Positions 1 to 64,000 of a DNA stretch of 64,000 nt are shown here, piece by piece. Position numbers and translations under genes: made by a program. Under the pieces are notes generated by a model. It was given only the letters and a program-made list of their open reading frames with translations. It was not told where the DNA came from and ran no database searches. Positions within the stretch are counted from its first letter, which is position 1. The number at the start of each line of letters is the position of its first letter. The stretch spans positions 124,001-188,000 of the forward strand of contig NZ_AJLN01000047.1 in NCBI RefSeq assembly GCF_000317285.1, given 5' to 3'. The DNA is from Chlorogloeopsis fritschii PCC 6912. GTDB taxonomy: Bacteria > Cyanobacteriota > Cyanobacteriia > Cyanobacteriales > Nostocaceae.

Positions 1-210
1 CCCAGGAGTACCAACACCAATGGCTATAGTTTGATTTTCCGGATCGAGTAGGGCGATCGCATCCACCATTGCCGCTATTACTGCCTCTGGGGTTGCAGGT
101 TGGGGAGTCGCTACAGTTAAAGACTTGCGGCAAGTACCATCAGCTGTGAAACGCCCCAGCTTAATTGCTGTTCCCCCCAAGTCAATACCAATTACTTCTG
201 GTGTCACCAC
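1..210 (-). CDS. ROK-family sugar kinase (N-terminus only)
   Basis: The gene runs off the left edge, so only about 70 N-terminal residues are visible. Read on the minus strand, the protein opens with EVIGIDLGGTAIKLGRF, the ATP phosphate-binding loop of the ROK (repressor, ORF, kinase) family, and reaches a second glycine motif, GVGTPG, at the window edge. Family members phosphorylate glucose or other sugars, and cyanobacterial versions are usually annotated as glucokinase-like. I chose a GTG start near 210, preceded by AAAGGG as a possible ribosome site. An in-frame ATG at 258 would add 16 residues that do not look like the family. Without the C-terminal zinc/sugar-binding part the substrate cannot be assigned. 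Confidence 0.75.
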   Translation of the reverse strand, partial: MVTPEVIGIDLGGTAIKLGRFTADGTCRKSLTVATPQPATPEAVIAAMVDAIALLDPENQTIAIGVGTPG

Positions 211-358
211 AATACCCTTTCTGCCGACTGAGCCTAATGTGCGCCTAACGTTGCACATTTTTTCGTTATGAACGTCATGAGTCATTTATCCTTTGTGTTA
301 CAAATGACTAATGACAACCCTCACGAGTAAATGTGTAAATTGCATACGTAACAGCTTA

Positions 359-556
359 TTACCTGTGGTTAGTTTTTTTCTGGCTGATTTTACTTGGCTC
401 AACTGTAACTTGACTGACATAAGTCATTGAAGATGAATGTAAATTGGCTTGTGCCTGCCAAGATGGGAGGGGCGTACCACGTAAAATGCCAGCAAGGGCA
501 ACAGAGAGCATAAAGCCACCAGCAGCAGCCGCAACTAAAGAAAGATTATCTTTCAC
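359..556 (-). CDS. Small single-span membrane protein, function unknown
   Basis: A 65-residue protein with a short polar start (MKDN) followed by a hydrophobic, Ala/Gly/Leu-rich stretch at about residues 6-26 and then a polar tail ending in basic residues. This looks like one membrane anchor with a small exposed tail, or an uncleaved signal peptide. The start codon is GTG with GAGAGA a few bases upstream. I recognise no family. It faces away from the gene at 708, so the two may share the intervening regulatory region. It could be a chance reading frame, but the start signal and hydrophobic pattern make a real small gene more likely than not. Confidence 0.45.
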   Translation of the reverse strand: MKDNLSLVAAAAGGFMLSVALAGILRGTPLPSWQAQANLHSSSMTYVSQVTVEPSKISQKKTNHR

Positions 557-707
557 ACGATTCTCTCAGGTGAATTACAACAAATAATAGACTAGCAAAT
601 CAAATTATCAAATGAGGGTAGTTAGTAGACTGTAAATACGCACTCCCTGAAGCACCTCAAAATAACAGCATAATAAAATCACACAACTATATACTTCTTA
701 TTGAAAA

Positions 708-1031
708 ATGACACAGCTATCTCACCCTCATCGCACCCGCATCTTACCGCCATCTCCAATAACAGTTTCTGAAAAGAACCGCCGTCAGGAAAAGCAAAAT
801 GCTCTTGCTATGCGGTGTCGTGTTGTTTTCGAGCGCTTGCGCCCACAACTTATAGATACTCATTACAACTGTTATATAGCCATCGATCCAGAGAGCGAAA
901 ACTATTTTATTGATCCAACACTAAAGGGAATAACGCAAAAAATCCGTGATGCCTATGGTAACCCTGATCGGGTTAAACTCACCATCTTTCGACTCAACGA
1001 CACAGGAACCTGCGGTAGGTTATGGGTTTAG
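708..1031 (+). CDS. Small conserved cyanobacterial protein, partner of an aspartyl-protease-like gene
   Basis: A 107-residue soluble protein. The middle (about 35-75) has the pattern RCRVVFERLRPQLID followed by NCYIAIDPESENYFIDP, and the end carries FRLNDTGTCGRLW. From memory, a similar small protein (receiver of no assigned function, often ending in FRLNETGxCGR) is found in many cyanobacteria directly upstream of a retropepsin-like aspartyl protease gene. Here too a second frame starts inside the stop region (ATG at 1022), the overlap expected for translational coupling. The partner is truncated (next entry), so this may be one half of a decaying pair. Function unknown; the family resemblance is inference. 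Confidence 0.6.
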   Translation: MTQLSHPHRTRILPPSPITVSEKNRRQEKQNALAMRCRVVFERLRPQLIDTHYNCYIAIDPESENYFIDPTLKGITQKIRDAYGNPDRVKLTIFRLNDTGTCGRLWV

Positions 1032-1171
1032 GTGTCTTTGGGGATAATGGCGAGCTATTATTTGAAATTCAGCTTATTGCTGCCAATGGCGAGATATTTT
1101 CTGTCGCACCAAACACACCACGCGATCACTGTCATTTTGAGCGTAGTGTCACCAGCTCCCTAAATCATTAA
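1022..1171 (+). pseudogene. Truncated retropepsin-like aspartyl protease remnant
   Basis: This 49-codon frame overlaps the end of the preceding gene by 10 bases in another frame. It reads MGLGVFGDNGELLFEIQL then IAANGEIFSV, which resembles the first beta strands of the clan AA aspartic proteases that cyanobacteria place after the upstream small gene. The expected active-site stretch (a D-T-G triad shortly after FSV) is absent; instead the sequence turns into unrelated residues and stops. Its stop codon directly abuts the stop codon of the convergent permease gene at 1172, so the rest was probably lost by deletion. The family call is inference from a short stretch. Confidence 0.4.
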
Positions 1172-2071
1172 CTATTTCCGAATTCCATTTTCTCGCCGCA
1201 AACGGGGATTAATAAATTCATTTAACCCTTCTCCCAGTAGCGATAGCCCCACCACCATTGATGTCATCGCTAGCCCCGGAAAAAGTGTAGTCCACCAAAT
1301 GCCTGTAGATAGTGCTGGCAAAGCCTGTTTTAAATCGTGTCCCCATTCTGGTACTGCTTCCGGTAGTCCTAAACCTAAAAAGCCCAATCCACCCAAAATG
1401 AGAATGGCATCGGCAGCGTTAAGGGTAAATAGTACGGGTACGCTTTGAATAACGTTGAAAAATAAATAGCGAGAAAGTACTTGCCAGGTATTAGCACCGA
1501 TCGCTTGTGCTGCTTCTATGTAGACTTCTGTTTTGACGCTGACAGTGTGGTTGCGGACAACTCGATAATACTGAGGAACGTAAGCAATACTAATGGCGAT
1601 CGCGGCATTTAATATTCCCCGCCCCACTACAAACGCCAGCGTTACCGAAAGCAATAACCCCGGTAGAGTGTAGATGCTATCCATTAAAAACAGCAGCATC
1701 TTGTCTAATCTACCGCCAACATAGCCACTCACCATACCCAAAGGCACACCGATCGCCATACTCAGTGCGGTGGCTAGCAAAACAACTTGCAGTGCAGCTT
1801 TTGCACCTAAGATTGTGCGTGAGAATACGTCATAGCCCAAGCTATCGGTACCGAACCAATGCTTGGCTGAAGGTGGCTCAAGAGGAACGTTACTTAATAA
1901 CTCTGTAGGGCTTTGCAGCCATCCCCAACTCACAAACAAAGGGGCAAACAATGCTAGGAATATGAAAAAAAGGGTGATGGCTAACCCTACAAGCATTAAC
2001 TGGTGAGAAAGGGTAGGACTTTTAGTAAAAATTAAAAATCTTTTTGACAGTTGGGGTTTGATCAGGCTCAT
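1172..2071 (-). CDS. ABC transporter permease, OppC/DppC type
   Basis: About 299 residues with the layout of the second permease of oligopeptide/dipeptide/nickel importers. A hydrophobic N-terminal span lies near residues 20-50, then a soluble stretch with the family motif WFGTDSLGYDVFSRTILGAK, then five further membrane spans. The EAA cytoplasmic loop reads EAAQAIGANTWQVLSRYLF and would contact the ATPase. I start at the ATG at 2071 because the longer in-frame extension back to 2161 is translated from heptameric repeat DNA. No OppB permease, ATPase or binding protein lies in this window, so it is an orphan subunit whose partners must be encoded elsewhere. Substrate not predictable. Confidence 0.88.
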   Translation of the reverse strand: MSLIKPQLSKRFLIFTKSPTLSHQLMLVGLAITLFFIFLALFAPLFVSWGWLQSPTELLSNVPLEPPSAKHWFGTDSLGYDVFSRTILGAKAALQVVLLATALSMAIGVPLGMVSGYVGGRLDKMLLFLMDSIYTLPGLLLSVTLAFVVGRGILNAAIAISIAYVPQYYRVVRNHTVSVKTEVYIEAAQAIGANTWQVLSRYLFFNVIQSVPVLFTLNAADAILILGGLGFLGLGLPEAVPEWGHDLKQALPALSTGIWWTTLFPGLAMTSMVVGLSLLGEGLNEFINPRLRRENGIRK

Positions 2072-2082
2072 ATAGTTAAGAA

Positions 2083-2108
2083 GGCAGAGGGCAGAGGGCA
2101 GAGGGCAG
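2083..2108. repeat. Heptameric tandem repeat (GGCAGAG)
   Basis: Three full copies and one partial copy of GGCAGAG. Short tandemly repeated heptamers of this kind are typical of heterocyst-forming cyanobacteria. This one sits immediately upstream of the permease start and creates a false N-terminal extension when translated. Confidence 0.85.
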
Positions 2109-2166
2109 TAGACGCGCAGCCATTCCGTAGGTAGGCAGAAGGTAAAAGCCCTATAGAACAATATTT

Positions 2167-2216
2167 AAGTCCGTTGAGACGGACTTGTGCTATGAGCCAG
2201 AGAATTAATTCTCTGG
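2167..2216 (+). repeat. Dispersed hairpin repeat, copy A
   Basis: Two adjacent hairpins: AAGTCCGT-TGAG-ACGGACTT, then a perfect 20-base palindrome CCAGAGAATTAATTCTCTGG. A second, diverged copy in the opposite orientation lies at 9870-9918 with the same spacing of elements, so this is a genome repeat and not a gene-specific terminator, although it could also act as one. Confidence 0.75.
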
Positions 2217-2459
2217 CAGGAAATAGGGTAGTACTCGACCAGGTTAATTTTGATAGGGTTAATCAATTTTGATTTTCTTGTTTCTTTCTTCCTTTGCGCT
2301 CTACCCTTACGGGAAGCCGCTACGCGTCTAATGCGTACTTTGTGGTTCGTTCTCTTACCTATCAAATTTATTATGGTGGACTGGTAGGTTCAAGATATGA
2401 AGTAAAATTTTGAGTTTCCAGAGACATTTTGTCAACCCAAAACTCAAAACTCACTACTA

Positions 2460-3830
2460 CTATGACAAATAGCTTTCCACCAACTGACGATATTCGCTCT
2501 TGGGTTTGACGCCTTTAAGTTCTTTCACTAGTTCCTTATTTTTAAAGAACTGAACTGTTGGTGTTCCTGTAATGCCTGCATTTTCGGCAATATCTCGGTC
2601 TTTGTCGATATCAACTTCCACAAAGTGGATTTTGCCGTCAAATTCATCTACTACCTTATTTAATATTGGCTTGAGAGTGTGGCAAGGGCCGCATCCAGGA
2701 GAGACGTATTTGACAATGAGTAGGCGATCGCTTTCGTGGAAAAGCTTCCTGAGAGCATAACCCCCTTCATAACGCGTCCTATTAATATCAAATTCAGTGT
2801 CAGGGGGAGTTCTGTGGTCAGTTGGCTGAGGCTGCAAATCATTATCTGGAGTTTGCGACACCTGATGGAACTCTTGAATCAAACCACTCGATGACAACCA
2901 GCGTTCTGCCAACATCGCTGCCATACAGCCACTACCCGCAGCAGTAATCGCTTGACGATACTCATGATCCTGCACGTCACCAGCAGCAAAAACACCCTCT
3001 ACACTAGTTTCTGGGGAACCAGGCTTGGTAACAATGTAACCCACTTCATCTAATTCGATTTGTCCCTTGAATAAAGAGGTATTGGGAGTGTGACCGATCG
3101 CGTAGAATAATCCCCTAACGTGCAGTTCGCTTTCTTCACCAGTTTTATTGTTGCGGATTTTCACCCCTTCCATGTGACCATTACCAAATATATCCACAGG
3201 TTCAGTATTCCAATGCACGTGGATTTTAGGGTTACTTAAAACACGGTCTTGCATAGCTTTAGAAGCCCGCATTTTTTCTGAGCGCACCAGCAAATTCACC
3301 TTAGAACCGTACTTGGTAAGGTAAATTGCTTCTTCTGCCGCCGAGTCGCCACCACCCACGACAGCCAACTCTGCTCCGTGAAAAATTGGTGTAGCACCGT
3401 CGCAAATTGCACAAGCAGAAATACCCCGGCTCCAAAACTGCCCCTCACAAGGTAGTCCCAATCGTTTTGCAGTTGCACCTGTGGCAATAATTAAACTATG
3501 GGTTTTAAATTCCCGTTCTTCAGAGCGGACAGTAAACGGACGCTGGCTTAAGTCAACTTCAACAACATCCTCTGTATATAGTTCAGCACCCCAACGTTCC
3601 GCCTGAGCCTTCATCTGATCCATCAATTCGGGGCCTGTAATTCCCTGCGGAAAGCCAGGGAAATTCTCTACTTCAGTCGTTGTCATGAGCTGTCCACCAG
3701 GCAAACCCCCGGCTTGGAACCCTTCAAATACCACTGGTTTGAGGTTAGCGCGTCCCGCGTAGATGGCTGCTGTGTAACCTGCTGGCCCGGAACCGATAAT
3801 TACCACATTTTCTACTCTTGGGTTGGTCAT
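2460..3830 (-). CDS. ntrC (NTRC type): NADPH-thioredoxin reductase/thioredoxin fusion (NTRC)
   Basis: A 456-residue bifunctional redox enzyme. Residues 1-320 are a low-molecular-weight NADPH-thioredoxin reductase: FAD-binding loop [12 protein letters not shown] at 11-22, redox-active CAIC at 140-143, and NADP loop [10 protein letters not shown] near 159-168. After a linker of about 50 residues comes a C-terminal thioredoxin domain with active site CGPC at 380-383 and the cis-proline motif GTPTVQFF. Electrons pass from NADPH through FAD to CAIC and then to the fused thioredoxin, which in cyanobacteria and chloroplasts reduces 2-Cys peroxiredoxin and other light-independent targets. All catalytic cysteines are present and length matches the family. 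The symbol is unrelated to the nitrogen regulator NtrC. Monocistronic here. Confidence 0.96.
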
Positions 3831-3989
3831 AACAGTTACGCAAACTCATAACGACTACGCTTAATATAGCATAACAAACTGCGATGGGAAACGGTATAGT
3901 GAAGACACCTCGACCTAAATGCAGGGTATTGGCTTACTCATGAGGGCGATCGTGAAAAATATGCACTTTAAGCGCATATTAATTTACTA

Positions 3990-4101
3990 GGCGTTGCTGA
4001 ATCGAGGTATGAAATTTAAAAATCAGGCATTTAAAACTCTTACTCTCTGCGACTCTGCGGCTCCGCGTGAGGCAAATTCATACTTTGGATCAGCAACACC
4101 G
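3990..4101. mobile_element. MITE-like element with terminal inverted repeats and a 7-bp target duplication
   Basis: A non-coding element of about 112 bp. The left end reads GGCGTTGCTGA...GGTATGAAaTTT and the right end, reverse-complemented, reads GGTGTTGCTGA...AGTATGAATTT, giving imperfect terminal inverted repeats of about 27 bp. The heptamer TTTACTA occurs directly outside both ends (3983-3989 and 4102-4108), as expected for a target-site duplication. The interior carries CTCTGCGACTCTGCGGCTCCGCG, shown here only as a description of GC-rich content. There is no transposase, so it would be moved in trans. Its right flank overlaps the stop codon of the DUF2887 pseudogene. Confidence 0.8.
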
Positions 4102-4105
4102 TTTA

Positions 4106-4892
4106 CTAAGACTGCTGTTGCAGATATTTCCTAATAATTTCAACATCTACTTCTAGCAATTCTGCTATTTCTTGGATGCTCATATTTTTCTCAGTCAGTT
4201 TTGGAACTAATTCTAATTTTGTTTCTAGTTTGGTCTTTGTTAGTATGCTCTCATACAACCGAGTATTTTTAAATTCATCTAAATTAAGCATAGCTTCAAT
4301 TTCCTCTAAAGCAAGATTGGGGAACTTGTAAAATATAATAGCTTGGATGAATGCTAAAACTTTCTTTTGAATATTTTCATCGGATAAGTTTTCTCTTACC
4401 TGATTAATTAGCTATTGAGCTAAGGAAGTAGCTTTTGTAGGTGTTTCTATAAATAGTTTAGCAATTCCTATGCCCAAGGTATCCTCAGCCCTAGTAGAAA
4501 GTTCATTTAGATAAATGCAACGTAGATGTTGTGTCCATTAAAACTCTATAACGAGGGTGAGGCAGGGTTTCATGAATGCGTTGATCGTAAATAACAACTA
4601 CATACCAATCTGAATTGGCTGGTTTATATTGACGGAAATAAACCAAAATTTCTCCAAATAATTGTTCGTAAAATTCTTCATCTTTGTAGGTTTGCAATTC
4701 TACAAAATATAAGGGTTCATTTTCAAAACCCTCAATAGTAGAAAACACTCCGTCTAAACGAAATGATTGTTGTTTTACTTCAGATGCAGTAAATGTGTAG
4801 ATATTGGGATTATTATCAGGTTTTTCAATAAGCTCAAAAAATATTTGTGGTAGTTCCTTTATAAGTTCATAAAAAATTACATCTGTTTTCAT
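4106..4892 (-). pseudogene. Broken DUF2887 (PD-(D/E)XK nuclease-like) gene
   Basis: The N-terminal frame starts MKTDVIFYELIKELPQIFFE at 4892 and contains the nuclease-like core FRLDGVF...YFVELQTYKDEEFY (an acidic residue followed by ExQ). It breaks near 4515: the frame ends in HLSK, while the +1 frame continues as RCIYLNELSTRAEDTLGIG. Further on, AQ is followed by an in-frame TAG at about 4410-4415 before LINQVRENLSDENIQKKV. The C-terminus resumes in one frame from 4291 to 4106. One frameshift plus one nonsense codon makes it a pseudogene unless recoded. DUF2887 proteins belong to a PD-(D/E)XK/Rpn-like group abundant in cyanobacteria; biological role unclear. It is divergent from the Uma2 gene. 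Confidence 0.8.
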
Positions 4893-5002
4893 TAATTTTA
4901 TTAATGGCAAACTATACAGCTGTTCTTGTCCACACACAATACATTGTAGCTTTCGTAGGTTGAGGTGCGTATGATAGATACAGCAGCGTTATTTGGTGTA
5001 AT

Positions 5003-5569
5003 ATGTCCCTCACCATTGCAGATTTAGAGCAACTACAAAGCGAGCATCCAGAATGGCGGATGGAGCTGGTAGAAGGGAACATTATAGTTATGGGGCCATC
5101 AGATTACGAATCAGAGGAAATAGGTGCTCGTTTAATTACCTTCTTGAATAACTGGGTAATGTCGCGCAAATTAGGGCGAGTAACTGGTTCTAGCGCAGGC
5201 TTCATTCTGCCAAGTATGGAAGAGGGCGACTCAGAAAAAAGAAACCTGCGTGCCCCTGATGTTTCTTTTGTGCGGGCTGACAGACTAAAAAAGAGCAAGC
5301 GCGACTTTGTAGAGTTAGTTCCAGATTTGATGGTAGAAGTCAAATCAAAATCAGACAGAATTAAACCGCTTGAAGAAAAAATTCAGTTATTCTTACAACT
5401 TGGCTCTACAGTCGGGATACTAATTGATCCTGACCAGTTGACAGTAACAGTTTACCGACTCAACCAAGCTCCAGTAGTATTGCAGAATGGAGACACACTC
5501 ACGTTACCAGATGTGCTACCAGGTTGGGAATTGGCAATATCAGAACTATGGCCGCCTGAATTTGAATAA
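5003..5569 (+). CDS. Uma2-family (DUF820) putative restriction-like nuclease
   Basis: A 188-residue protein of the Uma2 family, a PD-(D/E)XK fold group massively expanded in cyanobacteria. The conserved elements are in place: N-terminal WRMELVEGNIIVM, the central RAPDVSFVRADRL with the catalytic Asp, and PDLMVEVKSKSD, which holds the E-x-K pair. The C-terminal part GDTLTLPDVLPGWELAISEL is the typical family ending. Length is normal. The proteins are predicted DNA nucleases, possibly tied to mobile DNA, but no role is established. It is transcribed away from the broken DUF2887 gene, another member of the same nuclease superfamily. Confidence 0.9.
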   Translation: MSLTIADLEQLQSEHPEWRMELVEGNIIVMGPSDYESEEIGARLITFLNNWVMSRKLGRVTGSSAGFILPSMEEGDSEKRNLRAPDVSFVRADRLKKSKRDFVELVPDLMVEVKSKSDRIKPLEEKIQLFLQLGSTVGILIDPDQLTVTVYRLNQAPVVLQNGDTLTLPDVLPGWELAISELWPPEFE

Positions 5570-5945
5570 CTAGATATCACCAGAAATTAATTATGCGTTA
5601 CTCAAATATCAATCTTGTGGTATGGACAACTTGTCCGCACCGGACGGGCTAAAAGCCCATCCCACAAGAAAGCTATCATGCAACATTTTAGACTTGCCAC
5701 GCCACTATCCTCACGGGAAGCAACCGCACATCTATAGAGTGACAGCGACCGTTTACTGAACCATATTGACTTATCTTTCAAATTCAGTCTGGAAATGCTT
5801 ATTAGACAGGTTTTCGCATCGAAAAGAACCACTAACTTACAACCAAATAAAATTTTTTTTGGTGGGAGTGATATGAAATTGATCGGTGGTGGGTAAGTTA
5901 TTTTTAGAACGCGATAAGCAGTCACCACCATAAGGAGTTACAGAT
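5570..5945. other. Long upstream region of the pilin gene
   Basis: Gene-free apart from the palindromic repeat at 5614-5668. The last 180 bases are AT-rich and probably hold the pilin promoter and a long leader. A strong ribosome-binding site, AAGGAG at 5932-5937, precedes the pilin ATG by 8 bases. Confidence 0.5.
5614..5668. repeat. 55-bp palindromic repeat upstream of pilin gene
   Basis: Outer arms CTTGTGG and CCCACAAG enclose smaller palindromes, including GGGCTAAAAGCCC and a GTCCG/CGGAC pair. The form matches a small palindromic dispersed repeat. A TA-type arrangement is not present and no gene overlaps it. Confidence 0.65.
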
Positions 5946-6503
5946 ATGAAAACCGAACTGAAAGCCAAGTTTTTACAACACATTCTTAATAAAAAGAAAG
6001 AAGACGAAGGTTTCACCCTCATTGAATTACTGGTAGTAATTATTATTATCGGCATTCTGTCAGCTATTGCACTACCTTCTTTCCTTAACCAAGCTAATAA
6101 AGCAAAACAATCTGAAGCGAAAACCTATGTTGGTTCTATGAACCGCGCACAACAAGCTTACTACTTGGAAAATAACGCATTTGCAGCTCAAGCTGACTTC
6201 GGTAAATTAGGTCTTGGTATTGCAACACAAACCACAAATTACATATATACGATTGCCGATGGCGGTACTACTAACCCCAGCCTAGTAACTAACCAAGCAG
6301 CAACAGTAGTTGGTAATGCGCCTCTCAAAACTTACGTCGGTGGTGTGAGTGTAGCAACGCAAGCTGCTACTAGTGAAGCTACGACCATAGCTATTTTGTG
6401 CGAAGCTAACCAAGCCAGAGTTAATGGTGGTGCAGTCGTAGCACCAGTTACTGCTACTGCAAACGGGCCTGCTTGCCCCACTGGCTTCACTGCTTTGAGA
6501 TAA
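5946..6503 (+). CDS. pilA: Type IV pilin (PilA-like major or minor pilin)
   Basis: A 185-residue prepilin. The leader of 22 residues is basic and ends in EG, followed by the class III cleavage site and FTLIELLVVIIIIGILSAIA, the methylated N-terminal helix with Glu at mature position 5. PilD would cut after Gly22 and methylate Phe23. The C-terminal globular part has two cysteines (in AILCEANQ and GPACPTGF), the expected disulfide-bonded D-region. The globular domain is very rich in Thr, Ala and Gly, plausible for O-glycosylation, and the next gene is a GT41 transferase. A near-perfect AAGGAG ribosome site and a strong downstream terminator suggest high, separate expression. Pilins serve motility, adhesion or DNA uptake; which is unknown here. 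Confidence 0.92.
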   Translation: MKTELKAKFLQHILNKKKEDEGFTLIELLVVIIIIGILSAIALPSFLNQANKAKQSEAKTYVGSMNRAQQAYYLENNAFAAQADFGKLGLGIATQTTNYIYTIADGGTTNPSLVTNQAATVVGNAPLKTYVGGVSVATQAATSEATTIAILCEANQARVNGGAVVAPVTATANGPACPTGFTALR

Positions 6504-6605
6504 GTAGAGAAATGGCTTACTACCTGAGAATACAGTTTGTCTAAACGAATTCATGACAAAGTTAATTTTTCGTGTAGTGTGTATTGAACTAAATTAAATA
6601 TTTTT

Positions 6606-6640
6606 CAAAGTGGGTAGATGCTTCTATCCACTTTGTTTCC
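6606..6640 (+). terminator. Intrinsic terminator after the pilin gene
   Basis: Thirteen-base arms CAAAGTGGGTAGA and TCTATCCACTTTG with a 4-base loop and a single G-T type mismatch, followed by TTTCC. It lies between the pilin and the GT41 gene, so the transferase would be expressed by read-through or from its own promoter. Confidence 0.8.
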
Positions 6641-6682
6641 ATTATGTGAGTCATTCACAAATCTTGTCCCTATATTTATTTT

Positions 6683-8911
6683 ATGAAAATTTCAATGATT
6701 ACTGATACATATAATTGGCAACATCTGGCTGATCAATACTTTCTACAAGAAAACTATCTCCAAGCAGCACAGTTATACGAACAAGCAATAGCAATAGAAC
6801 CAAATACTATTTCTTATTATTGGCATTTAGGATTATTATTGCTATTACAAGGACAAGAAGCAGAAGCTCAAATGACTTGGATGCTGCCAATAACAGAGGC
6901 AGATGAAGAGCATTTACAAATTTGGACAAATGAACTATTTAAATTTTTACAAACAGAAGCTGAAAGGCGGGAAAATCTGACGGAATACTCTGTAGCCTGG
7001 TTAATTCGCCAGCATATGAGGGAAATTATTCCTAGTGATATTAATAATTTACTCCAAATTCTTCTACTTTATCTCAAACTAGAAAAATTTGAAGTAATGA
7101 ATGAATTGCATGACTGGGGATTAATTGAAATTTTAAATGAAAAAGAAAGTGTAAATATTGATGCTAACTTGTTGAGACAATTTTTAGAGGAACTTTTAAA
7201 TACTATTCCTTTACATCCAATAGTTTTGAGTTTAGTAGAAGCTTGTTTACCTTATTTCTCTGATACTTATCAATGCTTCGATATACTACTTACGGCTACT
7301 CTGAAAATTGGTCATACTCTACAGCAACCTATACTAGCATCATCTCTTCTCAAGTTACATTTGCGTTTAGAGCCAGAAAATGTCGAAATTTTGCGACATT
7401 TAGCTATTTTTTATCAAGATGCTCGCAATTATTCTCAAGGAATAGAAACAGCTAAGTTATGTTATTCGCTATCAGAAGGTTTAGCGGATAAAATTTTTGC
7501 ACTTCATTTACTATTAAGGGGTTTAATGTCAGCAGGAGGATATTGGAAAGAGATATGTGAAACTTGCCAGGAGCTAGAAACTGTATTTCAACAGTTTATA
7601 CAAGCACAACCAATTGCTTTAGAAGAGGGAAGAATCCTGCGGTTACTGACACCATCTTTTGCTATACCTCACATTAAAGATACTCCCACTAATTTTCGAT
7701 TAATTCATAATAAAATAGCTGAGATTTTTAATAATGATATTAAAGATTTAGCTCAATCAGAAGGAAAAAATTATTGTTGTAATATTACTAATAAACAAGT
7801 TTTAAGGACTCCCAATAAAAAATTAAAAATTGGCTATATATCATACGCTCTCAGGAATCATTCTGTTGGTTGGTTAGCTCGTTGGATATTTCAGCATCAT
7901 AATCGAGATAATTTTGATATTCATACCTATTTTGTAAACTATAAGTTAATCAATGATTTTCTTCAAGATTGGTATGTACAACAGGCAGGAACAACTCACA
8001 AACTAGGCATGAATGGCTTAGAAATTGCTGAACAGATATATCAGGATGAAATTGATATTTTAATTGACCTTGATAGCATCACTCTAGATATTACTAGCGA
8101 AGTTATGGCACTCAAGCCAGCACCCATTCAAGTTACTTGGCTTGGTTGGGATGCATCGGGTATACCTGCAATTGATTACTACATTGCAGATCCTTATGTA
8201 TTGCCAGATGATGCACAAGACTACTACACAGAGAAAATCTGGAGATTACCGCAAACTTACATCGCAGTAGATGGTTTTGAGGTGGGTGTACCAACTCTCC
8301 GTCGAGAGGACTTGAACATTCCTGGAGATGCTGTTGTGTATCTAAGCGCTCAAAGAGGATATAAGCGCCATCCAGAAACAACTAGATGGCAAATGCAAAT
8401 TATTAAACAAGTACCTAACAGCTACTTTTTAATTAAGGGACTTGCTGAAGAAGAAGCAATTAAACGCTTCTTTTATCAAATAGCCGAAGAAGAAGGTGTG
8501 GATTGTTCTCGGTTGCGTTTTTTACCGCAAGTTCCTCTAGAGTCAGTTCATCGTGCTAATTTAGGCATTGCTGATATTGTATTGGATACATTTCCTTATA
8601 ACGGAGCTACAACAACTCTAGAAACATTGTGGATGGGTATCCCTTTAGTAACGCGAGTTGGTGAGCAATTTGCAGCGCGTAACAGCTACACAATGATGGT
8701 AAATGCAGGTATTACAGAAGGTATCGCTTGGACGGATGAAGAGTATATAGAGTGGGGTGTGCGCTTAGGTAAGGATGCAGCTTTAAGAGAGCAAATTACT
8801 TGGAAACTGCGACAGTCAAGGCAAACAGCACCACTGTGGAATGGGAAGCAGTTCACTCGTGAGATGGAGAAGGCTTACGAGCAAATGTGGAAAAGGTATC
8901 TTGATGGATGA
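6683..8911 (+). CDS. TPR protein with GT41 (SPINDLY/OGT-like) glycosyltransferase domain
   Basis: A 742-residue protein. Residues 10-65 form TPR-like helices (YLQAAQLYEQAIAIEPN), followed by about 300 residues of alpha-helical repeat. From about residue 380 it enters the O-GlcNAc transferase-like catalytic region: KLKIGYISYALRNHSVG, IDILIDLDSIT, APIQVTWLGWDASGI, then the nucleotide-sugar binding half with FLPQVPLESVH, PYNGATTTLETLWMGIPLV and RVGEQFAARNS. GT41 enzymes add a single sugar to Ser/Thr of proteins. Position 180 bases after a Thr-rich pilin makes the pilin an attractive acceptor, but this is inference. Homologous GT41 sequence is found in the giant protein at 9938-16093. Confidence 0.88.
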   Translation: MKISMITDTYNWQHLADQYFLQENYLQAAQLYEQAIAIEPNTISYYWHLGLLLLLQGQEAEAQMTWMLPITEADEEHLQIWTNELFKFLQTEAERRENLTEYSVAWLIRQHMREIIPSDINNLLQILLLYLKLEKFEVMNELHDWGLIEILNEKESVNIDANLLRQFLEELLNTIPLHPIVLSLVEACLPYFSDTYQCFDILLTATLKIGHTLQQPILASSLLKLHLRLEPENVEILRHLAIFYQDARNYSQGIETAKLCYSLSEGLADKIFALHLLLRGLMSAGGYWKEICETCQELETVFQQFIQAQPIALEEGRILRLLTPSFAIPHIKDTPTNFRLIHNKIAEIFNNDIKDLAQSEGKNYCCNITNKQVLRTPNKKLKIGYISYALRNHSVGWLARWIFQHHNRDNFDIHTYFVNYKLINDFLQDWYVQQAGTTHKLGMNGLEIAEQIYQDEIDILIDLDSITLDITSEVMALKPAPIQVTWLGWDASGIPAIDYYIADPYVLPDDAQDYYTEKIWRLPQTYIAVDGFEVGVPTLRREDLNIPGDAVVYLSAQRGYKRHPETTRWQMQIIKQVPNSYFLIKGLAEEEAIKRFFYQIAEEEGVDCSRLRFLPQVPLESVHRANLGIADIVLDTFPYNGATTTLETLWMGIPLVTRVGEQFAARNSYTMMVNAGITEGIAWTDEEYIEWGVRLGKDAALREQITWKLRQSRQTAPLWNGKQFTREMEKAYEQMWKRYLDG

Positions 8912-8943
8912 ACTACCTCAACCTACAATGCTGAAGTAGATTG

Positions 8944-9432
8944 TTACTCACCAGCTTGATGTTTAAGTATATTTACTATATTATCTGATAACCATAAACC
9001 AGCATCGCGTAAAGCCTGAATTGCTGGAGATATACTAGAAATCAGTCCGCGTCTTTTTGCTAATATTAGTAAACCTCCTGTACCTATAGTAATAATACTT
9101 AATGATTGAGCGCAACGTCGTGCCGCTCTATCATCGACAATAGCGGCACAATCTAAGTTTTTCAAAGCTAAACTTAATACTTGTGATTCTCCTGTTCCTA
9201 AATCCCAAGCTGCTACTTCAGGTGCTATTCTATCAATTTCTACTCGTTGTATCCAAGAAACGGTTGGTAATTGTCTTGACGCAGTATCATCTTCTCCTCC
9301 TTTGGTGACTTCTTGAAACACACCTTCCGGTACTACAATTTCTGTAAATAATTGTGGTAGCAATTGTGCTTGTTGACTTTTAAATAGAACGATCAGAGGA
9401 GAAGAATTAATGATAATGCGATTAATCGACAT
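8944..9432 (-). CDS. DUF3368 PIN-like toxin
   Basis: A 162-residue PIN-fold protein of the DUF3368 family. The first acidic position sits in IIINSSPLIVL (Asp replaced by Asn-Ser as usual in this family), later acidic residues are in LGTGESQVLSLA and AAIVDDRAARR, and GTGGLLILAKRRGLI is the typical C-terminal motif. PIN toxins are single-stranded RNases acting with a neighbouring antitoxin. The start at 9432 overlaps the UPF0175 gene end by 11 bases, the usual coupled antitoxin-toxin order. A longer in-frame start at 9501 lies inside the antitoxin gene and is rejected. It converges with the GT41 gene. Confidence 0.88.
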   Translation of the reverse strand: MSINRIIINSSPLIVLFKSQQAQLLPQLFTEIVVPEGVFQEVTKGGEDDTASRQLPTVSWIQRVEIDRIAPEVAAWDLGTGESQVLSLALKNLDCAAIVDDRAARRCAQSLSIITIGTGGLLILAKRRGLISSISPAIQALRDAGLWLSDNIVNILKHQAGE

Positions 9433-9676
9433 TCGCCAGTTCCTCAGCCAATTCTTCTGTAGTATATTGCATAAAATCAACTCGATAACGAGATAAAGCA
9501 TTGATAAATTCTACACGAGTTAACCCAGCAATCTCTGCAGCTTTATTTTGCGATATATTACCTATTTCATACCATTTAACTGCGGCGGCAATCCTCATTT
9601 CTTGAACAAATTCTTGAGGGTTTTTGCGAAGTGAAGAAAATACTGTTTCCGGTAATTGAATAGATATGGTTTTCAT
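9422..9676 (-). CDS. UPF0175-family antitoxin
   Basis: An 84-residue protein starting MKTISIQLPETVFSSL. The C-terminal half contains ISQNKAAEIAGLTRVEFINAL, a helix-turn-helix-like segment characteristic of UPF0175 proteins, which pair with DUF3368 toxins. It would bind its toxin and repress the operon. The frame is open far upstream, to 9862, but that part is translated from a dispersed repeat, so I start at the ATG at 9676. Two 11-bp direct repeats upstream are candidate operators. Confidence 0.88.
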   Translation of the reverse strand: MKTISIQLPETVFSSLRKNPQEFVQEMRIAAAVKWYEIGNISQNKAAEIAGLTRVEFINALSRYRVDFMQYTTEELAEELANVD

Positions 9677-9696
9677 AAATTGCGAATGATATAAAT

Positions 9697-9744
9697 TTGT
9701 GGTGTACTTCACCTCATTGTACGCTATAGTATATTGTGGTGTAC
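9697..9744. promoter_or_regulatory. Direct repeats upstream of the UPF0175/DUF3368 operon
   Basis: The 11-mer TTGTGGTGTAC occurs at 9697-9707 and again at 9734-9744, 37 bases apart, 21-68 bases upstream of the antitoxin start. The second copy is part of a partial palindrome with TTGTACGC. The placement fits autorepressor binding sites, as is usual for toxin-antitoxin operons. No footprint can be inferred. Confidence 0.5.
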
Positions 9745-9783
9745 AAATCGGTAAAGATAAGACTTTAAGACAAACTAACCCTG

Positions 9784-9918
9784 GCGACTGGAAGTCGCGG
9801 CTATACAGACAAAACCCACCTACGCGGGTTGTTTTGCGGGCTTTTTTCTTTTGCATGAACAAAAAAATACCAGAGATTTAAATCTCTGGCTGATAGCTCA
9901 AGTCCACTTCGGTGGAAT
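9784..9918 (-). repeat. Dispersed hairpin repeat, copy B
   Basis: A run of small hairpins: GCGACT-gga-AGTCGC, AACCC...GGGTT, the perfect palindrome CCAGAGATTTAAATCTCTGG at 9870-9889, and TCCAC-ttcg-GTGGA. The right half, reverse-complemented, matches the repeat at 2167-2216. It lies just downstream of the giant glycosyltransferase gene and may also serve as its terminator. Confidence 0.75.
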
Positions 9919-9937
9919 CAATATTAGACTTTTATAA

Positions 9938-12900
9938 CTACATAGGTGCAACTACCAAGCTAGAAGTGATTAAGTTATCCAATCCCCAAACAGAAAGTTG
10001 TTGTATGAGTATTGGTGTCAATGCTTGTTTATTCTCATGTTTCAAAACAAGTCTAGCTGTCAGGCGAGGTAGTAAAGCTTTCCACTGATTATCTGCCAGT
10101 TTACCTACCAAAGAAATTTCTAATCCTTCAGTTATATCTAAATCTTCATTCATTAAAATATTCATCGCTACACTAGACAAAAACATTTCGGCTTCTTCAG
10201 TAGTAATTTTACTAGTATCAATGAGTAAAGTGGTGTGTTCGGTATCTAGATGGTTTGCGATCGCTGCAATTACTTGCTGCAATTCTTCACCTAAAGTCTC
10301 TTCAGGCTGCGACCAATCTGGGAAAATAATTAGGTTAGTATCTCTTAAACGCAGGTTTTGGCATAGAGTTTCAGTAACATAATTGTTGAATAACTCTTGA
10401 AAGATAGCGCCCATCTTAGCTGAATAAGAGCGACTATCCAGAAAACTGGGGTTATGCTGCATTTTCTCCTGAATTTGTTCCCTCTTTTGCTGGCGTAATT
10501 CAGGATTAGTACCAAGTGCGATCGCTAACTGTATATAAGACTCTTCACTATCTGCAACTAACTCAGGAATATCTAGTGATTGCACCATTGCTGCTCCCAT
10601 TGCAGAGCGAAAACTATTTCCTGTTCTAGCTATTACTGGCAGATTAACCTGTAGCGGCTCTACCAGTGAAGTTGTTCCTGCGAAAGGATAAGAATCAAGA
10701 TAGACATCAGCAATTTTGAAGTATTCCTTAACATCTTCTCTATCTGGTACTGGTTGAGGATCTAAAACCAGCAAGCGATCGGCTTCTAGTCCATGCCTTG
10801 AAAATATTGAGTTAAGGTGATTAATAAAAGCTTGTTTGGGGTAAGAATTAGACCAATTCGGCCCAAATGGCAGAAGCACCAGAACAGAATTGGGTACTTC
10901 AGCAATGATTTTTGCCCATGTCTCCATCAGTTCAGGAATGATTTTGAAGAAATTAGCGCCAGAGATAAAAACAACAGTATCTTCAGAAATCCCTAAGTTT
11001 TCTCGTTCAACTTTGACAGTTTCCTTTCCTTGCTCAGTTCCATAACTAAAGCAATGAGCACTTCCTTCTAGCTTCAGCAACTTTTCTCGATACTGTTCTT
11101 GTGCTGTTGGTGATGAATCGGTAAGCGTACCGGAGATGTAGTAATCCATATGTCTCATTCCGGTTGTTACTACAGAACCTCCACTGGTAACTTGTATTCT
11201 GGCTAATCTATGCATTGCTAAAAGGCAAATTTTATTGGTTACTGCCGTCACATTTGTTGCAATAAATAATATATCGAGGTCATCAGCACGAATTGTATTT
11301 ACTTGTTCTGATAAATTTTGTGGTAGCAGCTTGAAGAAGTTTGCACAACTTCGACAATATTGCTCTAGTGGATGACTAGTTGCTTGAAGAGAATACAAAA
11401 TGACTTCAAAGTCTCTACTGATATATTCATAAACAGGGAGATAGGCAAATGTTTCAGAACCTGGTGTGAAATGTGCTGCTAGAATACCAAGCCGGATTTT
11501 TTTTCTATTTACAGCCCGATCTGCAAATTCATAATTGACTTCACACCCATTAACTTTTAGGAATAATTCTAGTATTTCTGCACGTCTCGCATAGATATCT
11601 TTGATATTCACTTCATTAAAATATACAGGAATAAAATTAGCAATTTGAGCAAAAGTATTAACTACTTCCTGCCACAAAAGAGAATCGGGATTACTGAATA
11701 TGGATGCGTATAAATAATCAAGCCACCCCTGAATATGTTTGCAGTAATTATCTGCTTCTCCCAATTCGTGGAAATGGACTGGAGAAGAAAATAGGAAGTG
11801 CAGATAGTCCTGAAGCAACCAATTGGGTATGTGAGAAAGATCATGCTGTAATGGTAACTGGTCCGCACGACAATATAGCATAGCTGCTAGTAGATGCTGA
11901 ATCGCTTGTGGCTGCTCAAAACCTTGAGAAATATATATAACTAGATTATTAACAAAAATATGTTCTTCGCTAGTCAAACTCGTGTATTTAATACTACTGC
12001 TGAGTAACATATTATGTGTTTTCCCCAGCATACCCGCGTACATATCTGCTAGCTGATTATCTGAAATATTTAGCCATTGCTCTGCTAGTTGTTTTCGCGA
12101 TTGACGCAAATCAGAATCCTGCTCACTCAAGGTTGCATAGCTGTAAAAAGCTTGTTGTCTTGTAAGGTGAGGATAGCGTGTATCGCTATAGATTGTCTGA
12201 AAAAGTTTTAGATAATCTAAAAGGATAGTTTCTTTTAAAGCAGCATTACGACGAGTTTGTTGCTGTGGATGTATTCTAAAATGAGATAGAACTTTATTAA
12301 CAAAACCGATTTTATATTGGCTCATAATTCTGAACCACATTTCTAAATCTACCAGTTGGCAGAACTCAGGATTAAACAATCCTACCTTGTCAAAAACAGC
12401 TTTTCTAATTAAGACTGTGCTTGGTTCACCAATCTTATTAATTGGAGCATCAAATATATTTGAATGTTCTAATAATTCCAGTCCTAATTGAATTGGCTTT
12501 AATGTTGACCAAGCTTTATGTACATCCTTAGCCTCGTGATACATTAAAAAATTTGAATCATAGTAGGTATCGCCAGTGTTTGTAAAAAGTTTTCTTGGTG
12601 AAAAAACCAAACCTATCTCTTCATCTTGTTCGGCAATTATGACCATTTCTTCAATAGCATTTGGCTCCAATAGATCATCTTGAAATAAGAATTTTATATA
12701 TTTGCCTTGAGCTTGAGAAATACAGAAATTCCAATTTTGAGCTAATCCATACTGGCTGTGTTCAAGAATTGAGAACTCAAAAGATGATTTTTCTTGTAAC
12801 GATTGAGCGATCTCAACTGTTTTATCACTAGAACTATCATCAGATAAAATAATTTCTACATTAGGATAGGTTTGCTCTAAAACACTATTAATAGCTTCCG

Positions 12901-15900
12901 CAATATACTTTTCGCCATTGTAGGTAGGTATACAAACACTAATCAGAGGTGTGGAGATATTTCTTGATTTATGTTTTATAAGTTTAGATTGGATCTGAAC
13001 ATTTTCTTTGATTTGTACCTGGCTTTGGAAATTAATATTTCCGATTATGTGAGGACTAAAGCAAGGGTCATATGCAAGAACTTTATCCCATTTATCTTGC
13101 ATCATTTTAGCGGCTGTTGTTTCAATTTGCAAACGTTCTTCTTGGCTAAAATTAACTTTCCAACTGTTTAATTCTTGATTAATCAGCTTGACATGAGGAA
13201 GATAGATACTTCGATAGCCTCTCGCCCTCATCTTTAAACATAAATCCACATCGTTATAGATAAAAGGTAATGTTTCATCAAATCCATCAATACTTTCAAA
13301 CACGTCTTTACGACACATTAAACAATCTCCTGTGACGGCTGAGACGTTTTTTATCAATCCGATATTAGCTCCTGTTTCGTATTCGTCTATTCTAGTAAGC
13401 CCTTTATAGATATGATTAGCAACTTTACCTAAACCTAGTGCTAATCCTACGTGTTGAATAGAATTGTTAGAATCAATTAAAAATGCACCAACAGCACCTA
13501 TACATTTTCTTTGGACTTGCTCAACCATTGCATTGAGCCAATCCTTTTGAATAACCTGAATGTCACTACTCAAAAAACATAAATAATCCCCTTTCGCTTT
13601 TGCAACAGAATAATTATTCAGTATTGAATAATTGAAGGGAATGTTATAAGAGCAGTACTTAAATCGATTGGGCTGTTGAACTTGCCACTTGTCAATAATT
13701 TTCTGTGCTTCAGATTTTAAACTACCATTATCTATGACTATTACTTCATAATTCGGATATACTGTTTCAGTGAAAATTGATTTTAGGCACTGGTTTAATA
13801 TCGAGTTAAAGTCTTTGACAGTAATGATAATGCTAACTAATTTATAACAGTCTATTTCATAATGAACATGGTAATGTCCAGGGATGTTAGAGTCTGGTAA
13901 AACTTTTCCTTTCTCGCCTCTTCTATAAAGCGCATCTGTCAAAGCCTTAAATCCTGCTTCATAGGCATAAGATTTTGCAGTTGTAGAAGCAGATGTAGAG
14001 CCAGAGTGAAGACGCCAATGATAGAGGATTTTGGGTATGTGAAATATTTTCTCAGTTTTCTCTGTCAATCTCAAAACTAAATCATAATCTTGGCTTCCTT
14101 CGTAGCCAGTTCTAAAGCCACCAATTTCATTGACAAGCGATCGCCGATAAACACCGAGATGGCAGGTGTACATTCGAGATAAAAATGAATCAGGACACCA
14201 ATCTGGTTTATAAGTAGGAAAAATAAACTGATTATTGTCATCAACTTTATCTTCATCTGAATAGATCATGTCTGCATCTGGATGCTGATTGAGCAGCAGT
14301 ACTACTTCGTATAAGGCATCCAGTGTTAATAAGTCATCGTGATCAAGAAGTGCTATAAACTCTCCTGTTGCTATTTCTATAGCTGAGTTAGAGCTACGGG
14401 AAATATGACCATTTTCATTTCTGAAGATAACTTTGATGCGGGAATCTGCTTGAGAATACTCTTCTAATATTTTTCTAATATGAGGTTCCGTAGAAGCATC
14501 ATCAGCAATACATAACTCCCAGTGTGGATAAGTCTGATTTAATACAGATTCAATTGCAGCTTTTAAATACCTTTCAGGAGTATTAAAAACTGGGAAGATA
14601 ATACTGAAAATAGGTTTATAATTAACAGGTTCAACCTTTGAAGTGGGAGCGATTAGGCTATTCAAATCCCAAGCTGGAAGTTTTTGGGTGAGTAATTTTG
14701 TTAGTGGCGCTTGGTTCTCATGTTTCAAAATAATTCGTGCTTTAATATATGGTAACAAAGCTTGCCATTGGATATTACTCAAGTTTTCAATTAAGGAAAT
14801 TTGTAATTTCTCAGCAATATCTAAATCTTCTTTCATTAATAAATCCATGAAGACACTGGATAAAAACAGTTCAGCGTTCTCCATAGGAAAATTATTGCTG
14901 TCGATAATCAGAGTAGTTTTTTGACTATCAGAATGAGTAGCAAGAGCTTTAATTACTTCTTGTAACTCTAAACTAATGAATTCTTCTGATTGATTCCAAT
15001 CAGGGAAAATAATCAGATTAACATTTCTCAAAGATAAGTTGTTTAATTCTTGTTTCTCAGTATCAACTATATTAGATATGCTCTTAACAGATATATCTGA
15101 AATGTATTGAATATTCTTATCTAAGATAAAATGAAATGTACTAATAGAAAATACATCTGTAACTCGTAAAATATTAGAGTTATTTAATGAGATTTTTGAT
15201 TTGGAATTAGCACAAACTATGCCAATCATATCATTGATAAAACGATAAACAGTATCTTTACCATGTTGTATCCATATTTTCTGTTGAGTTCGCACCTCAT
15301 GCAATGTTTTTTGTGCATATTCTACTTCTTCTAAACCATAAGCAATTCCCTTTAATTCATTTTGTTCATTTTGTTCTAAAAACATTGAAAGAGATAAGCT
15401 TTGAAACCATTGCTTTTTATTAGTTCCTCGTATCGGCAGTACTATAGGAATACATCCGCATAAAGCTGCCATAAAAATTATGTAAGAATAAGGATCGTAA
15501 GAAATTAGATATTCTTTTGTATTAAAAATATGAATAAGAATTTCTTGAGATAAATTGTCATCCAAAAAAAGGGAATCAGACGGATGAATATAATTTAATG
15601 GCTTATGAAATTTGTTACCTTTTCTTATAATGTGGCAATATCCATCTCTTGATTTTCCATGATTTTTTAGTTCAGGATTAAGATATAATGGGGAAAGAAT
15701 ATTATACTTGTTTACATTTTGTTGAGGATTATATGTACTATAATGATAAACATAATCATCTTTTCCCCACGTTGTATATATATTATGGGGGCAATGAATA
15801 CCGAGTTCGCAAAGAATCCATCTAACTACATACTTTGCATTTAAAGGATTGCCAAATACTACTTCTGGATATATTACAACCGTATTTTCATTAAGGTCAG

Positions 15901-16093
15901 ATTCTGTTGCATAATTATCAAAAATATTATTTGGTAATTTAGCTCCATCTGTATCAAATATTTTGCAAGCAATCTTATATTCATGAATGATTCGGGCGAG
16001 ATTATAAAGAGCGATAACTCCACCCGTATCAGATTTAAATGCTGGAGCAGATATAATAAAGTTTAGCTGATGTGTTTTGGTGTTATTACTCAT
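9938..16093 (-). CDS. Giant multidomain glycosyltransferase (GT4-like, three GT2, GT41, duplicated module)
   Basis: A 2051-residue protein. Approximate order: 1-295 a GT-B-like module (SDTGGVIALYNLARII, later ALCGCIPIVLPIRG); 357-483 an unnamed module beginning NLIIFPDWNQSEE; 494-745 first GT2 domain (FSIIFPVFNTPERYLKAAIE, DDAS, ALLDHDD); 752-1005 second GT2 (VSIIITVKDFN, VIDNGS, FLSSDIQ, YNDVDLCLKMRARGY); 1050-1290 third GT2 (ISVCIPTYNGEKYIAEAINS, SDDSSSDKT, FLFQDD); 1290-1530 helical linker; 1530-1905 GT41 domain (HFTPGSETFAYLPVYEY, DVYLDSYPFAGTTSLVEPL); 1919-2043 a second copy of the unnamed module. GT2 Asp motifs are intact. It probably assembles a surface or protein-linked glycan; acceptor unknown. 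Upstream lie sugar-modifying genes on the same strand. Confidence 0.9.
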   Translation of the reverse strand: MSNNTKTHQLNFIISAPAFKSDTGGVIALYNLARIIHEYKIACKIFDTDGAKLPNNIFDNYATESDLNENTVVIYPEVVFGNPLNAKYVVRWILCELGIHCPHNIYTTWGKDDYVYHYSTYNPQQNVNKYNILSPLYLNPELKNHGKSRDGYCHIIRKGNKFHKPLNYIHPSDSLFLDDNLSQEILIHIFNTKEYLISYDPYSYIIFMAALCGCIPIVLPIRGTNKKQWFQSLSLSMFLEQNEQNELKGIAYGLEEVEYAQKTLHEVRTQQKIWIQHGKDTVYRFINDMIGIVCANSKSKISLNNSNILRVTDVFSISTFHFILDKNIQYISDISVKSISNIVDTEKQELNNLSLRNVNLIIFPDWNQSEEFISLELQEVIKALATHSDSQKTTLIIDSNNFPMENAELFLSSVFMDLLMKEDLDIAEKLQISLIENLSNIQWQALLPYIKARIILKHENQAPLTKLLTQKLPAWDLNSLIAPTSKVEPVNYKPIFSIIFPVFNTPERYLKAAIESVLNQTYPHWELCIADDASTEPHIRKILEEYSQADSRIKVIFRNENGHISRSSNSAIEIATGEFIALLDHDDLLTLDALYEVVLLLNQHPDADMIYSDEDKVDDNNQFIFPTYKPDWCPDSFLSRMYTCHLGVYRRSLVNEIGGFRTGYEGSQDYDLVLRLTEKTEKIFHIPKILYHWRLHSGSTSASTTAKSYAYEAGFKALTDALYRRGEKGKVLPDSNIPGHYHVHYEIDCYKLVSIIITVKDFNSILNQCLKSIFTETVYPNYEVIVIDNGSLKSEAQKIIDKWQVQQPNRFKYCSYNIPFNYSILNNYSVAKAKGDYLCFLSSDIQVIQKDWLNAMVEQVQRKCIGAVGAFLIDSNNSIQHVGLALGLGKVANHIYKGLTRIDEYETGANIGLIKNVSAVTGDCLMCRKDVFESIDGFDETLPFIYNDVDLCLKMRARGYRSIYLPHVKLINQELNSWKVNFSQEERLQIETTAAKMMQDKWDKVLAYDPCFSPHIIGNINFQSQVQIKENVQIQSKLIKHKSRNISTPLISVCIPTYNGEKYIAEAINSVLEQTYPNVEIILSDDSSSDKTVEIAQSLQEKSSFEFSILEHSQYGLAQNWNFCISQAQGKYIKFLFQDDLLEPNAIEEMVIIAEQDEEIGLVFSPRKLFTNTGDTYYDSNFLMYHEAKDVHKAWSTLKPIQLGLELLEHSNIFDAPINKIGEPSTVLIRKAVFDKVGLFNPEFCQLVDLEMWFRIMSQYKIGFVNKVLSHFRIHPQQQTRRNAALKETILLDYLKLFQTIYSDTRYPHLTRQQAFYSYATLSEQDSDLRQSRKQLAEQWLNISDNQLADMYAGMLGKTHNMLLSSSIKYTSLTSEEHIFVNNLVIYISQGFEQPQAIQHLLAAMLYCRADQLPLQHDLSHIPNWLLQDYLHFLFSSPVHFHELGEADNYCKHIQGWLDYLYASIFSNPDSLLWQEVVNTFAQIANFIPVYFNEVNIKDIYARRAEILELFLKVNGCEVNYEFADRAVNRKKIRLGILAAHFTPGSETFAYLPVYEYISRDFEVILYSLQATSHPLEQYCRSCANFFKLLPQNLSEQVNTIRADDLDILFIATNVTAVTNKICLLAMHRLARIQVTSGGSVVTTGMRHMDYYISGTLTDSSPTAQEQYREKLLKLEGSAHCFSYGTEQGKETVKVERENLGISEDTVVFISGANFFKIIPELMETWAKIIAEVPNSVLVLLPFGPNWSNSYPKQAFINHLNSIFSRHGLEADRLLVLDPQPVPDREDVKEYFKIADVYLDSYPFAGTTSLVEPLQVNLPVIARTGNSFRSAMGAAMVQSLDIPELVADSEESYIQLAIALGTNPELRQQKREQIQEKMQHNPSFLDSRSYSAKMGAIFQELFNNYVTETLCQNLRLRDTNLIIFPDWSQPEETLGEELQQVIAAIANHLDTEHTTLLIDTSKITTEEAEMFLSSVAMNILMNEDLDITEGLEISLVGKLADNQWKALLPRLTARLVLKHENKQALTPILIQQLSVWGLDNLITSSLVVAPM

Positions 16094-16348
16094 AATAATT
16101 AAGTCAATAGTTATTGTTATACAAATAAACTGTTTAATATTTAATTTGTATATATTTTATAAACAAAAGTATTGACTAGTGGGATTTTGTATGTGCTGAT
16201 TATTCAAGTTAAAAATATCTTAGTTTATCCTATTAATGAAAAGCATAATTTAACGAGATGGAGGCATCTTCAGTCTACAAAATCCTAAAATATTTTGTAT
16301 CTAACCTATCTATTCTAGATATTTGGATAAGTTTTGGTTTGGTATTAA

Positions 16349-17536
16349 TTAAGTAGTTTTGGCTTCAGTAATAGCAGTTCTTATGATTTGAGCTATTATC
16401 CGGATTATATCTTGATTAATTGATGTTCCTGTGGGTAACAGTAAAACACAATCTCCTAATTTTTCAGTTTCAGGTAATAGTAATCTTGTGTGAGGAAAAT
16501 AGGAGCGATAGGGTTCCATACGATGACAACCCGGATAAAAGTAGCGACGAGCAATAATATTGTTAGCATGGAGAATTTCAAGCAGTTTATCACGACTAAT
16601 GTGTGTTTCTAATTCATCTATTTCTAAAATAATGTATTGATAGTTACACTTTTCTTGCTCATTGAATTTAAATAAGGAAATACCAGGAATACCTCCAAGT
16701 TCTTGTTGATAGTATTTGTAGTTGCGATAGTTTACTTCACTAAACTCATCCATACTTTCCAGGGAAGTTAATCCCATTGCTGCTGACATTTCACTCATCT
16801 TGCCATTTGTACCAATATAAATAACGTTATCCATACCAGCAAAACCAAAATTTTCCATTAAGCGAATTTTGTTCGCTAGTTCATTGTTATTGGTAACAAT
16901 TGCTCCTCCCTCACAAGAATTTATAAATTTGGTAGCATGGAAGCTAAAAACCTCAATTTCTCCAAAATTACCAATCATCTGTCCTTTATAAGAACAACCA
17001 AAAGCATGAGCTGCATCAAATAGCAATTTAAGATTATGTTTTTGAGAAATTTTTGTTAAAGCTTCGATGTTACAAGGTTGTCCCCATACATGAACTCCGA
17101 TAATTCCTGTTGTGCGAGGGGTAATCATGGCTTCTATACGCCAAGGGTTAATTGTATGAGTTTGAGGATCAATGTCACAAAAAACAGGGGTAATTTCTTG
17201 CCACTGGAGAGCATGAGCCGTTGCAATAAATGTAAAGGAGGGAACAATTACTTCACCTTTTAGTTCTAAGGCTCGAATAGCCAATTCTAATCCAACTGTT
17301 GCATTACAGGTAGCAATACAATGTTTAACTCCAACCAAATCTGCAATACGCTGCTCAAATTCCTGCACGTAAGGGCCGTGATTAGTCAGCCATCTTCTAT
17401 CAAGAATATCGTTTATACGGCTTAAAAGGCGATCGCGGTTGCCTATATTAGGACGACCGACATACAATTTATCATTTAATGTGAGTGTATCACCAAAAAT
17501 AGCTAAATCAGTGAAGTGTTTTTTAATATGAATCAT
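16349..17536 (-). CDS. DegT/DnrJ/EryC1 sugar aminotransferase
   Basis: A 395-residue PLP enzyme. The signature FSFHATKFINSCEGGAI places the PLP-binding lysine at 203, and FDAAHAFG at 173-180 gives the Asp that pairs with the pyridine nitrogen. LTNHGPYVQEFE and VPSFTFIATAHA are family motifs near the N-terminus. These enzymes transfer an amino group from glutamate to a keto-sugar nucleotide. With the acetyltransferase gene 19 bases upstream in the same direction, the two could make an N-acetylated amino-deoxy sugar for the glycosyltransferases downstream. No dehydratase or ketoisomerase of such a pathway is in the window, so the exact sugar is not known. Confidence 0.9.
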   Translation of the reverse strand: MIHIKKHFTDLAIFGDTLTLNDKLYVGRPNIGNRDRLLSRINDILDRRWLTNHGPYVQEFEQRIADLVGVKHCIATCNATVGLELAIRALELKGEVIVPSFTFIATAHALQWQEITPVFCDIDPQTHTINPWRIEAMITPRTTGIIGVHVWGQPCNIEALTKISQKHNLKLLFDAAHAFGCSYKGQMIGNFGEIEVFSFHATKFINSCEGGAIVTNNNELANKIRLMENFGFAGMDNVIYIGTNGKMSEMSAAMGLTSLESMDEFSEVNYRNYKYYQQELGGIPGISLFKFNEQEKCNYQYIILEIDELETHISRDKLLEILHANNIIARRYFYPGCHRMEPYRSYFPHTRLLLPETEKLGDCVLLLPTGTSINQDIIRIIAQIIRTAITEAKTT

Positions 17537-17555
17537 ACATTTATAAGTTATTCGG

Positions 17556-18095
17556 TTAATCTGTAGGAATTCTATTTTCTAATAAAAAATTGTTGTAATT
17601 TTCAAGGACGCCTAACTTATCTCGATCACCGATTTTGCGATTTCCTACATATATTCCCCACGGTTCTAAGTTTTTGGTAACAACCGAGCCTGCACCAACT
17701 GTAGCTCCTTCACCAACGGTAACGCCTGGTAAAATAACACTATTTGCTCCGATTAAACAAAACTTTCCTATATGTACAGGTAATCTCTTAGTGTTTCTAT
17801 ATTTTTCGTCAAGTGTAGGATTTCCAAATCCGCATCCTTGAAAATCTTCTGAAGCGGTAAAAATTCTAACTCCAGAAGATAATCCAGAAAAATCCTCCAT
17901 CGTGAATTTTTCACCACCTGTGATAGAAGTGAATGAACCAATATGTACATAATTACCTATTTTGATTTTTGTTTTAGCATATATAAAAACAAAATCATCT
18001 ATTATTATATTTTTGCCAAAGTCAATATTTCCTAAACCAATTATTTTTGTATATTCAAAAGTAGTAACTCCTGGAATATCATAATTATTATTCAT
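17556..18095 (-). CDS. Left-handed beta-helix acyltransferase (sugar O/N-acetyltransferase type)
   Basis: A 179-residue hexapeptide-repeat protein: isoleucine/valine every sixth position through IIGLGNIDFGKNIIIDDFVF, IKIGNYVHIGSFTSI, and the terminal coils IGANSVILPGVTVGEGATVG, ending in the CoA-binding region AGSVVTKNLEPWGIYVGN. The loop SGVRIFTASEDFQGCGFGNP interrupts the helix as in xenobiotic/sugar acetyltransferases. It likely transfers acetyl groups from acetyl-CoA to an amino or hydroxyl group of a sugar nucleotide. It is the first gene of an apparent unit with the DegT aminotransferase and possibly the giant glycosyltransferase. Confidence 0.88.
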   Translation of the reverse strand: MNNNYDIPGVTTFEYTKIIGLGNIDFGKNIIIDDFVFIYAKTKIKIGNYVHIGSFTSITGGEKFTMEDFSGLSSGVRIFTASEDFQGCGFGNPTLDEKYRNTKRLPVHIGKFCLIGANSVILPGVTVGEGATVGAGSVVTKNLEPWGIYVGNRKIGDRDKLGVLENYNNFLLENRIPTD

Positions 18096-18125
18096 GTATT
18101 GTCTCCTTTATCAAAATTTTTATAT

Positions 18126-18536
18126 TTATTGATCGCCTTTTACCTCTCCTTTCCCTACATCTTTCTTCAGTTGCTCCAAATGCATTTTGTAATCTTGCCT
18201 TTCAGGATGCAGTTTCACCAGCTTTTCCAAAGGAGCGATCGCACCCTTGCCATCCTGCAACTGTAACTGTATTTTTACTAACCCCTCCAAAGCTACTCGG
18301 TTTTCAGGTTCTCTTTGTAACACTGACTCAAATCCCCGTGCCTGTTGCTGCAATGATGGTGCAGCAGACGCAACTTGAGCTTGTGGTGGATTCTGAATAG
18401 CCTGTACTAGTGCAGAAATTGCTGCAAAGCCTGTAGAGCCAAAGAAAGACACAAAGGATATCCAGGTTACTATTTTTTTTCGCCGCTCTAGCTGTTTGCG
18501 ACGGGCGATCATGTATTCTTCCCCAGAACCAGCCAT
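18126..18536 (-). CDS. Membrane-anchored TPR protein
   Basis: A 136-residue protein. A basic N-terminal segment ([10 protein letters not shown]) precedes one membrane span at about 23-44, followed by an Ala/Gln-rich linker and two TPR-like helices ([20 protein letters not shown] and [20 protein letters not shown]). This suggests a small scaffold with the repeat domain on the far side of a membrane. Similar short TPR proteins are common in cyanobacteria, with no defined function. It ends 31 bases before the acetyltransferase start in the same direction and may be co-transcribed with the sugar genes. Confidence 0.8.
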
Positions 18537-18835
18537 ATTTGAATGTTTGCTGCGGATAAATACTTAAGTATCAGCAAGCCTCCTGTTATAAAAGTACCCA
18601 CTCTTATCCAAGAACTATCATCTATGGCTAAAATTTTTTCACACCAAGTTCATAAGCCTGTCCTGAATGTAAAGATGAACAGGCTACTCTACGTAGATTT
18701 AGTGGCAGTAACAAGAACGTGGCAGATGGCTTGAGAGTAAGAAGAATCCAGAAGTCAGAATTCAGAATATTCTGGCTCCTGGCTCCTGGATTCAATGAGT
18801 GCGGGGGTGCAAAAACGCCGCTTATTCATCCACGC
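18537..18835. other. Intergenic spacer with a palindromic repeat
   Basis: Holds a short plus-strand frame (18543-18734) that I do not credit because it has no family pattern or start signal, and the palindromic repeat at 18744-18793. Otherwise nothing recognisable. Confidence 0.5.
18744..18793. repeat. 50-bp palindromic repeat with heptad-like core
   Basis: Outer arms GAATCCAG and CTGGATTC enclose GAATTC and tandem GGCTCCT units. Composition and form match the short repeats scattered in cyanobacterial intergenic DNA. Confidence 0.6.
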
Positions 18836-18982
18836 CTACACACAGAATTCAATAGCGAGTTGTTTGACTTCAACCGATGAGACTTGGTAAGCGATCGCTG
18901 TTTCGGGTGGTTCGTCGATTAGTTCAAAGAATATACTGGGGAAGCTTTGGAACAAGCGATAAAATATCGTATCTGTTTTCAC
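18836..18982 (-). pseudogene. N-terminal remnant of a second DUF2887 gene
   Basis: A GTG-started frame of 48 codons reads MKTDTIFYRLFQSFPSIFFE and then LIDEPPETAIAYQVSSVEVK before stopping after EFCV. This is the same N-terminus as the broken gene at 4892 (MKTDVIFYELIKELPQIFFE), but the nuclease core that should follow is gone. A full DUF2887 protein is about 270 residues. The following DNA carries a repeat, so the gene was probably cut by deletion or insertion. Confidence 0.7.
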
Positions 18983-19039
18983 GTTGCTCGATATTAGGTT
19001 TGTGCCATAGCTTTTGATTTTACTTGGTAGTTGATGTTT

Positions 19040-22000
19040 TCACTGCCAATCTTGAAATTTATCGCTAGTACTGCGAAGTATAGAACTTAACTGGGCGCGA
19101 CGGGTTTCAAAGTTAGCGGCAATGGAAATGAGGATAATGCCCACTACTAAGCCAACCAGCCATTTGAAGAATGGGTAGCGCAAGCTAAAAATGACTAACT
19201 GGTAAAAGGCTGTAATGAAAAAGGTAGCTGTACCAACGTAAAGAAAAGCCCGCACTCGCAAACCTAATCCGGCAAAAATCGCAATCAGGCTAAAAATTCC
19301 TGGTATCAGGGCTGTGTCTTGATGGAATAAAATCGCCCAACCACAAATCAAACCACTAGCAAGTAAACGCCAGTAATGACGGTATGCTTTCATATCCGGT
19401 AGTTTCAATTGGGGATCGAACTGGGCAACATATAACAACGATAAGCCGATCGCACTCACGTACCATAAAGCATCTGTTAAACCCAAGTCATAAAACCAGC
19501 GAAAAACTGCCCAATTAATTAATGCCACACTCATGTATGTGACGCGGAATTGATTGCTTATCTTTGCTAAGAACACATAAAACGCAGCGGTTAATAGCAA
19601 AGTAATTGAGTAAATTTGCAGTCTGGTTTCCCACAAAAGTACCAACGGTAAGATGTATGCGGCTGTTTGCCAAGGGCGTTTCGACCAACCCCAGCTTTCC
19701 CACGGTAAGATGTAAAGAAAATAGGCAACTACACAGGCGATCGCAGCATTCCAAGGTACAAGCGCACCCGCAAATAACTGTCCTACTGCCGTCTCGCGCC
19801 AATAAATCCTCATTGCAGCTACTTCTAGCAAGCCAAGATAAACCCAGATTTCGTCGGGTGTAAAAATTGACGCGGGGAATTCTTCTCTCTCAACGGGATA
19901 TCTTCCTTGAAAGATGGCATAACGAATCAAAAATATGCCTGTGCCTAAACCTACAAGGCGATTAACTTGAATGGGTGCTGTGATCGCTGCTATTAATAAA
20001 AAGCTACTCCAAGCCCAGTGCAGATGGGCAACTGTTTTCAGTTCTTCGGTACTCAAGCGCAAATAGCTACTTAGCCAAGGTGAGAGGATGCGATAGGCAT
20101 ACATGATGCTTGTGCCTAAAGCAGACATGGCAATTAAACCATCACCCCATGCTCCTCCTGAAGCTTGTAACATTTGATAGAACAAAAGTTCATAAGCAGA
20201 AATCGAGATGCCAATAAGCCCCAAGTAAACAAGAGGTTTAAATTCATGGCGACGCCGCCCCACTCCGATCGCTATTAAAGCTACGCCCAAAGAAGCCAAA
20301 CCTGTCCATTTGGTAAAGGTGTTCAAACGCAGTACCAAACTAAAGCCACCATACATGAGTGGGAGGATGTGAAAGCTGCTCGGTAACCTTTCTAAACGAT
20401 GTCGCCTTTGCCACCACTCTCCAAACAGCTGAGTTACCAAACCCAAACCAATATTTGCGATCGCTATGTGGATAATTGAAGGTTTGCCAAAGCCAATTAA
20501 CTCGGCAGTTAGTAATTCCAAACACCAACCAATGCCATAAAAGGCAAAATTTGTCGCCTCTCCCCAGCTGCGATAAACAATTGCCCCCAAAGTAATCGCA
20601 CCAGCAGCTAAATATAAAAATCCTGGAGTTGCAATTTGCAGATAAACCAACACAGAATGCAGCGTTAAACTCAATAACTCTATGCCGCATAATGCGATCG
20701 CCCACTTATCTGTTGCATCTGCATAGATACTTGCTAATTCGTTACTTGTTTGTCGCAGTAGTTTCCGAGTTAGCCATAAACTCAGGATAGCGATCGCCCC
20801 TACTACAAACCACCCCTGTATTGCTAGCTTTGGAAAGCCAAGTACACCTTCCCACAGCAGAGTACCAATAGTACTGAGAACAAATCCTAATGTAATTACT
20901 GCATATACTTTATGTCGTAAATAGTTAGTATTCACGAACATTAAAGCAGCAGCAACAGCTAAACTGATTAATCTGAAATTGGGTAGCGGTAAAGTGAGCA
21001 ATTGGGAAAGCCCCAATGCTACAACACTCAAGATACTATTAGTGGTGCGTTTTTCTCCAGAACTGCGACTCGCAATTCCTGTTAGAGTCATAGGGGTAAT
21101 TAACCAAATTAGTCCCCAGTTAGCATGACTTCCACCATAATTTCTCCAAGCTAAATCAGCATTTACCCAAAGTAAAAGGAAACTAATTATAGCTAGCCCT
21201 AAACCAATATGCCAGGCACTACGTCGCCACCAGTGATCGCCAATGCTAAATAGCCACTCTCCTACCATTACGGCTAACAAAATCATTGCCCAGTGTTCAT
21301 TGCGCAAGCTGGGGAAGAACCAATCAACTATCGAGCAAAACGTTAGTACTCCCGTAATGTGAGTGAGATATATTAAGGTTGGGGAAGCTGGAGTGTGGAG
21401 CAATTGTTGTAACTGTTCTCCCCCTCTTCTCACCGTGCGGTGCTGAGTGACGATTGCCAGAGTTACTGTAGAAAAAAGTAAGTTTAGCGATCGCAGTACA
21501 GGATTTACCAACGCGATCATAGTTAATACAGAAGCAAAAAACAAAGTTAGTAGTTCGCCAAACTTAGCTACTTCGCTTCTACCAACATGACGCAGCAATT
21601 CTATTAGCACTACCATCAAAATGACGTAAGGAAATAAAGCAATACTTAGTAATGCCCAAGCTTCATTTTGAGAATTGGTGAGTTGAGTCGCAATGGCGAT
21701 CGCCCATTTTTGTAACTCATAAGGTACTAACCGCCAACCCAACCAAATCGTCTCTAAGCCAATAACAAAAATGGCAGCAAAATCTGGTTGGAGATTGTAT
21801 CGCTGCAAGCGACTGCTAAAAAACCACAAACTTAAGCCACTAACAGCTATTGCTTGCCAAGGATGAGTTACTACTGAAACCAACCAACCAAGGAATAAAA
21901 GAATACCGCCGATGAATTGCCAAGGTACAGAAAGACGCAAAGAAGCGTTTTGTAGAGACGCGTCATGGCGCGTCTCTACACCTTCTGTTCTTGATACTGC

Positions 22001-22999
22001 CAACCAAGCCACCAACCAACCGCAAATGCCAATAGCTAACCCTAACTGCGTAATATCTATGTTGGCAACAAAAATCCCCCTAACTAACAACACTAGTAAG
22101 GCATAAATCACTATAGAGGCAGGTAAGCTCATGTCTAATCCACTCTGCCTGTCTCTTTGACGTGCCAAACGAGTTTGATAAACGGTAATAAGACTAGTTC
22201 CCACTACAGCCAAATAAAGGGCAATTAAGGGAAAACCTGATATTTGCCAACCCCAGTGCAGATAACTCAATCCGAGAATATTTATCAGACGGAAATTTTC
22301 ATGAGGCAAATGAACAGCAAACAATCGACTTTTGCAAATTAAAACTGTAATCGCGGTGAGGGAAAAAGAAGCGATCGCCACTACAATCCAATTCACAGGA
22401 TTTTGCCACAGCCCAAAGCTATCCATTGCCCAAAAGTTAACTGGCACTAGCAAAAGTGTGACTGTTAGCAATGTTTGTGTCGTTAATCTTAAATTACTCT
22501 GTTTGCCTGTCCAAAAACTCAAACCCCAAAAACAAAGAGTATAAGCGAACAAAACGCCATACTGTCCCGCTACTGGAAACTTCTCCCACTGGCTAGCAGC
22601 GAGTACTCCAGAAGACAGCACTACCAGAAATACACCCAAAAACAGCAGCCAACGAACGCTCAATTCTGATAGCAATGACTGCAATATTTCTGTGAAAAGA
22701 TTGGATTTAGCCAACTGTGGTGGCGGCTTTTGTTTCCCAGAAACAACAGATGGTTGTCCAGCGTTGGAAATGACAGTTGATTTTTCTGCTATCCTCTGGG
22801 AAACTCCTTGCACGTTTACAGATTCAGCACGAGGTTCTAATATGACGCTACAAACAAGAAACTCTCGGCATAGTTGCCTCACTTGAGCATCGGATATTAA
22901 CCCCAAACTTAGCCAGATATCGAGTCCTTGCAATAACTGCGGATGGTACGATGGTAACCTGACTTCAATTTTGATGGAGCGCTCAAGAGGAGAAGACAT
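19040..22999 (-). CDS. Very large polytopic membrane protein, function unknown
   Basis: A 1319-residue protein. The first 110 residues are soluble and include a motif about choosing LLQGLDIWLSLGLISDAQVR, a short helical region seen at the N-terminus of DUF2157-type membrane proteins. From there to the end are more than thirty hydrophobic segments with few polar loops, beginning WLLFLGVFLVVLSSGVLAAS. No transporter, ATPase or catalytic motif is apparent. The hydrophobic density suggests a membrane scaffold or sensor. A 30-bp palindromic repeat is embedded in frame at 21951-21980, encoding part of SRTEGVETRHDASLQ in a loop. Single gene, with its own spacing on both sides. Family naming as DUF2157-like is tentative. 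Confidence 0.8.
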   Translation of the reverse strand: MSSPLERSIKIEVRLPSYHPQLLQGLDIWLSLGLISDAQVRQLCREFLVCSVILEPRAESVNVQGVSQRIAEKSTVISNAGQPSVVSGKQKPPPQLAKSNLFTEILQSLLSELSVRWLLFLGVFLVVLSSGVLAASQWEKFPVAGQYGVLFAYTLCFWGLSFWTGKQSNLRLTTQTLLTVTLLLVPVNFWAMDSFGLWQNPVNWIVVAIASFSLTAITVLICKSRLFAVHLPHENFRLINILGLSYLHWGWQISGFPLIALYLAVVGTSLITVYQTRLARQRDRQSGLDMSLPASIVIYALLVLLVRGIFVANIDITQLGLAIGICGWLVAWLAVSRTEGVETRHDASLQNASLRLSVPWQFIGGILLFLGWLVSVVTHPWQAIAVSGLSLWFFSSRLQRYNLQPDFAAIFVIGLETIWLGWRLVPYELQKWAIAIATQLTNSQNEAWALLSIALFPYVILMVVLIELLRHVGRSEVAKFGELLTLFFASVLTMIALVNPVLRSLNLLFSTVTLAIVTQHRTVRRGGEQLQQLLHTPASPTLIYLTHITGVLTFCSIVDWFFPSLRNEHWAMILLAVMVGEWLFSIGDHWWRRSAWHIGLGLAIISFLLLWVNADLAWRNYGGSHANWGLIWLITPMTLTGIASRSSGEKRTTNSILSVVALGLSQLLTLPLPNFRLISLAVAAALMFVNTNYLRHKVYAVITLGFVLSTIGTLLWEGVLGFPKLAIQGWFVVGAIAILSLWLTRKLLRQTSNELASIYADATDKWAIALCGIELLSLTLHSVLVYLQIATPGFLYLAAGAITLGAIVYRSWGEATNFAFYGIGWCLELLTAELIGFGKPSIIHIAIANIGLGLVTQLFGEWWQRRHRLERLPSSFHILPLMYGGFSLVLRLNTFTKWTGLASLGVALIAIGVGRRRHEFKPLVYLGLIGISISAYELLFYQMLQASGGAWGDGLIAMSALGTSIMYAYRILSPWLSSYLRLSTEELKTVAHLHWAWSSFLLIAAITAPIQVNRLVGLGTGIFLIRYAIFQGRYPVEREEFPASIFTPDEIWVYLGLLEVAAMRIYWRETAVGQLFAGALVPWNAAIACVVAYFLYILPWESWGWSKRPWQTAAYILPLVLLWETRLQIYSITLLLTAAFYVFLAKISNQFRVTYMSVALINWAVFRWFYDLGLTDALWYVSAIGLSLLYVAQFDPQLKLPDMKAYRHYWRLLASGLICGWAILFHQDTALIPGIFSLIAIFAGLGLRVRAFLYVGTATFFITAFYQLVIFSLRYPFFKWLVGLVVGIILISIAANFETRRAQLSSILRSTSDKFQDWQ
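21951..21980. repeat. Palindromic repeat inside a coding region
   Basis: Perfect 12-base arms TGTAGAGACGCG and CGCGTCTCTACA with loop TCATGG. A related element is at 29754-29780 in an intergenic position. Here it is translated in frame within the 1319-residue membrane protein, adding a polar loop. Confidence 0.85.
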
Positions 23000-23173
23000 A
23001 AAATAGCAGCCCTAAAGCTAGATACTTAAATAATCATTTTCTTTAAGTGTCTTTTCACTCTATTTGTGCCACTTATGCCGCCGACTGCTGTTAATTTTTG
23101 TTGACACTTTTGATCGAGCAGACGGCAGAAGTTAAACCCCACAAGAAATTTTAAAATTTCTACTGTTAAATAA

Positions 23174-24616
23174 TTATCCCAATGGCTGAATTTTTTGCTG
23201 TTGGTAAAACTCTTTAAACTGCTTTTGTTGTTTTTTGTGCTCCACAATGGGGGCAGGATAATCAACAGCCTGACGTTCCAAAGGTGTAATATTACCAGTT
23301 ACTAAATATTCTGTATCTATAGAACGCAATTCGGGAAGCCACTGACGAATATACTCAGCATCTGGATCGAATTTTTGTGCTTGACTGGCAGGATTGAAAA
23401 TACGTAAAGGTTTAGGATCCATGCCACTAGAAGCACTCCACTGCCAACCGCCATTATTTGCAGATAAATCACCATCAATTAGTTTCTGCATGAAATATTT
23501 TTCTCCTAATTGGGGATTAATCAGCAAGTCTTTAGTTAAAAAGCTAGCGACAATCATTCGACAACGGTTGTGCATCCAACCAAGTTCATTGAGTTGACGC
23601 ATAGCTGCATCAACAATCGGATAGCCAGTTCTACCTTCGCACCAAGCTTGAAAATGTTCTACATTTGTTTGCCAAGGAAAGTTTTTGAAGGTGTCGCGAT
23701 AGGCACCTTCTGCTAATTCTGGAAAATGATACATGGCGTGTTGATAAAACTCCCGCCATGCTAATTCTTGTTGCCAGGTGCGGATGCTCGCTTCTGTTTC
23801 TTCGCTGCGGCTGTTTTCTAAGGCTTGTTGTGTAGCTTGCCAAACAGTACGAATGCTGATCGCACCAAATTTTAGAGCTGCACTCAATCGGGATGTACCG
23901 TCGGTTGCTGGAAAATTTCGCTGCTGTTGATATTCATCAATGGCGTGAGCGCAAAATTCCTCTAAACGTTCTTGTGCTGCTGCTTCTGTTGGTGCAATCA
24001 CTAATTCTCCATCCCAAACAAATCCTAATTCTTGAGCTGAAGGTAATTCAATCGCTCCGGCAACCTTTGCTTTTTCCTTTTCTGTTTCTGTTAACCCCTC
24101 AGCATTCTCCAGAGTTTCGACTGGATTTGCCTTCGCTTTACTACTCCAATTTTTCCAAAAGGGAGTGTAAACAGTGTAGGGTTGATTGGAACCAGTGCGG
24201 ATATCTTCTGGTGAATGCAGCAATTGATCCCAGTTTTTTTCTAGAAACTCAATACCTTTTTCTTTCAACGCCTCTATCACGGCGCGATCGCGTTTTTGAG
24301 AATAGGGTTCTACATCCCAATTCCAAAATACAGCTTTGGCATCTAATGTTGCCGCCAACGCTGGAATTGCCTGTACGGGATTGGCATGAAGTATTAATAA
24401 CTGGCTACCAGCTTGAGCATATCGCTGTTGAAGTGCCTGCAAGCAGCCAATCATGTAAGTCACTCGCACTGGAGCCACATCATCCCGTTCCAAAATATTC
24501 GGATCGAGGCAAAACACACCCACAACTTTTGCACTCCGCTGCCGCGCAGCAGCAAGCCCTGTGTTGTCAGAAATGCGTAAATCGCGCCGATGCCAAAACA
24601 AAATTAAGTCAGACAT
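23174..24616 (-). CDS. phrA: Deoxyribodipyrimidine photolyase (CPD photolyase, class I)
   Basis: A 480-residue photolyase. The N-terminal alpha/beta antenna domain starts [18 protein letters not shown]. The C-terminal FAD domain has the family signature: [46 protein letters not shown], then [20 protein letters not shown] and [20 protein letters not shown] with the adenine-binding and Trp-chain residues. It repairs cyclobutane pyrimidine dimers using blue light. Similarity in memory is closest to the cyanobacterial deazaflavin-type enzyme, so an 8-HDF antenna is likely but not shown. Full length, ATG start, no close operon partner. Confidence 0.95.
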
Positions 24617-24988
24617 TCATTTTTATTTTTAGTTCGCTTGTACTAGATTAGAGCTAATAGTAGCAATTAGTATCTGTCTATTGAAAAATTTTTCCTGGTA
24701 GGCAGAGGAGCCAGCGCCGTGGGCGGGTTCCCCGACTTGGGGCGACTGGCGTGGCAGGAGGCAGTAGACGCGGAGCGGCGTATCCGTTGGTAGAAAATTA
24801 GGACAAGGGGACAAGGAGAGATGGGGAAGCTCTTGAAGTTGGGGAAGCTGGGGGAGTAAACGTGAATAACGATTCTCCCCTTTCTCCACGGCAGTTGCTA
24901 CAAGTCTCTTAACCCGCAAGGGCGCACTGCCTCCCCTGCTGCACCTCTCCCCCTGCTCTCTTCTGTACGTACCTCACCAGGGGCTAAA
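24617..24988. other. GC-rich repeat spacer, left side of an inverted-repeat pair
   Basis: No credible gene. About 24700-24780 is a GC-rich mosaic (GAGCCAGCGCCG, GACGCGGAGCGGCG) of the same family as the 54-kb block. The left arm of the long inverted repeat occupies 24801-24937. Confidence 0.65.
24801..24937 (+). repeat. Left arm of a ~115-bp inverted repeat
   Basis: Reverse-complemented, this stretch matches 25592-25709 almost base for base over about 115 positions, including GGGTTAAGAGACTTGTAGCA and ATCGTTATTCACGTTTACTC. The left copy has an extra 18-bp internal duplication around GGGGAAGCT. The enclosed 650 bp carry one secreted-protein gene. Confidence 0.85.
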
Positions 24989-25378
24989 CTAGAATTGCGT
25001 AACTGTCACGTTAATACCAGAATCCAGTTGTTTGGGGGGCTTGAAATAATCAATTTGTTGGGTATTTTGAGGAGTTTGGTTATTTTTTTTATTTTCGCAT
25101 TCCTTGAAGATACGAGCTGGATCTGTAATGAATTCAATGATATTTTGACATTCCTGCTGGCGTACTATCGAAATTGAGCGTCCAGCTTGCTGTAGATTAT
25201 TGTTTCGATGGATGACATTACCCCAGCTACTGTTAATAGTGACAGGTTTGGTTACCAAAGAAGCAGCGTGATCGCCTGAACCTCTAACAGAAGGAAGATT
25301 CGCTGGATTGGCATAGACACTCGCGGTTACACCAAATATCCCGATCGTAACGAACAAATTTAGGAGCAAGCATTTCAT
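24989..25378 (-). CDS. Secreted protein of unknown function, flanked by inverted repeats
   Basis: A 129-residue protein with a clear signal peptide (MKCLLLNLFVTIGIFGVTAS, cleavage likely after VYA-NP). The mature part of about 105 residues is polar, Asn/Gln-rich, with two cysteines (in QQECQNIIEF and FKECENKK) that could form a disulfide. It ends in alternating hydrophobic residues (GINVTVTQF) like a beta strand. No family recognised. It sits in the 650-bp interval between two arms of an inverted repeat, an arrangement that suggests acquisition or mobilisation as a unit, or inversion of the segment. Confidence 0.7.
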   Translation of the reverse strand: MKCLLLNLFVTIGIFGVTASVYANPANLPSVRGSGDHAASLVTKPVTINSSWGNVIHRNNNLQQAGRSISIVRQQECQNIIEFITDPARIFKECENKKNNQTPQNTQQIDYFKPPKQLDSGINVTVTQF

Positions 25379-25773
25379 AAATTACATCTCTACAAAATTA
25401 ATTGGATATCTAATATGAATTTTGGCTGCTAACACTTAGAGGTGCATCAGGGTAACTCTCTGCATCCAAATTAACCCAGAAATGTTTTTAACTACAGCGT
25501 GCTACAAATTGATTCCAGAAGTTGGGAACGGTTGATAGATAGGGGCTAGGGGCTAGAGACTAGGAAAGAAGCACCAGGAGCAGAGGGGCAGAGGGGAGGC
25601 AGTGCGCCCTTGCGGGTTAAGAGACTTGTAGCAACTGCCGTGGAGAAAGGGGAAAATCGTTATTCACGTTTACTCCCCCAGTTTCCCCATCTCTCCTTGT
25701 CCCCTTGTCCCCTTGTCCCCACCTCCCCGTGTCTTCTTCTTCCCAGTACCCAATCACTAGTACGATGAGAAAG
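25379..25773. other. Spacer with right arm of inverted repeat
   Basis: No gene. The right inverted-repeat arm is at 25592-25709, followed by a tandem CCCCTTGT run (25699-25715) and GGGGCTAGGGGCTAG-type heptads near 25541-25560. The first 150 bases are AT-rich and probably hold the promoter of the secreted-protein gene. Confidence 0.6.
25592..25709 (-). repeat. Right arm of the ~115-bp inverted repeat
   Basis: Inverted partner of 24801-24937, with only scattered mismatches plus the missing 18-bp duplication. The start of the arm, GGGGAGGCAGTGCGCCCTTG, is shared with dispersed repeat fragments at 30113 and 54050. Confidence 0.85.
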
Positions 25774-26643
25774 TTAATGTGCAATCTTCAGTTCTTTGAG
25801 AGCGGCTTCTCCCAATATTCGATGAGCAGCAGTAGTTGGATGAATGTCATCCCAGAATAGAAATTCGTCGGCATTTTTACAAATAGCAACATTGTTCACA
25901 CAAGCGCTTGTCACATTTGTAAAACCAAACTTTGCTGGTTCTGTTATCGCTTCTCGATATAATAAATTGACATCAAGCTCGATAATCTGAGCATCATTGT
26001 CTAAGTTTTGGTTAAGAAAATTTAGAGATTTAGCCAAGCCAAGATTATGAGCGATCGTTACAGCACTCAGACTATTAGAATAGGGGCTGTTACGTGTGGC
26101 TGGAAGTTTACCTAAATCTGGTAAATTAGCTATCAATATATTTTTAGCTCCTGCTGTTACAAGAGACTGAATTGCATTTGATAAATTGGAAATTGAAGTA
26201 GCCGAATCGGTAGCGCCTGAGAGGTAATCATTCGCGCCAGCCCATAAAATATAAAGTGCTTTATTATTTACCTTTTGATGAGCTTTTGTAAAACTATAAA
26301 CTTGCGCTAATACGCCCGGAATTCCATTAACAGTAGTATTTAGTGTAGTTGCACCACCATAAGCAAAGTTATTAATTTGCTGATGACTTAATCCTAGATT
26401 AGAGCTAAGATATTCTACCCAAACTGGGCCATTTGAATAACGTCCTCGAAAGTAGGGAGGGCTGGGAGGATAAATTTTTTCAGCATTTTTAAATCCATTG
26501 CCAATATCTGAAAGACTATCACCAAACACATAGAGTTCATCCATTTTATTTGAATAATTTAAGCCTTGTGTATGAGATGCAAATACAACCATAATTAAAG
26601 TTATGAAAGTAAGCGCTACTAGAAAAATACGTTTTTTCATCAT
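25774..26643 (-). CDS. Secreted SGNH/GDSL hydrolase (esterase/lipase)
   Basis: A 289-residue protein with an N-terminal signal peptide (KKRIFLVALTFITLIMVV). The catalytic blocks are present: YVFGDSLSDIGNG with nucleophile Ser43, the oxyanion residues in NNFAYGGAT and WAGANDYLSG, and the Asp/His pair in FWDDIHPTTAAH. This identifies a secreted GDSL hydrolase of the phospholipase/lecithinase/hemolysin group acting on lipid or glycan esters. Substrate is not predictable. It stands alone, with an upstream hairpin separating it from the small gene at 26786. Confidence 0.92.
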   Translation of the reverse strand: MMKKRIFLVALTFITLIMVVFASHTQGLNYSNKMDELYVFGDSLSDIGNGFKNAEKIYPPSPPYFRGRYSNGPVWVEYLSSNLGLSHQQINNFAYGGATTLNTTVNGIPGVLAQVYSFTKAHQKVNNKALYILWAGANDYLSGATDSATSISNLSNAIQSLVTAGAKNILIANLPDLGKLPATRNSPYSNSLSAVTIAHNLGLAKSLNFLNQNLDNDAQIIELDVNLLYREAITEPAKFGFTNVTSACVNNVAICKNADEFLFWDDIHPTTAAHRILGEAALKELKIAH

Positions 26644-26672
26644 TCAACTTTATTGTTATCAAAAGCTCAAAA

Positions 26673-26699
26673 CCCTCTTCGTATAGTATGTGAAGAGGG
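26673..26699 (-). terminator. Intrinsic terminator (minus strand)
   Basis: Eight-base arms CCCTCTTC and GAAGAGGG, followed on the minus strand by TTTTGAGCTTTT. It would end transcripts of the gene at 26786-27031 before the hydrolase gene. Confidence 0.6.
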
Positions 26700-26785
26700 C
26701 TATTACTCAAGATTTAACGTGATAAATATAGGGGATGTCTTTTACTTTTTGGATATTGTCTTTATGTACTGAAACTAAAATTAGG

Positions 26786-27031
26786 CTAAATTGTGGCAGA
26801 ACGAATTGCATAACTTGAGTGTGCAAAATTTTTAAGCTGCTCTTTTAATTTATTTGGAAGACAATGGAAAGCACGACCTTGCCATCCCTTTGTTCTTTGA
26901 TATTCCAGATGTCCACAATACTTATTCCCTTTATGAATATGCCAACCCCAGTTAGCTGGAATTACCTCATATTCACTCAAGGTTTGAGTCAAATAAAGCG
27001 TCAACTGTTCAAGGTTATGTTGAGGTTTCAT
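26786..27031 (-). CDS. Small protein of unknown function
   Basis: An 81-residue soluble protein, from the ATG at 27031: MKPQHNLEQLTLYLTQTLSE, then aromatic-rich IPANWGWHIHKGNKYCGHLE and a basic C-terminal part. The His/Trp/Cys content is unusual, with single Cys residues in KYCGH and FHCLP that could bind a metal, but no known motif is complete. A longer start at 27070 adds 13 unlikely residues. No family recognised. A terminator follows it. Confidence 0.5.
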   Translation of the reverse strand: MKPQHNLEQLTLYLTQTLSEYEVIPANWGWHIHKGNKYCGHLEYQRTKGWQGRAFHCLPNKLKEQLKNFAHSSYAIRSATI

Positions 27032-27276
27032 AGCTGTATAGAAATTCCAGTGTTTATATATAAAGGACACAATAGTTTTGGTTTTATAGATAAATATTCT
27101 CTTAAATCCAAGCTGTTTGACCCCTTACTTGAGAGTTATTTAGTTCGCATCTAGAGAGAGATTTACTAACAAATTTTATGAATCTGCCTGAGAATTAAAG
27201 CTGTACGCGAAGCAGATGGTAGAAGGAATAATCGAGAGCTTAGACGTTACACTCTAAAAAATTTAGGAGAAAATCC

Positions 27277-27915
27277 ATGAGCTTAAGACTATATCTACTG
27301 CGACACGGGGAAACAATTTACAGTCGCACAGGCGGTTTTTGCGGTATATTAGACCCGGATTTAACTCCAGAAGGACATTTGATGGCTCAGGCGTTTGCCG
27401 AGTTTTATAGTAAATTACCCTGGGAAGCCGTTTATGTCAGTCCAATGAAGCGCACGATCGCTACTGCTAAACCGTTGTGCGAGCGAATCGGCATAAATAT
27501 GCAGCTACGGGATGGGTTGAAAGAAATTCACTACGGTAAATGGGAAGGCAAAACCGCGGACTATGTTAAAGAAAACTATGGTGATGACTATGTGCGTTGG
27601 TTAACAGAACCTGCTTGGAATCCCCCCACAGAAGGAGAAACTGCCGTTGAAATTGCCAGTCGGGCTTCGGTAGTCATTGCCGAAATTGAAGAAAAACATC
27701 CGACGGGCAATGTTTTAGTGGTATCGCATAAAGCAACCCTACGGATTATTCTGTGCACTTTGTTAGGTATAGATTTAGGACGATACCGCGATCGCATCCA
27801 AGCACTTGCTGCTTCTGTTAGTATTGTCAAATTTGATACGCACGGCCCTTTACTAGAAGTATTGGGCGATCGCTACTACTTACCCGAAAATTTGCGTGCT
27901 TTGGCGGGAACTTAA
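27277..27915 (+). CDS. Histidine phosphatase family protein (phosphoglycerate mutase-like)
   Basis: A 212-residue protein of the branch-1 histidine phosphatases. The phosphohistidine motif is LYLLRHGETIYS (RHG near residues 9-11), with a second catalytic Arg in VSPMKRTIATAKPL, Glu in LKEIHYGKWEGK and the second His in VLVVSHKATLRII. Members include cofactor-dependent phosphoglycerate mutase, alpha-ribazole phosphatase and fructose-2,6-bisphosphatase-like enzymes; which applies is unclear. A good ribosome site, AGGAGA, precedes the ATG. Not in an evident operon. Confidence 0.9.
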   Translation: MSLRLYLLRHGETIYSRTGGFCGILDPDLTPEGHLMAQAFAEFYSKLPWEAVYVSPMKRTIATAKPLCERIGINMQLRDGLKEIHYGKWEGKTADYVKENYGDDYVRWLTEPAWNPPTEGETAVEIASRASVVIAEIEEKHPTGNVLVVSHKATLRIILCTLLGIDLGRYRDRIQALAASVSIVKFDTHGPLLEVLGDRYYLPENLRALAGT

Positions 27916-28010
27916 GACTTAAAGTCTCTTAACAAAGCTTAAGAATGCGTTGATAGCTTTTGGGCAAGATAATATGATATGAGTATTTGACCTGATGGGT
28001 GTCAATACTC

Positions 28011-28358
28011 ATGGTGCAAGACCAGATTTTGCTGAATGATTGGCATGTCATAGGGCGATCGCAAGACTTCCAACCAGGAACAGTCATGCATAAGCGTTTA
28101 TTAGGCGAAGATTTAGTGCTCTGGCACAATGGCGATAAAGTCTTAGCTTGGCAAGACTTTTGCCCTCATCGAGGTGCTCGTCTCTCCCTGGGATGGGTTG
28201 AGAAAGATACCCTAGTCTGCCCTTACCATGTCGAGTCTCAGCAACCCCGACGCTTACCTTTAGACTTGCAAGCAGAAGTACATTTACCAAGCGATCGCTA
28301 TTCACTTGCGTACCGTAAGTGGCTCAAGCAACAGGGTGTTGTCTTTGGCACTATCTAA
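28011..28358 (+). pseudogene. Rieske oxygenase-like gene with an internal deletion
   Basis: A 115-residue frame. The N-terminus is a Rieske domain start (NDWHVIGRSQDFQPG) with the first ligand pair in FCPHRGARLSLGW and the second in VCPYH. Right after CPYH, where the family continues for about 200 residues, the sequence jumps to VESQQPRRLPLDLQAEVHL and ends RKWLKQQGVVFGT. The latter resembles the extreme C-terminus of the same PaO/LLS1-type oxygenases. This looks like an in-frame deletion removing the catalytic iron domain. All four Rieske ligands remain, so a small ferredoxin-like protein may still be made, but the original oxygenase is lost. The comparison is from memory. Confidence 0.65.
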
Positions 28359-28378
28359 AACCTGGCGATCACTTCTAA

Positions 28379-28957
28379 TTACCACCAAGGATGCCATCTC
28401 AACGAGTCGATGCTGGGGCTGTAAAATTGTAATCTTCCAAAACCAAGAAATTGACCGTAAGATTTTTCGCCTGCTGGGTAGGCAGTGACTCCAAATAAGT
28501 AAACACCGCCAACCATAGGATTTTGCACGGGTTTGAGAGCAATGGTGATGTTTTTACCTGGCGAAACAGGCGGCTCAAATGTCAGTGATAAGGTGCGGGA
28601 TTTGCGATCGCTTGTCACATCTTTTAGTTTCAGCTTTTGCCCTCTTTTACGACGTGTTCCTTCAAAGGCATAAGTATCTTCTCGATCAAAGCGAATATAG
28701 TCAACTCCTTCACGTTGATTAATCGTTATTTTTTGTAGCGGTTCTCCGGCATTCTCAGGCAAGCTGATCGTAAAATAGTATGTTGCACCCCATACATAGG
28801 TATCTTGGTATGTAGTTGCTGCTTCTACAAGGCGTGGAGGCTGGGCGAAGTATACTGTGCCATTTTGCAATTGAATTGCCTGGCTTTTTAAGGTAACGTA
28901 ACCTTCAAATGCGATCGCCCAAGCTAGTGCTGTACTAAATAAGACTCCAAAGCGCAT
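28379..28957 (-). CDS. DUF2808 secreted protein
   Basis: A 192-residue protein. An N-terminal signal sequence (LFSTALAWAIAFEGYVTLKS) is followed by the family pattern: VYFAQPPRLVEAATTYQDT, YYFTISLPENAGEPLQKI and GRLQFYSP. The body is rich in alternating hydrophobic residues, a beta sandwich facing the periplasm. DUF2808 proteins are almost entirely cyanobacterial and of unknown function. It converges with the Rieske remnant, leaving 20 bases between stops. Confidence 0.9.
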   Translation of the reverse strand: MRFGVLFSTALAWAIAFEGYVTLKSQAIQLQNGTVYFAQPPRLVEAATTYQDTYVWGATYYFTISLPENAGEPLQKITINQREGVDYIRFDREDTYAFEGTRRKRGQKLKLKDVTSDRKSRTLSLTFEPPVSPGKNITIALKPVQNPMVGGVYLFGVTAYPAGEKSYGQFLGFGRLQFYSPSIDSLRWHPWW

Positions 28958-29253
28958 GGCTTTATACCTTTTAGAGCTAAGGCAGACTCAAAGCCCGCTC
29001 TACTTTATGCTTATGATTTAATTGTAGTTATTTGCTCGTGTAAAAGTTACTTATCTTTATTGCTATTACTTATATCTTTGCAAAGATTTTTAATGCACAG
29101 ATGGAAACGTAAGTCGCAGCGTGTATAATTGTCAAGCTGTATTTAGTTTATACATTGCCAGCTAGCAATGTATAAAGATAATTGAAATTTGTTGTCAAAA
29201 CGATTTGTGAAGTAAGAAACTAAGAATATAACCCCAGCAATTATTCATTACTT
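28958..29253. other. Divergent promoter region
   Basis: Between divergent genes. AT-rich. Contains TATACATTGCCAGCTAGCAATGTATA at about 29149-29174, a near-perfect palindrome with arms TATACATTGC and GCAATGTATA, a candidate operator for either flanking gene. Confidence 0.5.
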
Positions 29254-29742
29254 ATGAATACTGTTTCTAGCTTCGGATTCAAGCGCCCGGTATGGCAATC
29301 TATTGTCATGTTAACTTTGGGCTTCTGGCTGAGTGCTAGCCTTCTGTTAGATTGGATAATTATGCCTAGTCTTTATGTTTCTGGCATGATGACACAAGCA
29401 AGTTTTGCGACGGCAGGCTATGTAATTTTTTGGAATTTTAATCGTATTGAATTACTGGCTGCTGGTTTAGTATTAACTGGCGTGTTGGCTCTCAGCAAAG
29501 ACACAACTAACTGGCGTATTGGTAGCCTGATTTTATCAGTACTACTGCTGTTGATATCACTAGCTGATACATATTTGTTAACTCCGCAAATGTCTGCCAT
29601 CGGGCTGCAATTAAACTTATTTCAGGCAGCAGGAGAAATCCCAACAAATATGAACATTTTGCACGGCGGTTACTGGCTATTAGAAATAGTCAAACTGGTG
29701 GCAGGTGGAACGCTTTTGGCTTGGTGCTGGCAAAAGCAATAG
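29254..29742 (+). CDS. Four-helix integral membrane protein, function unknown
   Basis: A 162-residue protein with four hydrophobic segments at about 13-40, 63-80, 88-107 and 137-158. A short loop near the C-terminus reads MNILHGGYWLLEIVKLVAGG, a pattern seen in some small DUF4149-like membrane proteins, though I am not sure of the family. Conserved charged residues sit at helix ends (NRIELL, ADTYLL). Convergent with the UPF0016 genes; the palindrome between them probably ends both transcripts. Confidence 0.7.
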   Translation: MNTVSSFGFKRPVWQSIVMLTLGFWLSASLLLDWIIMPSLYVSGMMTQASFATAGYVIFWNFNRIELLAAGLVLTGVLALSKDTTNWRIGSLILSVLLLLISLADTYLLTPQMSAIGLQLNLFQAAGEIPTNMNILHGGYWLLEIVKLVAGGTLLAWCWQKQ

Positions 29743-29753
29743 AGAAGAATTTT

Positions 29754-29780
29754 TAGAGACGTGCGAGAGTGCGTCTCTAC
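29754..29780. repeat. Palindromic repeat/bidirectional terminator
   Basis: Arms TAGAGACG and CGTCTCTA with a 10-base loop, in the 44-base space between two convergent genes. Same family as the repeat inside the gene at 21951-21980. Confidence 0.75.
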
Positions 29781-29786
29781 GACTAA

Positions 29787-30071
29787 TCATTCAGATGCTT
29801 CATGATTAAAAAACAGCAGACGCAAAGCAAGGATAGCAAATCCCACAGCAGCGATCGCTTTCAATAATCGTGTAGGTAATAATTCTGCTACAACTCCTCC
29901 AGAAACAGCTCCCAAAAAACTTGTCAAAAGTAATGCAGCAGCTGTACCAAAGAACACGGCTCGCGGAGATTGACAACGCCCTGAAAGCGCGATCGCAGCT
30001 AACTGACTTTTGTCGCCTAACTCTGATAAAAAAACTGTGATAAAGCTCAATCCTACAAGGTGCCAGTCCAT
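29787..30071 (-). CDS. Half-size UPF0016 (GDT1/TMEM165) cation transporter subunit
   Basis: A 94-residue protein with three membrane spans. The first carries SELGDKSQLAAIALS, the E-x-G-D-[KR]-[ST] signature of the UPF0016 family, which in cyanobacteria and chloroplasts exports Mn2+ (Mnx-like) and in yeast moves Ca2+/Mn2+. Full members have two such domains; this one has a single copy, as does the next gene upstream. The two half-proteins probably pair. The ATG start at 30071 leaves no extension. Confidence 0.88.
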   Translation of the reverse strand: MDWHLVGLSFITVFLSELGDKSQLAAIALSGRCQSPRAVFFGTAAALLLTSFLGAVSGGVVAELLPTRLLKAIAAVGFAILALRLLFFNHEASE

Positions 30072-30107
30072 AATATTTTGCTCTAGTTAGTGGTTAATAG
30101 TTAGTAG

Positions 30108-30175
30108 TTAGTAGGGGAGGCAGCGCGCCCTTGCAGGTTAAGAGCGTCGAGGGCGACTGCCGTGCGAGTTTATTG
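30108..30175 (+). repeat. GC-rich dispersed repeat fragment
   Basis: GTAGGGGAGGCAGCGCGCCC followed by TTGCAGGTTAAGAGCG and GGGCGACTGCCGTGCGAGTT. Fragments of the same family occur at 24.7-24.9, 25.6 and 54.0-54.2 kb. It lies between the two half-size transporter genes. Confidence 0.7.
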
Positions 30176-30267
30176 AGATATTTCGTTATCCTATAAAGAT
30201 GATTGTTAAAACCCAGCCATATAGCAGTTAGTAGTTTTTTCTACTATCCACTAACTACTAACCAATA

Positions 30268-30693
30268 TCATTGCACTACATCCCAAAACAGCATGAGGGA
30301 AATTAGCAGTAACATCACCCCCGCAGCTTTATTAACAGTTTTGGGAGACAGGCGGCTAGCAATCCAACTACCTAAAAGCACTCCCAGTAGACTAGTAGTA
30401 ATTAATGCAGCAGCAGAACCTATAAATACTAGCCAAGGTGAATGGGATTCTGCACTCATCAATAGAGTAGATAGCTGAGTTTTATCACCAATTTCTGCTA
30501 GAAAAATAGTTAAGAAGGTAGTAGTAAAAATAGCTACACCGGATTGCTTTTGAGAATCGACATTTGCGGGTGATGGTGAGTCGATTGCAGCAATAGCTAT
30601 ATTGCCTTCACAAATGCTTTCGAGTTCTAGCTGAGTTTGAGGCTGAGATCCACTGGCTACGCTCACAGGTACAGAATCAAGTTTCACAGGCAA
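30268..30693 (-). CDS. Half-size UPF0016 cation transporter subunit with N-terminal extension
   Basis: A 141-residue protein. Residues 1-48 are polar and variable. The membrane part has three spans and the signature AEIGDKTQLSTLLMS, the second half of the two-domain UPF0016 fold. Together with the gene 197 bases downstream on the same strand (signature ELGDKSQ), it would form a complete manganese/calcium exporter as a heteromer. In family members the two Glu/Asp motifs face each other across the transport path. Role: Mn2+ homeostasis, inferred from family. Confidence 0.88.
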   Translation of the reverse strand: MPVKLDSVPVSVASGSQPQTQLELESICEGNIAIAAIDSPSPANVDSQKQSGVAIFTTTFLTIFLAEIGDKTQLSTLLMSAESHSPWLVFIGSAAALITTSLLGVLLGSWIASRLSPKTVNKAAGVMLLLISLMLFWDVVQ

Positions 30694-30973
30694 TAGTTTG
30701 ATCTAGAGGTTGCTTTCATATTCTTTTCATTTTCTCAGATTGTTGTTACAAATTGCAACCCCGGAATGATTAATTCTTGTTTGTTGTGTCTGTAACAAGC
30801 TCAGGTGCTGCCACCAGGAGTTTCTCCATAGCTTGAGCAACCCAATAAATCCTAATCAAACTCGCGCCCTTGAGAATGAGTGGGAATATCTATTATTTTC
30901 CAGCAGGTACAGTTGAGGCGCACTCACACCAAGTTCGCCAACAACTGCCAGGAGCAGAAATCTTCGAGGCTAG

Positions 30974-32035
30974 TTAATAATTACTAGCCATTTGGCAAAT
31001 TACCATAGCATGTGATAAGTATTTGTTAGTACTATAGTGAACAAGTTCTAGCCCGGCTTTTGCTATTTCTTGCATTAGTTCAGGCATTTCATACTTATGA
31101 TGTCTCCAAATCGTTATTTCCTCACCTGCGGAGATTTCAATATCTTTATTGATTGTCCCAAAATTAAAATTTATAGTATAATCACTCAAGATTTTCATAT
31201 TAGCAACTATACTATCTGTTTCTGAATCATATTTTCTCAAAAGTTGACAATCTTCAGATTTAATCCCTGTTTTGTTTTTAATCCATTTATACACTTGTTC
31301 TGCATGATATTTGCAGCCACCTCTAGCCCTGCCATCCCATTGAGCATTAGAACCAATTTCGTTAGTGAAAACTAAAAAATCGTTCCTTTCCATGCTATTT
31401 CTAAAATTTGTCAGTACTTTAATTCTATTGTGATGGTTTCCCATAGTCACACCCAAGTGCAAAATTATTTTTGCTGGAGATTCACTTTTCACTTGAGTCT
31501 GATTTTCTAACAAACTTGGGTGTATACAATTATTTTCTATATCGAGTAAAGCGCTAGCAAATTTAAGCTTGGGAAACCACTTCCTAAAATTAGCATTGGA
31601 GATATTAAGTAGCTCTTCGCTTATATCTAAGGCAATGTATTTGTTGATTAAACCAATTTGATTAAGTTGAGAGATAAATTGTTTAACAGGATATAAATTC
31701 CCTGCACCTACATCAACAATATCAATTTTTTGGCAATTTTTAAACTTGTCGACAATGAATGTAAAATTCTGATTTAAAAGGTCAATTTCTACATTTGATG
31801 TTCGATACCATTTAGGAATGGCATATTTGAGATAAAAATCATTCCAAATTTTTGCACCTCTACCTTTATAAGAATACTTGAGTGGTATTTCTCGTCTAGT
31901 TTCTAATGCATGAATTATCTCTAAAACTTCTTCTTTGGAAAAAACAGAGTAAAACTCAGAAATTGGCTTTGCTATACGATTATTCAAAGTAGGGATATCC
32001 AAGTAAAGGTGTGAATTGCTATTATATCTAGCCAT
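30974..32035 (-). CDS. EgtD-like SAM-dependent methyltransferase
   Basis: About 353 residues from the ATG at 32035; a further in-frame ATG at 32122 would add 29 residues and cannot be ruled out. The fold is that of the histidine N-alpha-methyltransferase (EgtD, Methyltransf_33) family: an N-terminal helical region with RREIPLKYSYKGRGAKIWND, the SAM loop IDIVDVGAGNLYPVKQF, and YIALDISEELL. The C-terminal part has GITMGNH-like LGVTMGNHHNRIK and EITIWRHHKYE. EgtD makes hercynine for ergothioneine. No EgtB or EgtC partner lies nearby, so the substrate could differ. It stands alone. Confidence 0.8.
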   Translation of the reverse strand: MARYNSNSHLYLDIPTLNNRIAKPISEFYSVFSKEEVLEIIHALETRREIPLKYSYKGRGAKIWNDFYLKYAIPKWYRTSNVEIDLLNQNFTFIVDKFKNCQKIDIVDVGAGNLYPVKQFISQLNQIGLINKYIALDISEELLNISNANFRKWFPKLKFASALLDIENNCIHPSLLENQTQVKSESPAKIILHLGVTMGNHHNRIKVLTNFRNSMERNDFLVFTNEIGSNAQWDGRARGGCKYHAEQVYKWIKNKTGIKSEDCQLLRKYDSETDSIVANMKILSDYTINFNFGTINKDIEISAGEEITIWRHHKYEMPELMQEIAKAGLELVHYSTNKYLSHAMVICQMASNY

Positions 32036-32234
32036 TGTTCTTTTTCTTTGGCTTTTATAAAGATGAAAAATGAATTGCTCACAAACTTTACCAAAACCAA
32101 AGAAGTATTGTCCCATATTCATGCTTCAAAACAAGCACCAACTATCATCACATCTGGAAAATATGTCAAGAGTGAGTTTCTACTTACTGGGTAACTTCGA
32201 TAAAATATAGATTGCCAAAACCTTCTCTATTCTT

Positions 32235-32399
32235 ATGACTGTAAAACTCCAAACCGAAAAAGGCTTTATTACAGAAAGCACTAGTATAAAGAGAAATCAA
32301 GAAACAGAAAACGAAAAAGTTCTGTGTTCTCATTGTCAGCGCACTGCTACAAATGGTATTAAATGTAGAGGTATGTGTGTGGCTGACAGTGACTATTGA
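32235..32399 (+). CDS. Small cysteine-rich protein (zinc-ribbon-like)
   Basis: A 54-codon frame starting MTVKLQTEKGF. Its C-terminal half carries VLCSHCQRTATNGIKC and RGMCVADSDY, giving four cysteines spaced CxxC...CxxxC that could bind zinc. I recall similar small cyanobacterial proteins ending GMCVADxDY, of no known function. No convincing ribosome site is visible. It lies between the EgtD-like gene and the YkgJ gene. Confidence 0.5.
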   Translation: MTVKLQTEKGFITESTSIKRNQETENEKVLCSHCQRTATNGIKCRGMCVADSDY

Positions 32400-32561
32400 A
32401 GAAATAGCAGGCTTGTAGAGCTAAAATACTTCCGGTTTTGAATAGTTTGCCATTGCTTTGCCTTGTCCAAAGATAAGCCGATACCTGTGGTAAGTAAATG
32501 CAGCTTTTTAGACAGGCTGTGCCTAAATTATTGTAGATTTAATGGTAACTCTGTGTCTATG

Positions 32562-32927
32562 TCAACCCTCTTTGTATATATAACCAACGGCTTGATTGAA
32601 GCGCAGCATTTCTAGACTGCGATCGCCATAAACGCCTTCGATCTGCTCTTGGCAGCACTCAATGGCAAAATCATTTAATTCTTCCGGGCAAATACCGTAC
32701 ATATCTTCAAACACCTCCGCTTCTACACGGCAGAAACGCGGACGATAGGGGTAGATACGACACTCGCGCGTAGTGCGATCAAAATTTACACACCACCCTC
32801 CTTCACCTACCATGCTTAGATAGAGTTCCATTTCTTCTGGTGATAGGTACTCATCTAAGTCTGGGCGGTATGCTGGATCGAGATGACAGCAAGCTCCACA
32901 TTGCTTTACACATTGCCAAGTAGCCAT
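32562..32927 (-). CDS. YkgJ-family cysteine cluster protein
   Basis: A 121-residue protein with the UPF0153/YkgJ pattern: WQCVKQCGACCHLDPAYRPD near the start, then GGWCVNFDRTTRECRIYPYR and PRFCRVE, with further Cys in GICPEEL and IECCQEQ. These cysteines are predicted to bind a metal (zinc or iron-sulfur). The biological role is not established. The gene diverges from psb30, 181 bases away, sharing the intergenic promoter region. Short variants of this family are widely conserved in cyanobacteria. Confidence 0.9.
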   Translation of the reverse strand: MATWQCVKQCGACCHLDPAYRPDLDEYLSPEEMELYLSMVGEGGWCVNFDRTTRECRIYPYRPRFCRVEAEVFEDMYGICPEELNDFAIECCQEQIEGVYGDRSLEMLRFNQAVGYIYKEG

Positions 32928-33108
32928 TGTTTAAACCTTGATTGTTATTTGTTGGTGATGAGGTAGTATGCAGTCCCTATTTTAGTTTTGTATATTGTTT
33001 GTTATCATTTTGTTAAGTAAATTAAATTTGATAGGCGATCGCCGGATATGATAAATTCCGGGTTTGACAATTGAGTAATAGATAGTTTTGAGCCAACTGG
33101 GAGGGAAA

Positions 33109-33231
33109 ATGTTTGAAGCTTTAACAAGCATTAATTGGGAAGTTATTTTCCAGCTGCTGTTTGTAGCATTGATTATGTTAGCTGGCCCTGCGGTGATTTT
33201 TGTACTAGCTTTTCGCGGCGGCGACCTTTAA
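33109..33231 (+). CDS. psb30: Photosystem II reaction centre protein Psb30 (Ycf12)
   Basis: A 40-residue single-span thylakoid protein: [20 protein letters not shown], then a hydrophobic stretch [15 protein letters not shown] and the short tail RGGDL. Sequence, length and tail match Psb30/Ycf12, a peripheral PSII subunit near PsbJ and cytochrome b559. GGGAGGG lies 6-12 bases before the ATG. A perfect-stem terminator follows, so it is monocistronic. Too short to be found by length-filtered gene callers. Confidence 0.95.
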
Positions 33232-33259
33232 GATCAAATTTAGCTTTTTATTTGTCGTA

Positions 33260-33293
33260 AATATAGCCCGCTGATGTGGGCTATATTGTTTTT
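33260..33293 (+). terminator. Intrinsic terminator of psb30
   Basis: Ten-base perfect arms AATATAGCCC and GGGCTATATT with an 8-base loop, followed by GTTTTTAATTTTT. Confidence 0.9.
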
Positions 33294-33677
33294 AATTTTT
33301 CTGATAAGACATTAAGTATAGTAACACTACCATTACTGCACTAACTTCTTTTAGTGGACTGACACGACTAATTTAGTGCATTATATTTTGTGGGTTGGGT
33401 CGAGCTTACGAAACCCAACATCCCGATTCATGCTGGGTGGAGCGCAGGGCAGCCCAACCTACACCTAATACACCGTTTTAGTCTTGACACGCCACTAGTT
33501 GAGATTCTCATCAAAGAGCACTAGTAAATACTAGCGTCAAATTATAGCTACTTGAATCACGCAGCGCGATCGCCATGCCCGTACAAAGGCAGATGCTTGC
33601 TCAGTAGGAGCATTAAATCTGAGTAAAGATGGTGACAATATTTATATTTAATTACTGACATATAGCTTACTTCCGAC
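33294..33677. other. Intergenic spacer with a dispersed repeat
   Basis: Contains the palindromic repeat at 33389-33463. A minus-strand frame at 33557-33778 overlaps the SemiSWEET gene and is not credited. Otherwise nothing recognisable. Confidence 0.5.
33389..33463. repeat. Palindromic GGGTTGGG/CCCAACC repeat
   Basis: Outer arms TGTGGGTTGGG and CCCAACCTACA, with an internal AAACCCAACA; this is a widespread cyanobacterial intergenic repeat form. Confidence 0.65.
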
Positions 33678-33941
33678 ATGAAAGAAATAGTCACCTTTTT
33701 CTTTGGCTTAGGCTTTGTCATTAACGCTAGTTTATTTGTGCCACAAGCCTTGAGAATATTAAAAACTAAAAGTGCCAAAAATGTTTCTTTAATTACTTTT
33801 TCTGGCTTTAATCTAATTCAGTTTGATGGTGTTCTCTATGGTTATTACCAAAATGACTGGATTTTAATGTATGGAAATTTAATTAGCTTTATTACCTGTG
33901 GAACTGTAACATTATTGGCAATATACTATAGAAATAGATAA
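33678..33941 (+). CDS. SemiSWEET/PQ-loop sugar transporter
   Basis: An 87-residue protein with three membrane spans, the unit of a SemiSWEET. The first span ends in the PQ-loop signature FVPQALRILKTKSAKNVSL, the second carries FNLIQFDGVLYGYYQNDW, and the third follows quickly. SemiSWEETs dimerise to move sugars passively across the membrane; bacterial examples transport sucrose or glucose. It is a solo gene with a long upstream spacer. Substrate unknown. Confidence 0.88.
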   Translation: MKEIVTFFFGLGFVINASLFVPQALRILKTKSAKNVSLITFSGFNLIQFDGVLYGYYQNDWILMYGNLISFITCGTVTLLAIYYRNR

Positions 33942-34198
33942 TCTTACTCATATTTAATCTGGCAAAGATTCTCTTGTGCATATCTTTCAATATCGAAAGT
34001 AGAATCATTACTTTCTAATATTACCTTCTTGGGATATATTGCTACTAGTTCCTAGCTAACATGATAGGAAATCGCATTATGAGGAAGGCTAAGTGCTTCT
34101 AAAATAAGTTGTTGTATTTTCACGACGATTGAATAATGTGAATCTCAGTAATTAGTGATTAACTACAAAATTTTAGGAATAAATTCCAGAAATATTTG

Positions 34199-34618
34199 CT
34201 ACCCAGAAAGATAGTTTTCTAATTCTGTTAAAAGTGGATCGATGGTTTTTTTTTGAATTACGTGTGGTGGATTCCAAGCCATCCATGTATAGCCACTGTG
34301 TTCGCTAGTTTTTACAATTACTTCGTTTTTCAGCCAAGCCAAAAATATCACAACTGTTTTTTCTTTTTTCTTACCTTTCAATCGCTTGTGACGAATTCTA
34401 TAAGTGACAGCAAACCGAAACTTCTCATCTAACTCAATGTCATTAGCTGTAATTCCTGATTCTTCAAACAATTCACGTAAAGCACAACTAATTTCATTCT
34501 CACCTGGTTCAATATTACCTTTTGGTAAATCGTAAGAGTTAGGTTTCAACAGAAGCAAAAAACTCATCTGTGGCTGCGATCGCATGACAATTACACCACA
34601 GGATTTTTTCTTTTGCAT
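34199..34618 (-). CDS. Nudix hydrolase, diadenosine-polyphosphate type
   Basis: A 139-residue Nudix protein. The Nudix box GNIEPGENEISCALRELFEE plus SGI matches GX5EX7REUXEEXGU with all catalytic Glu residues. The N-terminal KSCGVIVMR and LPKGNIEPG resemble the asymmetrical bis(5'-nucleosyl)-tetraphosphatase subgroup. Proposed substrates are Ap4A or damaged nucleotides. I chose the ATG at 34618; a TTG at 34624 would add two residues. The gene starts 25 bases after the AAA+ gene on the same strand and is likely co-transcribed with it. Confidence 0.88.
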   Translation of the reverse strand: MQKKKSCGVIVMRSQPQMSFLLLLKPNSYDLPKGNIEPGENEISCALRELFEESGITANDIELDEKFRFAVTYRIRHKRLKGKKKEKTVVIFLAWLKNEVIVKTSEHSGYTWMAWNPPHVIQKKTIDPLLTELENYLSG

Positions 34619-34642
34619 TTCCAAAGTCTGTGGTTTTACTAC

Positions 34643-35845
34643 TTAAACAAATCGATGGGTAAACTCATATATTAAATCAACTCTACCCTTACGTAACATG
34701 GCTGGATCTAATCTTTCAGTTGTGTTGCAAGTCATTAATATAACTAACCGCTGCCGCATTTGAATACCAGAGTCATCAATTACGCTCTGATACAAGGTAC
34801 CATCCAATAAACTTAAAATATGCTCGGTTTTATTACTATATTGAGCAACCTCGCTAGCACGATTTTGAGCTAAATTATCGGCCTCATTAATAATAATACA
34901 AATTCGCTCTAAATATGTGGGTGGTACAAAATTAGCGATCGCGTCATGATCCAAAATAAAAATTACATATCCAAGCGGTACAAGAATTTCTTTGGCAACG
35001 GCTTGTGTCCATGCAGTTTTACCTGTTCCTGGTTCGCCATGTACTAACACTGCTAATTGATTTTGATTGAGAATTGCCTGCTGTACTGCATCACTAAAGC
35101 TTTGAATATCTTCAGGAAAACTCCGAATGGGAAATTGGTTGTGAATCTTACCCACACGGCTTTGATATCCACTCAGCATCACTGCTAAATCGTAAGTTGC
35201 TTTGTTAATTAATGGTGATAAATCTTTTGCCATTAAAGTATATTGCCGTCGCCCTCGCTCGTAGGAATCAATTTGCAGCCAAACGTCCTCTTGAGACCAA
35301 TAACTATAAACTGTATTTATCACATCCAAGCGTTCCCAACTGATAAATTTTTCAACAGGAAAATACAAGTCTCTTTCTAAGTAATATTGAGTGATAATAT
35401 CAGGACGCCCTAACAAATGTAAAACCCGCATTACAGTTATTTCTTGGAGGCGATTGAGAACGTAATCAATTGGAATACTGTTGCGACTTACAAATTGAAC
35501 GATAGGAGTTTCTGTACTCAAAATATCTTTATAACGATAATCTGGCGCTAGTGGATCTGGCGTAATATAATTCCAGAATTTCTCAAACTCGTAACGTGTA
35601 TTATCTGAAGCAATATTCAAAAAATTTGCCCACCAGGCATAATGATTGCGCCCTAAAGTTTCTGCAATATTACTGACTAAATTTAATGTTTTTTGAGTTA
35701 ACTCCTGCGTGTCTTTAAACACCAGTTGTCCTAAAAACTCCCAATTGAACTCCCGATGGAAAGGACGCCAGCCACTAGCGAGTAAGCTTTGACGGTTATT
35801 ATTTATAGGAGAGCTTTCATTGTTTCTAAAATATTCAAATTCCAT
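34643..35845 (-). CDS. AAA+ ATPase with variant Walker B, partner of Nudix gene
   Basis: A 400-residue protein. The first 250 residues are a helical, aromatic-rich domain with no recognised family (HREFNWEFLGQLVF, RNHYAWWANFLNIA). The AAA+ module follows: Walker A GEPGTGKT at 270-277; Walker B reads ICIIINEAD with Asn320 where the Mg-binding Asp should be, then Glu321; sensor 1 Asn374 in MTCNTTERLDPAML, and an Arg finger candidate in RKGRVD at 385-390. The AAA part resembles the BCS1/26S-type clade. Asp-to-Asn might slow ATP hydrolysis. The gene and the Nudix hydrolase form a two-gene unit. Confidence 0.85.
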   Translation of the reverse strand: MEFEYFRNNESSPINNNRQSLLASGWRPFHREFNWEFLGQLVFKDTQELTQKTLNLVSNIAETLGRNHYAWWANFLNIASDNTRYEFEKFWNYITPDPLAPDYRYKDILSTETPIVQFVSRNSIPIDYVLNRLQEITVMRVLHLLGRPDIITQYYLERDLYFPVEKFISWERLDVINTVYSYWSQEDVWLQIDSYERGRRQYTLMAKDLSPLINKATYDLAVMLSGYQSRVGKIHNQFPIRSFPEDIQSFSDAVQQAILNQNQLAVLVHGEPGTGKTAWTQAVAKEILVPLGYVIFILDHDAIANFVPPTYLERICIIINEADNLAQNRASEVAQYSNKTEHILSLLDGTLYQSVIDDSGIQMRQRLVILMTCNTTERLDPAMLRKGRVDLIYEFTHRFV

Positions 35846-36564
35846 ATTTTTATTAATTTAGCGGTGATGAATTTGTGTTTTATAGTAAGGTTTACCCGCT
35901 TTTGGTAAAGTTTGTATGTAATATAATCTACTTAAGTGCAAGCCGCCAGAGGAATGCATCTATCACTTGCAAGAAACTTTAGTAGTGAGTACTAGACATT
36001 TCTCGATCGCTACAGCCACTTCTAAGTTAACATCCCAGATTCTTAGTGCCTTTGTTGGTACTCTACTCTGTAGAAAGTCGCCCCACTAGTTACTCTCAGA
36101 GATCTACAAGCCTATCGCGTTATCTGTAGATTCTAAATTTTCGCGTTCTAAAGTGGTTTAGTTTAGTTGATTTTACCTAAGGCACTTTTATAATACATTA
36201 TAATACAAGAAATACACGTGTCAACTCTTGGTAACTTTTCGACTAACTCCGATGCATATCTCATCACCTTTAAATTAAAGAAATGATAAAGTTTTCATGA
36301 ATACTAATTAACTGATGCAAGTTAACTTCTTAGCGCGAAGAGAAAAGTAAGAAGCGATCGCACTGTTCTTGAATCAAACATTACTCAGTATGCCTTCAAT
36401 TCTTGATTAATAGCAATTTTGAAAATACTGTATCTAAGTTAGCAAAAGTGAGGTAAGCAGAAAATGTTAAAATTAATTAGCTTTGTGATGGTTAGTACTT
36501 AAGTTCCTGGTAGAGATAATATTTAGGGGTACTAGCCCTTGTCCCAATAGAGTAAATTTCTATC
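35846..36564. other. 719-bp intergenic region upstream of minD-like gene
   Basis: No supportable gene. AT-rich, with TATAATACATTATAATACA at about 36190-36208, an imperfect tandem repeat containing two -10-like TATAAT units. A 12-codon frame after GAGGTAAGCAG (36464-36502) has a good ribosome site but no recognisable peptide. HIP1 octamer near 36355. Confidence 0.5.
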
Positions 36565-37344
36565 ATGACTCGCATTATTGTCATTACATCGGGCAAAGGC
36601 GGTGTGGGTAAAACCACAGTGACAGCTAATTTGGGTGTAGCTCTAGCTAAAATGGGCTATCAAGTAGCATTAGTTGATGCCGATTTTGAATTGAGAAATT
36701 TAGATTTGCTGCTAGGACTGGAAAAACGTATAGTTTACACATTGTTCGATGTTTTAGCTGGAGAATGCCGTTTAGAGCAAGCTTTGGTGAAAGATAAACG
36801 GCAGCCGGGTTTGGTACTCCTGCCGGTAGCACATAAACGCGCCACAGAATCAGTTGATCCAGAGCAGCTAAAGTCACTGTTAAACAACTTGGCACAGAAG
36901 TATCAATTTGTGCTCCTGGATAGCCCAGCAGGTATTGACATTGGATTTAACAATGCGATCGCTGCTGCCACCGAAGCGATAGTTATTACTACACCAGAAA
37001 TTTCCTCAGTGCGTGATGCAGCTCGTGTGATCAGATTGCTGGAAGACAAAAAAGACATCAAATCAATTCAATTAATCGTTAACCGTATTAGACCTGGAAT
37101 GGTACGGGATTTCAATATGATGTCGGTAGAAGATGTTCAAGAACTTTTGGCAATTCCGCTATTGGGATCGATTCCTGACGATGAGCGCGTAATAGTTTCT
37201 ACCAATCGCGGCGAACCTTTAGTATTCACGGGAGGCAAATCAGGGGCTGCTATAGCTTTTGAAAAAATTGCTCGCAATCTACAACAAAAAGCAGAAGTAC
37301 AAAGTCAGGATATGACTTTAACCTTGGGGAATTTTTTCGCGTAG
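36565..37344 (+). CDS. minD: MinD-family ATPase (orphan)
   Basis: A 259-residue ParA/MinD ATPase. The deviant Walker A GKGGVGKT is at 10-17, the A' motif in VALVDADFELRNLDLLLG and the B motif in FVLLDSPAGIDIG; the rest (VITTPEISSVRDAARVI, VNRIRPGMVRDFNMMSVED) is typical MinD. MinD controls septum placement with MinC and MinE. Neither minC nor minE is adjacent, unlike the usual cyanobacterial minCDE order. The C-terminus ends TLTLGNFFA, shorter than the usual amphipathic membrane-targeting helix. So it may be a second MinD-like paralogue or a truncated copy. Confidence 0.85.
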   Translation: MTRIIVITSGKGGVGKTTVTANLGVALAKMGYQVALVDADFELRNLDLLLGLEKRIVYTLFDVLAGECRLEQALVKDKRQPGLVLLPVAHKRATESVDPEQLKSLLNNLAQKYQFVLLDSPAGIDIGFNNAIAAATEAIVITTPEISSVRDAARVIRLLEDKKDIKSIQLIVNRIRPGMVRDFNMMSVEDVQELLAIPLLGSIPDDERVIVSTNRGEPLVFTGGKSGAAIAFEKIARNLQQKAEVQSQDMTLTLGNFFA

Positions 37345-37465
37345 CAAGCCATCTAGCTTTTTGACTTGTCAGTTGGAGATTTTTGGTACTTGTTGTGCAA
37401 GTGTTTTTGCTGCACGCAGACTTGGTGAGCAAGTTTCTTTCTTGCCTATCAAGGTATGTGCACAT

Positions 37466-37648
<183 letters not shown>

Positions 37649-38266
37649 TTAATTTTGAATTGCTAATTTCCATAACCTTTTTACCATCAGTTCTAGCAAT
37701 CCTATTTTATTTGTAAAAATTTCCAGACATAGATCCCCTGCTTCTTAATTATAAGTCGGGGGTCTTATTTTTCACCAATGATTTGGACTGATATATTAGC
37801 AGGCTTCACCAATTCTTACGTCTCAAACAGAACTACTATCAAGTGAAATTGCCTAATCTTAACTCATATTTTGCGTTTTTGCGATCGCCTTGCACAAACA
37901 CAAAATTATGAGTATTTATACTTACTTAGCTTGAGTTTTGATCAATCAAAAAAGTAACTATATTTCTTGACATTGTTTAATTTTACTTATTTCGGAGGAT
38001 TGCAAGTAAATAACATCAAAGATTATGTATTAAAAATTTATTAAGTATATCAAGTACTTATGATTTATTTGCTAAATTTTTGGTTTATTTTGCCTATAAT
38101 CAAAGGGAGTAGCTCTACTCTTTCAGCTTGAGATATGCTTTCCTCCAGGCTTATTGGGTGAGCAAAGATTGTCAACTTGATAGAGTTGATACGCGAGCCA
38201 GTCTTGAATGAGCGCTATATCTACCGCTCTGGGAATGCCTTGTCTGTTCTTTCAAGAGAGACGAAA
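37649..38266. other. Intergenic spacer upstream of receiver gene
   Basis: No credible gene. Contains a terminator-like hairpin at 37732-37772 and a long AT-rich leader. A long open frame back from the receiver start at 38267 to 38177 is probably non-coding. Confidence 0.5.
37732..37772 (+). terminator. Possible intrinsic terminator
   Basis: Arms GATCCCC and GGGGGTC with AAG/CTT pairs inside, followed by TTATTTTT. No credited plus-strand gene lies close upstream. Confidence 0.5.
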
Positions 38267-38740
38267 ATGCGAATGAAATTTTCTGAAGGAATGAAATTGG
38301 CAGGCGCAGTTATGGGTGATGAAAACAAGCGAAACTCACAGCCGCCCCTAGTTTTAGTGGTGGAAGATAATGATGACAATTTGCTGCTGATGAGTTACGC
38401 ACTTGAATCACTGGGCTGTAAGCTCATTTGCCAAACAGACAGTTCAACGACTGTACTTGTAGCAAAAGAGTATCAACCAGATCTGATCCTGTTAGACATT
38501 TTATTGCCTAGTCTAAATGGAATAGATGTTTTGCATTATCTTAGGCAAGAGCCTCTAACTTGCAATATTGCTGTTGTTGCTGTCACGGCTTTAGCAGGCA
38601 CAGAAGACAGAGAACGCATATTAAAAGCAGGCTTTGACGACTATATCAGCAAACCTTATATGATTGAGGATTTAGAGGCTATTCTTTTTCGCTACTTAGG
38701 TGAGAAACTCAAGCAGTACTCAGCTTATGATTTGTGTTAG
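38267..38740 (+). CDS. Stand-alone response regulator receiver
   Basis: A 157-residue protein. After about 25 residues it is a single CheY-like receiver: acidic pocket VVEDNDD, phosphoacceptor Asp77 in LILLDILLPSLNG, the Thr in VVAVTALAG, and Lys in DDYISKPYMIEDL. No output domain, so it would pass signals by protein contact or phosphotransfer. I start at ATG 38267, with GAGAGACGAAA upstream. It lies beside a cluster of kinases (39936-44987) on the opposite strand. Confidence 0.9.
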   Translation: MRMKFSEGMKLAGAVMGDENKRNSQPPLVLVVEDNDDNLLLMSYALESLGCKLICQTDSSTTVLVAKEYQPDLILLDILLPSLNGIDVLHYLRQEPLTCNIAVVAVTALAGTEDRERILKAGFDDYISKPYMIEDLEAILFRYLGEKLKQYSAYDLC

Positions 38741-38770
38741 ACAGTGCTACGATTGAATGTAACTGAATTG

Positions 38771-39175
38771 CTACGATGCTTTTCTTCTCGCCTTAGTAAC
38801 AGCAGCAGAACTACGATAACTAGGTGTTTCTGCTAGAATTGCAATCATCCCAGTACGACCAGTTTCTAAGGTAGCATCACTAAGGATTTCGACAACAGCT
38901 ATATTCAAAGTCTCTTCAATCAACTCTTTAAGCTGGGGTTGAATAGCCGTATCTAAATCCGATCTAACTTTTTCGGCTAGCTCTTGCCGTCCTGTTTGAG
39001 CTAGTAATTGTTCTGGTGGGGTGATAGAGTCTTCAATGAGAATGATTAAATTTTGCTCTGCGAGTTGGCAACTAACTTTACTTGGCTGATGTCCAAGTTG
39101 TTCGCGATATAAAGCCTGTATCCGCTGTGCTAATGTTCTTTCTATTTGTCCACGGGTTGGTAGTGATGTTGTCAT
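38771..39175 (-). CDS. DUF2294 protein
   Basis: A 134-residue soluble protein. RGQIERTLAQRIQALYREQL and the ending pattern HQPSKVSCQLAEQNLIILIE, with helical middle and TGRTGMIAI, match the DUF2294 family, found in Bacillus and cyanobacteria, function unknown. The ATG at 39175 follows GGGAAAG. It converges with the receiver gene just downstream on the other strand. Confidence 0.8.
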   Translation of the reverse strand: MTTSLPTRGQIERTLAQRIQALYREQLGHQPSKVSCQLAEQNLIILIEDSITPPEQLLAQTGRQELAEKVRSDLDTAIQPQLKELIEETLNIAVVEILSDATLETGRTGMIAILAETPSYRSSAAVTKARRKAS

Positions 39176-39664
39176 ATGTTCTTTCCCGAAGAAAAAGTTA
39201 GACAACTAGCAACAAGCCAATCAGTTATTTTTTTGAGTTGTTGCTAGGAGTGTGAAATTAAAATTTTTTGGTCGATAAAAAAATTGTCTTTCACTGTTTT
39301 TGATAGTAATGGCAAGTTTTTTTCCAGTCACCACCCTAATGTCGTATTTAAAAGTATAGTGGATACACTTTTGGATGAATTGACATGGTTGATAGGCTTG
39401 TATATTCTACCTTAGGTTTTAGGTAAAAATTCAGTAAAACCACATATATTGCATCCAAATAACTTAAATTCCATTATTAATATTATTATGAGTATAAGAT
39501 AAAATTCGTGAAATAGTATCTAGAAACTTTGTTTAAGTTGATCTGACAATAATAATTTCTTGTACAACTTTGTATAAATTGAAATGATTAAAAAAAACTG
39601 AAATTAATCACATAGCTAGTAGCGATATGATATTTTCCGTATTTGTTAATAAAACTTTTTAAGC
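39176..39664. other. AT-rich gene-free stretch
   Basis: About 490 bases with no open frame of note. A run of T-rich and A-rich tracts; no palindrome or repeat stands out. Confidence 0.4.
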
Positions 39665-39931
39665 ATGAGACTCGTAATTATTAAATCAACCTTCATCAAG
39701 ATTAGCACTCAACAGGCAAGTACTCTTTCCGATCCCGAAAAGCGTAGGTATTTTGGAGGAGAGATTAGAATTAAAAGACTAGAAGATGCTCCAGACAATC
39801 ATTTTAAGTTTATTTTAGATCAAGACGTCAACGACAAAACAGCTAATATGTCATCTCCTACTCAATACTTAGTGGCAAAGAGTGGCAGTACTCTTTATGC
39901 TTATGCACCAGATGTGCGGGTTGAGAGATAA
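39665..39931 (+). CDS. Small protein of unknown function
   Basis: An 88-residue protein: basic first 30 residues (MRLVIIKSTFIKIS then LSDPEKRRYFGGE), then an alternating hydrophobic/polar pattern (IRIKRLEDAPDNHFKFILDQ) and LVAKSGSTLYAYAPDVRVE, suggestive of a small beta domain. No family is known to me, although the pattern resembles SH3-like beta proteins loosely. It converges with the receiver-kinase gene with only 4 bases between stops. Confidence 0.55.
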   Translation: MRLVIIKSTFIKISTQQASTLSDPEKRRYFGGEIRIKRLEDAPDNHFKFILDQDVNDKTANMSSPTQYLVAKSGSTLYAYAPDVRVER

Positions 39932-39935
39932 GCGG

Positions 39936-41057
39936 TTACTTTTTAGGTAAGTATACTGTAAAAATACTGCCTTTACCTAGTTCAGAAACTACATTAATTT
40001 TTCCTCCGTGAGATTCTAAAATGCGCTGCGAGAGATGCAATCCCAAGCCACTGCCAGCACGTTTGTTTTTACCTTGGCGAAATCGCTCAAATAATGTTGC
40101 TAAATCTTCTTGAGCAATTCCGTATCCTGTGTCTTTCACTTCTACTGTCACCCATGTTTGATTGGTGGAAGGTAGGGATGTTTCAAAGATGCGCAGTTCG
40201 ATACCGCCTGTATCTGTAAATTTGATCGCATTCCCAACCAAATTACTAATCACCCTACGCAATTCCATGCAGTCACCCCTGACTGTGGCAGCATTATCAT
40301 CTTGCTGGTTTAATCTGCTGGCATCTACTTTGAGCATTAAATCCTTTTCATCTGCAAGCGGTTTGAGTTCTTGAACTACTTCTTCAGCAATCTCCCGCAG
40401 ATTGCAGCTATCAAATTGCAAGTTCTTTTTCCCAGCTTCAAAACGATGCACTTCCAGTAGGGTGTTTACCATATCCAACAAGTTGTGGTTGCTGCGAATC
40501 ATCGCCGCGATCGCCTGTTTCATTTCTGGCGAAATTTTGCAAAAAGTTTCTTGCTGAAACAAATTCAGCATTCTGTCAGCAGCAACCAAAGGAGTGCGTA
40601 AATCGTGGGTGAGACGAGAAACAAAGTCTTCTTGCTGCCTAAATAACTTTTTTTGTTCGTCAAGACTCTGCTTGAGGCGTAGTAGCGATCGCACTCTTGC
40701 TAGTAACTCATCTTGATCGAATGGTTTGCGGATAAAATCATCTGCTCCTGCATCCAATCCTTCAACCACGCTAACATCATGAAACGCTGTTAACAAGAGG
40801 ATGGGAATATAAGGCATGGTTGGGTGATTGCGGATGCGACGGGTGACTTCATAACCATCTAACCCCGGCATCATCACATCTAGTAGAATCAAGTCGGGTG
40901 GAGATTGCTCAATTTTTGCTAAGGCAGCCATACCATCTGCTACTAAGTCAATGCTGTACCCCTCAATTTCTAAAATAGTCTGTAGCAGGATCAGATTGTC
41001 AGGAGTATCATCAACAGCAAGAATACGTTCTACTTTAGAATTGGTAGCTGATAACAT
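39936..41057 (-). CDS. Receiver-histidine kinase hybrid
   Basis: About 373 residues. An N-terminal receiver (LAVDDTPDNL, phospho-Asp60 in LILLDVMMPG, Lys in DDFIRKPFDQ) is joined by a short helix to a HisKA domain (His151 in FVSRLTHDLRTPLVAADRM) and an HATPase_c domain (LRRVISNLVGNAIKFTD N-box, DTGYGIAQEDL G1, GSGLGLHLS G2). Receiver-first kinases act as middle steps of phosphorelays or receive signals from another kinase. Length and motif set are complete. The next gene in the same direction is another receiver-kinase of similar plan. Start at ATG 41057; a TTG at 41084 is possible. Confidence 0.92.
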   Translation of the reverse strand: MLSATNSKVERILAVDDTPDNLILLQTILEIEGYSIDLVADGMAALAKIEQSPPDLILLDVMMPGLDGYEVTRRIRNHPTMPYIPILLLTAFHDVSVVEGLDAGADDFIRKPFDQDELLARVRSLLRLKQSLDEQKKLFRQQEDFVSRLTHDLRTPLVAADRMLNLFQQETFCKISPEMKQAIAAMIRSNHNLLDMVNTLLEVHRFEAGKKNLQFDSCNLREIAEEVVQELKPLADEKDLMLKVDASRLNQQDDNAATVRGDCMELRRVISNLVGNAIKFTDTGGIELRIFETSLPSTNQTWVTVEVKDTGYGIAQEDLATLFERFRQGKNKRAGSGLGLHLSQRILESHGGKINVVSELGKGSIFTVYLPKK

Positions 41058-41117
41058 TTTTAATATCAAGTTGTTTGAAAACAAATTTTAGTCTTACCTT
41101 TGGCTCATAGACAAACC

Positions 41118-42464
41118 TTATTTATCCCCCCTTTCTCTTGGCAGTCTCTGTTGAGCAAAGCGGAGATCTTGTTGTCTGAGTGTGGCTCCCTTCGAGGATA
41201 AAGCAGTAATTTTAGACATTTTATCTGAATTTTTGCCGTCTGAACTTTGCTGCTTTGCAGGTGATATTTGACGCGGCAGTTCGATTCTAAACACCGAACC
41301 TTTACCCAATTGACTTTCAACGCTGATTTTACCACCCATCATTTGTACCAGGGCATCTACCACCGGCAAACCAAGACCAGTGCCAGGATATTTACGAGTA
41401 ATATTCTGGTCAATTTGTCGAAAGGCTTCAAATATATATTTTATATCTGAAGAAGCAATACCAATACCTGTGTCCCAAACTGCTATTTCGACATAATTAT
41501 TGGGTAGTTCCTTGACATCTACACCGATGCTACCTGACTCTGTAAACTTGATCGCGTTAGAGAGCAGATTAATTAAAATCTGTCGCACACGCAAAGGATC
41601 GTTAAAAACTACAGCATTTTGTAAATCGCTTTGCACCTGCACAGAAAGTTTTTTTGCCTCTGCGAGGGAAATCATTTCGGCTGTAGTAGCTTTAACGACT
41701 TGAGATAAATCAAATATCTCTGGATTGAGGTTTAATTTGCCTGCTTCTAACTTGGAAAAGTCAAGAACTTCGTTTAAAAGCATTAACAGGTGTTTGCCGT
41801 TGTTAAAAATGCGCTCTACCATATTTCTTTGCTGCTGTGTGAGGCTACCACATTGAGGACGCAGCAATAACTGAGAAAAGCCGATAATCGCATTCATCGG
41901 TGTTCGCAGTTCATGAGACATAGTTGCCAAAAACTGAGTTTTAAGTTGGGATGCTTCCATTAGCTTCTGATTTTGCAACTCAATCTGCTGTCTTTGTGCT
42001 TCCAGTTCTTGGTTTTGTTGAGTTAGTAATTCATTGCTTTCTCGCAGTTGCTGATTTACAAAAGCTACCTGCATTTCTGCTCGATAAACTCGAATTGCAT
42101 TCCGCAAAATCTGTGCTAGTATTTCTGAGGATACTCTAGACTTAGAAAGATAATCTGTTGCACCTGCCTTCATCAGTTCTACGGCTATTTGTTCATCTCC
42201 TTGACCTGTGAGAACTACTAGAGGAACTTTGATGCCGCGAAAACGTATTTCATGAATTAAGCTCAACCCATCTTGGTCTGGTAGGCGATAATCTAAGAAA
42301 ACGCAGTCAAAAGCAGTTTGACTCAGAGCAGTGATCGCATCACGACAGTCAGCTGCCTCAACTATTTCCACATTCATACCTGCTGCCTTGAGGGCACGGC
42401 GAACTGTCATGCGATCAACTTGGTCATCGTCTACAACTAATATGTTTAGCGTCTCTTCCATCAC
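41118..42464 (-). CDS. Receiver-histidine kinase hybrid with coiled coil
   Basis: A 448-residue protein. Receiver at 6-120 (VVDDDQVDRM, phospho-Asp58 in DCVFLDYRLPDQDG), then a Gln/Leu-rich coiled coil at 130-175 (QELEAQRQQIELQNQKLM), HisKA with His184 in FLATMSHELRTPMNAIIGFS, and HATPase with ILINLLSNAIKFTESG, DTGIGIASSDI and GTGLGLPVVDAL. A low-complexity C-terminal tail of about 45 residues follows. All catalytic elements are present. It and the neighbours form a signalling cluster; the signal is unknown. Confidence 0.92.
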   Translation of the reverse strand: MMEETLNILVVDDDQVDRMTVRRALKAAGMNVEIVEAADCRDAITALSQTAFDCVFLDYRLPDQDGLSLIHEIRFRGIKVPLVVLTGQGDEQIAVELMKAGATDYLSKSRVSSEILAQILRNAIRVYRAEMQVAFVNQQLRESNELLTQQNQELEAQRQQIELQNQKLMEASQLKTQFLATMSHELRTPMNAIIGFSQLLLRPQCGSLTQQQRNMVERIFNNGKHLLMLLNEVLDFSKLEAGKLNLNPEIFDLSQVVKATTAEMISLAEAKKLSVQVQSDLQNAVVFNDPLRVRQILINLLSNAIKFTESGSIGVDVKELPNNYVEIAVWDTGIGIASSDIKYIFEAFRQIDQNITRKYPGTGLGLPVVDALVQMMGGKISVESQLGKGSVFRIELPRQISPAKQQSSDGKNSDKMSKITALSSKGATLRQQDLRFAQQRLPRERGDK

Positions 42465-42591
42465 CTTTATCTATTGGTACTAATATATAGGTTCTTGTAT
42501 AGCATTCAAACTTGTTAACCATTAGAAACATTTATTTTATATTTTAAATTATTGAGATATCATAATGTGGACACGAGTGACCAGAGTCTTA

Positions 42592-43026
42592 CTAAGGCAT
42601 TTCGCACAACATCCAATATTTATTCAGCGTTGCCATTAGTTCAATAAAATTTGCAAATGTCACAGGCTTAAGAATATAGCCAGCTACATTCAAATTGTAA
42701 GCTTCTACTCGGTCTTTATCCTGATTTGAAGTTGTCATTACCACCACAGGAGTTGGTTTCAGGTGGGGATCGGAGCGTAATTCTTGCAGAAATTCTATCC
42801 CACCCATTTTGGGCATATTTAAATCTAGCAGAACTAAACGTCGCTGTCCGGGCACTTGAGGAGGTTTTCCTTCACTGCCCCGCAGCATCGTTAGTGCTTC
42901 TATCCCATTGGTAGCAATGTAAAGCGGATTTGTAATATTAACCTTCTTGAATGCCCGTCTGACATTCATTACATCGACTTCATCATCCTCCACAAGTAGT
43001 ATATTAATTACTTTTTCCAACATCAC
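42592..43026 (-). CDS. CheY/Rcp1-like response regulator
   Basis: A 144-residue single receiver: LLVEDDEVDVMNVRRAFKK, phospho-Asp68 in LVLLDLNMPKMGG, VVVMTTSN and YILKPVTFANFIEL. The insertion around GSEGKPPQVPGQRR matches the Rcp1 group, receivers that serve phytochrome-like kinases in cyanobacteria. Located between kinase genes (next downstream 42464, upstream 43305) in the same direction, so likely a phosphate acceptor of one of them. Confidence 0.92.
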   Translation of the reverse strand: MMLEKVINILLVEDDEVDVMNVRRAFKKVNITNPLYIATNGIEALTMLRGSEGKPPQVPGQRRLVLLDLNMPKMGGIEFLQELRSDPHLKPTPVVVMTTSNQDKDRVEAYNLNVAGYILKPVTFANFIELMATLNKYWMLCEMP

Positions 43027-43304
43027 CTCAATCGGAGAAACCAGTTAATGTTTTGCAAATTCAGCTTATTGATTTAGAGTATCAGAATCAGCTTTACTGC
43101 TGACTACTAATAATTAATATTATTAAAAATTAGTAATTAGCTGAATTCAATTAAAGTGGCTGCTTGCATGAGCGCAAGAAGCTTAGAAAAGCAGTAAAAA
43201 AAAATACTGCACACCCAAGCTCAACCCAATTGTAAATTGGTAGGTTGGTAAACGTCCTCAGTCATTGGTCAGAGTTAGATCGTAAAGGTAAACTAATTAC
43301 CAAC

Positions 43305-44987
43305 TTAGGCATATAATTCCCTGGGTTGCTTAGGCCAAGTAAAGCGGAAAGTACAACCCATTCCTTGTTGAGATTCTAAGGCGATCGCGCCTGTTTCGGT
43401 TTCCACGATTTTCTTGACAATTGCCAAACCTACTCCCGTGCTTTCTTTTTGATCTCGTGCTTCTAGGGTTTGGAAAATCAAAAATACCTTTTCTTGATAC
43501 TCTAAAGCAATACCAGGGCCATCGTCTACAACCGCAAATTCATAGTAATCTCCCCGATCTTGCACGGAAATTTTCACATGACCATCAGGGCGGGTATGAT
43601 GCTTTATGGCATTCGCGATTAAATTCGCAAACACCTGTTGTAAGGGTAATTTCTTCGTTACGAAAATTGGCATTCCCGGTTCCACTTCAATAGTAAAAGT
43701 AGGTGGCGGTGCTACCAAATCAATTACCTCTTGTAGTAATTCGCCTACATCTACTACAGACACTGGAGTTTGGATACGCCCAATTCTGGAATACTCCAAC
43801 AAGCCATTAATTAAAGCCTCCATGCGGTGCACTCGCCCCCGTAACAAGTGCATCTGGTGCTGGTTTTCTTCTGGTAGCTTGCCTTGTAAATCTTCTTCAA
43901 TCCATTCTGAGAGATTAGCGATCGCTCGTAAAGGTGCCTTTAAATCGTGGGAAGCAACATAAGCAAACTGATCGAGTTCATCATTGCGTTTTTTGAGCAG
44001 AGTTGTTGTTTTTGCCAAAATCGCATTGGTGCGCGTTAGTTCTTCTGCCCGTTGTTTGAGAGTTATGGTTGCTTGTTTGAAATCACTCACATCAATACAC
44101 GAGCCAAGATACCCGGCAAAACTGCCATCGGCATTCCACCTGGGAGTGCCTGTATCCAAAACCCAACGATACTCTCCATCAAAACGTCTCAGGCGATATT
44201 CCATTTTGAAAGGTTGCCTAGCATCAAAAGCACTAATGTAAGTTTTTAAGCAACGCTCTAAATCGTCGGGATGCACCCCTTGTGCCCAACCATTACTCAA
44301 TTCTTGTGCCATGGAGCGGCCAGTAAATTCCAGCCATCCTTTATTAAAATAATCACATAGCTTATCAGTACCTGACATCCAAATCATAACTGGGGCGGTG
44401 TCTGCCATGATTTGGAAACGTTCTTCAGTTTCTTGTAATACTTTTTTGATATCTTGGCAGTTATTAATCTCTGTTAAATTTTCGTATAGGAGTGTGCGCT
44501 CGGCTACACATTGCTCCAGTTGAGTTTTGAGCTTGTGGATTTCTGCTTCCGCACGTTTTTGATTGCTAAGATCTTGAGCTTCCCAAACCAAAGAAATTAC
44601 CCGTTCCCTTTCATCTGTGATTGGTTTAATCGCAAAGTCAATGGTTGCAATTGCATTCCCCGCAGCCAAAACCTCGACTTCATGGCGACTCACTTCTTTT
44701 TTTGCCGCACGGGCGATCGCACAAGATAATAGTTCCTGAGTTTGGTTTGAAGTTGCCCAAATACCACATTCCCAAAATCGGTGATTAATTAGTTTGCTTT
44801 TATCCAGTCCACTAAAATCTAATACTGCCTGATTTACATCAATAACAGTGCCTTCTGGCTTAAGAAGTGCAAGCAATTGAAAGGATTGCTGAAATATGGC
44901 ATTAAAGTATCGCTTACTCTCAATCAAGCTTGCTTCCTCTTGCTCTAATTTTTTCATGCCAGTAGCAGATTTAGAGTTTTGAACCAT
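43305..44987 (-). CDS. PAS-PAS histidine kinase (phytochrome-type kinase core)
   Basis: A 560-residue soluble kinase. Two PAS domains (about 25-140, with [20 protein letters not shown], and 190-305, with [20 protein letters not shown]), a coiled coil at 305-340, HisKA His347 in [16 protein letters not shown], then HATPase with [26 protein letters not shown] and [10 protein letters not shown]. The dimerisation sequence [11 protein letters not shown] is that of cyanobacterial phytochrome-class kinases, which signal to Rcp1-like receivers such as the adjacent gene. No GAF/phytochrome chromophore domain is present, so the PAS domains must sense another signal. Confidence 0.93.
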
Positions 44988-45161
44988 AATCTGTTTTTTA
45001 AATTTTTATTATTGTTTTTATTGTCACAGATATCCTCACAATCATGGTTCGGTTTGTATGCTCAATCTGAACTGGCAATGGTTAATTAGCAATTTGAATC
45101 AAACTAGGAAAAAATTTTTCGCTTTCTTCTGTTCGCACATAAGTTAGGATATTTAAGCTAT

Positions 45162-45182
45162 GTTTGCTTATATTAAGCAAAC
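45162..45182. promoter_or_regulatory. Perfect palindrome, candidate operator
   Basis: GTTTGCTTA-TAT-TAAGCAAAC: nine-base arms around a 3-base centre, about 175 bases upstream of the kinase start and 306 upstream of the NarL-type regulator start. Confidence 0.5.
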
Positions 45183-45451
45183 TTAAAACTTTAAGCTTGA
45201 AAGTATCTGGAAACTGGTGAAGGTTAAATTAGCAGGTGCTGTGAATTAAATACTTACGGTCGCAAGCACTAGTTAAATTATTATTTCATAACTCTTTGCT
45301 GGCTCGCTATATATCATTGGCTAGATTTTTTGTTCTGTAGTCTTGCTAATTGAGAACAAAATGAGTACTTCTATCGGTGGATGCAATTTTATTGAAAAAT
45401 CATCTATCTTTAGTTTTGGAAAATAAAAAAATAAATAGTAAAATGTCGGCC

Positions 45452-45464
45452 TGCGACAGATGCA
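45452..45464 (+). repeat. 13-bp repeat, upstream copy of an inverted pair
   Basis: TGCGACAGATGCA, 24 bases before the start codon of the NarL-type regulator. Its exact reverse complement lies at 46451-46463, after the gene. Confidence 0.6.
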
Positions 45465-45487
45465 ATGAGTAGAGAGTAAGGATACCA

Positions 45488-46207
45488 ATGAGCGAAATTA
45501 GTATTGTTCTAATTGAAGATCACGATCTGACCAGAATGGGGCTAAAAGCTGCATTACAGACAGATAGCACAGTTCGAGTTGTTGGTGAAGCCGCAAATGC
45601 TACTAAAGGGCTAAAACTCTTGGAAACTGCGAAGCCAGATGTAGCTGTTGTGGATATTGGATTGCCTGACATGGATGGGATTGAACTCACCCGTAAGTTT
45701 AGGCAATGGCAGGCCGAAACGGGAGATTCAACAACAAAGATTCTCATTCTCACGATGGAACATTCAGAGGATGCTGTGCTTGCTGCCTTTGCAGCAGGAG
45801 CAGACTCCTACTATATGAAGGACACGAGTATTGATAGGTTAACCGAAGCAATTCAAGCAACTTACGAAGGAAACTCTTGGATCGATCCAGCGATCGCCAA
45901 TGTCGTCTTGCTCCAAATGCGTAAAGCTTTACCAGAAGGACAAGCCGCCGAGAAAAGCAAGACTGTAAAAATTGATGCCCTGGCACCTGAGTACGAGCAA
46001 GTTTTGGAAACCTATCCTCTGACTCAAAGAGAACTGGAGATTCTTGAGTTGATCGTGGCTGGATGTAGTAATGGACAAATTGCAGAGAAACTGTACATTA
46101 CAGTTGGAACGGTAAAAACTCACGTTCGCAATATTCTCAATAAACTCTGTGCCGATGATCGTACCCAAGCAGCTGTGCGCGCCTTGCGTTCAGGGTTAGT
46201 AGCATAA
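45488..46207 (+). CDS. NarL/FixJ-type response regulator (receiver plus LuxR HTH)
   Basis: A 239-residue DNA-binding regulator. Receiver at 4-130: IEDHDLTRMGLKAAL, phospho-Asp56 in VAVVDIGLPDMDG, Thr/Lys in ILTMEHSED and YYMKDTSID. The C-terminal LuxR HTH lies in LTQRELEILELIVAGCSNGQ and IAEKLYITVGTVKTHVRNIL. It is the only DNA-binding output in the signalling cluster and is divergent from the PAS kinase, so it could be the end of that pathway, although specificity is not shown. The start codon sits next to a 13-bp inverted repeat copy. Confidence 0.93.
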   Translation: MSEISIVLIEDHDLTRMGLKAALQTDSTVRVVGEAANATKGLKLLETAKPDVAVVDIGLPDMDGIELTRKFRQWQAETGDSTTKILILTMEHSEDAVLAAFAAGADSYYMKDTSIDRLTEAIQATYEGNSWIDPAIANVVLLQMRKALPEGQAAEKSKTVKIDALAPEYEQVLETYPLTQRELEILELIVAGCSNGQIAEKLYITVGTVKTHVRNILNKLCADDRTQAAVRALRSGLVA

Positions 46208-46403
46208 ATCATAAATGATTTATAGCTAATAGAAAATGGTTAGCAGTTAGCGATTGATAGAAAAATCAACAACCGATAACCAAGAACCCAAAAGAGCGTA
46301 TGATTCAGTCAATCTTTTTTGTACTTACTCTCACCTAACAAGTCTGTTATCTGTAATGCGATTCATTGTATAGTTATCGCTCAAGGTTACAGTAAATTAC
46401 GAA

Positions 46404-46436
46404 CCCTCCAATCTCACTTCATCAACGGTTGGAGGG
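46404..46436 (+). terminator. Hairpin downstream of the NarL-type regulator
   Basis: Perfect arms CCCTCCAA and TTGGAGGG with a 17-base loop. Only a weak T tract follows, so termination is plausible but not certain. Confidence 0.5.
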
Positions 46437-46450
46437 ATTGTAATACAATG

Positions 46451-46463
46451 TGCATCTGTCGCA
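46451..46463 (-). repeat. 13-bp repeat, downstream copy of an inverted pair
   Basis: TGCATCTGTCGCA, exact reverse complement of 45452-45464. Confidence 0.6.
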
Positions 46464-46847
46464 ATCTTTTTTCAAATTGGTATAAATTCTAAATTTAGAG
46501 TAACGATATCGAGGGTCAACAAATAGAATTGCTTCATTCTATGGATTGCTGATATTTGGTGATATTGAACACACATGAAATATATCTCCACCGTATATTT
46601 AACCTTTAATAATTAAAGACAGTAGTGAAAAAAGTATTAATAGTAACTCTAATTTATTAATAATTAAGATAAGATTGTCTGTAAGCCAAAAACTTTAGTC
46701 TAAGTAATTATATTTAAATCAATATTGATAATAATTACTTCTTGCGATAGAACAGTGACTTGACTTGAGGTAGAAGAAAAGAAAAACTGTAATTGATATC
46801 TTAATTTAGAAGTAGAATAACAGTAGGAAAAGACCAAGGAGCTAATT

Positions 46848-47120
46848 ATGAATATTATTGCTTGGATAATACTCGGTCTTCTTGCAGGAGCTATTGCTAA
46901 GGCTATTTATCCTGGTCGTCAGGGTGGTGGAATTCTGGCAACCATGATTTTAGGTATCATCGGTGCATTTATCGGTGGAAGTATAGTTTCTTTAATCAAC
47001 ACGGGAACACTACAATTAACTGCAAGCACTCTTAGTATTCCTGGCTTGATTGTTGCCATCATTGGCGCAATAATTGCTATTTTTATCTGGGGTTTGATTA
47101 CTCGACGCAGCACAGTTTAA
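46848..47120 (+). CDS. GlsB/YeaQ/YmgE-family stress membrane protein
   Basis: A 90-residue protein, mostly three hydrophobic glycine-rich spans: IIAWIILGLLAGAIAKAIYP, GGGILATMILGIIGAFIGGS and GLIVAIIGAIIAIFIWGLI. The GRQGG motif between spans 1 and 2 and length match the GlsB/YeaQ (transglycosylase-associated) family, general-stress-induced small membrane proteins. AAGGAGC precedes the ATG. Convergent with the CsbD gene through a strong bidirectional terminator. Confidence 0.92.
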   Translation: MNIIAWIILGLLAGAIAKAIYPGRQGGGILATMILGIIGAFIGGSIVSLINTGTLQLTASTLSIPGLIVAIIGAIIAIFIWGLITRRSTV

Positions 47121-47195
47121 ACGAATGCTAGGAGAAATCATGGTTAGAGCCGATTTACAAGGAGCTAACCTTTTCTTGTTTTTCACCATCAATAG

Positions 47196-47229
47196 AAAAC
47201 TCCACTGTTTTAAATTCAGTGGAGTTTTT
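47196..47229. terminator. Bidirectional terminator between GlsB and CsbD genes
   Basis: Twelve-base perfect arms AAAACTCCACTG and CAGTGGAGTTTT around a 9-base loop, with T tracts on both strands. Confidence 0.92.
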
Positions 47230-47258
47230 AAGTAATGTCAGTAGTTAAAAAGATAGAA

Positions 47259-47441
47259 TTAATCTAATGATTTCTTAACATCGTCCTTGATATTCTCAAC
47301 AGTATGGCGAAGTTGGGCTTCTGCTTGTTTTGCTTGACCTTCTGCTTGGTCTTTAGGATTGCCAGTTACATCACCAATTACTTCCTGAACTTTGCCTTCA
47401 ATATTTTTAGCAGTTGCTTCTACTCTCTTTTCTAAACTCAT
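47259..47441 (-). CDS. CsbD-family stress protein
   Basis: A 60-residue, highly charged protein. The motif KNIEGKVQEVIGDVTGNPKD and the repeating Ala/Glu/Gln helix (QAEGQAKQAEAQLRHTVENI) identify CsbD, a small stress-induced protein found in many bacteria, function unknown. A ribosome site AGGAGG lies 7-12 bases upstream of the ATG. It converges with GlsB, as stress genes often cluster in cyanobacteria. Confidence 0.93.
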   Translation of the reverse strand: MSLEKRVEATAKNIEGKVQEVIGDVTGNPKDQAEGQAKQAEAQLRHTVENIKDDVKKSLD

Positions 47442-47851
47442 TATTTTTCCTCCTAAAATACACGCATAATTGATTTGTACAAAAATAAAATATTACTAAT
47501 TAGCTAGAAGTTGCACCTATCAACAGATAGAAATTACTTCTTAGTAGGGCATAACTAAAGACAGATTTTAGTGGCAGAAAACGCCAAAAAATGTGTAAAT
47601 AATATATGGTATACAAATCAAATAAAATTTAGTTTATAAAGTTAATAAGCAGCTAAAAACCTCCTATAAATATGTATTTTTTAGTTTAACTAGGCTTAGT
47701 AAGAAAATTATTAATTTGAAAAAACACAGCATTTAGAAGAAAAATTGGATTTAGCTAACGTTGACTGCCGATAAGGTATGCTGAACGCATAGTGGAGCAT
47801 CAAATTTGCCCACACACTTATATCAAAGCAAATCTTCGTGGTCAGAAAACT
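47442..47851. other. Intergenic region upstream of TIGR02587 gene
   Basis: AT-rich, no credited gene. The frame of the downstream gene is open back to a GTG at 47792 but the start at 47852 looks better supported by sequence conservation pattern. Confidence 0.4.
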
Positions 47852-48739
47852 ATGGGTGTGAAAAGCAAGCGTCGGAAAAATGTGTGGGCAAGCGAGATGA
47901 ACGATATTATTCGAGGTGCTTGTGGTGGTTTTTTATTTGGCATCCCCTTACTTTACACAATGGAGGTATGGTGGATTGGATCGCTTGCAAAACCATCAAT
48001 ATTAATGTTTGCGATCGCACTCACATTTATTATTGTTTTCTTGCTCAACCGAACGGAAGGCTTTCGCAGACGCAGACATGGCAGCCGCCCTTATGAAGCG
48101 ATAACAGATACAGTAGAAGCTATGGCAATTGGAATAGCTTGCTCTGCATTTATACTGCTGCTACTGCAAGAACTAACTCCTCAAACCTCACTTAAAGAAA
48201 TGCTTGGTAAAATCACATTTGAGAGCGTGCCATTTACATTTGGTGTAGCCTTAGCCAACCAATTTTTGGGAGATACTCGTAATGGAAATACAGAAGGACA
48301 AAAAAGCCGTCAGGCAAACAAAAAAAACAACAACTCAAATTTACACGCAACCTTTGCTGATATTGGTGCAACAGTCATAGGTGCAATTGTAATAGCATTT
48401 AACATTGCCCCTACAGATGAAATTCCGATGTTAGCAGCAGCTGTTTCGCCTCCTTGGCTTTTAGCTACTATGACTGCATCTATACTCATTTCCTATGCTA
48501 TTGTCTTTGAAGCGGGCTTTTCAGATCAACAAAAACGCAGGCAGCAACAAGGAATTTTCCAAAGACCTATTAGTGAGACGGTAGCATCCTATTTAGTATC
48601 TCTATTGGCGGCAGCATTAATGTTGTGGTTCTTTCAAAAATTAACTCTGAGCGATCCTTGGACAATGTGGTTAAATCACACATTGCTATTAGGACTACCT
48701 GCAACTATCGGCGGTGCAGCTGGAAGGTTGGCAGTATGA
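47852..48739 (+). CDS. TIGR02587-family integral membrane protein
   Basis: About 295 residues. A basic N-terminus (KSKRRKN) precedes a motif NDIIRGACGGFLFGIPLLYT, followed by seven or eight hydrophobic spans with a cytoplasmic loop GDTRNGNTEGQKSRQANK. The pattern, including RTEGFRRRRH after the second span, matches TIGR02587 (DUF2391-like) proteins of cyanobacteria and a few other bacteria. Function unknown. Its stop overlaps the start of the next gene by four bases (ATGA), so the two are translationally coupled, consistent with a TIGR02587/TIGR02588 membrane complex. Confidence 0.85.
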   Translation: MGVKSKRRKNVWASEMNDIIRGACGGFLFGIPLLYTMEVWWIGSLAKPSILMFAIALTFIIVFLLNRTEGFRRRRHGSRPYEAITDTVEAMAIGIACSAFILLLLQELTPQTSLKEMLGKITFESVPFTFGVALANQFLGDTRNGNTEGQKSRQANKKNNNSNLHATFADIGATVIGAIVIAFNIAPTDEIPMLAAAVSPPWLLATMTASILISYAIVFEAGFSDQQKRRQQQGIFQRPISETVASYLVSLLAAALMLWFFQKLTLSDPWTMWLNHTLLLGLPATIGGAAGRLAV

Positions 48740-49149
48740 ATACTGAAATAACCGATACTGAAACACCACAACCAAAGCGTTCTGCGGCTGAATGGGTTAC
48801 TTTTGGTGCTGCCTCATTTATCCTTGCTATAGTAGTCGGCTTAGTAGGGTATGTTTGGTTAAACGAAAACGATAAACCTCCGATTCTCTCTGTTAGCAAC
48901 AAACAAACTATCCGGGAAGTGGATGGAAAATATTACGTTCCTTTTGAAGTCACCAATACAGGCGGGGGCACAGCTGAATCAGTTCAGATTATGGCTGAGT
49001 TGAAGATAGGGGAAAAAGTCACTGAAACAGGAGATTTACAGATTGACTTTTTATCCAGTGGCGAAAGGGAAGAAGGGGCATTTGTATTCACTCAAAATCC
49101 GCGCCAAGGTCAGTTAATAATTAGAGTCGCCAGTTATAAATTACCCTAA
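48736..49149 (+). CDS. TIGR02588-family membrane-anchored protein
   Basis: A 137-residue protein. Residues 1-20 are polar, a single span lies at 21-43 (VTFGAASFILAIVVGLVGYV), and the remainder is a periplasm-facing beta-rich domain (YYVPFEVTNTGGGTAESVQI) resembling an immunoglobulin-like fold. It is the standard companion of TIGR02587. ATGA overlap with that gene. Function unknown; membrane stress sensing or envelope maintenance is a guess based on neighbours. Confidence 0.85.
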   Translation: MNTEITDTETPQPKRSAAEWVTFGAASFILAIVVGLVGYVWLNENDKPPILSVSNKQTIREVDGKYYVPFEVTNTGGGTAESVQIMAELKIGEKVTETGDLQIDFLSSGEREEGAFVFTQNPRQGQLIIRVASYKLP

Positions 49150-49197
49150 CGACTCATTGTGCACTGCATATTCTTTTGTAAAGACCATTACTTGTCC

Positions 49198-49246
49198 TTA
49201 GTCATTAGTTATTGGTAAAACCCATGACTAATGACTAGTGACTAAT
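49198..49246. repeat. Heptameric inverted repeat (AGTCATT)
   Basis: AGTCATTAGT at 49200-49209 and ACTAATGACT at 49227-49236, then a further ACTAGTGACTAAT. Sits between convergent genes and could end both transcripts. Confidence 0.6.
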
Positions 49247-49248
49247 GG

Positions 49249-50016
49249 CTATGCACTCACCTTAGCCTTAGACCAAACACCGTTTTCATCTTCATCAAAT
49301 TTCTGATGAACGGCTTCCCAAGCTGCTTGTTCTGCCTGAGCTTGGTCGTTCGTTTGATCTAGGACGCTGTTATAGCGTTCAATAAATGTATTTTGGGCAT
49401 CTGGTGAAAGATGAGAGCGCACCTCTGGAGACAAATCTTCTGCGCTATTGCAGCGCCCGGTACATGGACGAGGAAGTGTCTGCTCCAATGTGTGGATCTC
49501 TTCGCCACCAGCACCTTGCATCAAGTTTTGGAACTCTTCAGCCCGGTTGCTAGGAACTTCTGCCATTAGCAAGAACTCCCCGGCTTGCAGGCGAGTTTGA
49601 TAAACAGCAGCCTTATCTTCTGGCATTCCCAGAGCTACTAATGCAGATACCAATCCTGCACCTGCACTACCAGCGATCGCTCCACTAGCAGCTCCTAATA
49701 GTACCGCACCGATCGGGCCTGCTGCTACAATCGAGCCAACAAAAGGAATGAACAATACGCCTACGCCTGTAAGCAAGCCAAATAAGGAGCCGAAGAAAGA
49801 ACCAAAAAGTGCTCCTTGTCTCAAACCTCCCAAAATTACATCTCTTTTGGTAATAAAACCAGCAATTCGAGTTTGTGATTGGAAATTTTTGCCCATCACC
49901 GAAATATGATCTCTAGGCACACCCCGGTCTAACAATTGCCGAAGAACATTATCAACTTGGTTCTGCTCTTTAAAAACAGCTGATATAGTACGCTCTGCTT
50001 TATATTCTTCAGGCAT
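49249..50016 (-). CDS. Glycine-zipper stress protein fused to a ChaB domain
   Basis: A 255-residue protein. Residues 1-60 are a general-stress-protein-17M-like domain ([20 protein letters not shown] then [14 protein letters not shown]). Residues 75-140 are a hydrophobic glycine/alanine zipper ([35 protein letters not shown]) likely to insert into a membrane. Residues 200-255 are a ChaB domain ([36 protein letters not shown]). The ChaB domain is otherwise found next to the cation exchanger ChaA. Neighbours are Dps and other stress genes, so osmotic or oxidative stress is likely. Confidence 0.85.
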
Positions 50017-50150
50017 TTAATACTCCTTAATTATTTCGTTTTTGTACACATTAGATTGAGGAATGAGCAGGTAGATGCAAATATGCGCTCAAACCTCAAT
50101 CTCTAAAATCCAAACTCTGACTAATGGTGTAAAACCCTATCTGCTCTTGC

Positions 50151-50690
50151 TTAGACACCTACAGGAGTTTTCCTTTCAGTTGCTGGTTGAGAACCATCTG
50201 CTTCTAGAGCCTGCCCTTCAATAAAGGAGCGCAGCATCCAAGCCATCTCTTCATGCCCTTCCATCAGCCCAGTTAAGAAGTCAGCAGTTCCTTCGTCGTG
50301 GAACTCTTCAGAACACCGATCTATATGCTCGCGGAGATTGCGAATAACTTGCTCGTGATCGTCTACCAGTCGAGCCACCATTCCAGTTGCTGTGGGGACA
50401 TCACCACCATGCTCCTTGATGGTGCCATTCTTCAAGAATCCTTCCATTGTGCCAATAGGATAACCACCCAAAGCACGAACCCGTTCAGCAATGGCATCAA
50501 TATTTTCAGTCAGTTGTTGGTACTGTTCTTCCCAAATTTCATGCAAACTGCGGAACTGAGGCCCAACTACATCCCAGTGGTACTTTTTCGTTTTGACTAC
50601 CAACAGATACGCATCTGACAAATCTTTATTCAACAGTTCAATTACACCATTACGTTGTTCTTCAGTTAAACCAATGTTGAGTGGACGCAT
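50151..50690 (-). CDS. dps: Dps-family ferritin-like DNA-protection protein
   Basis: A 179-residue Dps. The ferroxidase ligands lie in KKYHWDVVGPQFRSLHEIWE (His and Asp/Glu) and the following helix EQYQQLTENIDAIAERVRAL; the second helix pair contains EEMAWMLRSFIEGQALE. Dps dodecamers bind iron and hydrogen peroxide and coat DNA under stress. Low-temperature-induced protein genes adjoin dps genes in other cyanobacteria as well, from memory. A good AGGGATG-type start precedes the ATG. Confidence 0.93.
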   Translation of the reverse strand: MRPLNIGLTEEQRNGVIELLNKDLSDAYLLVVKTKKYHWDVVGPQFRSLHEIWEEQYQQLTENIDAIAERVRALGGYPIGTMEGFLKNGTIKEHGGDVPTATGMVARLVDDHEQVIRNLREHIDRCSEEFHDEGTADFLTGLMEGHEEMAWMLRSFIEGQALEADGSQPATERKTPVGV

Positions 50691-50941
50691 TTGCTTTTCA
50701 TCCCTAAGTTATTTTCTTTCTTCTCTAACTTCACAAAATCAACACAGAAAGAACATCAACCTCAAGAATGATTGTGTTTATGAAATTAATCTATGCGTTG
50801 TAAGATGTATTATTTAGTTTAAACTATTAGATTAATCTTTTAGTAATCTCTTAACTATTTTTAGTTTTTGATTTACAGTTGATATGCGCTATTTAAACTT
50901 AACGCTCTAAAAATTATTTAATGCTTAATAATAAATCAAGT

Positions 50942-50983
50942 ACAGACATTTTGAAATTTACGAAATTCCAAAATGCCTGTTTT
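50942..50983. terminator. Long imperfect hairpin
   Basis: ACAGACATTTTG...CAAAATGCCTGT with AAATTT/AAATT pairs inside: about 17 of 19 positions pair, followed by TTTTAATAA on the plus strand. May act as a second terminator for the lti transcript or a leader element of dps. Confidence 0.5.
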
Positions 50984-51017
50984 AATAATCAGGGTATATT
51001 AAGCAATAATTAATAAA

Positions 51018-51058
51018 TTAACCCCAGCTTTAAAATCAATATACTGGGGTTAATTTTT
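51018..51058 (-). terminator. Intrinsic terminator of the lti gene
   Basis: Ten-base arms TTAACCCCAG and CTGGGGTTAA, 10 bases beyond the stop codon of the minus-strand gene at 51069. Confidence 0.85.
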
Positions 51059-51068
51059 CTAATGAGGC

Positions 51069-51434
51069 TTATTGATTACCTGTGACTTTTTTCAAGAAAT
51101 TGCTAACTTCTTCTTCTACTGAAGTTGCTTGTTGAGAATTTTCTGGGCGATTCATTTTTTCAACATCAGCAGCACCTTGAACCTCGTTCAGTCCACCCCC
51201 ACTTGTCCGCTTCTGAGTTTCTTCCAATCCCAAAGGTGGTTTGCTTGCTGATTCATCAGTTCTGCGCTGAGTTTCTAGCAATTGATCGGTAGCTTCTTGA
51301 GGATTGCTTTTGTAGCTCTCGATTGCAGCAGCAGGCAAAGCATTAGACAGTAACAGCAAAGCACAAGTGAATGCCAAAACTACAAAACGCATGGGACGTA
51401 AAATAGAACGTAATGAAGCAACGATTTTTTGCAT
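51069..51434 (-). CDS. Low-temperature-induced protein family, secreted
   Basis: A 121-residue protein with a signal peptide (MRFVVLAFTCALLLLSNALPAAA, cut after AAA) preceded by a basic leader. The mature part is polar and ends GGGLNEVQGAADVEKMNRPE then NSQQATSVEEEVSNFLKKVT. That ending matches the cyanobacterial low-temperature-induced protein family, whose members often sit next to a dps gene. Function unknown; periplasmic. A strong terminator follows and a good ribosome site (GGAGGAAG) precedes the ATG. Confidence 0.85.
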   Translation of the reverse strand: MQKIVASLRSILRPMRFVVLAFTCALLLLSNALPAAAIESYKSNPQEATDQLLETQRRTDESASKPPLGLEETQKRTSGGGLNEVQGAADVEKMNRPENSQQATSVEEEVSNFLKKVTGNQ

Positions 51435-51952
51435 TTAACTTCCTCCAAAAATGAAATTTTTGATTAACTCAATAAGAAAGTTTAGAAATAAAAGATGATT
51501 AGAGCAGTACTAAATTAATGCTAAATAGATTATCATTATGGTAATATTAGCATTAACATTCAACTAGTTGCTCGCTCATTTACTTTCTTGATTTCCGTCT
51601 GGTGATTTTGACTTTATAAAGTCAATCTAGGCTTATTATTTTTTTAATTTGAAAAGGTGAACGCGTGAATCGACCTGCGGGCTGAAGTTTTGTCTATTAA
51701 TTCAAGAAAAATAATCTCTCTGTAGATAGATATTGTCTTCAAGGTTTTATTAGATAAACTACCTCTTTATTGACCTGAGCGATCGCAAAATTAAAACTTG
51801 TCTTACCATCTACTGCAAAGCCTAAATTAGAACTAAGCATCTCTATCTCATTTGAAGTCAGAAGGTAAGATTAGCTTCGGGAGCAGAGGAGAGCACACGG
51901 GCAATATCGCACAATAAAAGGCAGAATTAATAGAAGGAGTTGAGGAAGGCTT
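51435..51952. other. Divergent intergenic region
   Basis: About 520 bases between the lti gene and the transferase gene on the other strand. No credible gene or strong repeat; the end close to 51945 carries the AGGAAGG ribosome site of the transferase. Confidence 0.4.
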
Positions 51953-53002
51953 GTGCAGGACAAAGATTTGAAAAACCAGAAAACCAAAAACAAGAGTAAG
52001 TCACTGCCTTCTGGGTTGATTGTTCGTTCAGGGAAATTTGTCTGGACAACTCTTTGGCATATCATGATGTCGAGCCTTGCCCCCCGCAACAAGTCAGGAG
52101 AATACATCCGCCCCGCCAGTCAGTTCCGGAATTTTATCAGCACAGAAGCGGGCAACTTATACCAACCACAAGCAGGACGCTATCGCCTTTATGTTGGGTT
52201 AGGATGTCCTTGGGCGCACAGAACTCTAGTTGTGCGATCGCTCAAGGGACTTGAAGATGTCATTTCAGTTAGTATCGTGTCTCCTTCTCCCAACGAAGGC
52301 ATCTGGGTTCTCAACCAAGAGGAAGAAGGCTGCCGCACTCTCCCCGAATTGTATAATTTGGCAGTACCTGGTTACAAAGGACGCGCTACCGTTCCCGTAC
52401 TCTGGGATATGCAAAATAAAGCGATCGTGAACAACGAAAGCTCAGAAATTATCGTCATGTTAAACTCCCAGTTCAAAGAGTTTGCAACCAATCCCACACT
52501 TGATCTCTACCCAGAAGAATTGCGAGAGCAAATAGATAGTTGGAACGAAAAAATTTACCACACAGTGAATAACGGCGTCTATCGTTGCGGTTTTGCCCAA
52601 ACTCAAGCAGCATACGACAAGGCTTGTAAGGAGTTGTTCGCCACTCTAGACGAAATTGATGCAGTACTAAAAACGAGTCGATATTTGTGCGCAGATAAAG
52701 TTACTTTAGCGGATGTGCGTCTGTTTACCACTCTATTCCGCTTTGATATAGTCTATTACGGACTATTTAAGTGCAATCGCCACAGAATTGTGGATTATCA
52801 GAATTTAGGGGCTTACTTGCGTGACTTATACCAGTTGCCGGGCGTTGCTAATACCTGCGATCTAGAAAGTGTGAAGCGAGACTACTACGGCAACCTTTTC
52901 CCACTTAATCCGGGTGGAATTATTCCATACGGCCCTGATATCACTAACCTTATGGAACCACATCACCGCGAAAGCATTGGTAAGAAAATGGCGGATAGTT
53001 AA
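51953..53002 (+). CDS. Glutathione transferase, Xi class (glutathionyl-hydroquinone reductase-like)
   Basis: A 349-residue protein with a GTG start preceded by AGGAAGG. The thioredoxin-fold N-terminal domain has the Xi signature: RYRLYVGLGCPWAHRTLVVR with catalytic Cys in CPW. The C-terminal helical domain ends with DLYQLPGVANTC and PLNPGGIIPYGPD, also typical. The family reduces glutathionyl-hydroquinones and helps quinone recycling. Sits at the end of the stress-related block. Confidence 0.93.
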   Translation: MQDKDLKNQKTKNKSKSLPSGLIVRSGKFVWTTLWHIMMSSLAPRNKSGEYIRPASQFRNFISTEAGNLYQPQAGRYRLYVGLGCPWAHRTLVVRSLKGLEDVISVSIVSPSPNEGIWVLNQEEEGCRTLPELYNLAVPGYKGRATVPVLWDMQNKAIVNNESSEIIVMLNSQFKEFATNPTLDLYPEELREQIDSWNEKIYHTVNNGVYRCGFAQTQAAYDKACKELFATLDEIDAVLKTSRYLCADKVTLADVRLFTTLFRFDIVYYGLFKCNRHRIVDYQNLGAYLRDLYQLPGVANTCDLESVKRDYYGNLFPLNPGGIIPYGPDITNLMEPHHRESIGKKMADS

Positions 53003-53406
53003 AAATTTACAGGATGAAGAGAAATCTCAAACTATTTTAAATTTTTATTTGCTAATTAGGAAATACTAATCAGTATGTTCTTTACTTTGCTCGATAATCT
53101 AAAAGAACTCCCGAACTAACTATAGTTCTTCTATCTCTTGTGGAGATGGAAATTTATTTTTTAAAGCCATGTAGAGACTACTTTGCTCTACATTGGAAAA
53201 TTTTTTCGCTTGTACTACAGACAAGCATCGCTTCAGTATGCCCGATTTTTGCTTGCTCAATGATAATACATAGCGAAATGTAAAAAACTAGTTAAGAAAT
53301 CTAAAGTTGCTTATAAAAACGTAACAAAATCAACGTACAAACAAAATTCACCTACACCGCAATGATGCAGTGTGGGAGAGGATTAAACAACTAGTTTGGC
53401 AGCAAC
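53003..53406. other. Intergenic region with a minor hairpin
   Basis: Hairpin ATGTAGAG...CTCTACAT near 53169-53193. No gene. The last 30 bases lead into the operator at 53407. Confidence 0.45.
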
Positions 53407-53430
53407 CTAATTAGATAAAAATCTAATTAG
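53407..53430. promoter_or_regulatory. Palindromic operator upstream of the ArsR-type regulator
   Basis: CTAATTAGA-TAAAAA-TCTAATTAG: perfect nine-base arms, ending 13 bases before the ATG at 53444. The position is right for autorepression by the downstream ArsR-type regulator. Confidence 0.75.
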
Positions 53431-53443
53431 ATTATAACGGTTT

Positions 53444-54031
53444 ATGAAGACGGAACAATTTCAGATCTTGCTACGTTTTTTGAAAGCTTTAGCGGATGAG
53501 AGCCGATTAAAAATTTTGAGTATTCTGGCTAATCAAGAGTGCAGTGTCGAAGAATTGGCAGTATTACTGCAGCTAAAAGAGCCGACAGTATCCCATCATT
53601 TAGCAAGGCTAAAAGAAGTACATTTAGTAACTATGCGTCCTGAAGGTAATACTCGCCTGTACCAATTAGATAGCGGCACTTTGCAAAGCGTCAGCCAAGA
53701 CATTTTAACGCCAGATAACATAGCCTCTTGGGTTGAGGATGTAGACATAGAAGCATGGGAAAGCAAGATACTCCAAACTTACATAGAGGGAGAACGTCTC
53801 AAAGAAATTCCTACTAGCCGCAAAAAACGCTTAGTAATTCTGAATTGGTTAGCAAATAAATTTGAAGTGGGGGTTAGGTATCCAGAACGTATGATTGATA
53901 ATATTCTTAAGCGCTACCATCATGATTTTGTCAATCTCAAGCGGGAGTTAATTGACAACCAGTTGATGCGACGAGAAAACGAGCTTTATTGGCGTTCTAC
54001 GCCAGAAAAAGGGGTTAGTGGTAGTGGTTAG
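53444..54031 (+). CDS. ArsR-family regulator fused to DUF2087
   Basis: A 195-residue protein. Residues 5-90 are an ArsR winged helix: FLKALADESRLKILSILANQ, CSVEELAVLLQLKEPTVSHH as the recognition helix region, and HLVTMRPEGNTRLYQLD. Residues 115-185 match DUF2087 (RKKRLVILNWLANKFEVGVR, YPERMIDNILKRYHHDFVNL), a C-terminal domain of unknown ligand. No metal-binding cysteine pair (CxC) is in the winged helix, so the signal is probably not a heavy metal. The 24-bp palindrome upstream implies self-regulation. Confidence 0.92.
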   Translation: MKTEQFQILLRFLKALADESRLKILSILANQECSVEELAVLLQLKEPTVSHHLARLKEVHLVTMRPEGNTRLYQLDSGTLQSVSQDILTPDNIASWVEDVDIEAWESKILQTYIEGERLKEIPTSRKKRLVILNWLANKFEVGVRYPERMIDNILKRYHHDFVNLKRELIDNQLMRRENELYWRSTPEKGVSGSG

Positions 54032-54442
54032 TAGGGGAGCCAGTGCGGTGGTGAGGCAGCGCGCCCTTGCGGCTACCCTCCGGGAAGCCGCTAGCTAACG
54101 CAACGCCTGACGGCGAACGCGTCTAGTGCCGACTTGTAGGCGCGAAGCGACTTCCGAAGGTAGCGACTGGCGTCAACTGGCGTCAACTGGCGTGCGGGTT
54201 TTGTTGATGAGCTTTGGGTTAAAACTGATAATTTATCTTCTAAACCCACCCGTACAGTGGTTAGTGGTTAGTGGTTTATCTAAATAGAATACCCTGCGGG
54301 AAGCCGTACCTACTTCTATCCGCTCCACGTCTACCGCGTCTACAGAAGCCGTGACGACAGTCGCCAGAATATTCTGTATTCTTCTTCAATACTCTCCTTG
54401 TCCCCCACTCCCCCTACTCCCCTGCCCCCTGCCCCCTGACTG
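54032..54442. repeat. GC-rich mosaic of dispersed repeats
   Basis: A 410-bp patch, no gene. Elements: GGCAGCGCGCCCTTGCGGC (54055), CCGGGAAGCCGCTAGC (54080), ACGCCTGACGGCGAACGCGT, the decamer ACTGGCGTCA in 2.8 tandem copies (54166-54193), and CCCTGCGGGAAGCCGTACC (54292). Also CCCC-rich tract CTCCCCCTACTCCCC at 54406-54430. Several of these units recur at 2.3, 24.7, 25.6 and 30.1 kb. Confidence 0.75.
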
Positions 54443-55222
54443 CTATTGTCCCAAATAAGCCTCTAAAACTTTGGCATTGCATTGAATTTCCTCTGGTGTA
54501 CCATTAGCCAAATTTTTACCTTCGGCAAGTACCCAAACGCGATCGCACAGCGACATAATCACATCCATGTTGTGTTCAATAATCAGAAAAGTCATGCCTG
54601 CCTTATTCCAATTGACAATGCGATCGCAAATCTCATCAATTAATCTGGGATTGACGCCCGCAGCAGGTTCATCCAATAAAATTAACTTGGGGTTAGTCAT
54701 TAACGCCCTGCCGATTTCCAAGAGCTTGCGTTGTCCGCCAGACAAACCACCAGCGTAATCATAGGCTTTGTGTGCCAAACCCACCGATTCTAAAATCAAC
54801 ATTGCCTGTTCTCGGTGTTGTTTTTCTTCTTTGGCAACCACATGAGGTTGGAGTTGCACTTGCCAAAAGTTTTCGCCAGTTTGTTTTTGCGCTGCCAGCA
54901 TCAGATTTTCTAGTACCGATAACCGTGAAAGCGCGCGGGCAACTTGAAATGTACGTACTAGCCCTTGCTGGGCGATTTGATGGGGCTGCAAATGCTGAAT
55001 TGGTTCGCCGTCAAAAATCACTCGTCCTTTATCGGGACGGATAAAATTAGACAATAAGTTAAATAAAGTCGTTTTACCAGCACCGTTAGGGCCGATCAAA
55101 CCAGTTATACTGCTAGCTGGCACCTGAATTTCAGCGTCTTGTACCGCTTTAATACCGCCAAAGCTTTTGCAAAGTCCACTTGCAGCTAGTAAAGGAAATT
55201 GGGATGAGTCGTTATTTACCAA
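54443..55222 (-). CDS. livG: Branched-chain amino acid ABC transporter ATP-binding protein, LivG type
   Basis: A 259-residue ATPase: Walker A GPNGAGKTTL, Q-loop near RTFQVARAL, ABC signature YAGGLSGGQRKLLE, Walker B LILLDEPAAGVNP, and His switch IEHNMDVIMSL. Helix features such as GLVRTFQVAR are specific to LivG. It overlaps the permease gene by 11 bases (55212-55222), so the two are coupled. LivF ATPase, LivH permease and binding protein are not in the window. In cyanobacteria such systems import neutral or hydrophobic amino acids (N-I/N-II types), or urea in the Urt case; substrate is uncertain. Confidence 0.93.
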   Translation of the reverse strand: MVNNDSSQFPLLAASGLCKSFGGIKAVQDAEIQVPASSITGLIGPNGAGKTTLFNLLSNFIRPDKGRVIFDGEPIQHLQPHQIAQQGLVRTFQVARALSRLSVLENLMLAAQKQTGENFWQVQLQPHVVAKEEKQHREQAMLILESVGLAHKAYDYAGGLSGGQRKLLEIGRALMTNPKLILLDEPAAGVNPRLIDEICDRIVNWNKAGMTFLIIEHNMDVIMSLCDRVWVLAEGKNLANGTPEEIQCNAKVLEAYLGQ

Positions 55223-56351
55223 GGGTAAGCTCCTCCTTTTTGCCTAAGATACCTTGAGGACGCCAAATCATCAGTACCATCAAGATGAGTCCTATTACCA
55301 TGATGCGAAATGCACCCAACTGATCGGAGGAAAGGTTGGTAAAAATTCTCGGTAAGAATTCACGAGTCAGGGTGTCGTAAGCAAAGTAAATTACTGCACC
55401 AAGGATGGTACCGATATTATTACCAGAACCTCCCAAGATCACCATAATCCAAGCATCAAATGTTAGTTGCGGTTGAAAATTATCAGGGTAGATAGCGCTG
55501 AGTTGCCATGCAAACAAAGCACCAGCGATCCCAGCGATCGCACCACCCAACATAAAAGATTGCAATTTGTACCAAAAAACATTTTTACCCAGCGCTTTGG
55601 GAACCTCTTCATCTTCGCGAATAGCTTTAAGCACTCGTCCCCAAGGCGATCGCACCAACACTTCCAATCGCCAAAACACGATTGCTAATACCAACAGCGA
55701 CAATAGCATCAAACCTGCTTTTGGATCGTAATCATACAGGGCAATAACTCCTGAAATATAAATTACTGCTGACAATAGCCCTAGTAAACCTCCTACTATC
55801 AGACGCAAGATAAATTCTGGCTTTTTACCTACTCGTTTGGGTGAATCAACTCCCAGTGATGCACTTGTGGGACGAATCCAACGCCACAGCCAATAAAAAG
55901 TTACGCCAGCAAGCAAAGTCAACAACCCGATCATTACTAATTTGAGGAAAAAATTAGGTTGTAAAGTGGCTAGTGGTATGGGATAGCTTTGTATACCAAA
56001 CGCTCCAGATATCCAAGTATCACCCACGGGTAAATCTTGGTTATTGACTATCAAACGAATTAGTTCTCCAACGCCGATAGTGACAATTGCCAAGTAATCT
56101 TCGCGCAAGCGTAAAGTTGCAAAACCAATTAACAAGCCCAATAAAGCTGCTACAACTGCACCAATTGCCGCTGATATCAATAAGGGAACACCTTTTAAAC
56201 TTAACAATACTGCTGTATACGCTCCTAAAGTTAGGAATACCACATGACCGAAGTTAATTAAGCCTGTAAAACCCCATTGTAAATTCAGTCCCAAAGCAAA
56301 CAAAGCAAAAATTGATGTAGAAATTGCTAAAAAAACAAGATATTGAATCAT
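55212..56351 (-). CDS. livM: Branched-chain amino acid ABC transporter permease, LivM type
   Basis: A 379-residue permease, about eight spans: ALGLNLQWGFTGLINFGHV is the LivM N-terminal motif, then LREDYLAIVTIGVGELIRL, and the ATPase-contact loop reading RSPWGRVLKAIREDEEVPKA. A soluble insert of about 45 residues (WRWIRPTSASLGVDSPKRVG) in the middle is unusual in length. It pairs with the overlapping LivG gene. Start at ATG 56351, right after a heptameric repeat zone that holds the promoter. Confidence 0.92.
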   Translation of the reverse strand: MIQYLVFLAISTSIFALFALGLNLQWGFTGLINFGHVVFLTLGAYTAVLLSLKGVPLLISAAIGAVVAALLGLLIGFATLRLREDYLAIVTIGVGELIRLIVNNQDLPVGDTWISGAFGIQSYPIPLATLQPNFFLKLVMIGLLTLLAGVTFYWLWRWIRPTSASLGVDSPKRVGKKPEFILRLIVGGLLGLLSAVIYISGVIALYDYDPKAGLMLLSLLVLAIVFWRLEVLVRSPWGRVLKAIREDEEVPKALGKNVFWYKLQSFMLGGAIAGIAGALFAWQLSAIYPDNFQPQLTFDAWIMVILGGSGNNIGTILGAVIYFAYDTLTREFLPRIFTNLSSDQLGAFRIMVIGLILMVLMIWRPQGILGKKEELTLGK

Positions 56352-56358
56352 AGGAATT

Positions 56359-56467
56359 TAGTCATTAGTCATTAGTCATTAGTCATCGGGGATCGGGGAT
56401 TTGCTATTGGAGATTGGCTATTAAGATTTCTTTATTCCTAGTCCCTAGTTCCTAGTCCCTAATCCCT
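56359..56467. repeat. Two heptameric tandem repeat arrays
   Basis: Four perfect copies of TAGTCAT at 56359-56386, and four copies of CCTAGTC-like units at 56437-56467. A 50-bp AT/GT-rich linker lies between. Upstream of the LivM start. Confidence 0.85.
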
Positions 56468-56535
56468 CATAACCGTTAATCACAGCTTATTTTATGGGAA
56501 AACTAAGTGTGGATTGTGTTTAGTGGATAATATTT

Positions 56536-56736
56536 ATGAATTTGCTGCGACTGAGAATCCATCACTTAATTGAGCAGTTAGCCGATCAAGAACTAGATCT
56601 TGTTTGGAATACTATTTACAATTTACATTGTGATTTTTACATACTCGAAGCTATACAAGAAGTCAAGCGATCGCAGCAACCTTGGGATACCCTAACCCAT
56701 GAAGAGGCTACTCAATTGTTAATTGCTAATAGCTAA
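56536..56736 (+). CDS. Small protein, probable antitoxin
   Basis: A 66-residue protein rich in Leu/Asp/Glu (RIHHLIEQLADQELDLVWNT, then EEATQLLIANS). The helical, acidic character and position 42 bases before a RelE-like gene suggest an antitoxin. No strong family motif, so the toxin partner is the main support. There is no obvious ribosome site beyond a weak one near 56530. Confidence 0.55.
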   Translation: MNLLRLRIHHLIEQLADQELDLVWNTIYNLHCDFYILEAIQEVKRSQQPWDTLTHEEATQLLIANS

Positions 56737-56778
56737 TAGTTACAATGAGCCATTAACCATTCACTATTGACTATACAC

Positions 56779-57030
56779 ATGGAAGTGCGTTATGCACGGT
56801 CTTTTTTAGTAGACCTCAAAAATTTAGAGTCAGCTGCCTATCAGCGGATTTATAACTTTGTTTTTTTTGAATTTATAGACAAGGGGCTACTGCATTACTT
56901 ACCAGAAATGCGGCAAGTCGATAGTGATGGTATTTTTTACCGCTTAACATTGGATAATTACTTAATCGGCATCGAACAGAGAGGTGAAATTGTGAAATTT
57001 CTGCGAGTCATACCAATGCCAGATGTTTAG
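56779..57030 (+). CDS. RelE/ParE-like toxin
   Basis: An 83-residue protein, from the ATG at 56779: MEVRYARSFLVDLKNLESAA, then YQRIYNFVFFEFIDKGLLHY and IFYRLTLDNYLIGIEQRGE with the ending FLRVIPMPDV. The RelE fold pattern (two N-terminal helices then a beta sheet with basic and aromatic residues near the end) is recognisable, so a ribosome-dependent mRNA interferase or ParE-type toxin is likely. Catalytic residues are not certain. Downstream of a possible antitoxin. Confidence 0.75.
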   Translation: MEVRYARSFLVDLKNLESAAYQRIYNFVFFEFIDKGLLHYLPEMRQVDSDGIFYRLTLDNYLIGIEQRGEIVKFLRVIPMPDV

Positions 57031-57133
57031 AGCGAGCAGTGAGTTAACACTAAAAACTGTATAACAGGGAAAGGTATGGCTCAAACGTTGGCTTAAACTT
57101 GTTTGTGAGAAGCACTTTACTTAAAATTTCCCT

Positions 57134-58720
57134 ATGGACGCGACGGCACTTTGGCAACGATACCAGAAATGGCTATATTTCCATGAAGGATTAGGATTTT
57201 ATCTGGACGTAAGCCGGATGCGGTTTGACGATGCCTTCGTGAAAGACTTGCAGCCAAAGTTTGAGAAGGCTTTTGCGGATATGGCGGAACTTGAGAAGGG
57301 AGCGATCGCCAACCCCGACGAAAACCGCATGGTTGGACATTACTGGCTGCGAAATCCCGATCTTGCTCCTACTCCAGAACTGACACAAGAAATTGTCAGC
57401 ACAATCGAGCAAATTGAAGTATTTGCCGAAAAAATCCACACAGGCGCAATTCATCCGCCGAAAGCACCCCGCTTCACCGATATTATCTCCATTGGAATTG
57501 GCGGTTCTGCCCTCGGCCCGGAATTTGTTGCCCAAGCCCTCAGCCCAGACTTTCCACCCCTAGCGATCCACTTTATCGACAATACCGATCCCGCAGGTAT
57601 TGATCGCATTTTGGCTCATGTACGCAATCGACTTGCTAGCACTCTGGTATTGGTAATCTCCAAATCAGGAGGCACACCAGAACCACGTAACGGCATGATT
57701 GAAGTCAAAAAAGCCTATGCTGGGCAAAACTTGAATTTTGCTAATTATGCGATCGCTATTACCATGCCCGGTAGTCATTTGGACGAAACTGCCAAATCCG
57801 AAAACTGGCTAGCAAGGTTTCCTATGTACGATTGGGTAGGTGGACGCACCTCGGAAATGTCTGCCGTGGGGCTTGTTCCAGCAGCATTACAGGGCATCAA
57901 TATCCGTGAGATGCTTGAGGGTGCTAAAGAAATGGATGACGCCACCCGTATCCCCGATCTAAAAAACAACCCAGCAGCATTATTAGCTTTGTCTTGGTAT
58001 TACGCTGGCAATGGGCGGGGCGAAAAAGACATGGTTGTCCTACCTTACAAAGACAGCTTACTCTTATTTAGCCGCTACTTGCAACAGCTGGTGATGGAAT
58101 CTTTGGGTAAAGAAAAAGACTTAGACGGTAACGTTGTCCATCAAGGCATCGCCGTGTATGGCAATAAAGGCTCAACCGACCAACACGCTTACGTCCAGCA
58201 GTTACGTGAGGGTGTGGCAAACTTCTTTGTTACTTTCATTGAAGTTTTAGAAGACCGTAAGAGTCCATCCCCAGAAATCGAAGCGGGAATTACCTCAGGC
58301 GATTATCTTTCTGGCTTTCTGCAAGGAACCCGACAAGCACTTTACGAAAATCACCGCGATTCGATTACAGTTACGATTCCTCAAGTCAATTCTCGCACTG
58401 TCGGAGCGTTAATTGCTTTATACGATCGCGCTGTTGGTTTGTATGCCAGCTTAGTCAACATCAATGCTTACCACCAACCAGGAGTAGAAGCTGGCAAAAA
58501 AGCTGCCGCCGCCATTCTCGAATTGCAAAAACGAGTAGTGGAAGTCTTACAATCAGCAAAAACGCCTCTTTCTCTAGAAGAAATTGCTCAAAAATCTGGT
58601 TGTGCCGACCAAATTGAGTCAATTTACATGATTGTGCGTCATCTCCACGCCAATGGGCGCGGTGTAGTCTTACAAGGCAATCTTGGTCAACTCGATACTC
58701 TGAAAGTTGTGCTCAATTGA
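57134..58720 (+). CDS. pgi: Glucose-6-phosphate isomerase
   Basis: A 528-residue enzyme interconverting glucose 6-phosphate and fructose 6-phosphate in the oxidative pentose phosphate and gluconeogenic routes. Motifs: [19 protein letters not shown] (phosphate pocket), [30 protein letters not shown], and [17 protein letters not shown] with catalytic Glu/His. The C-terminal 60 residues ([20 protein letters not shown]) form a short winged-helix-like extension common in cyanobacterial Pgi. It carries a strong terminator/attenuator downstream. Full length. Confidence 0.96.
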
Positions 58721-58786
58721 TATATTGAGCATTGCATATCACATTTTGTAGCAATATTGTCGCAATCGTAACAACATTTTATACTT

Positions 58787-58835
58787 GAGCATCTTAAATT
58801 GAAGGTCAAGCCTCAATTTTTAGGATGCTCTTTTT
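58787..58835 (+). terminator. Long hairpin between pgi and cupin gene
   Basis: Arms starting GAGCATC and ending GATGCTC, with further AAATTG/CAATTT pairing inside, followed by TTTTT at 58831-58835. The cupin ATG is only 12 bases downstream, so it may act as an attenuator for that gene as well. Confidence 0.8.
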
Positions 58836-58846
58836 AGGATCTTGTT

Positions 58847-59296
58847 ATGAGTATGAGGGGAATTGAAATCCGCCAGTTGGAATCGATTAAAGGGGGAATG
58901 GTTGAGTTTTTCACTCCCCAAGCCAGTCATGAAACCATGTTGGTACAGATTCCCGCAGGAGCGATTGACGAATTATTTGTACACAAATCGCAAACCGATC
59001 AATTATTGGTAGTAAGAGGTCAGTTTGTACTTGTTACTCTAGTTAATAAAAAATATCAGTATATTGCTTTAAGCGATGATAACCCGGCTGTAGTCAAAAT
59101 CCCGCCAGGAGTTATGCACGGAGCAATTAATTTTAGTGCTGAACCTTGTTTTGTAGTCAATGCTGTGTTGCGTCACAGAGCGACTCAACAAAAGGATTAT
59201 ATTCCTCATCGCCGACCATTTCCTTATGATTTGGCAGCAGCACAGACGGCTTTGAAGAAGTTGAAAATGACAAACCGCATAGAGATTTTCTACTAG
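58847..59296 (+). CDS. Cupin-domain protein
   Basis: A 149-residue single-domain cupin. Beta-strand motif IPAGAIDELFVHKSQTDQLL and VKIPPGVMHGAINF are cupin 1 and cupin 2. Metal ligands: His in LFVHKSQTDQ, and His in VMHG. Resembles dTDP-sugar epimerase or cupin-2 families in fold, but no specific family is certain. The gene follows pgi closely, with a hairpin between, and may be an independent unit. Confidence 0.82.
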   Translation: MSMRGIEIRQLESIKGGMVEFFTPQASHETMLVQIPAGAIDELFVHKSQTDQLLVVRGQFVLVTLVNKKYQYIALSDDNPAVVKIPPGVMHGAINFSAEPCFVVNAVLRHRATQQKDYIPHRRPFPYDLAAAQTALKKLKMTNRIEIFY

Positions 59297-59331
59297 GCAC
59301 TTTGGTATATTTGTGGTTCTGCCTTCTATTT

Positions 59332-60114
59332 CTAGAAACTTGGATTTTCGTATAGCAACAAAGACAGGAAAAAATCAACTATAAAAATTGATACCCAAGT
59401 CGTGACAACTGCTGCTGTAGCTGATTCTCCTACCTGTTTTGCTCCACCAACAGTAGTTATTCCCCAGCTACAACCAATCACAGCAATCAACAAGCCAAAA
59501 ATTAATCCCTTTAAAAAAACAATCAATACATCTGGTATTACTAAAAAATTTCTAACTGACTCTAAAAATACCTCTGGAAGTATTTGGTAAAACTGCCCAG
59601 CTGCAAAAACACCACCTGCAATACCTACTACTAAACCGATAATTGTCAAAATTGGCAACATTAAACTGCAAGCAATTACCCTTGGCAAGACTAAATAATC
59701 AATGGGATCGGTTTTGAGTATATGCAGTGCATCAATTTGTTCTGTCACGCGCATCTCACCAATTTCGGCAGCGAAGGCAGAACCGACTTGTCCTGCAATA
59801 ATGCTAGCAGTCAAAATAGGTGCTAATTCCCGACAAAATGCCAAAGCAAAAGCACCTCCCACCGTACTGACTGCATCAAATCTAATTAACTCCCTCGCAG
59901 TTTGAATTGTAAAAATCATACCTGCAAAACCATTGACCAACAGTACAGGTAAGATAGAGGCTGGGCCGACTGCGATCGCATGTTCGAGAATTTGGCGGTG
60001 GCATGTCCTTCCCTGAAGTAAATGCAGCCATACCTGCCCGACAAGTAAGATAGTGATGCAAAAACGGATTATCCACGAGTGCTGGCAATGCCTAAACTCT
60101 TTTTGTGTTTTCAA
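59332..60114 (-). CDS. mlaE: MlaE-family ABC permease (lipid transport)
   Basis: A 260-residue permease of the MlaE/DUF140 family: EHAIAVGPASILPVLLVNGF, then FTIQTARELIRFDAVSTVGG, ELAPILTASIIAGQVGSAFA and AEIGEMRVTEQIDALHILKT, the strongly conserved MlaE core. MlaE-type transporters move phospholipids between inner and outer membranes with an MCE protein and an ATPase; neither partner is close. The ORF uses a TTG start at 60114; the leader up to HSWIIRFC is basic. Confidence 0.92.
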   Translation of the reverse strand: MKTQKEFRHCQHSWIIRFCITILLVGQVWLHLLQGRTCHRQILEHAIAVGPASILPVLLVNGFAGMIFTIQTARELIRFDAVSTVGGAFALAFCRELAPILTASIIAGQVGSAFAAEIGEMRVTEQIDALHILKTDPIDYLVLPRVIACSLMLPILTIIGLVVGIAGGVFAAGQFYQILPEVFLESVRNFLVIPDVLIVFLKGLIFGLLIAVIGCSWGITTVGGAKQVGESATAAVVTTWVSIFIVDFFLSLLLYENPSF

Positions 60115-60290
60115 TTTTTATGCCACTTTCCACACAACATTAGTGTTTTAGCTTACTTTGCGAGTGAGGGCAATTAGACAGGTATAAGAGGGGATAGGGG
60201 ACAGGGATAAAAGTCTTTTGATGTCTAAGTTTTATCATCTGTTGATGTCCAAAACACTTGGGCTGTTGCTATAAACTATTACTGGTACTT

Positions 60291-61298
60291 CTATTCATTT
60301 ACCAACTGCTCAATCGCTCGATCAATTAAATCTATACCTTGCTGCACCGTTTCAATTAAACTCAACTGTCCCCGCAACTCTGCCGCACCAACAAAGCCTT
60401 TAGCGTACCAAGTCATGTGCTTGCGAGCTTGACGAATCCCGCGATCGCCTTTGTATTCCCACAGTGCCTGTAAGTGTTCTTTCGCACATTCTAAACACTG
60501 GATTGGCGTAGGTGGCGGCAGCTTTTCCCCTGTTTTGAGAAAATGGTCAATTTCACCCACCAAATACGGATAACCCAAAGTTCCACGAGAACACATCACA
60601 CCATCAGCACCAGTTTGCTCCAAACACTGTACCGCCGCTTCCACCGAGAAAATATCGCCATTGGCAATCACCGGAATAGACAGCACTTCTTTGACACGGG
60701 CAATCCATTCCCAGCGAGCGTTACCATTGTAACCTTGGGCGCGGGTACGAGCGTGTACGGTAATCATCTGCGCTCCCGCATCTTGCATCCGTTTGGCAAA
60801 ATCAAGTATAGTAATTTCCTCATCATCCCAACCAATTCGAGTTTTTACTGTTACAGGAACATCAACCGCATTTACCACTTCCCGTACAATTGCCTCAGCA
60901 ATGTGCGGTTGCCGCAACAGTGAAGAACCGCCACCTTTTTTTGTAATTTTATTTACCGGGCAGCCCATATTAATATCAATTGTATCTGCGCCTTCTGCTA
61001 CTGCTTTTTGTGCTGCTTCTGCCAAAAAATCGGGACGGCAGTCAAATAGCTGAATGCTAATTGGTCGTTCGTTAGAGTCTACCTCCATAATTTTCGGCAT
61101 CTGCTTGAGGTGATGCAACTCTGTAGCGCTCACCATCTCTGTATACATCATTGACTCAGATGCATAGCGACGCACCAGACGACGAAAGACTAAGTCAGTC
61201 ACCCCCGATAAAGGCGACTGCAAAACTCGACTATTCACCTCAAAATTGCCAATTTTTAGAGGTGATGAGAGTCTAGTTTTGAGAGTGGGAGAGAACAT
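60291..61298 (-). CDS. dus: tRNA-dihydrouridine synthase (DusB-type)
   Basis: A 335-residue FMN enzyme reducing uridine to dihydrouridine in tRNA D-loops. Motifs: QSPLSGVTDLVFRRLVRRYA, MYTEMVSATEL, TIDINMGCPVNKITKKGGGS with the catalytic Cys in GCPV, MITVHARTRAQGYNG, and VIANGDIFSVE for FMN binding, then MCSRGTLGYPYLVGEI. I start at ATG 61298. Length is standard. No close partner on the same strand; the toxin-antitoxin pair upstream is separate. Confidence 0.94.
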   Translation of the reverse strand: MFSPTLKTRLSSPLKIGNFEVNSRVLQSPLSGVTDLVFRRLVRRYASESMMYTEMVSATELHHLKQMPKIMEVDSNERPISIQLFDCRPDFLAEAAQKAVAEGADTIDINMGCPVNKITKKGGGSSLLRQPHIAEAIVREVVNAVDVPVTVKTRIGWDDEEITILDFAKRMQDAGAQMITVHARTRAQGYNGNARWEWIARVKEVLSIPVIANGDIFSVEAAVQCLEQTGADGVMCSRGTLGYPYLVGEIDHFLKTGEKLPPPTPIQCLECAKEHLQALWEYKGDRGIRQARKHMTWYAKGFVGAAELRGQLSLIETVQQGIDLIDRAIEQLVNE

Positions 61299-61330
61299 AA
61301 TTGACAAGTAAGTACAAAATTGTGATCGCC

Positions 61331-61594
61331 CTATCCAAAAAATTTTTCGTAATCGTCGTGACTACCAACCCAAAACCATGTGACTGTATTTTCTTCTAAA
61401 ATGCCAAGTGCTCGATAATTCCGCGTAATTCTCACAGACCAAATATTTTCTTCGTTATTGATACATTTAAAATGCAAAGATGGGTGAAAAGGATTCTCTC
61501 TCCATAATTGATAAGCTTTTCTGGCACTACTCCTAGTCTTCTCATCAAGATCCCGATAGGCATCCCAAAACGAAGGGAGAGTAGCTGATTTCAT
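61331..61594 (-). CDS. ParE/RelE-like toxin
   Basis: An 87-residue protein. Patterns: FWDAYRDLDEKTRSSARKAY near the N-terminus, PFHPSLHFKCINNEENIWSV, RITRNYRALGILEENTVTWF and WVGSHDDYEKFFG at the C-terminus, typical of the cyanobacterial ParE/RelE subfamily. Its ATG overlaps the antitoxin stop by four bases (61591-61594). Confidence 0.88.
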   Translation of the reverse strand: MKSATLPSFWDAYRDLDEKTRSSARKAYQLWRENPFHPSLHFKCINNEENIWSVRITRNYRALGILEENTVTWFWVGSHDDYEKFFG

Positions 61595-61821
61595 AGCTTG
61601 TCATAATCCATTGCCTGGGTAAGCCCTTCTGCGATTTCTTGTTTAGCACGTCGGGCAGCCGCTACAAGCTTTTGTTGAGTTTTCTGGAATGAATCGTCCC
61701 ACTTGAGTTCATCATGTAAGTCTTGTATGTATTCTTGAAGATGTTCTGCAATTCGATTTTGTACATCTTCTGGCAAAGACTCCATCATTTTAACTACAGT
61801 GTTAATTGCTGAAGAGGACAT
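61591..61821 (-). CDS. Antitoxin partner of the ParE/RelE toxin
   Basis: A 76-residue, strongly helical acidic protein: INTVVKMMESLPEDVQNRIA, then EHLQEYIQDLHDELKWDDSF and AARRAKQEIAEGLTQAMDY. Similar short proteins precede this toxin subfamily in other cyanobacteria. No DNA-binding motif is obvious, so autoregulation, if any, would need the complex. Translational coupling by ATGA overlap. Confidence 0.85.
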   Translation of the reverse strand: MSSSAINTVVKMMESLPEDVQNRIAEHLQEYIQDLHDELKWDDSFQKTQQKLVAAARRAKQEIAEGLTQAMDYDKL

Positions 61822-61906
61822 AACAAAGTTGTTTGTTGGCTTTTTCTAACTCTAGCACTGAGGCAATCAACAACAGCAAAGATGTACGATCGCTTGCAAC
61901 CAAAGT

Positions 61907-62899
61907 TCAATCCCAAAGTTTGCCCAATGCAGCCAAGCGATCGCAATATTCTATGCGAGCAACCCAATCTTCAGGCCATGCAGCCATTCCCAGATAAGCC
62001 CCGGCAAAAGCACCAGTCAGGCAAGCAATTGAGTCGGAATCGCCTGCTGTGAGGGCAGCTCGACGCAGTGCTGCTAATGGTTCTTCGGGAAACAGCAAGA
62101 AGCATAAAAGAGCGGTAGCAAAAGCTTCTTCGGCGATCCAACCTTCTCCCGTTGCGTCACAGGGATCGTCGTCGCGGTTTGGATTTACCAATGCTGCATC
62201 AAGGCGATCAAGTACTGTTAGGCACTCATCCCACCCATGGCTGATAAACTCCTCTGGGGTGTTAATATCCGGACGTTTCCACAGCGAACCAAGCCACTCG
62301 GCATGGTAGACAGTCCGCTGATTGAGAGCATAGCTGCGGAGTCGAGAAGGAAGCCCCTGCGGATCTCCTCCCTTGGCTAAATCGGTAATGGCTGTTGCTG
62401 TCAAATCTGACGCCGCCAGAGCTGTGGCATGACCGTGAGTTAATGCAGCTTGAAATTGGGCGAGCGCTGCACGAGTGGTTGCGTCTAATGGTAGTAAACT
62501 TACGGGTGCTACTCGCATATTAGCACCACAACCCTTCGAGTTTGCTTCTGTAGCTTGTTGCCAAGGCATACCCTGCGCCAACCGACTACAAGCCCTCAAG
62601 CAAGTCATACCTGGAGCGCGATTATTCTCCGGACTGCGCCACCATTTAATAAAAGCATTTCTGAGCGGTGTTTCTAGAATTGCTGCTGTCAAATGGGCTG
62701 TCTTCGCATTCGCCAGCGCTTCGCCCACAGCTAATGTCATTTGCGTATCATCTGTAACAAGCGCTGGATTTCCTTTAATTTCTTGAGGGCCATGCGGTGG
62801 GTAGCGACGGCAAATTTCCTCCACTGACAAAAACTCGGTTTCTGCTCCCAGCGCATCACCAAAAGCAAGCCCGAACCAACATCCTGAAGCATGGCGCAT
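61907..62899 (-). CDS. ADP-ribosylglycohydrolase family protein
   Basis: A 330-residue protein, start at ATG 62899. Metal-binding motifs of the ADP-ribosylglycohydrolase/DraG family: SGCWFGLAFGDALGAETEF and TDDTQMTLAVGEALA in the N-terminus, SKGCGANMRVAPVSLLPL in the middle, and AGDSDSIACLTGAFAGAYLG near the end with the Mg ligands. Such enzymes remove ADP-ribose from proteins or small molecules. Substrate unknown; not beside nitrogenase regulators, so DraG function is not implied. Solo gene. Confidence 0.93.
   Translation of the reverse strand: MRHASGCWFGLAFGDALGAETEFLSVEEICRRYPPHGPQEIKGNPALVTDDTQMTLAVGEALANAKTAHLTAAILETPLRNAFIKWWRSPENNRAPGMTCLRACSRLAQGMPWQQATEANSKGCGANMRVAPVSLLPLDATTRAALAQFQAALTHGHATALAASDLTATAITDLAKGGDPQGLPSRLRSYALNQRTVYHAEWLGSLWKRPDINTPEEFISHGWDECLTVLDRLDAALVNPNRDDDPCDATGEGWIAEEAFATALLCFLLFPEEPLAALRRAALTAGDSDSIACLTGAFAGAYLGMAAWPEDWVARIEYCDRLAALGKLWD

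Positions 62900-64000
<1,101 letters not shown>

Follow-up and report, generated by a model that had tools for sequence, protein, structure and literature searches.

A conserved family of cyanobacterial AAA+ proteins may well work with KptA in NAD+-dependent RNA end-healing, a claim that we hold with middling confidence. The main partner of the AAA+ gene is kptA, which encodes an RNA 2'-phosphotransferase, an RNA-repair enzyme; it is not the Nudix hydrolase gene that adjoins the AAA+ gene in the window (the whole stretch of DNA that was analysed, 64,000 nucleotides from Chlorogloeopsis fritschii PCC 6912). The family combines a characteristic residue pattern and a missing lid with tight, same-strand linkage to kptA, and an RNA ligase, a Nudix hydrolase and a YjoB-like AAA+ protein are its patchy companions. 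No description of an AAA+ family tied to kptA was found in the literature searched. The AAA+ gene and its landmarks in the window are the following:

34643..35845, minus strand: AAA+ gene, 400 aa, with an N-terminal domain (about residues 28-245), an AAA core (about residues 250-395) and no C-terminal lid
35111..35764, minus strand: N-terminal domain, residues 28-245, predicted as helices followed by a beta-rich part (AF2 pLDDT 88.2)
35015..35038, minus strand: Walker A GEPGTGKT, residues 270-277 (Gly270 and Pro272-Lys276 in 183/183 sequences, Thr277 in 182/183)
34883..34888, minus strand: Walker B Asn320-Glu321, with Asn at the position of the consensus Asp in 183/183 distinct orthologues
34682..34726, minus strand: sensor 1 Asn374 to the arginine-finger candidates Arg385/Arg388 (second region of homology)

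The open reading frame, with GEPGTGKT, IIINEAD and Asn374, was found at the places given in the initial annotation. Residues 266-395 match the Pfam family AAA (PF00004) at E 7.7e-13 (49.5 bits against a cut-off of 21.2), and the Walker A, sensor 1 and second region of homology with its arginine fingers are all present; the Walker B, however, reads Asn-Glu instead of the Asp-Glu of PF00004. The N-terminal half had been described as matching no known family, and for residues 1-240 Pfam listed no match, whatever its score, that would name one. Asn320 is present in 72/72 full-length orthologues of a first set and in 183/183 distinct sequences of a wider set, which stand for 222 full-length copies after 11 of 233 loci (short, broken or cut) were dropped. 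Across these 183 orthologues Asn320, Glu321, Lys276, Asn374, Arg385 and Arg388 are invariant; the landmark residues as a whole are kept in 182-183 sequences, the sole variant being Thr277Ser in one of them. Because it is invariant in every distinct orthologue, Asn320 is a family trait. The private mutation that an Asp in relatives would have indicated is ruled out, as is a sequencing error, for none of the 183 sequences carries Asp.

Among the 192 genomes of the window's family (f1 in our family codes), the AAA+ gene was detected at E ≤ 1e-80 in 178 and at any score in 188; ten genomes hold weak AAA-core matches alone and four hold none. Beyond the window's family, orthologues occur in many families of its order, and outside the order at least two further families of the class have them (f22 and f27); the relatives are all cyanobacterial among the matches listed (80 of 269). 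A few genomes hold stop-bearing copies (e.g., L050, L077 and L078), from which it follows that some genomes can dispense with the gene. A paralogue of FtsH or Cdc48 was rejected as an explanation, as all matches apart from orthologues and broken pieces of them reach the AAA core weakly, at E 6e-7 at best, and are widely separated in score from the orthologues. An Arthrobacter plasmid match that seemed to reach the N-terminal domain is FtsH-like by its sequence, and so is a Paraburkholderia match. Carriage by phages or viruses was likewise rejected (the matches in 12 phage records are confined to the AAA core, and viral contigs gave no match), and so was a defence system, for which PADLOC gave weak AAA-core matches alone (TRIP13 at E 4e-8, and IetA).

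As judged from the sequences and the predicted model, the C-terminal helical AAA+ lid is absent from essentially the whole family, because the chain stops 10 residues past the GR[VI]D motif in 219/222 copies; in the window the C-terminus lies 12 residues past Arg388, and the AF2 model has no helices past the GR[VI]D point. By comparison, C6, the YjoB-like second AAA+ protein, extends for about 96 residues beyond its arginine-finger motif. The core is also shortened between Walker A and Walker B, where the spacing is 42 residues in 222/222 copies as opposed to 51 in two FtsH proteins of the window genome; it is 47 in 24/25 C6 proteins. A truncated gene or a split-off lid was ruled out, given the same end in 219/222 copies and no conserved lid gene behind them. 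The absence of the lid had escaped the initial annotation. ATP hydrolysis may still occur, because Glu321 and the arginine fingers are kept, and the structural question posed by the protein is how an intact P-loop and arginine fingers work without a lid and with an Asn in the Walker B.

To identify the neighbours of the gene, open reading frames were clustered at 148 distinct AAA+ loci more than 7 kb long, drawn from the 183 distinct sequences. At 61/148 loci kptA is present, always on the AAA+ strand (41 upstream and 20 downstream), and at 48 it lies within 1.5 kb, with a median gap at these nearer loci of 80 bp upstream and of -2 bp, an overlap, downstream. KptA matches PF01885 at E 3e-52 and NF002014 above its cut-off, and its LRH motif and further Arg positions are conserved across the 61 locus copies. 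Outside the window's family kptA lies within 1.5 kb at 48/63 loci, and no other protein family does so at more than 11; within the window's family it lies within 1.5 kb at 0/85 loci and further out in the flank at 13. At five loci (L244, L073, L251, L252 and L254) kptA begins inside the AAA+ reading frame or right where that frame ends (offsets of -37 to +18), an arrangement that suggests coupled translation of the two genes there.

An order-wide Pfam search gave the same association at the level of genomes, with kptA found in 125/238. In the order sample, 86 genomes have both genes; in 77 of them the two lie within 1.5 kb, on the same strand in 77/77; kptA precedes the AAA+ gene in 62 and follows it in 15. 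The table of AAA+ against kptA (both, AAA+ only, kptA only, neither: 86/22/39/91) gives a Fisher p of 1e-14, a value that is uncorrected for phylogeny and for which the order of listing was used to infer which negatives belonged to the sample. A control set of 20 kptA loci, taken from genomes that lack the AAA+ gene, showed no widely recurrent neighbour, the most recurrent being one ABC-transporter family at 6 of 22 loci compared; one locus of this control (L307) has the usual kptA surroundings and lacks the AAA+ gene. The window genome has its kptA on a different contig (C151), and in the window's genus the two Nudix-bearing genomes have kptA and the third has neither. Since 178/192 genomes of the window's family keep the AAA+ gene, kptA lies within 1.5 kb at none of the 85 loci there, and 22/108 AAA+-bearing genomes of the order sample lack kptA altogether, the AAA+ protein can do without kptA; conversely, 39 genomes of that sample have kptA without the AAA+ gene.

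The genes behind and beside the AAA+ gene in the window are the following:

34199..34624, minus strand: Nudix hydrolase, 141 aa from a TTG start (ATG at 34618), with a full Nudix box (NUDIX PF00293, E 3.2e-15)
33947..34126, minus strand: decayed C6 remnant of about 60 codons (66-70% identity), interrupted by an in-frame stop, immediately behind the Nudix gene
36565..37344, plus strand: MinD/ParA-type ATPase, a divergent neighbour that belongs to the surroundings and lies outside the module

The Nudix open reading frame that the initial annotation had placed 24 bases behind the AAA+ gene was confirmed, the gap being 24 nt to the ATG and 18 nt to the earlier TTG. By a simplified pattern, the Nudix box (GX5EX7REUXEEXGU) is found in 17/19 members of this Nudix family, the window's included. 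The two others, the adjacent Nudix genes at L157 and L267 (42-44% identity), have a changed box in which DEL replaces REL, and because of this change their products may be inactive as hydrolases. At another locus (L259) the AAA+ gene is followed by two tandem Nudix copies. In the window's family this Nudix gene was detected at E ≤ 1e-14 in 22/192 genomes, and in 19 of these 22 it lies less than 1 kb downstream of the AAA+ gene on the same strand (a tally of 18 of 20 typed coordinates plus G154), the exceptions being G022, where the genes are 15 kb apart, G049 and G083. Adjacency also recurs in other families, with the order reversed in f10 and f59, where the Nudix gene is directly upstream. 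The proposed pairing of AAA+ protein and Nudix hydrolase thus holds as a recurrent adjacency; the Nudix gene as the main partner does not, given 22/192 genomes with it against 178/192 with the AAA+ gene. In the order sample this Nudix gene was detected at E ≤ 1e-12 in 37/291 genomes, and among the 21 genomes with both genes they lie within 1.5 kb in 10, all on the same strand and 7 with the Nudix gene upstream. A Nudix gene is present at 19/148 loci, a count that is not a rate, for four of these loci (L263, L265-L267) were chosen for their Nudix gene. Altogether, the pairing looks real but secondary, with the Nudix hydrolase as a frequent helper of the same set.

A DRB0094-type RNA ligase (TIGR02306 above its cut-off) is present in some sets only, at 11/148 AAA+ loci, always upstream and on the same strand, and no family match to it was found in the window genome. 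C6 has a lid and a Glu-Asp Walker B, and its best PDB match is YjoB (E 7e-49); because its remnant lies right behind the Nudix gene in the window, the ancestor of the window probably had the order AAA-Nudix-C6. The MinD/ParA-type gene occurs at 8/148 loci, for example in Fischerella (L082) and Westiellopsis (L130). A vWA-like protein, a ThiF-type protein and DUFa, a 280-aa protein without a Pfam match, flank the kptA-AAA pair at L210, L211, L213, L215, L218, L245, L250 and other loci. As candidate parts of the module these three were rejected, for in some families they look like chromosomal surroundings held in common, and at one locus they persist although the AAA+ gene is missing.

The N-terminal domain was predicted with AF2 from 92 sequences (pLDDT 88.2), and the full-length model has a mean pLDDT of 73.9. 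With the whole model, the best ten Foldseek matches in the PDB were all Bcs1 (best E 2e-13, TM-scores near 0.3), and VIA-align gave YjoB (7w42) at Z 13.7 and rmsd 4.7 with 236 residues aligned over residues 97-396, a score tied with many Cdc48 and proteasome rows. For the N-terminal domain alone, Foldseek returned no row at E ≤ 0.001, and in VIA-align Bcs1 took 8 of the first 12 rows with weak scores (Z 4.0-4.9, 4.9 being the best overall). A known fold was therefore not assigned, which in itself does not prove a new one. The weak likeness lies in the beta part, which aligns to the Bcs1-specific domain at the same position before the AAA core, and we take this model-based likeness to Bcs1 as a lead. 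The beta-rich domain directly before the AAA core may thus be shared with Bcs1 and YjoB; unlike them, the protein is without the C-terminal lid and has an Asn where their Walker B carries an acidic residue, its N-terminal likeness is weak, and by sequence its AAA core scores higher with Cdc48. Bcs1 is further characterised by a membrane anchor and a heptameric ring. There is a general class of degenerate AAA+ subunits whose P-loop site is intact apart from an altered Walker B. The family resembles lid-less or degenerate subunits of this kind in the altered Walker B, but it keeps all other catalytic landmarks, and its chain stops before the lid in essentially all members.

Three other accounts of these loci were weighed against work with KptA. 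The lidless Asn-Walker B protein could be a non-catalytic subunit of a mixed ring with C6, the RNA work being either the task of that ring or incidental; C6 lies downstream on the same strand at 25/148 AAA+ loci, within 1.5 kb at 24 of them, it is YjoB-like with the long extension past its arginine-finger motif, and the window retains its remnant behind the Nudix gene. However, 123/148 loci are without C6 in the flank, and the C6 of the window genome is broken, with only distant AAA-core matches elsewhere in that genome, which excludes C6 as an obligate partner throughout the family. A profile comparison of the two proteins also finds the AAA core but no convincing alignment of the N-terminal domains, and the idea that these domains are homologous was set aside; we consider the mixed ring unlikely. 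The initial annotation had proposed that the AAA+ protein is a slowly hydrolysing switch that may gate or recruit the Nudix hydrolase. The close spacing in 19 of the 22 Nudix-bearing genomes of the family and the reversed order in f10 and f59 are in favour of such a switch, but most AAA+-bearing genomes lack this Nudix gene. Nor do the two genes always stay together, as joint function had been expected to entail: the Nudix gene can leave the AAA+ gene and yet remain beside other members of the set, as at 3 of 21 distinct separated loci that were compared, where a Nudix gene of the nearer relatives adjoins kptA (L281), C6 (L280) or DUFa (L274). A shared pathway fits these three loci better than direct gating. 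The other 18/21 separated loci have no module neighbour in the flanks seen, and most of them fall into a Nudix group that is less closely related (46-50% identity, families f11 and f58); among the nearer relatives, L170/L264 (G049) has no module neighbour. We therefore give the Nudix switch little credence.

Slightly less probable again is that these genes are neighbours kept together by descent without any joint function. On a tree of the AAA+ protein (88 rows; a quick tree with SH-aLRT support only, on which gain is indistinguishable from loss), kptA adjacency occurs in 48 rows with 11 gain/loss changes and 2 up/down changes, as descent would predict, and in some families the genes for DUFa, ThiF and vWA come along together as one block. 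By contrast, the RNA ligase shows 7 changes in 7 rows, C6 8 in 8 and the Nudix gene 9 in 12; from these counts kptA is the stable part of the set, and the other companions come and go. Against simple inertia, kptA stays, always on the same strand, while other neighbours turn over, and in genomes that lack the AAA+ gene no neighbour of kptA recurs widely. Both gene orders also occur, with overlapping reading frames at several loci.

The family is best read as a scaffold or chaperone, gated by nucleotide, that would serve the KptA-dependent healing of RNA while the Nudix hydrolase clears ADP-ribose products. Conservation of the P-loop and of the arginine fingers points to assembly that depends on ATP, and the missing lid together with the Asn suggests weak or conditional turnover. 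The protein would bind ATP and, through its arginine fingers, assemble with itself or with the second AAA+ protein, C6, into a ring or scaffold; its ATP turnover would be slow or confined to a mixed ring, and its N-terminal domain would grip an RNP, KptA or RNA that is damaged or has been ligated. In genomes that have it, the Nudix enzyme would degrade either the ADP-ribose product or RNA ends that carry ADP-ribose. With kptA on a separate contig, the parts would act in trans in the window genome. A passage in PMC9503650 describes a viral KptA-Nudix fusion and proposes that Nudix processes the ADP-ribose product of KptA, and a KptA-Nudix link appears in passages of PMC9503650 and PMC7824862; if the fusion is taken in this way, the gene set reads as RNA end-healing plus product clearance. 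No link between KptA and an AAA ATPase was found in the literature searched, although an earlier mention in an RNA repair review (10.1093/nar/gkw722) is possible, and the cyanobacterial passages of two KptA papers do not deal with this linkage. Searches for an AAA protein with a Nudix hydrolase in heterocyst cyanobacteria, for the Walker B Asn and for YjoB returned nothing useful. The loci resemble KptA/Tpt1-centred RNA repair sets in that KptA, a Nudix hydrolase and, at a minority of loci, a DRB0094-type RNA ligase occur in the same neighbourhoods as the AAA+ gene; they differ in that the AAA+ family is the gene most tightly tied to kptA, with tight same-strand kptA in 77/86 genomes that have both, though not at the window's own locus. 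Put more specifically, and only tentatively, the lidless AAA+ protein could be the missing cofactor of cyanobacterial KptA, one that would deliver 2'-phosphorylated RNA or RNPs under ATP gating while a Nudix hydrolase clears the unusual product, ADP-ribose phosphate.

KptA/Tpt1 is widespread in bacteria. Its natural bacterial substrate is called a longstanding conundrum in a passage of PMC6333775, which also reports that deletion of kptA leaves the growth of E. coli unaffected. An AAA+ family that adjoins kptA across many cyanobacterial families offers a concrete partner for functional study, and the cofactor reading, if true, would make the long-sought physiological role of bacterial Tpt1/KptA accessible.
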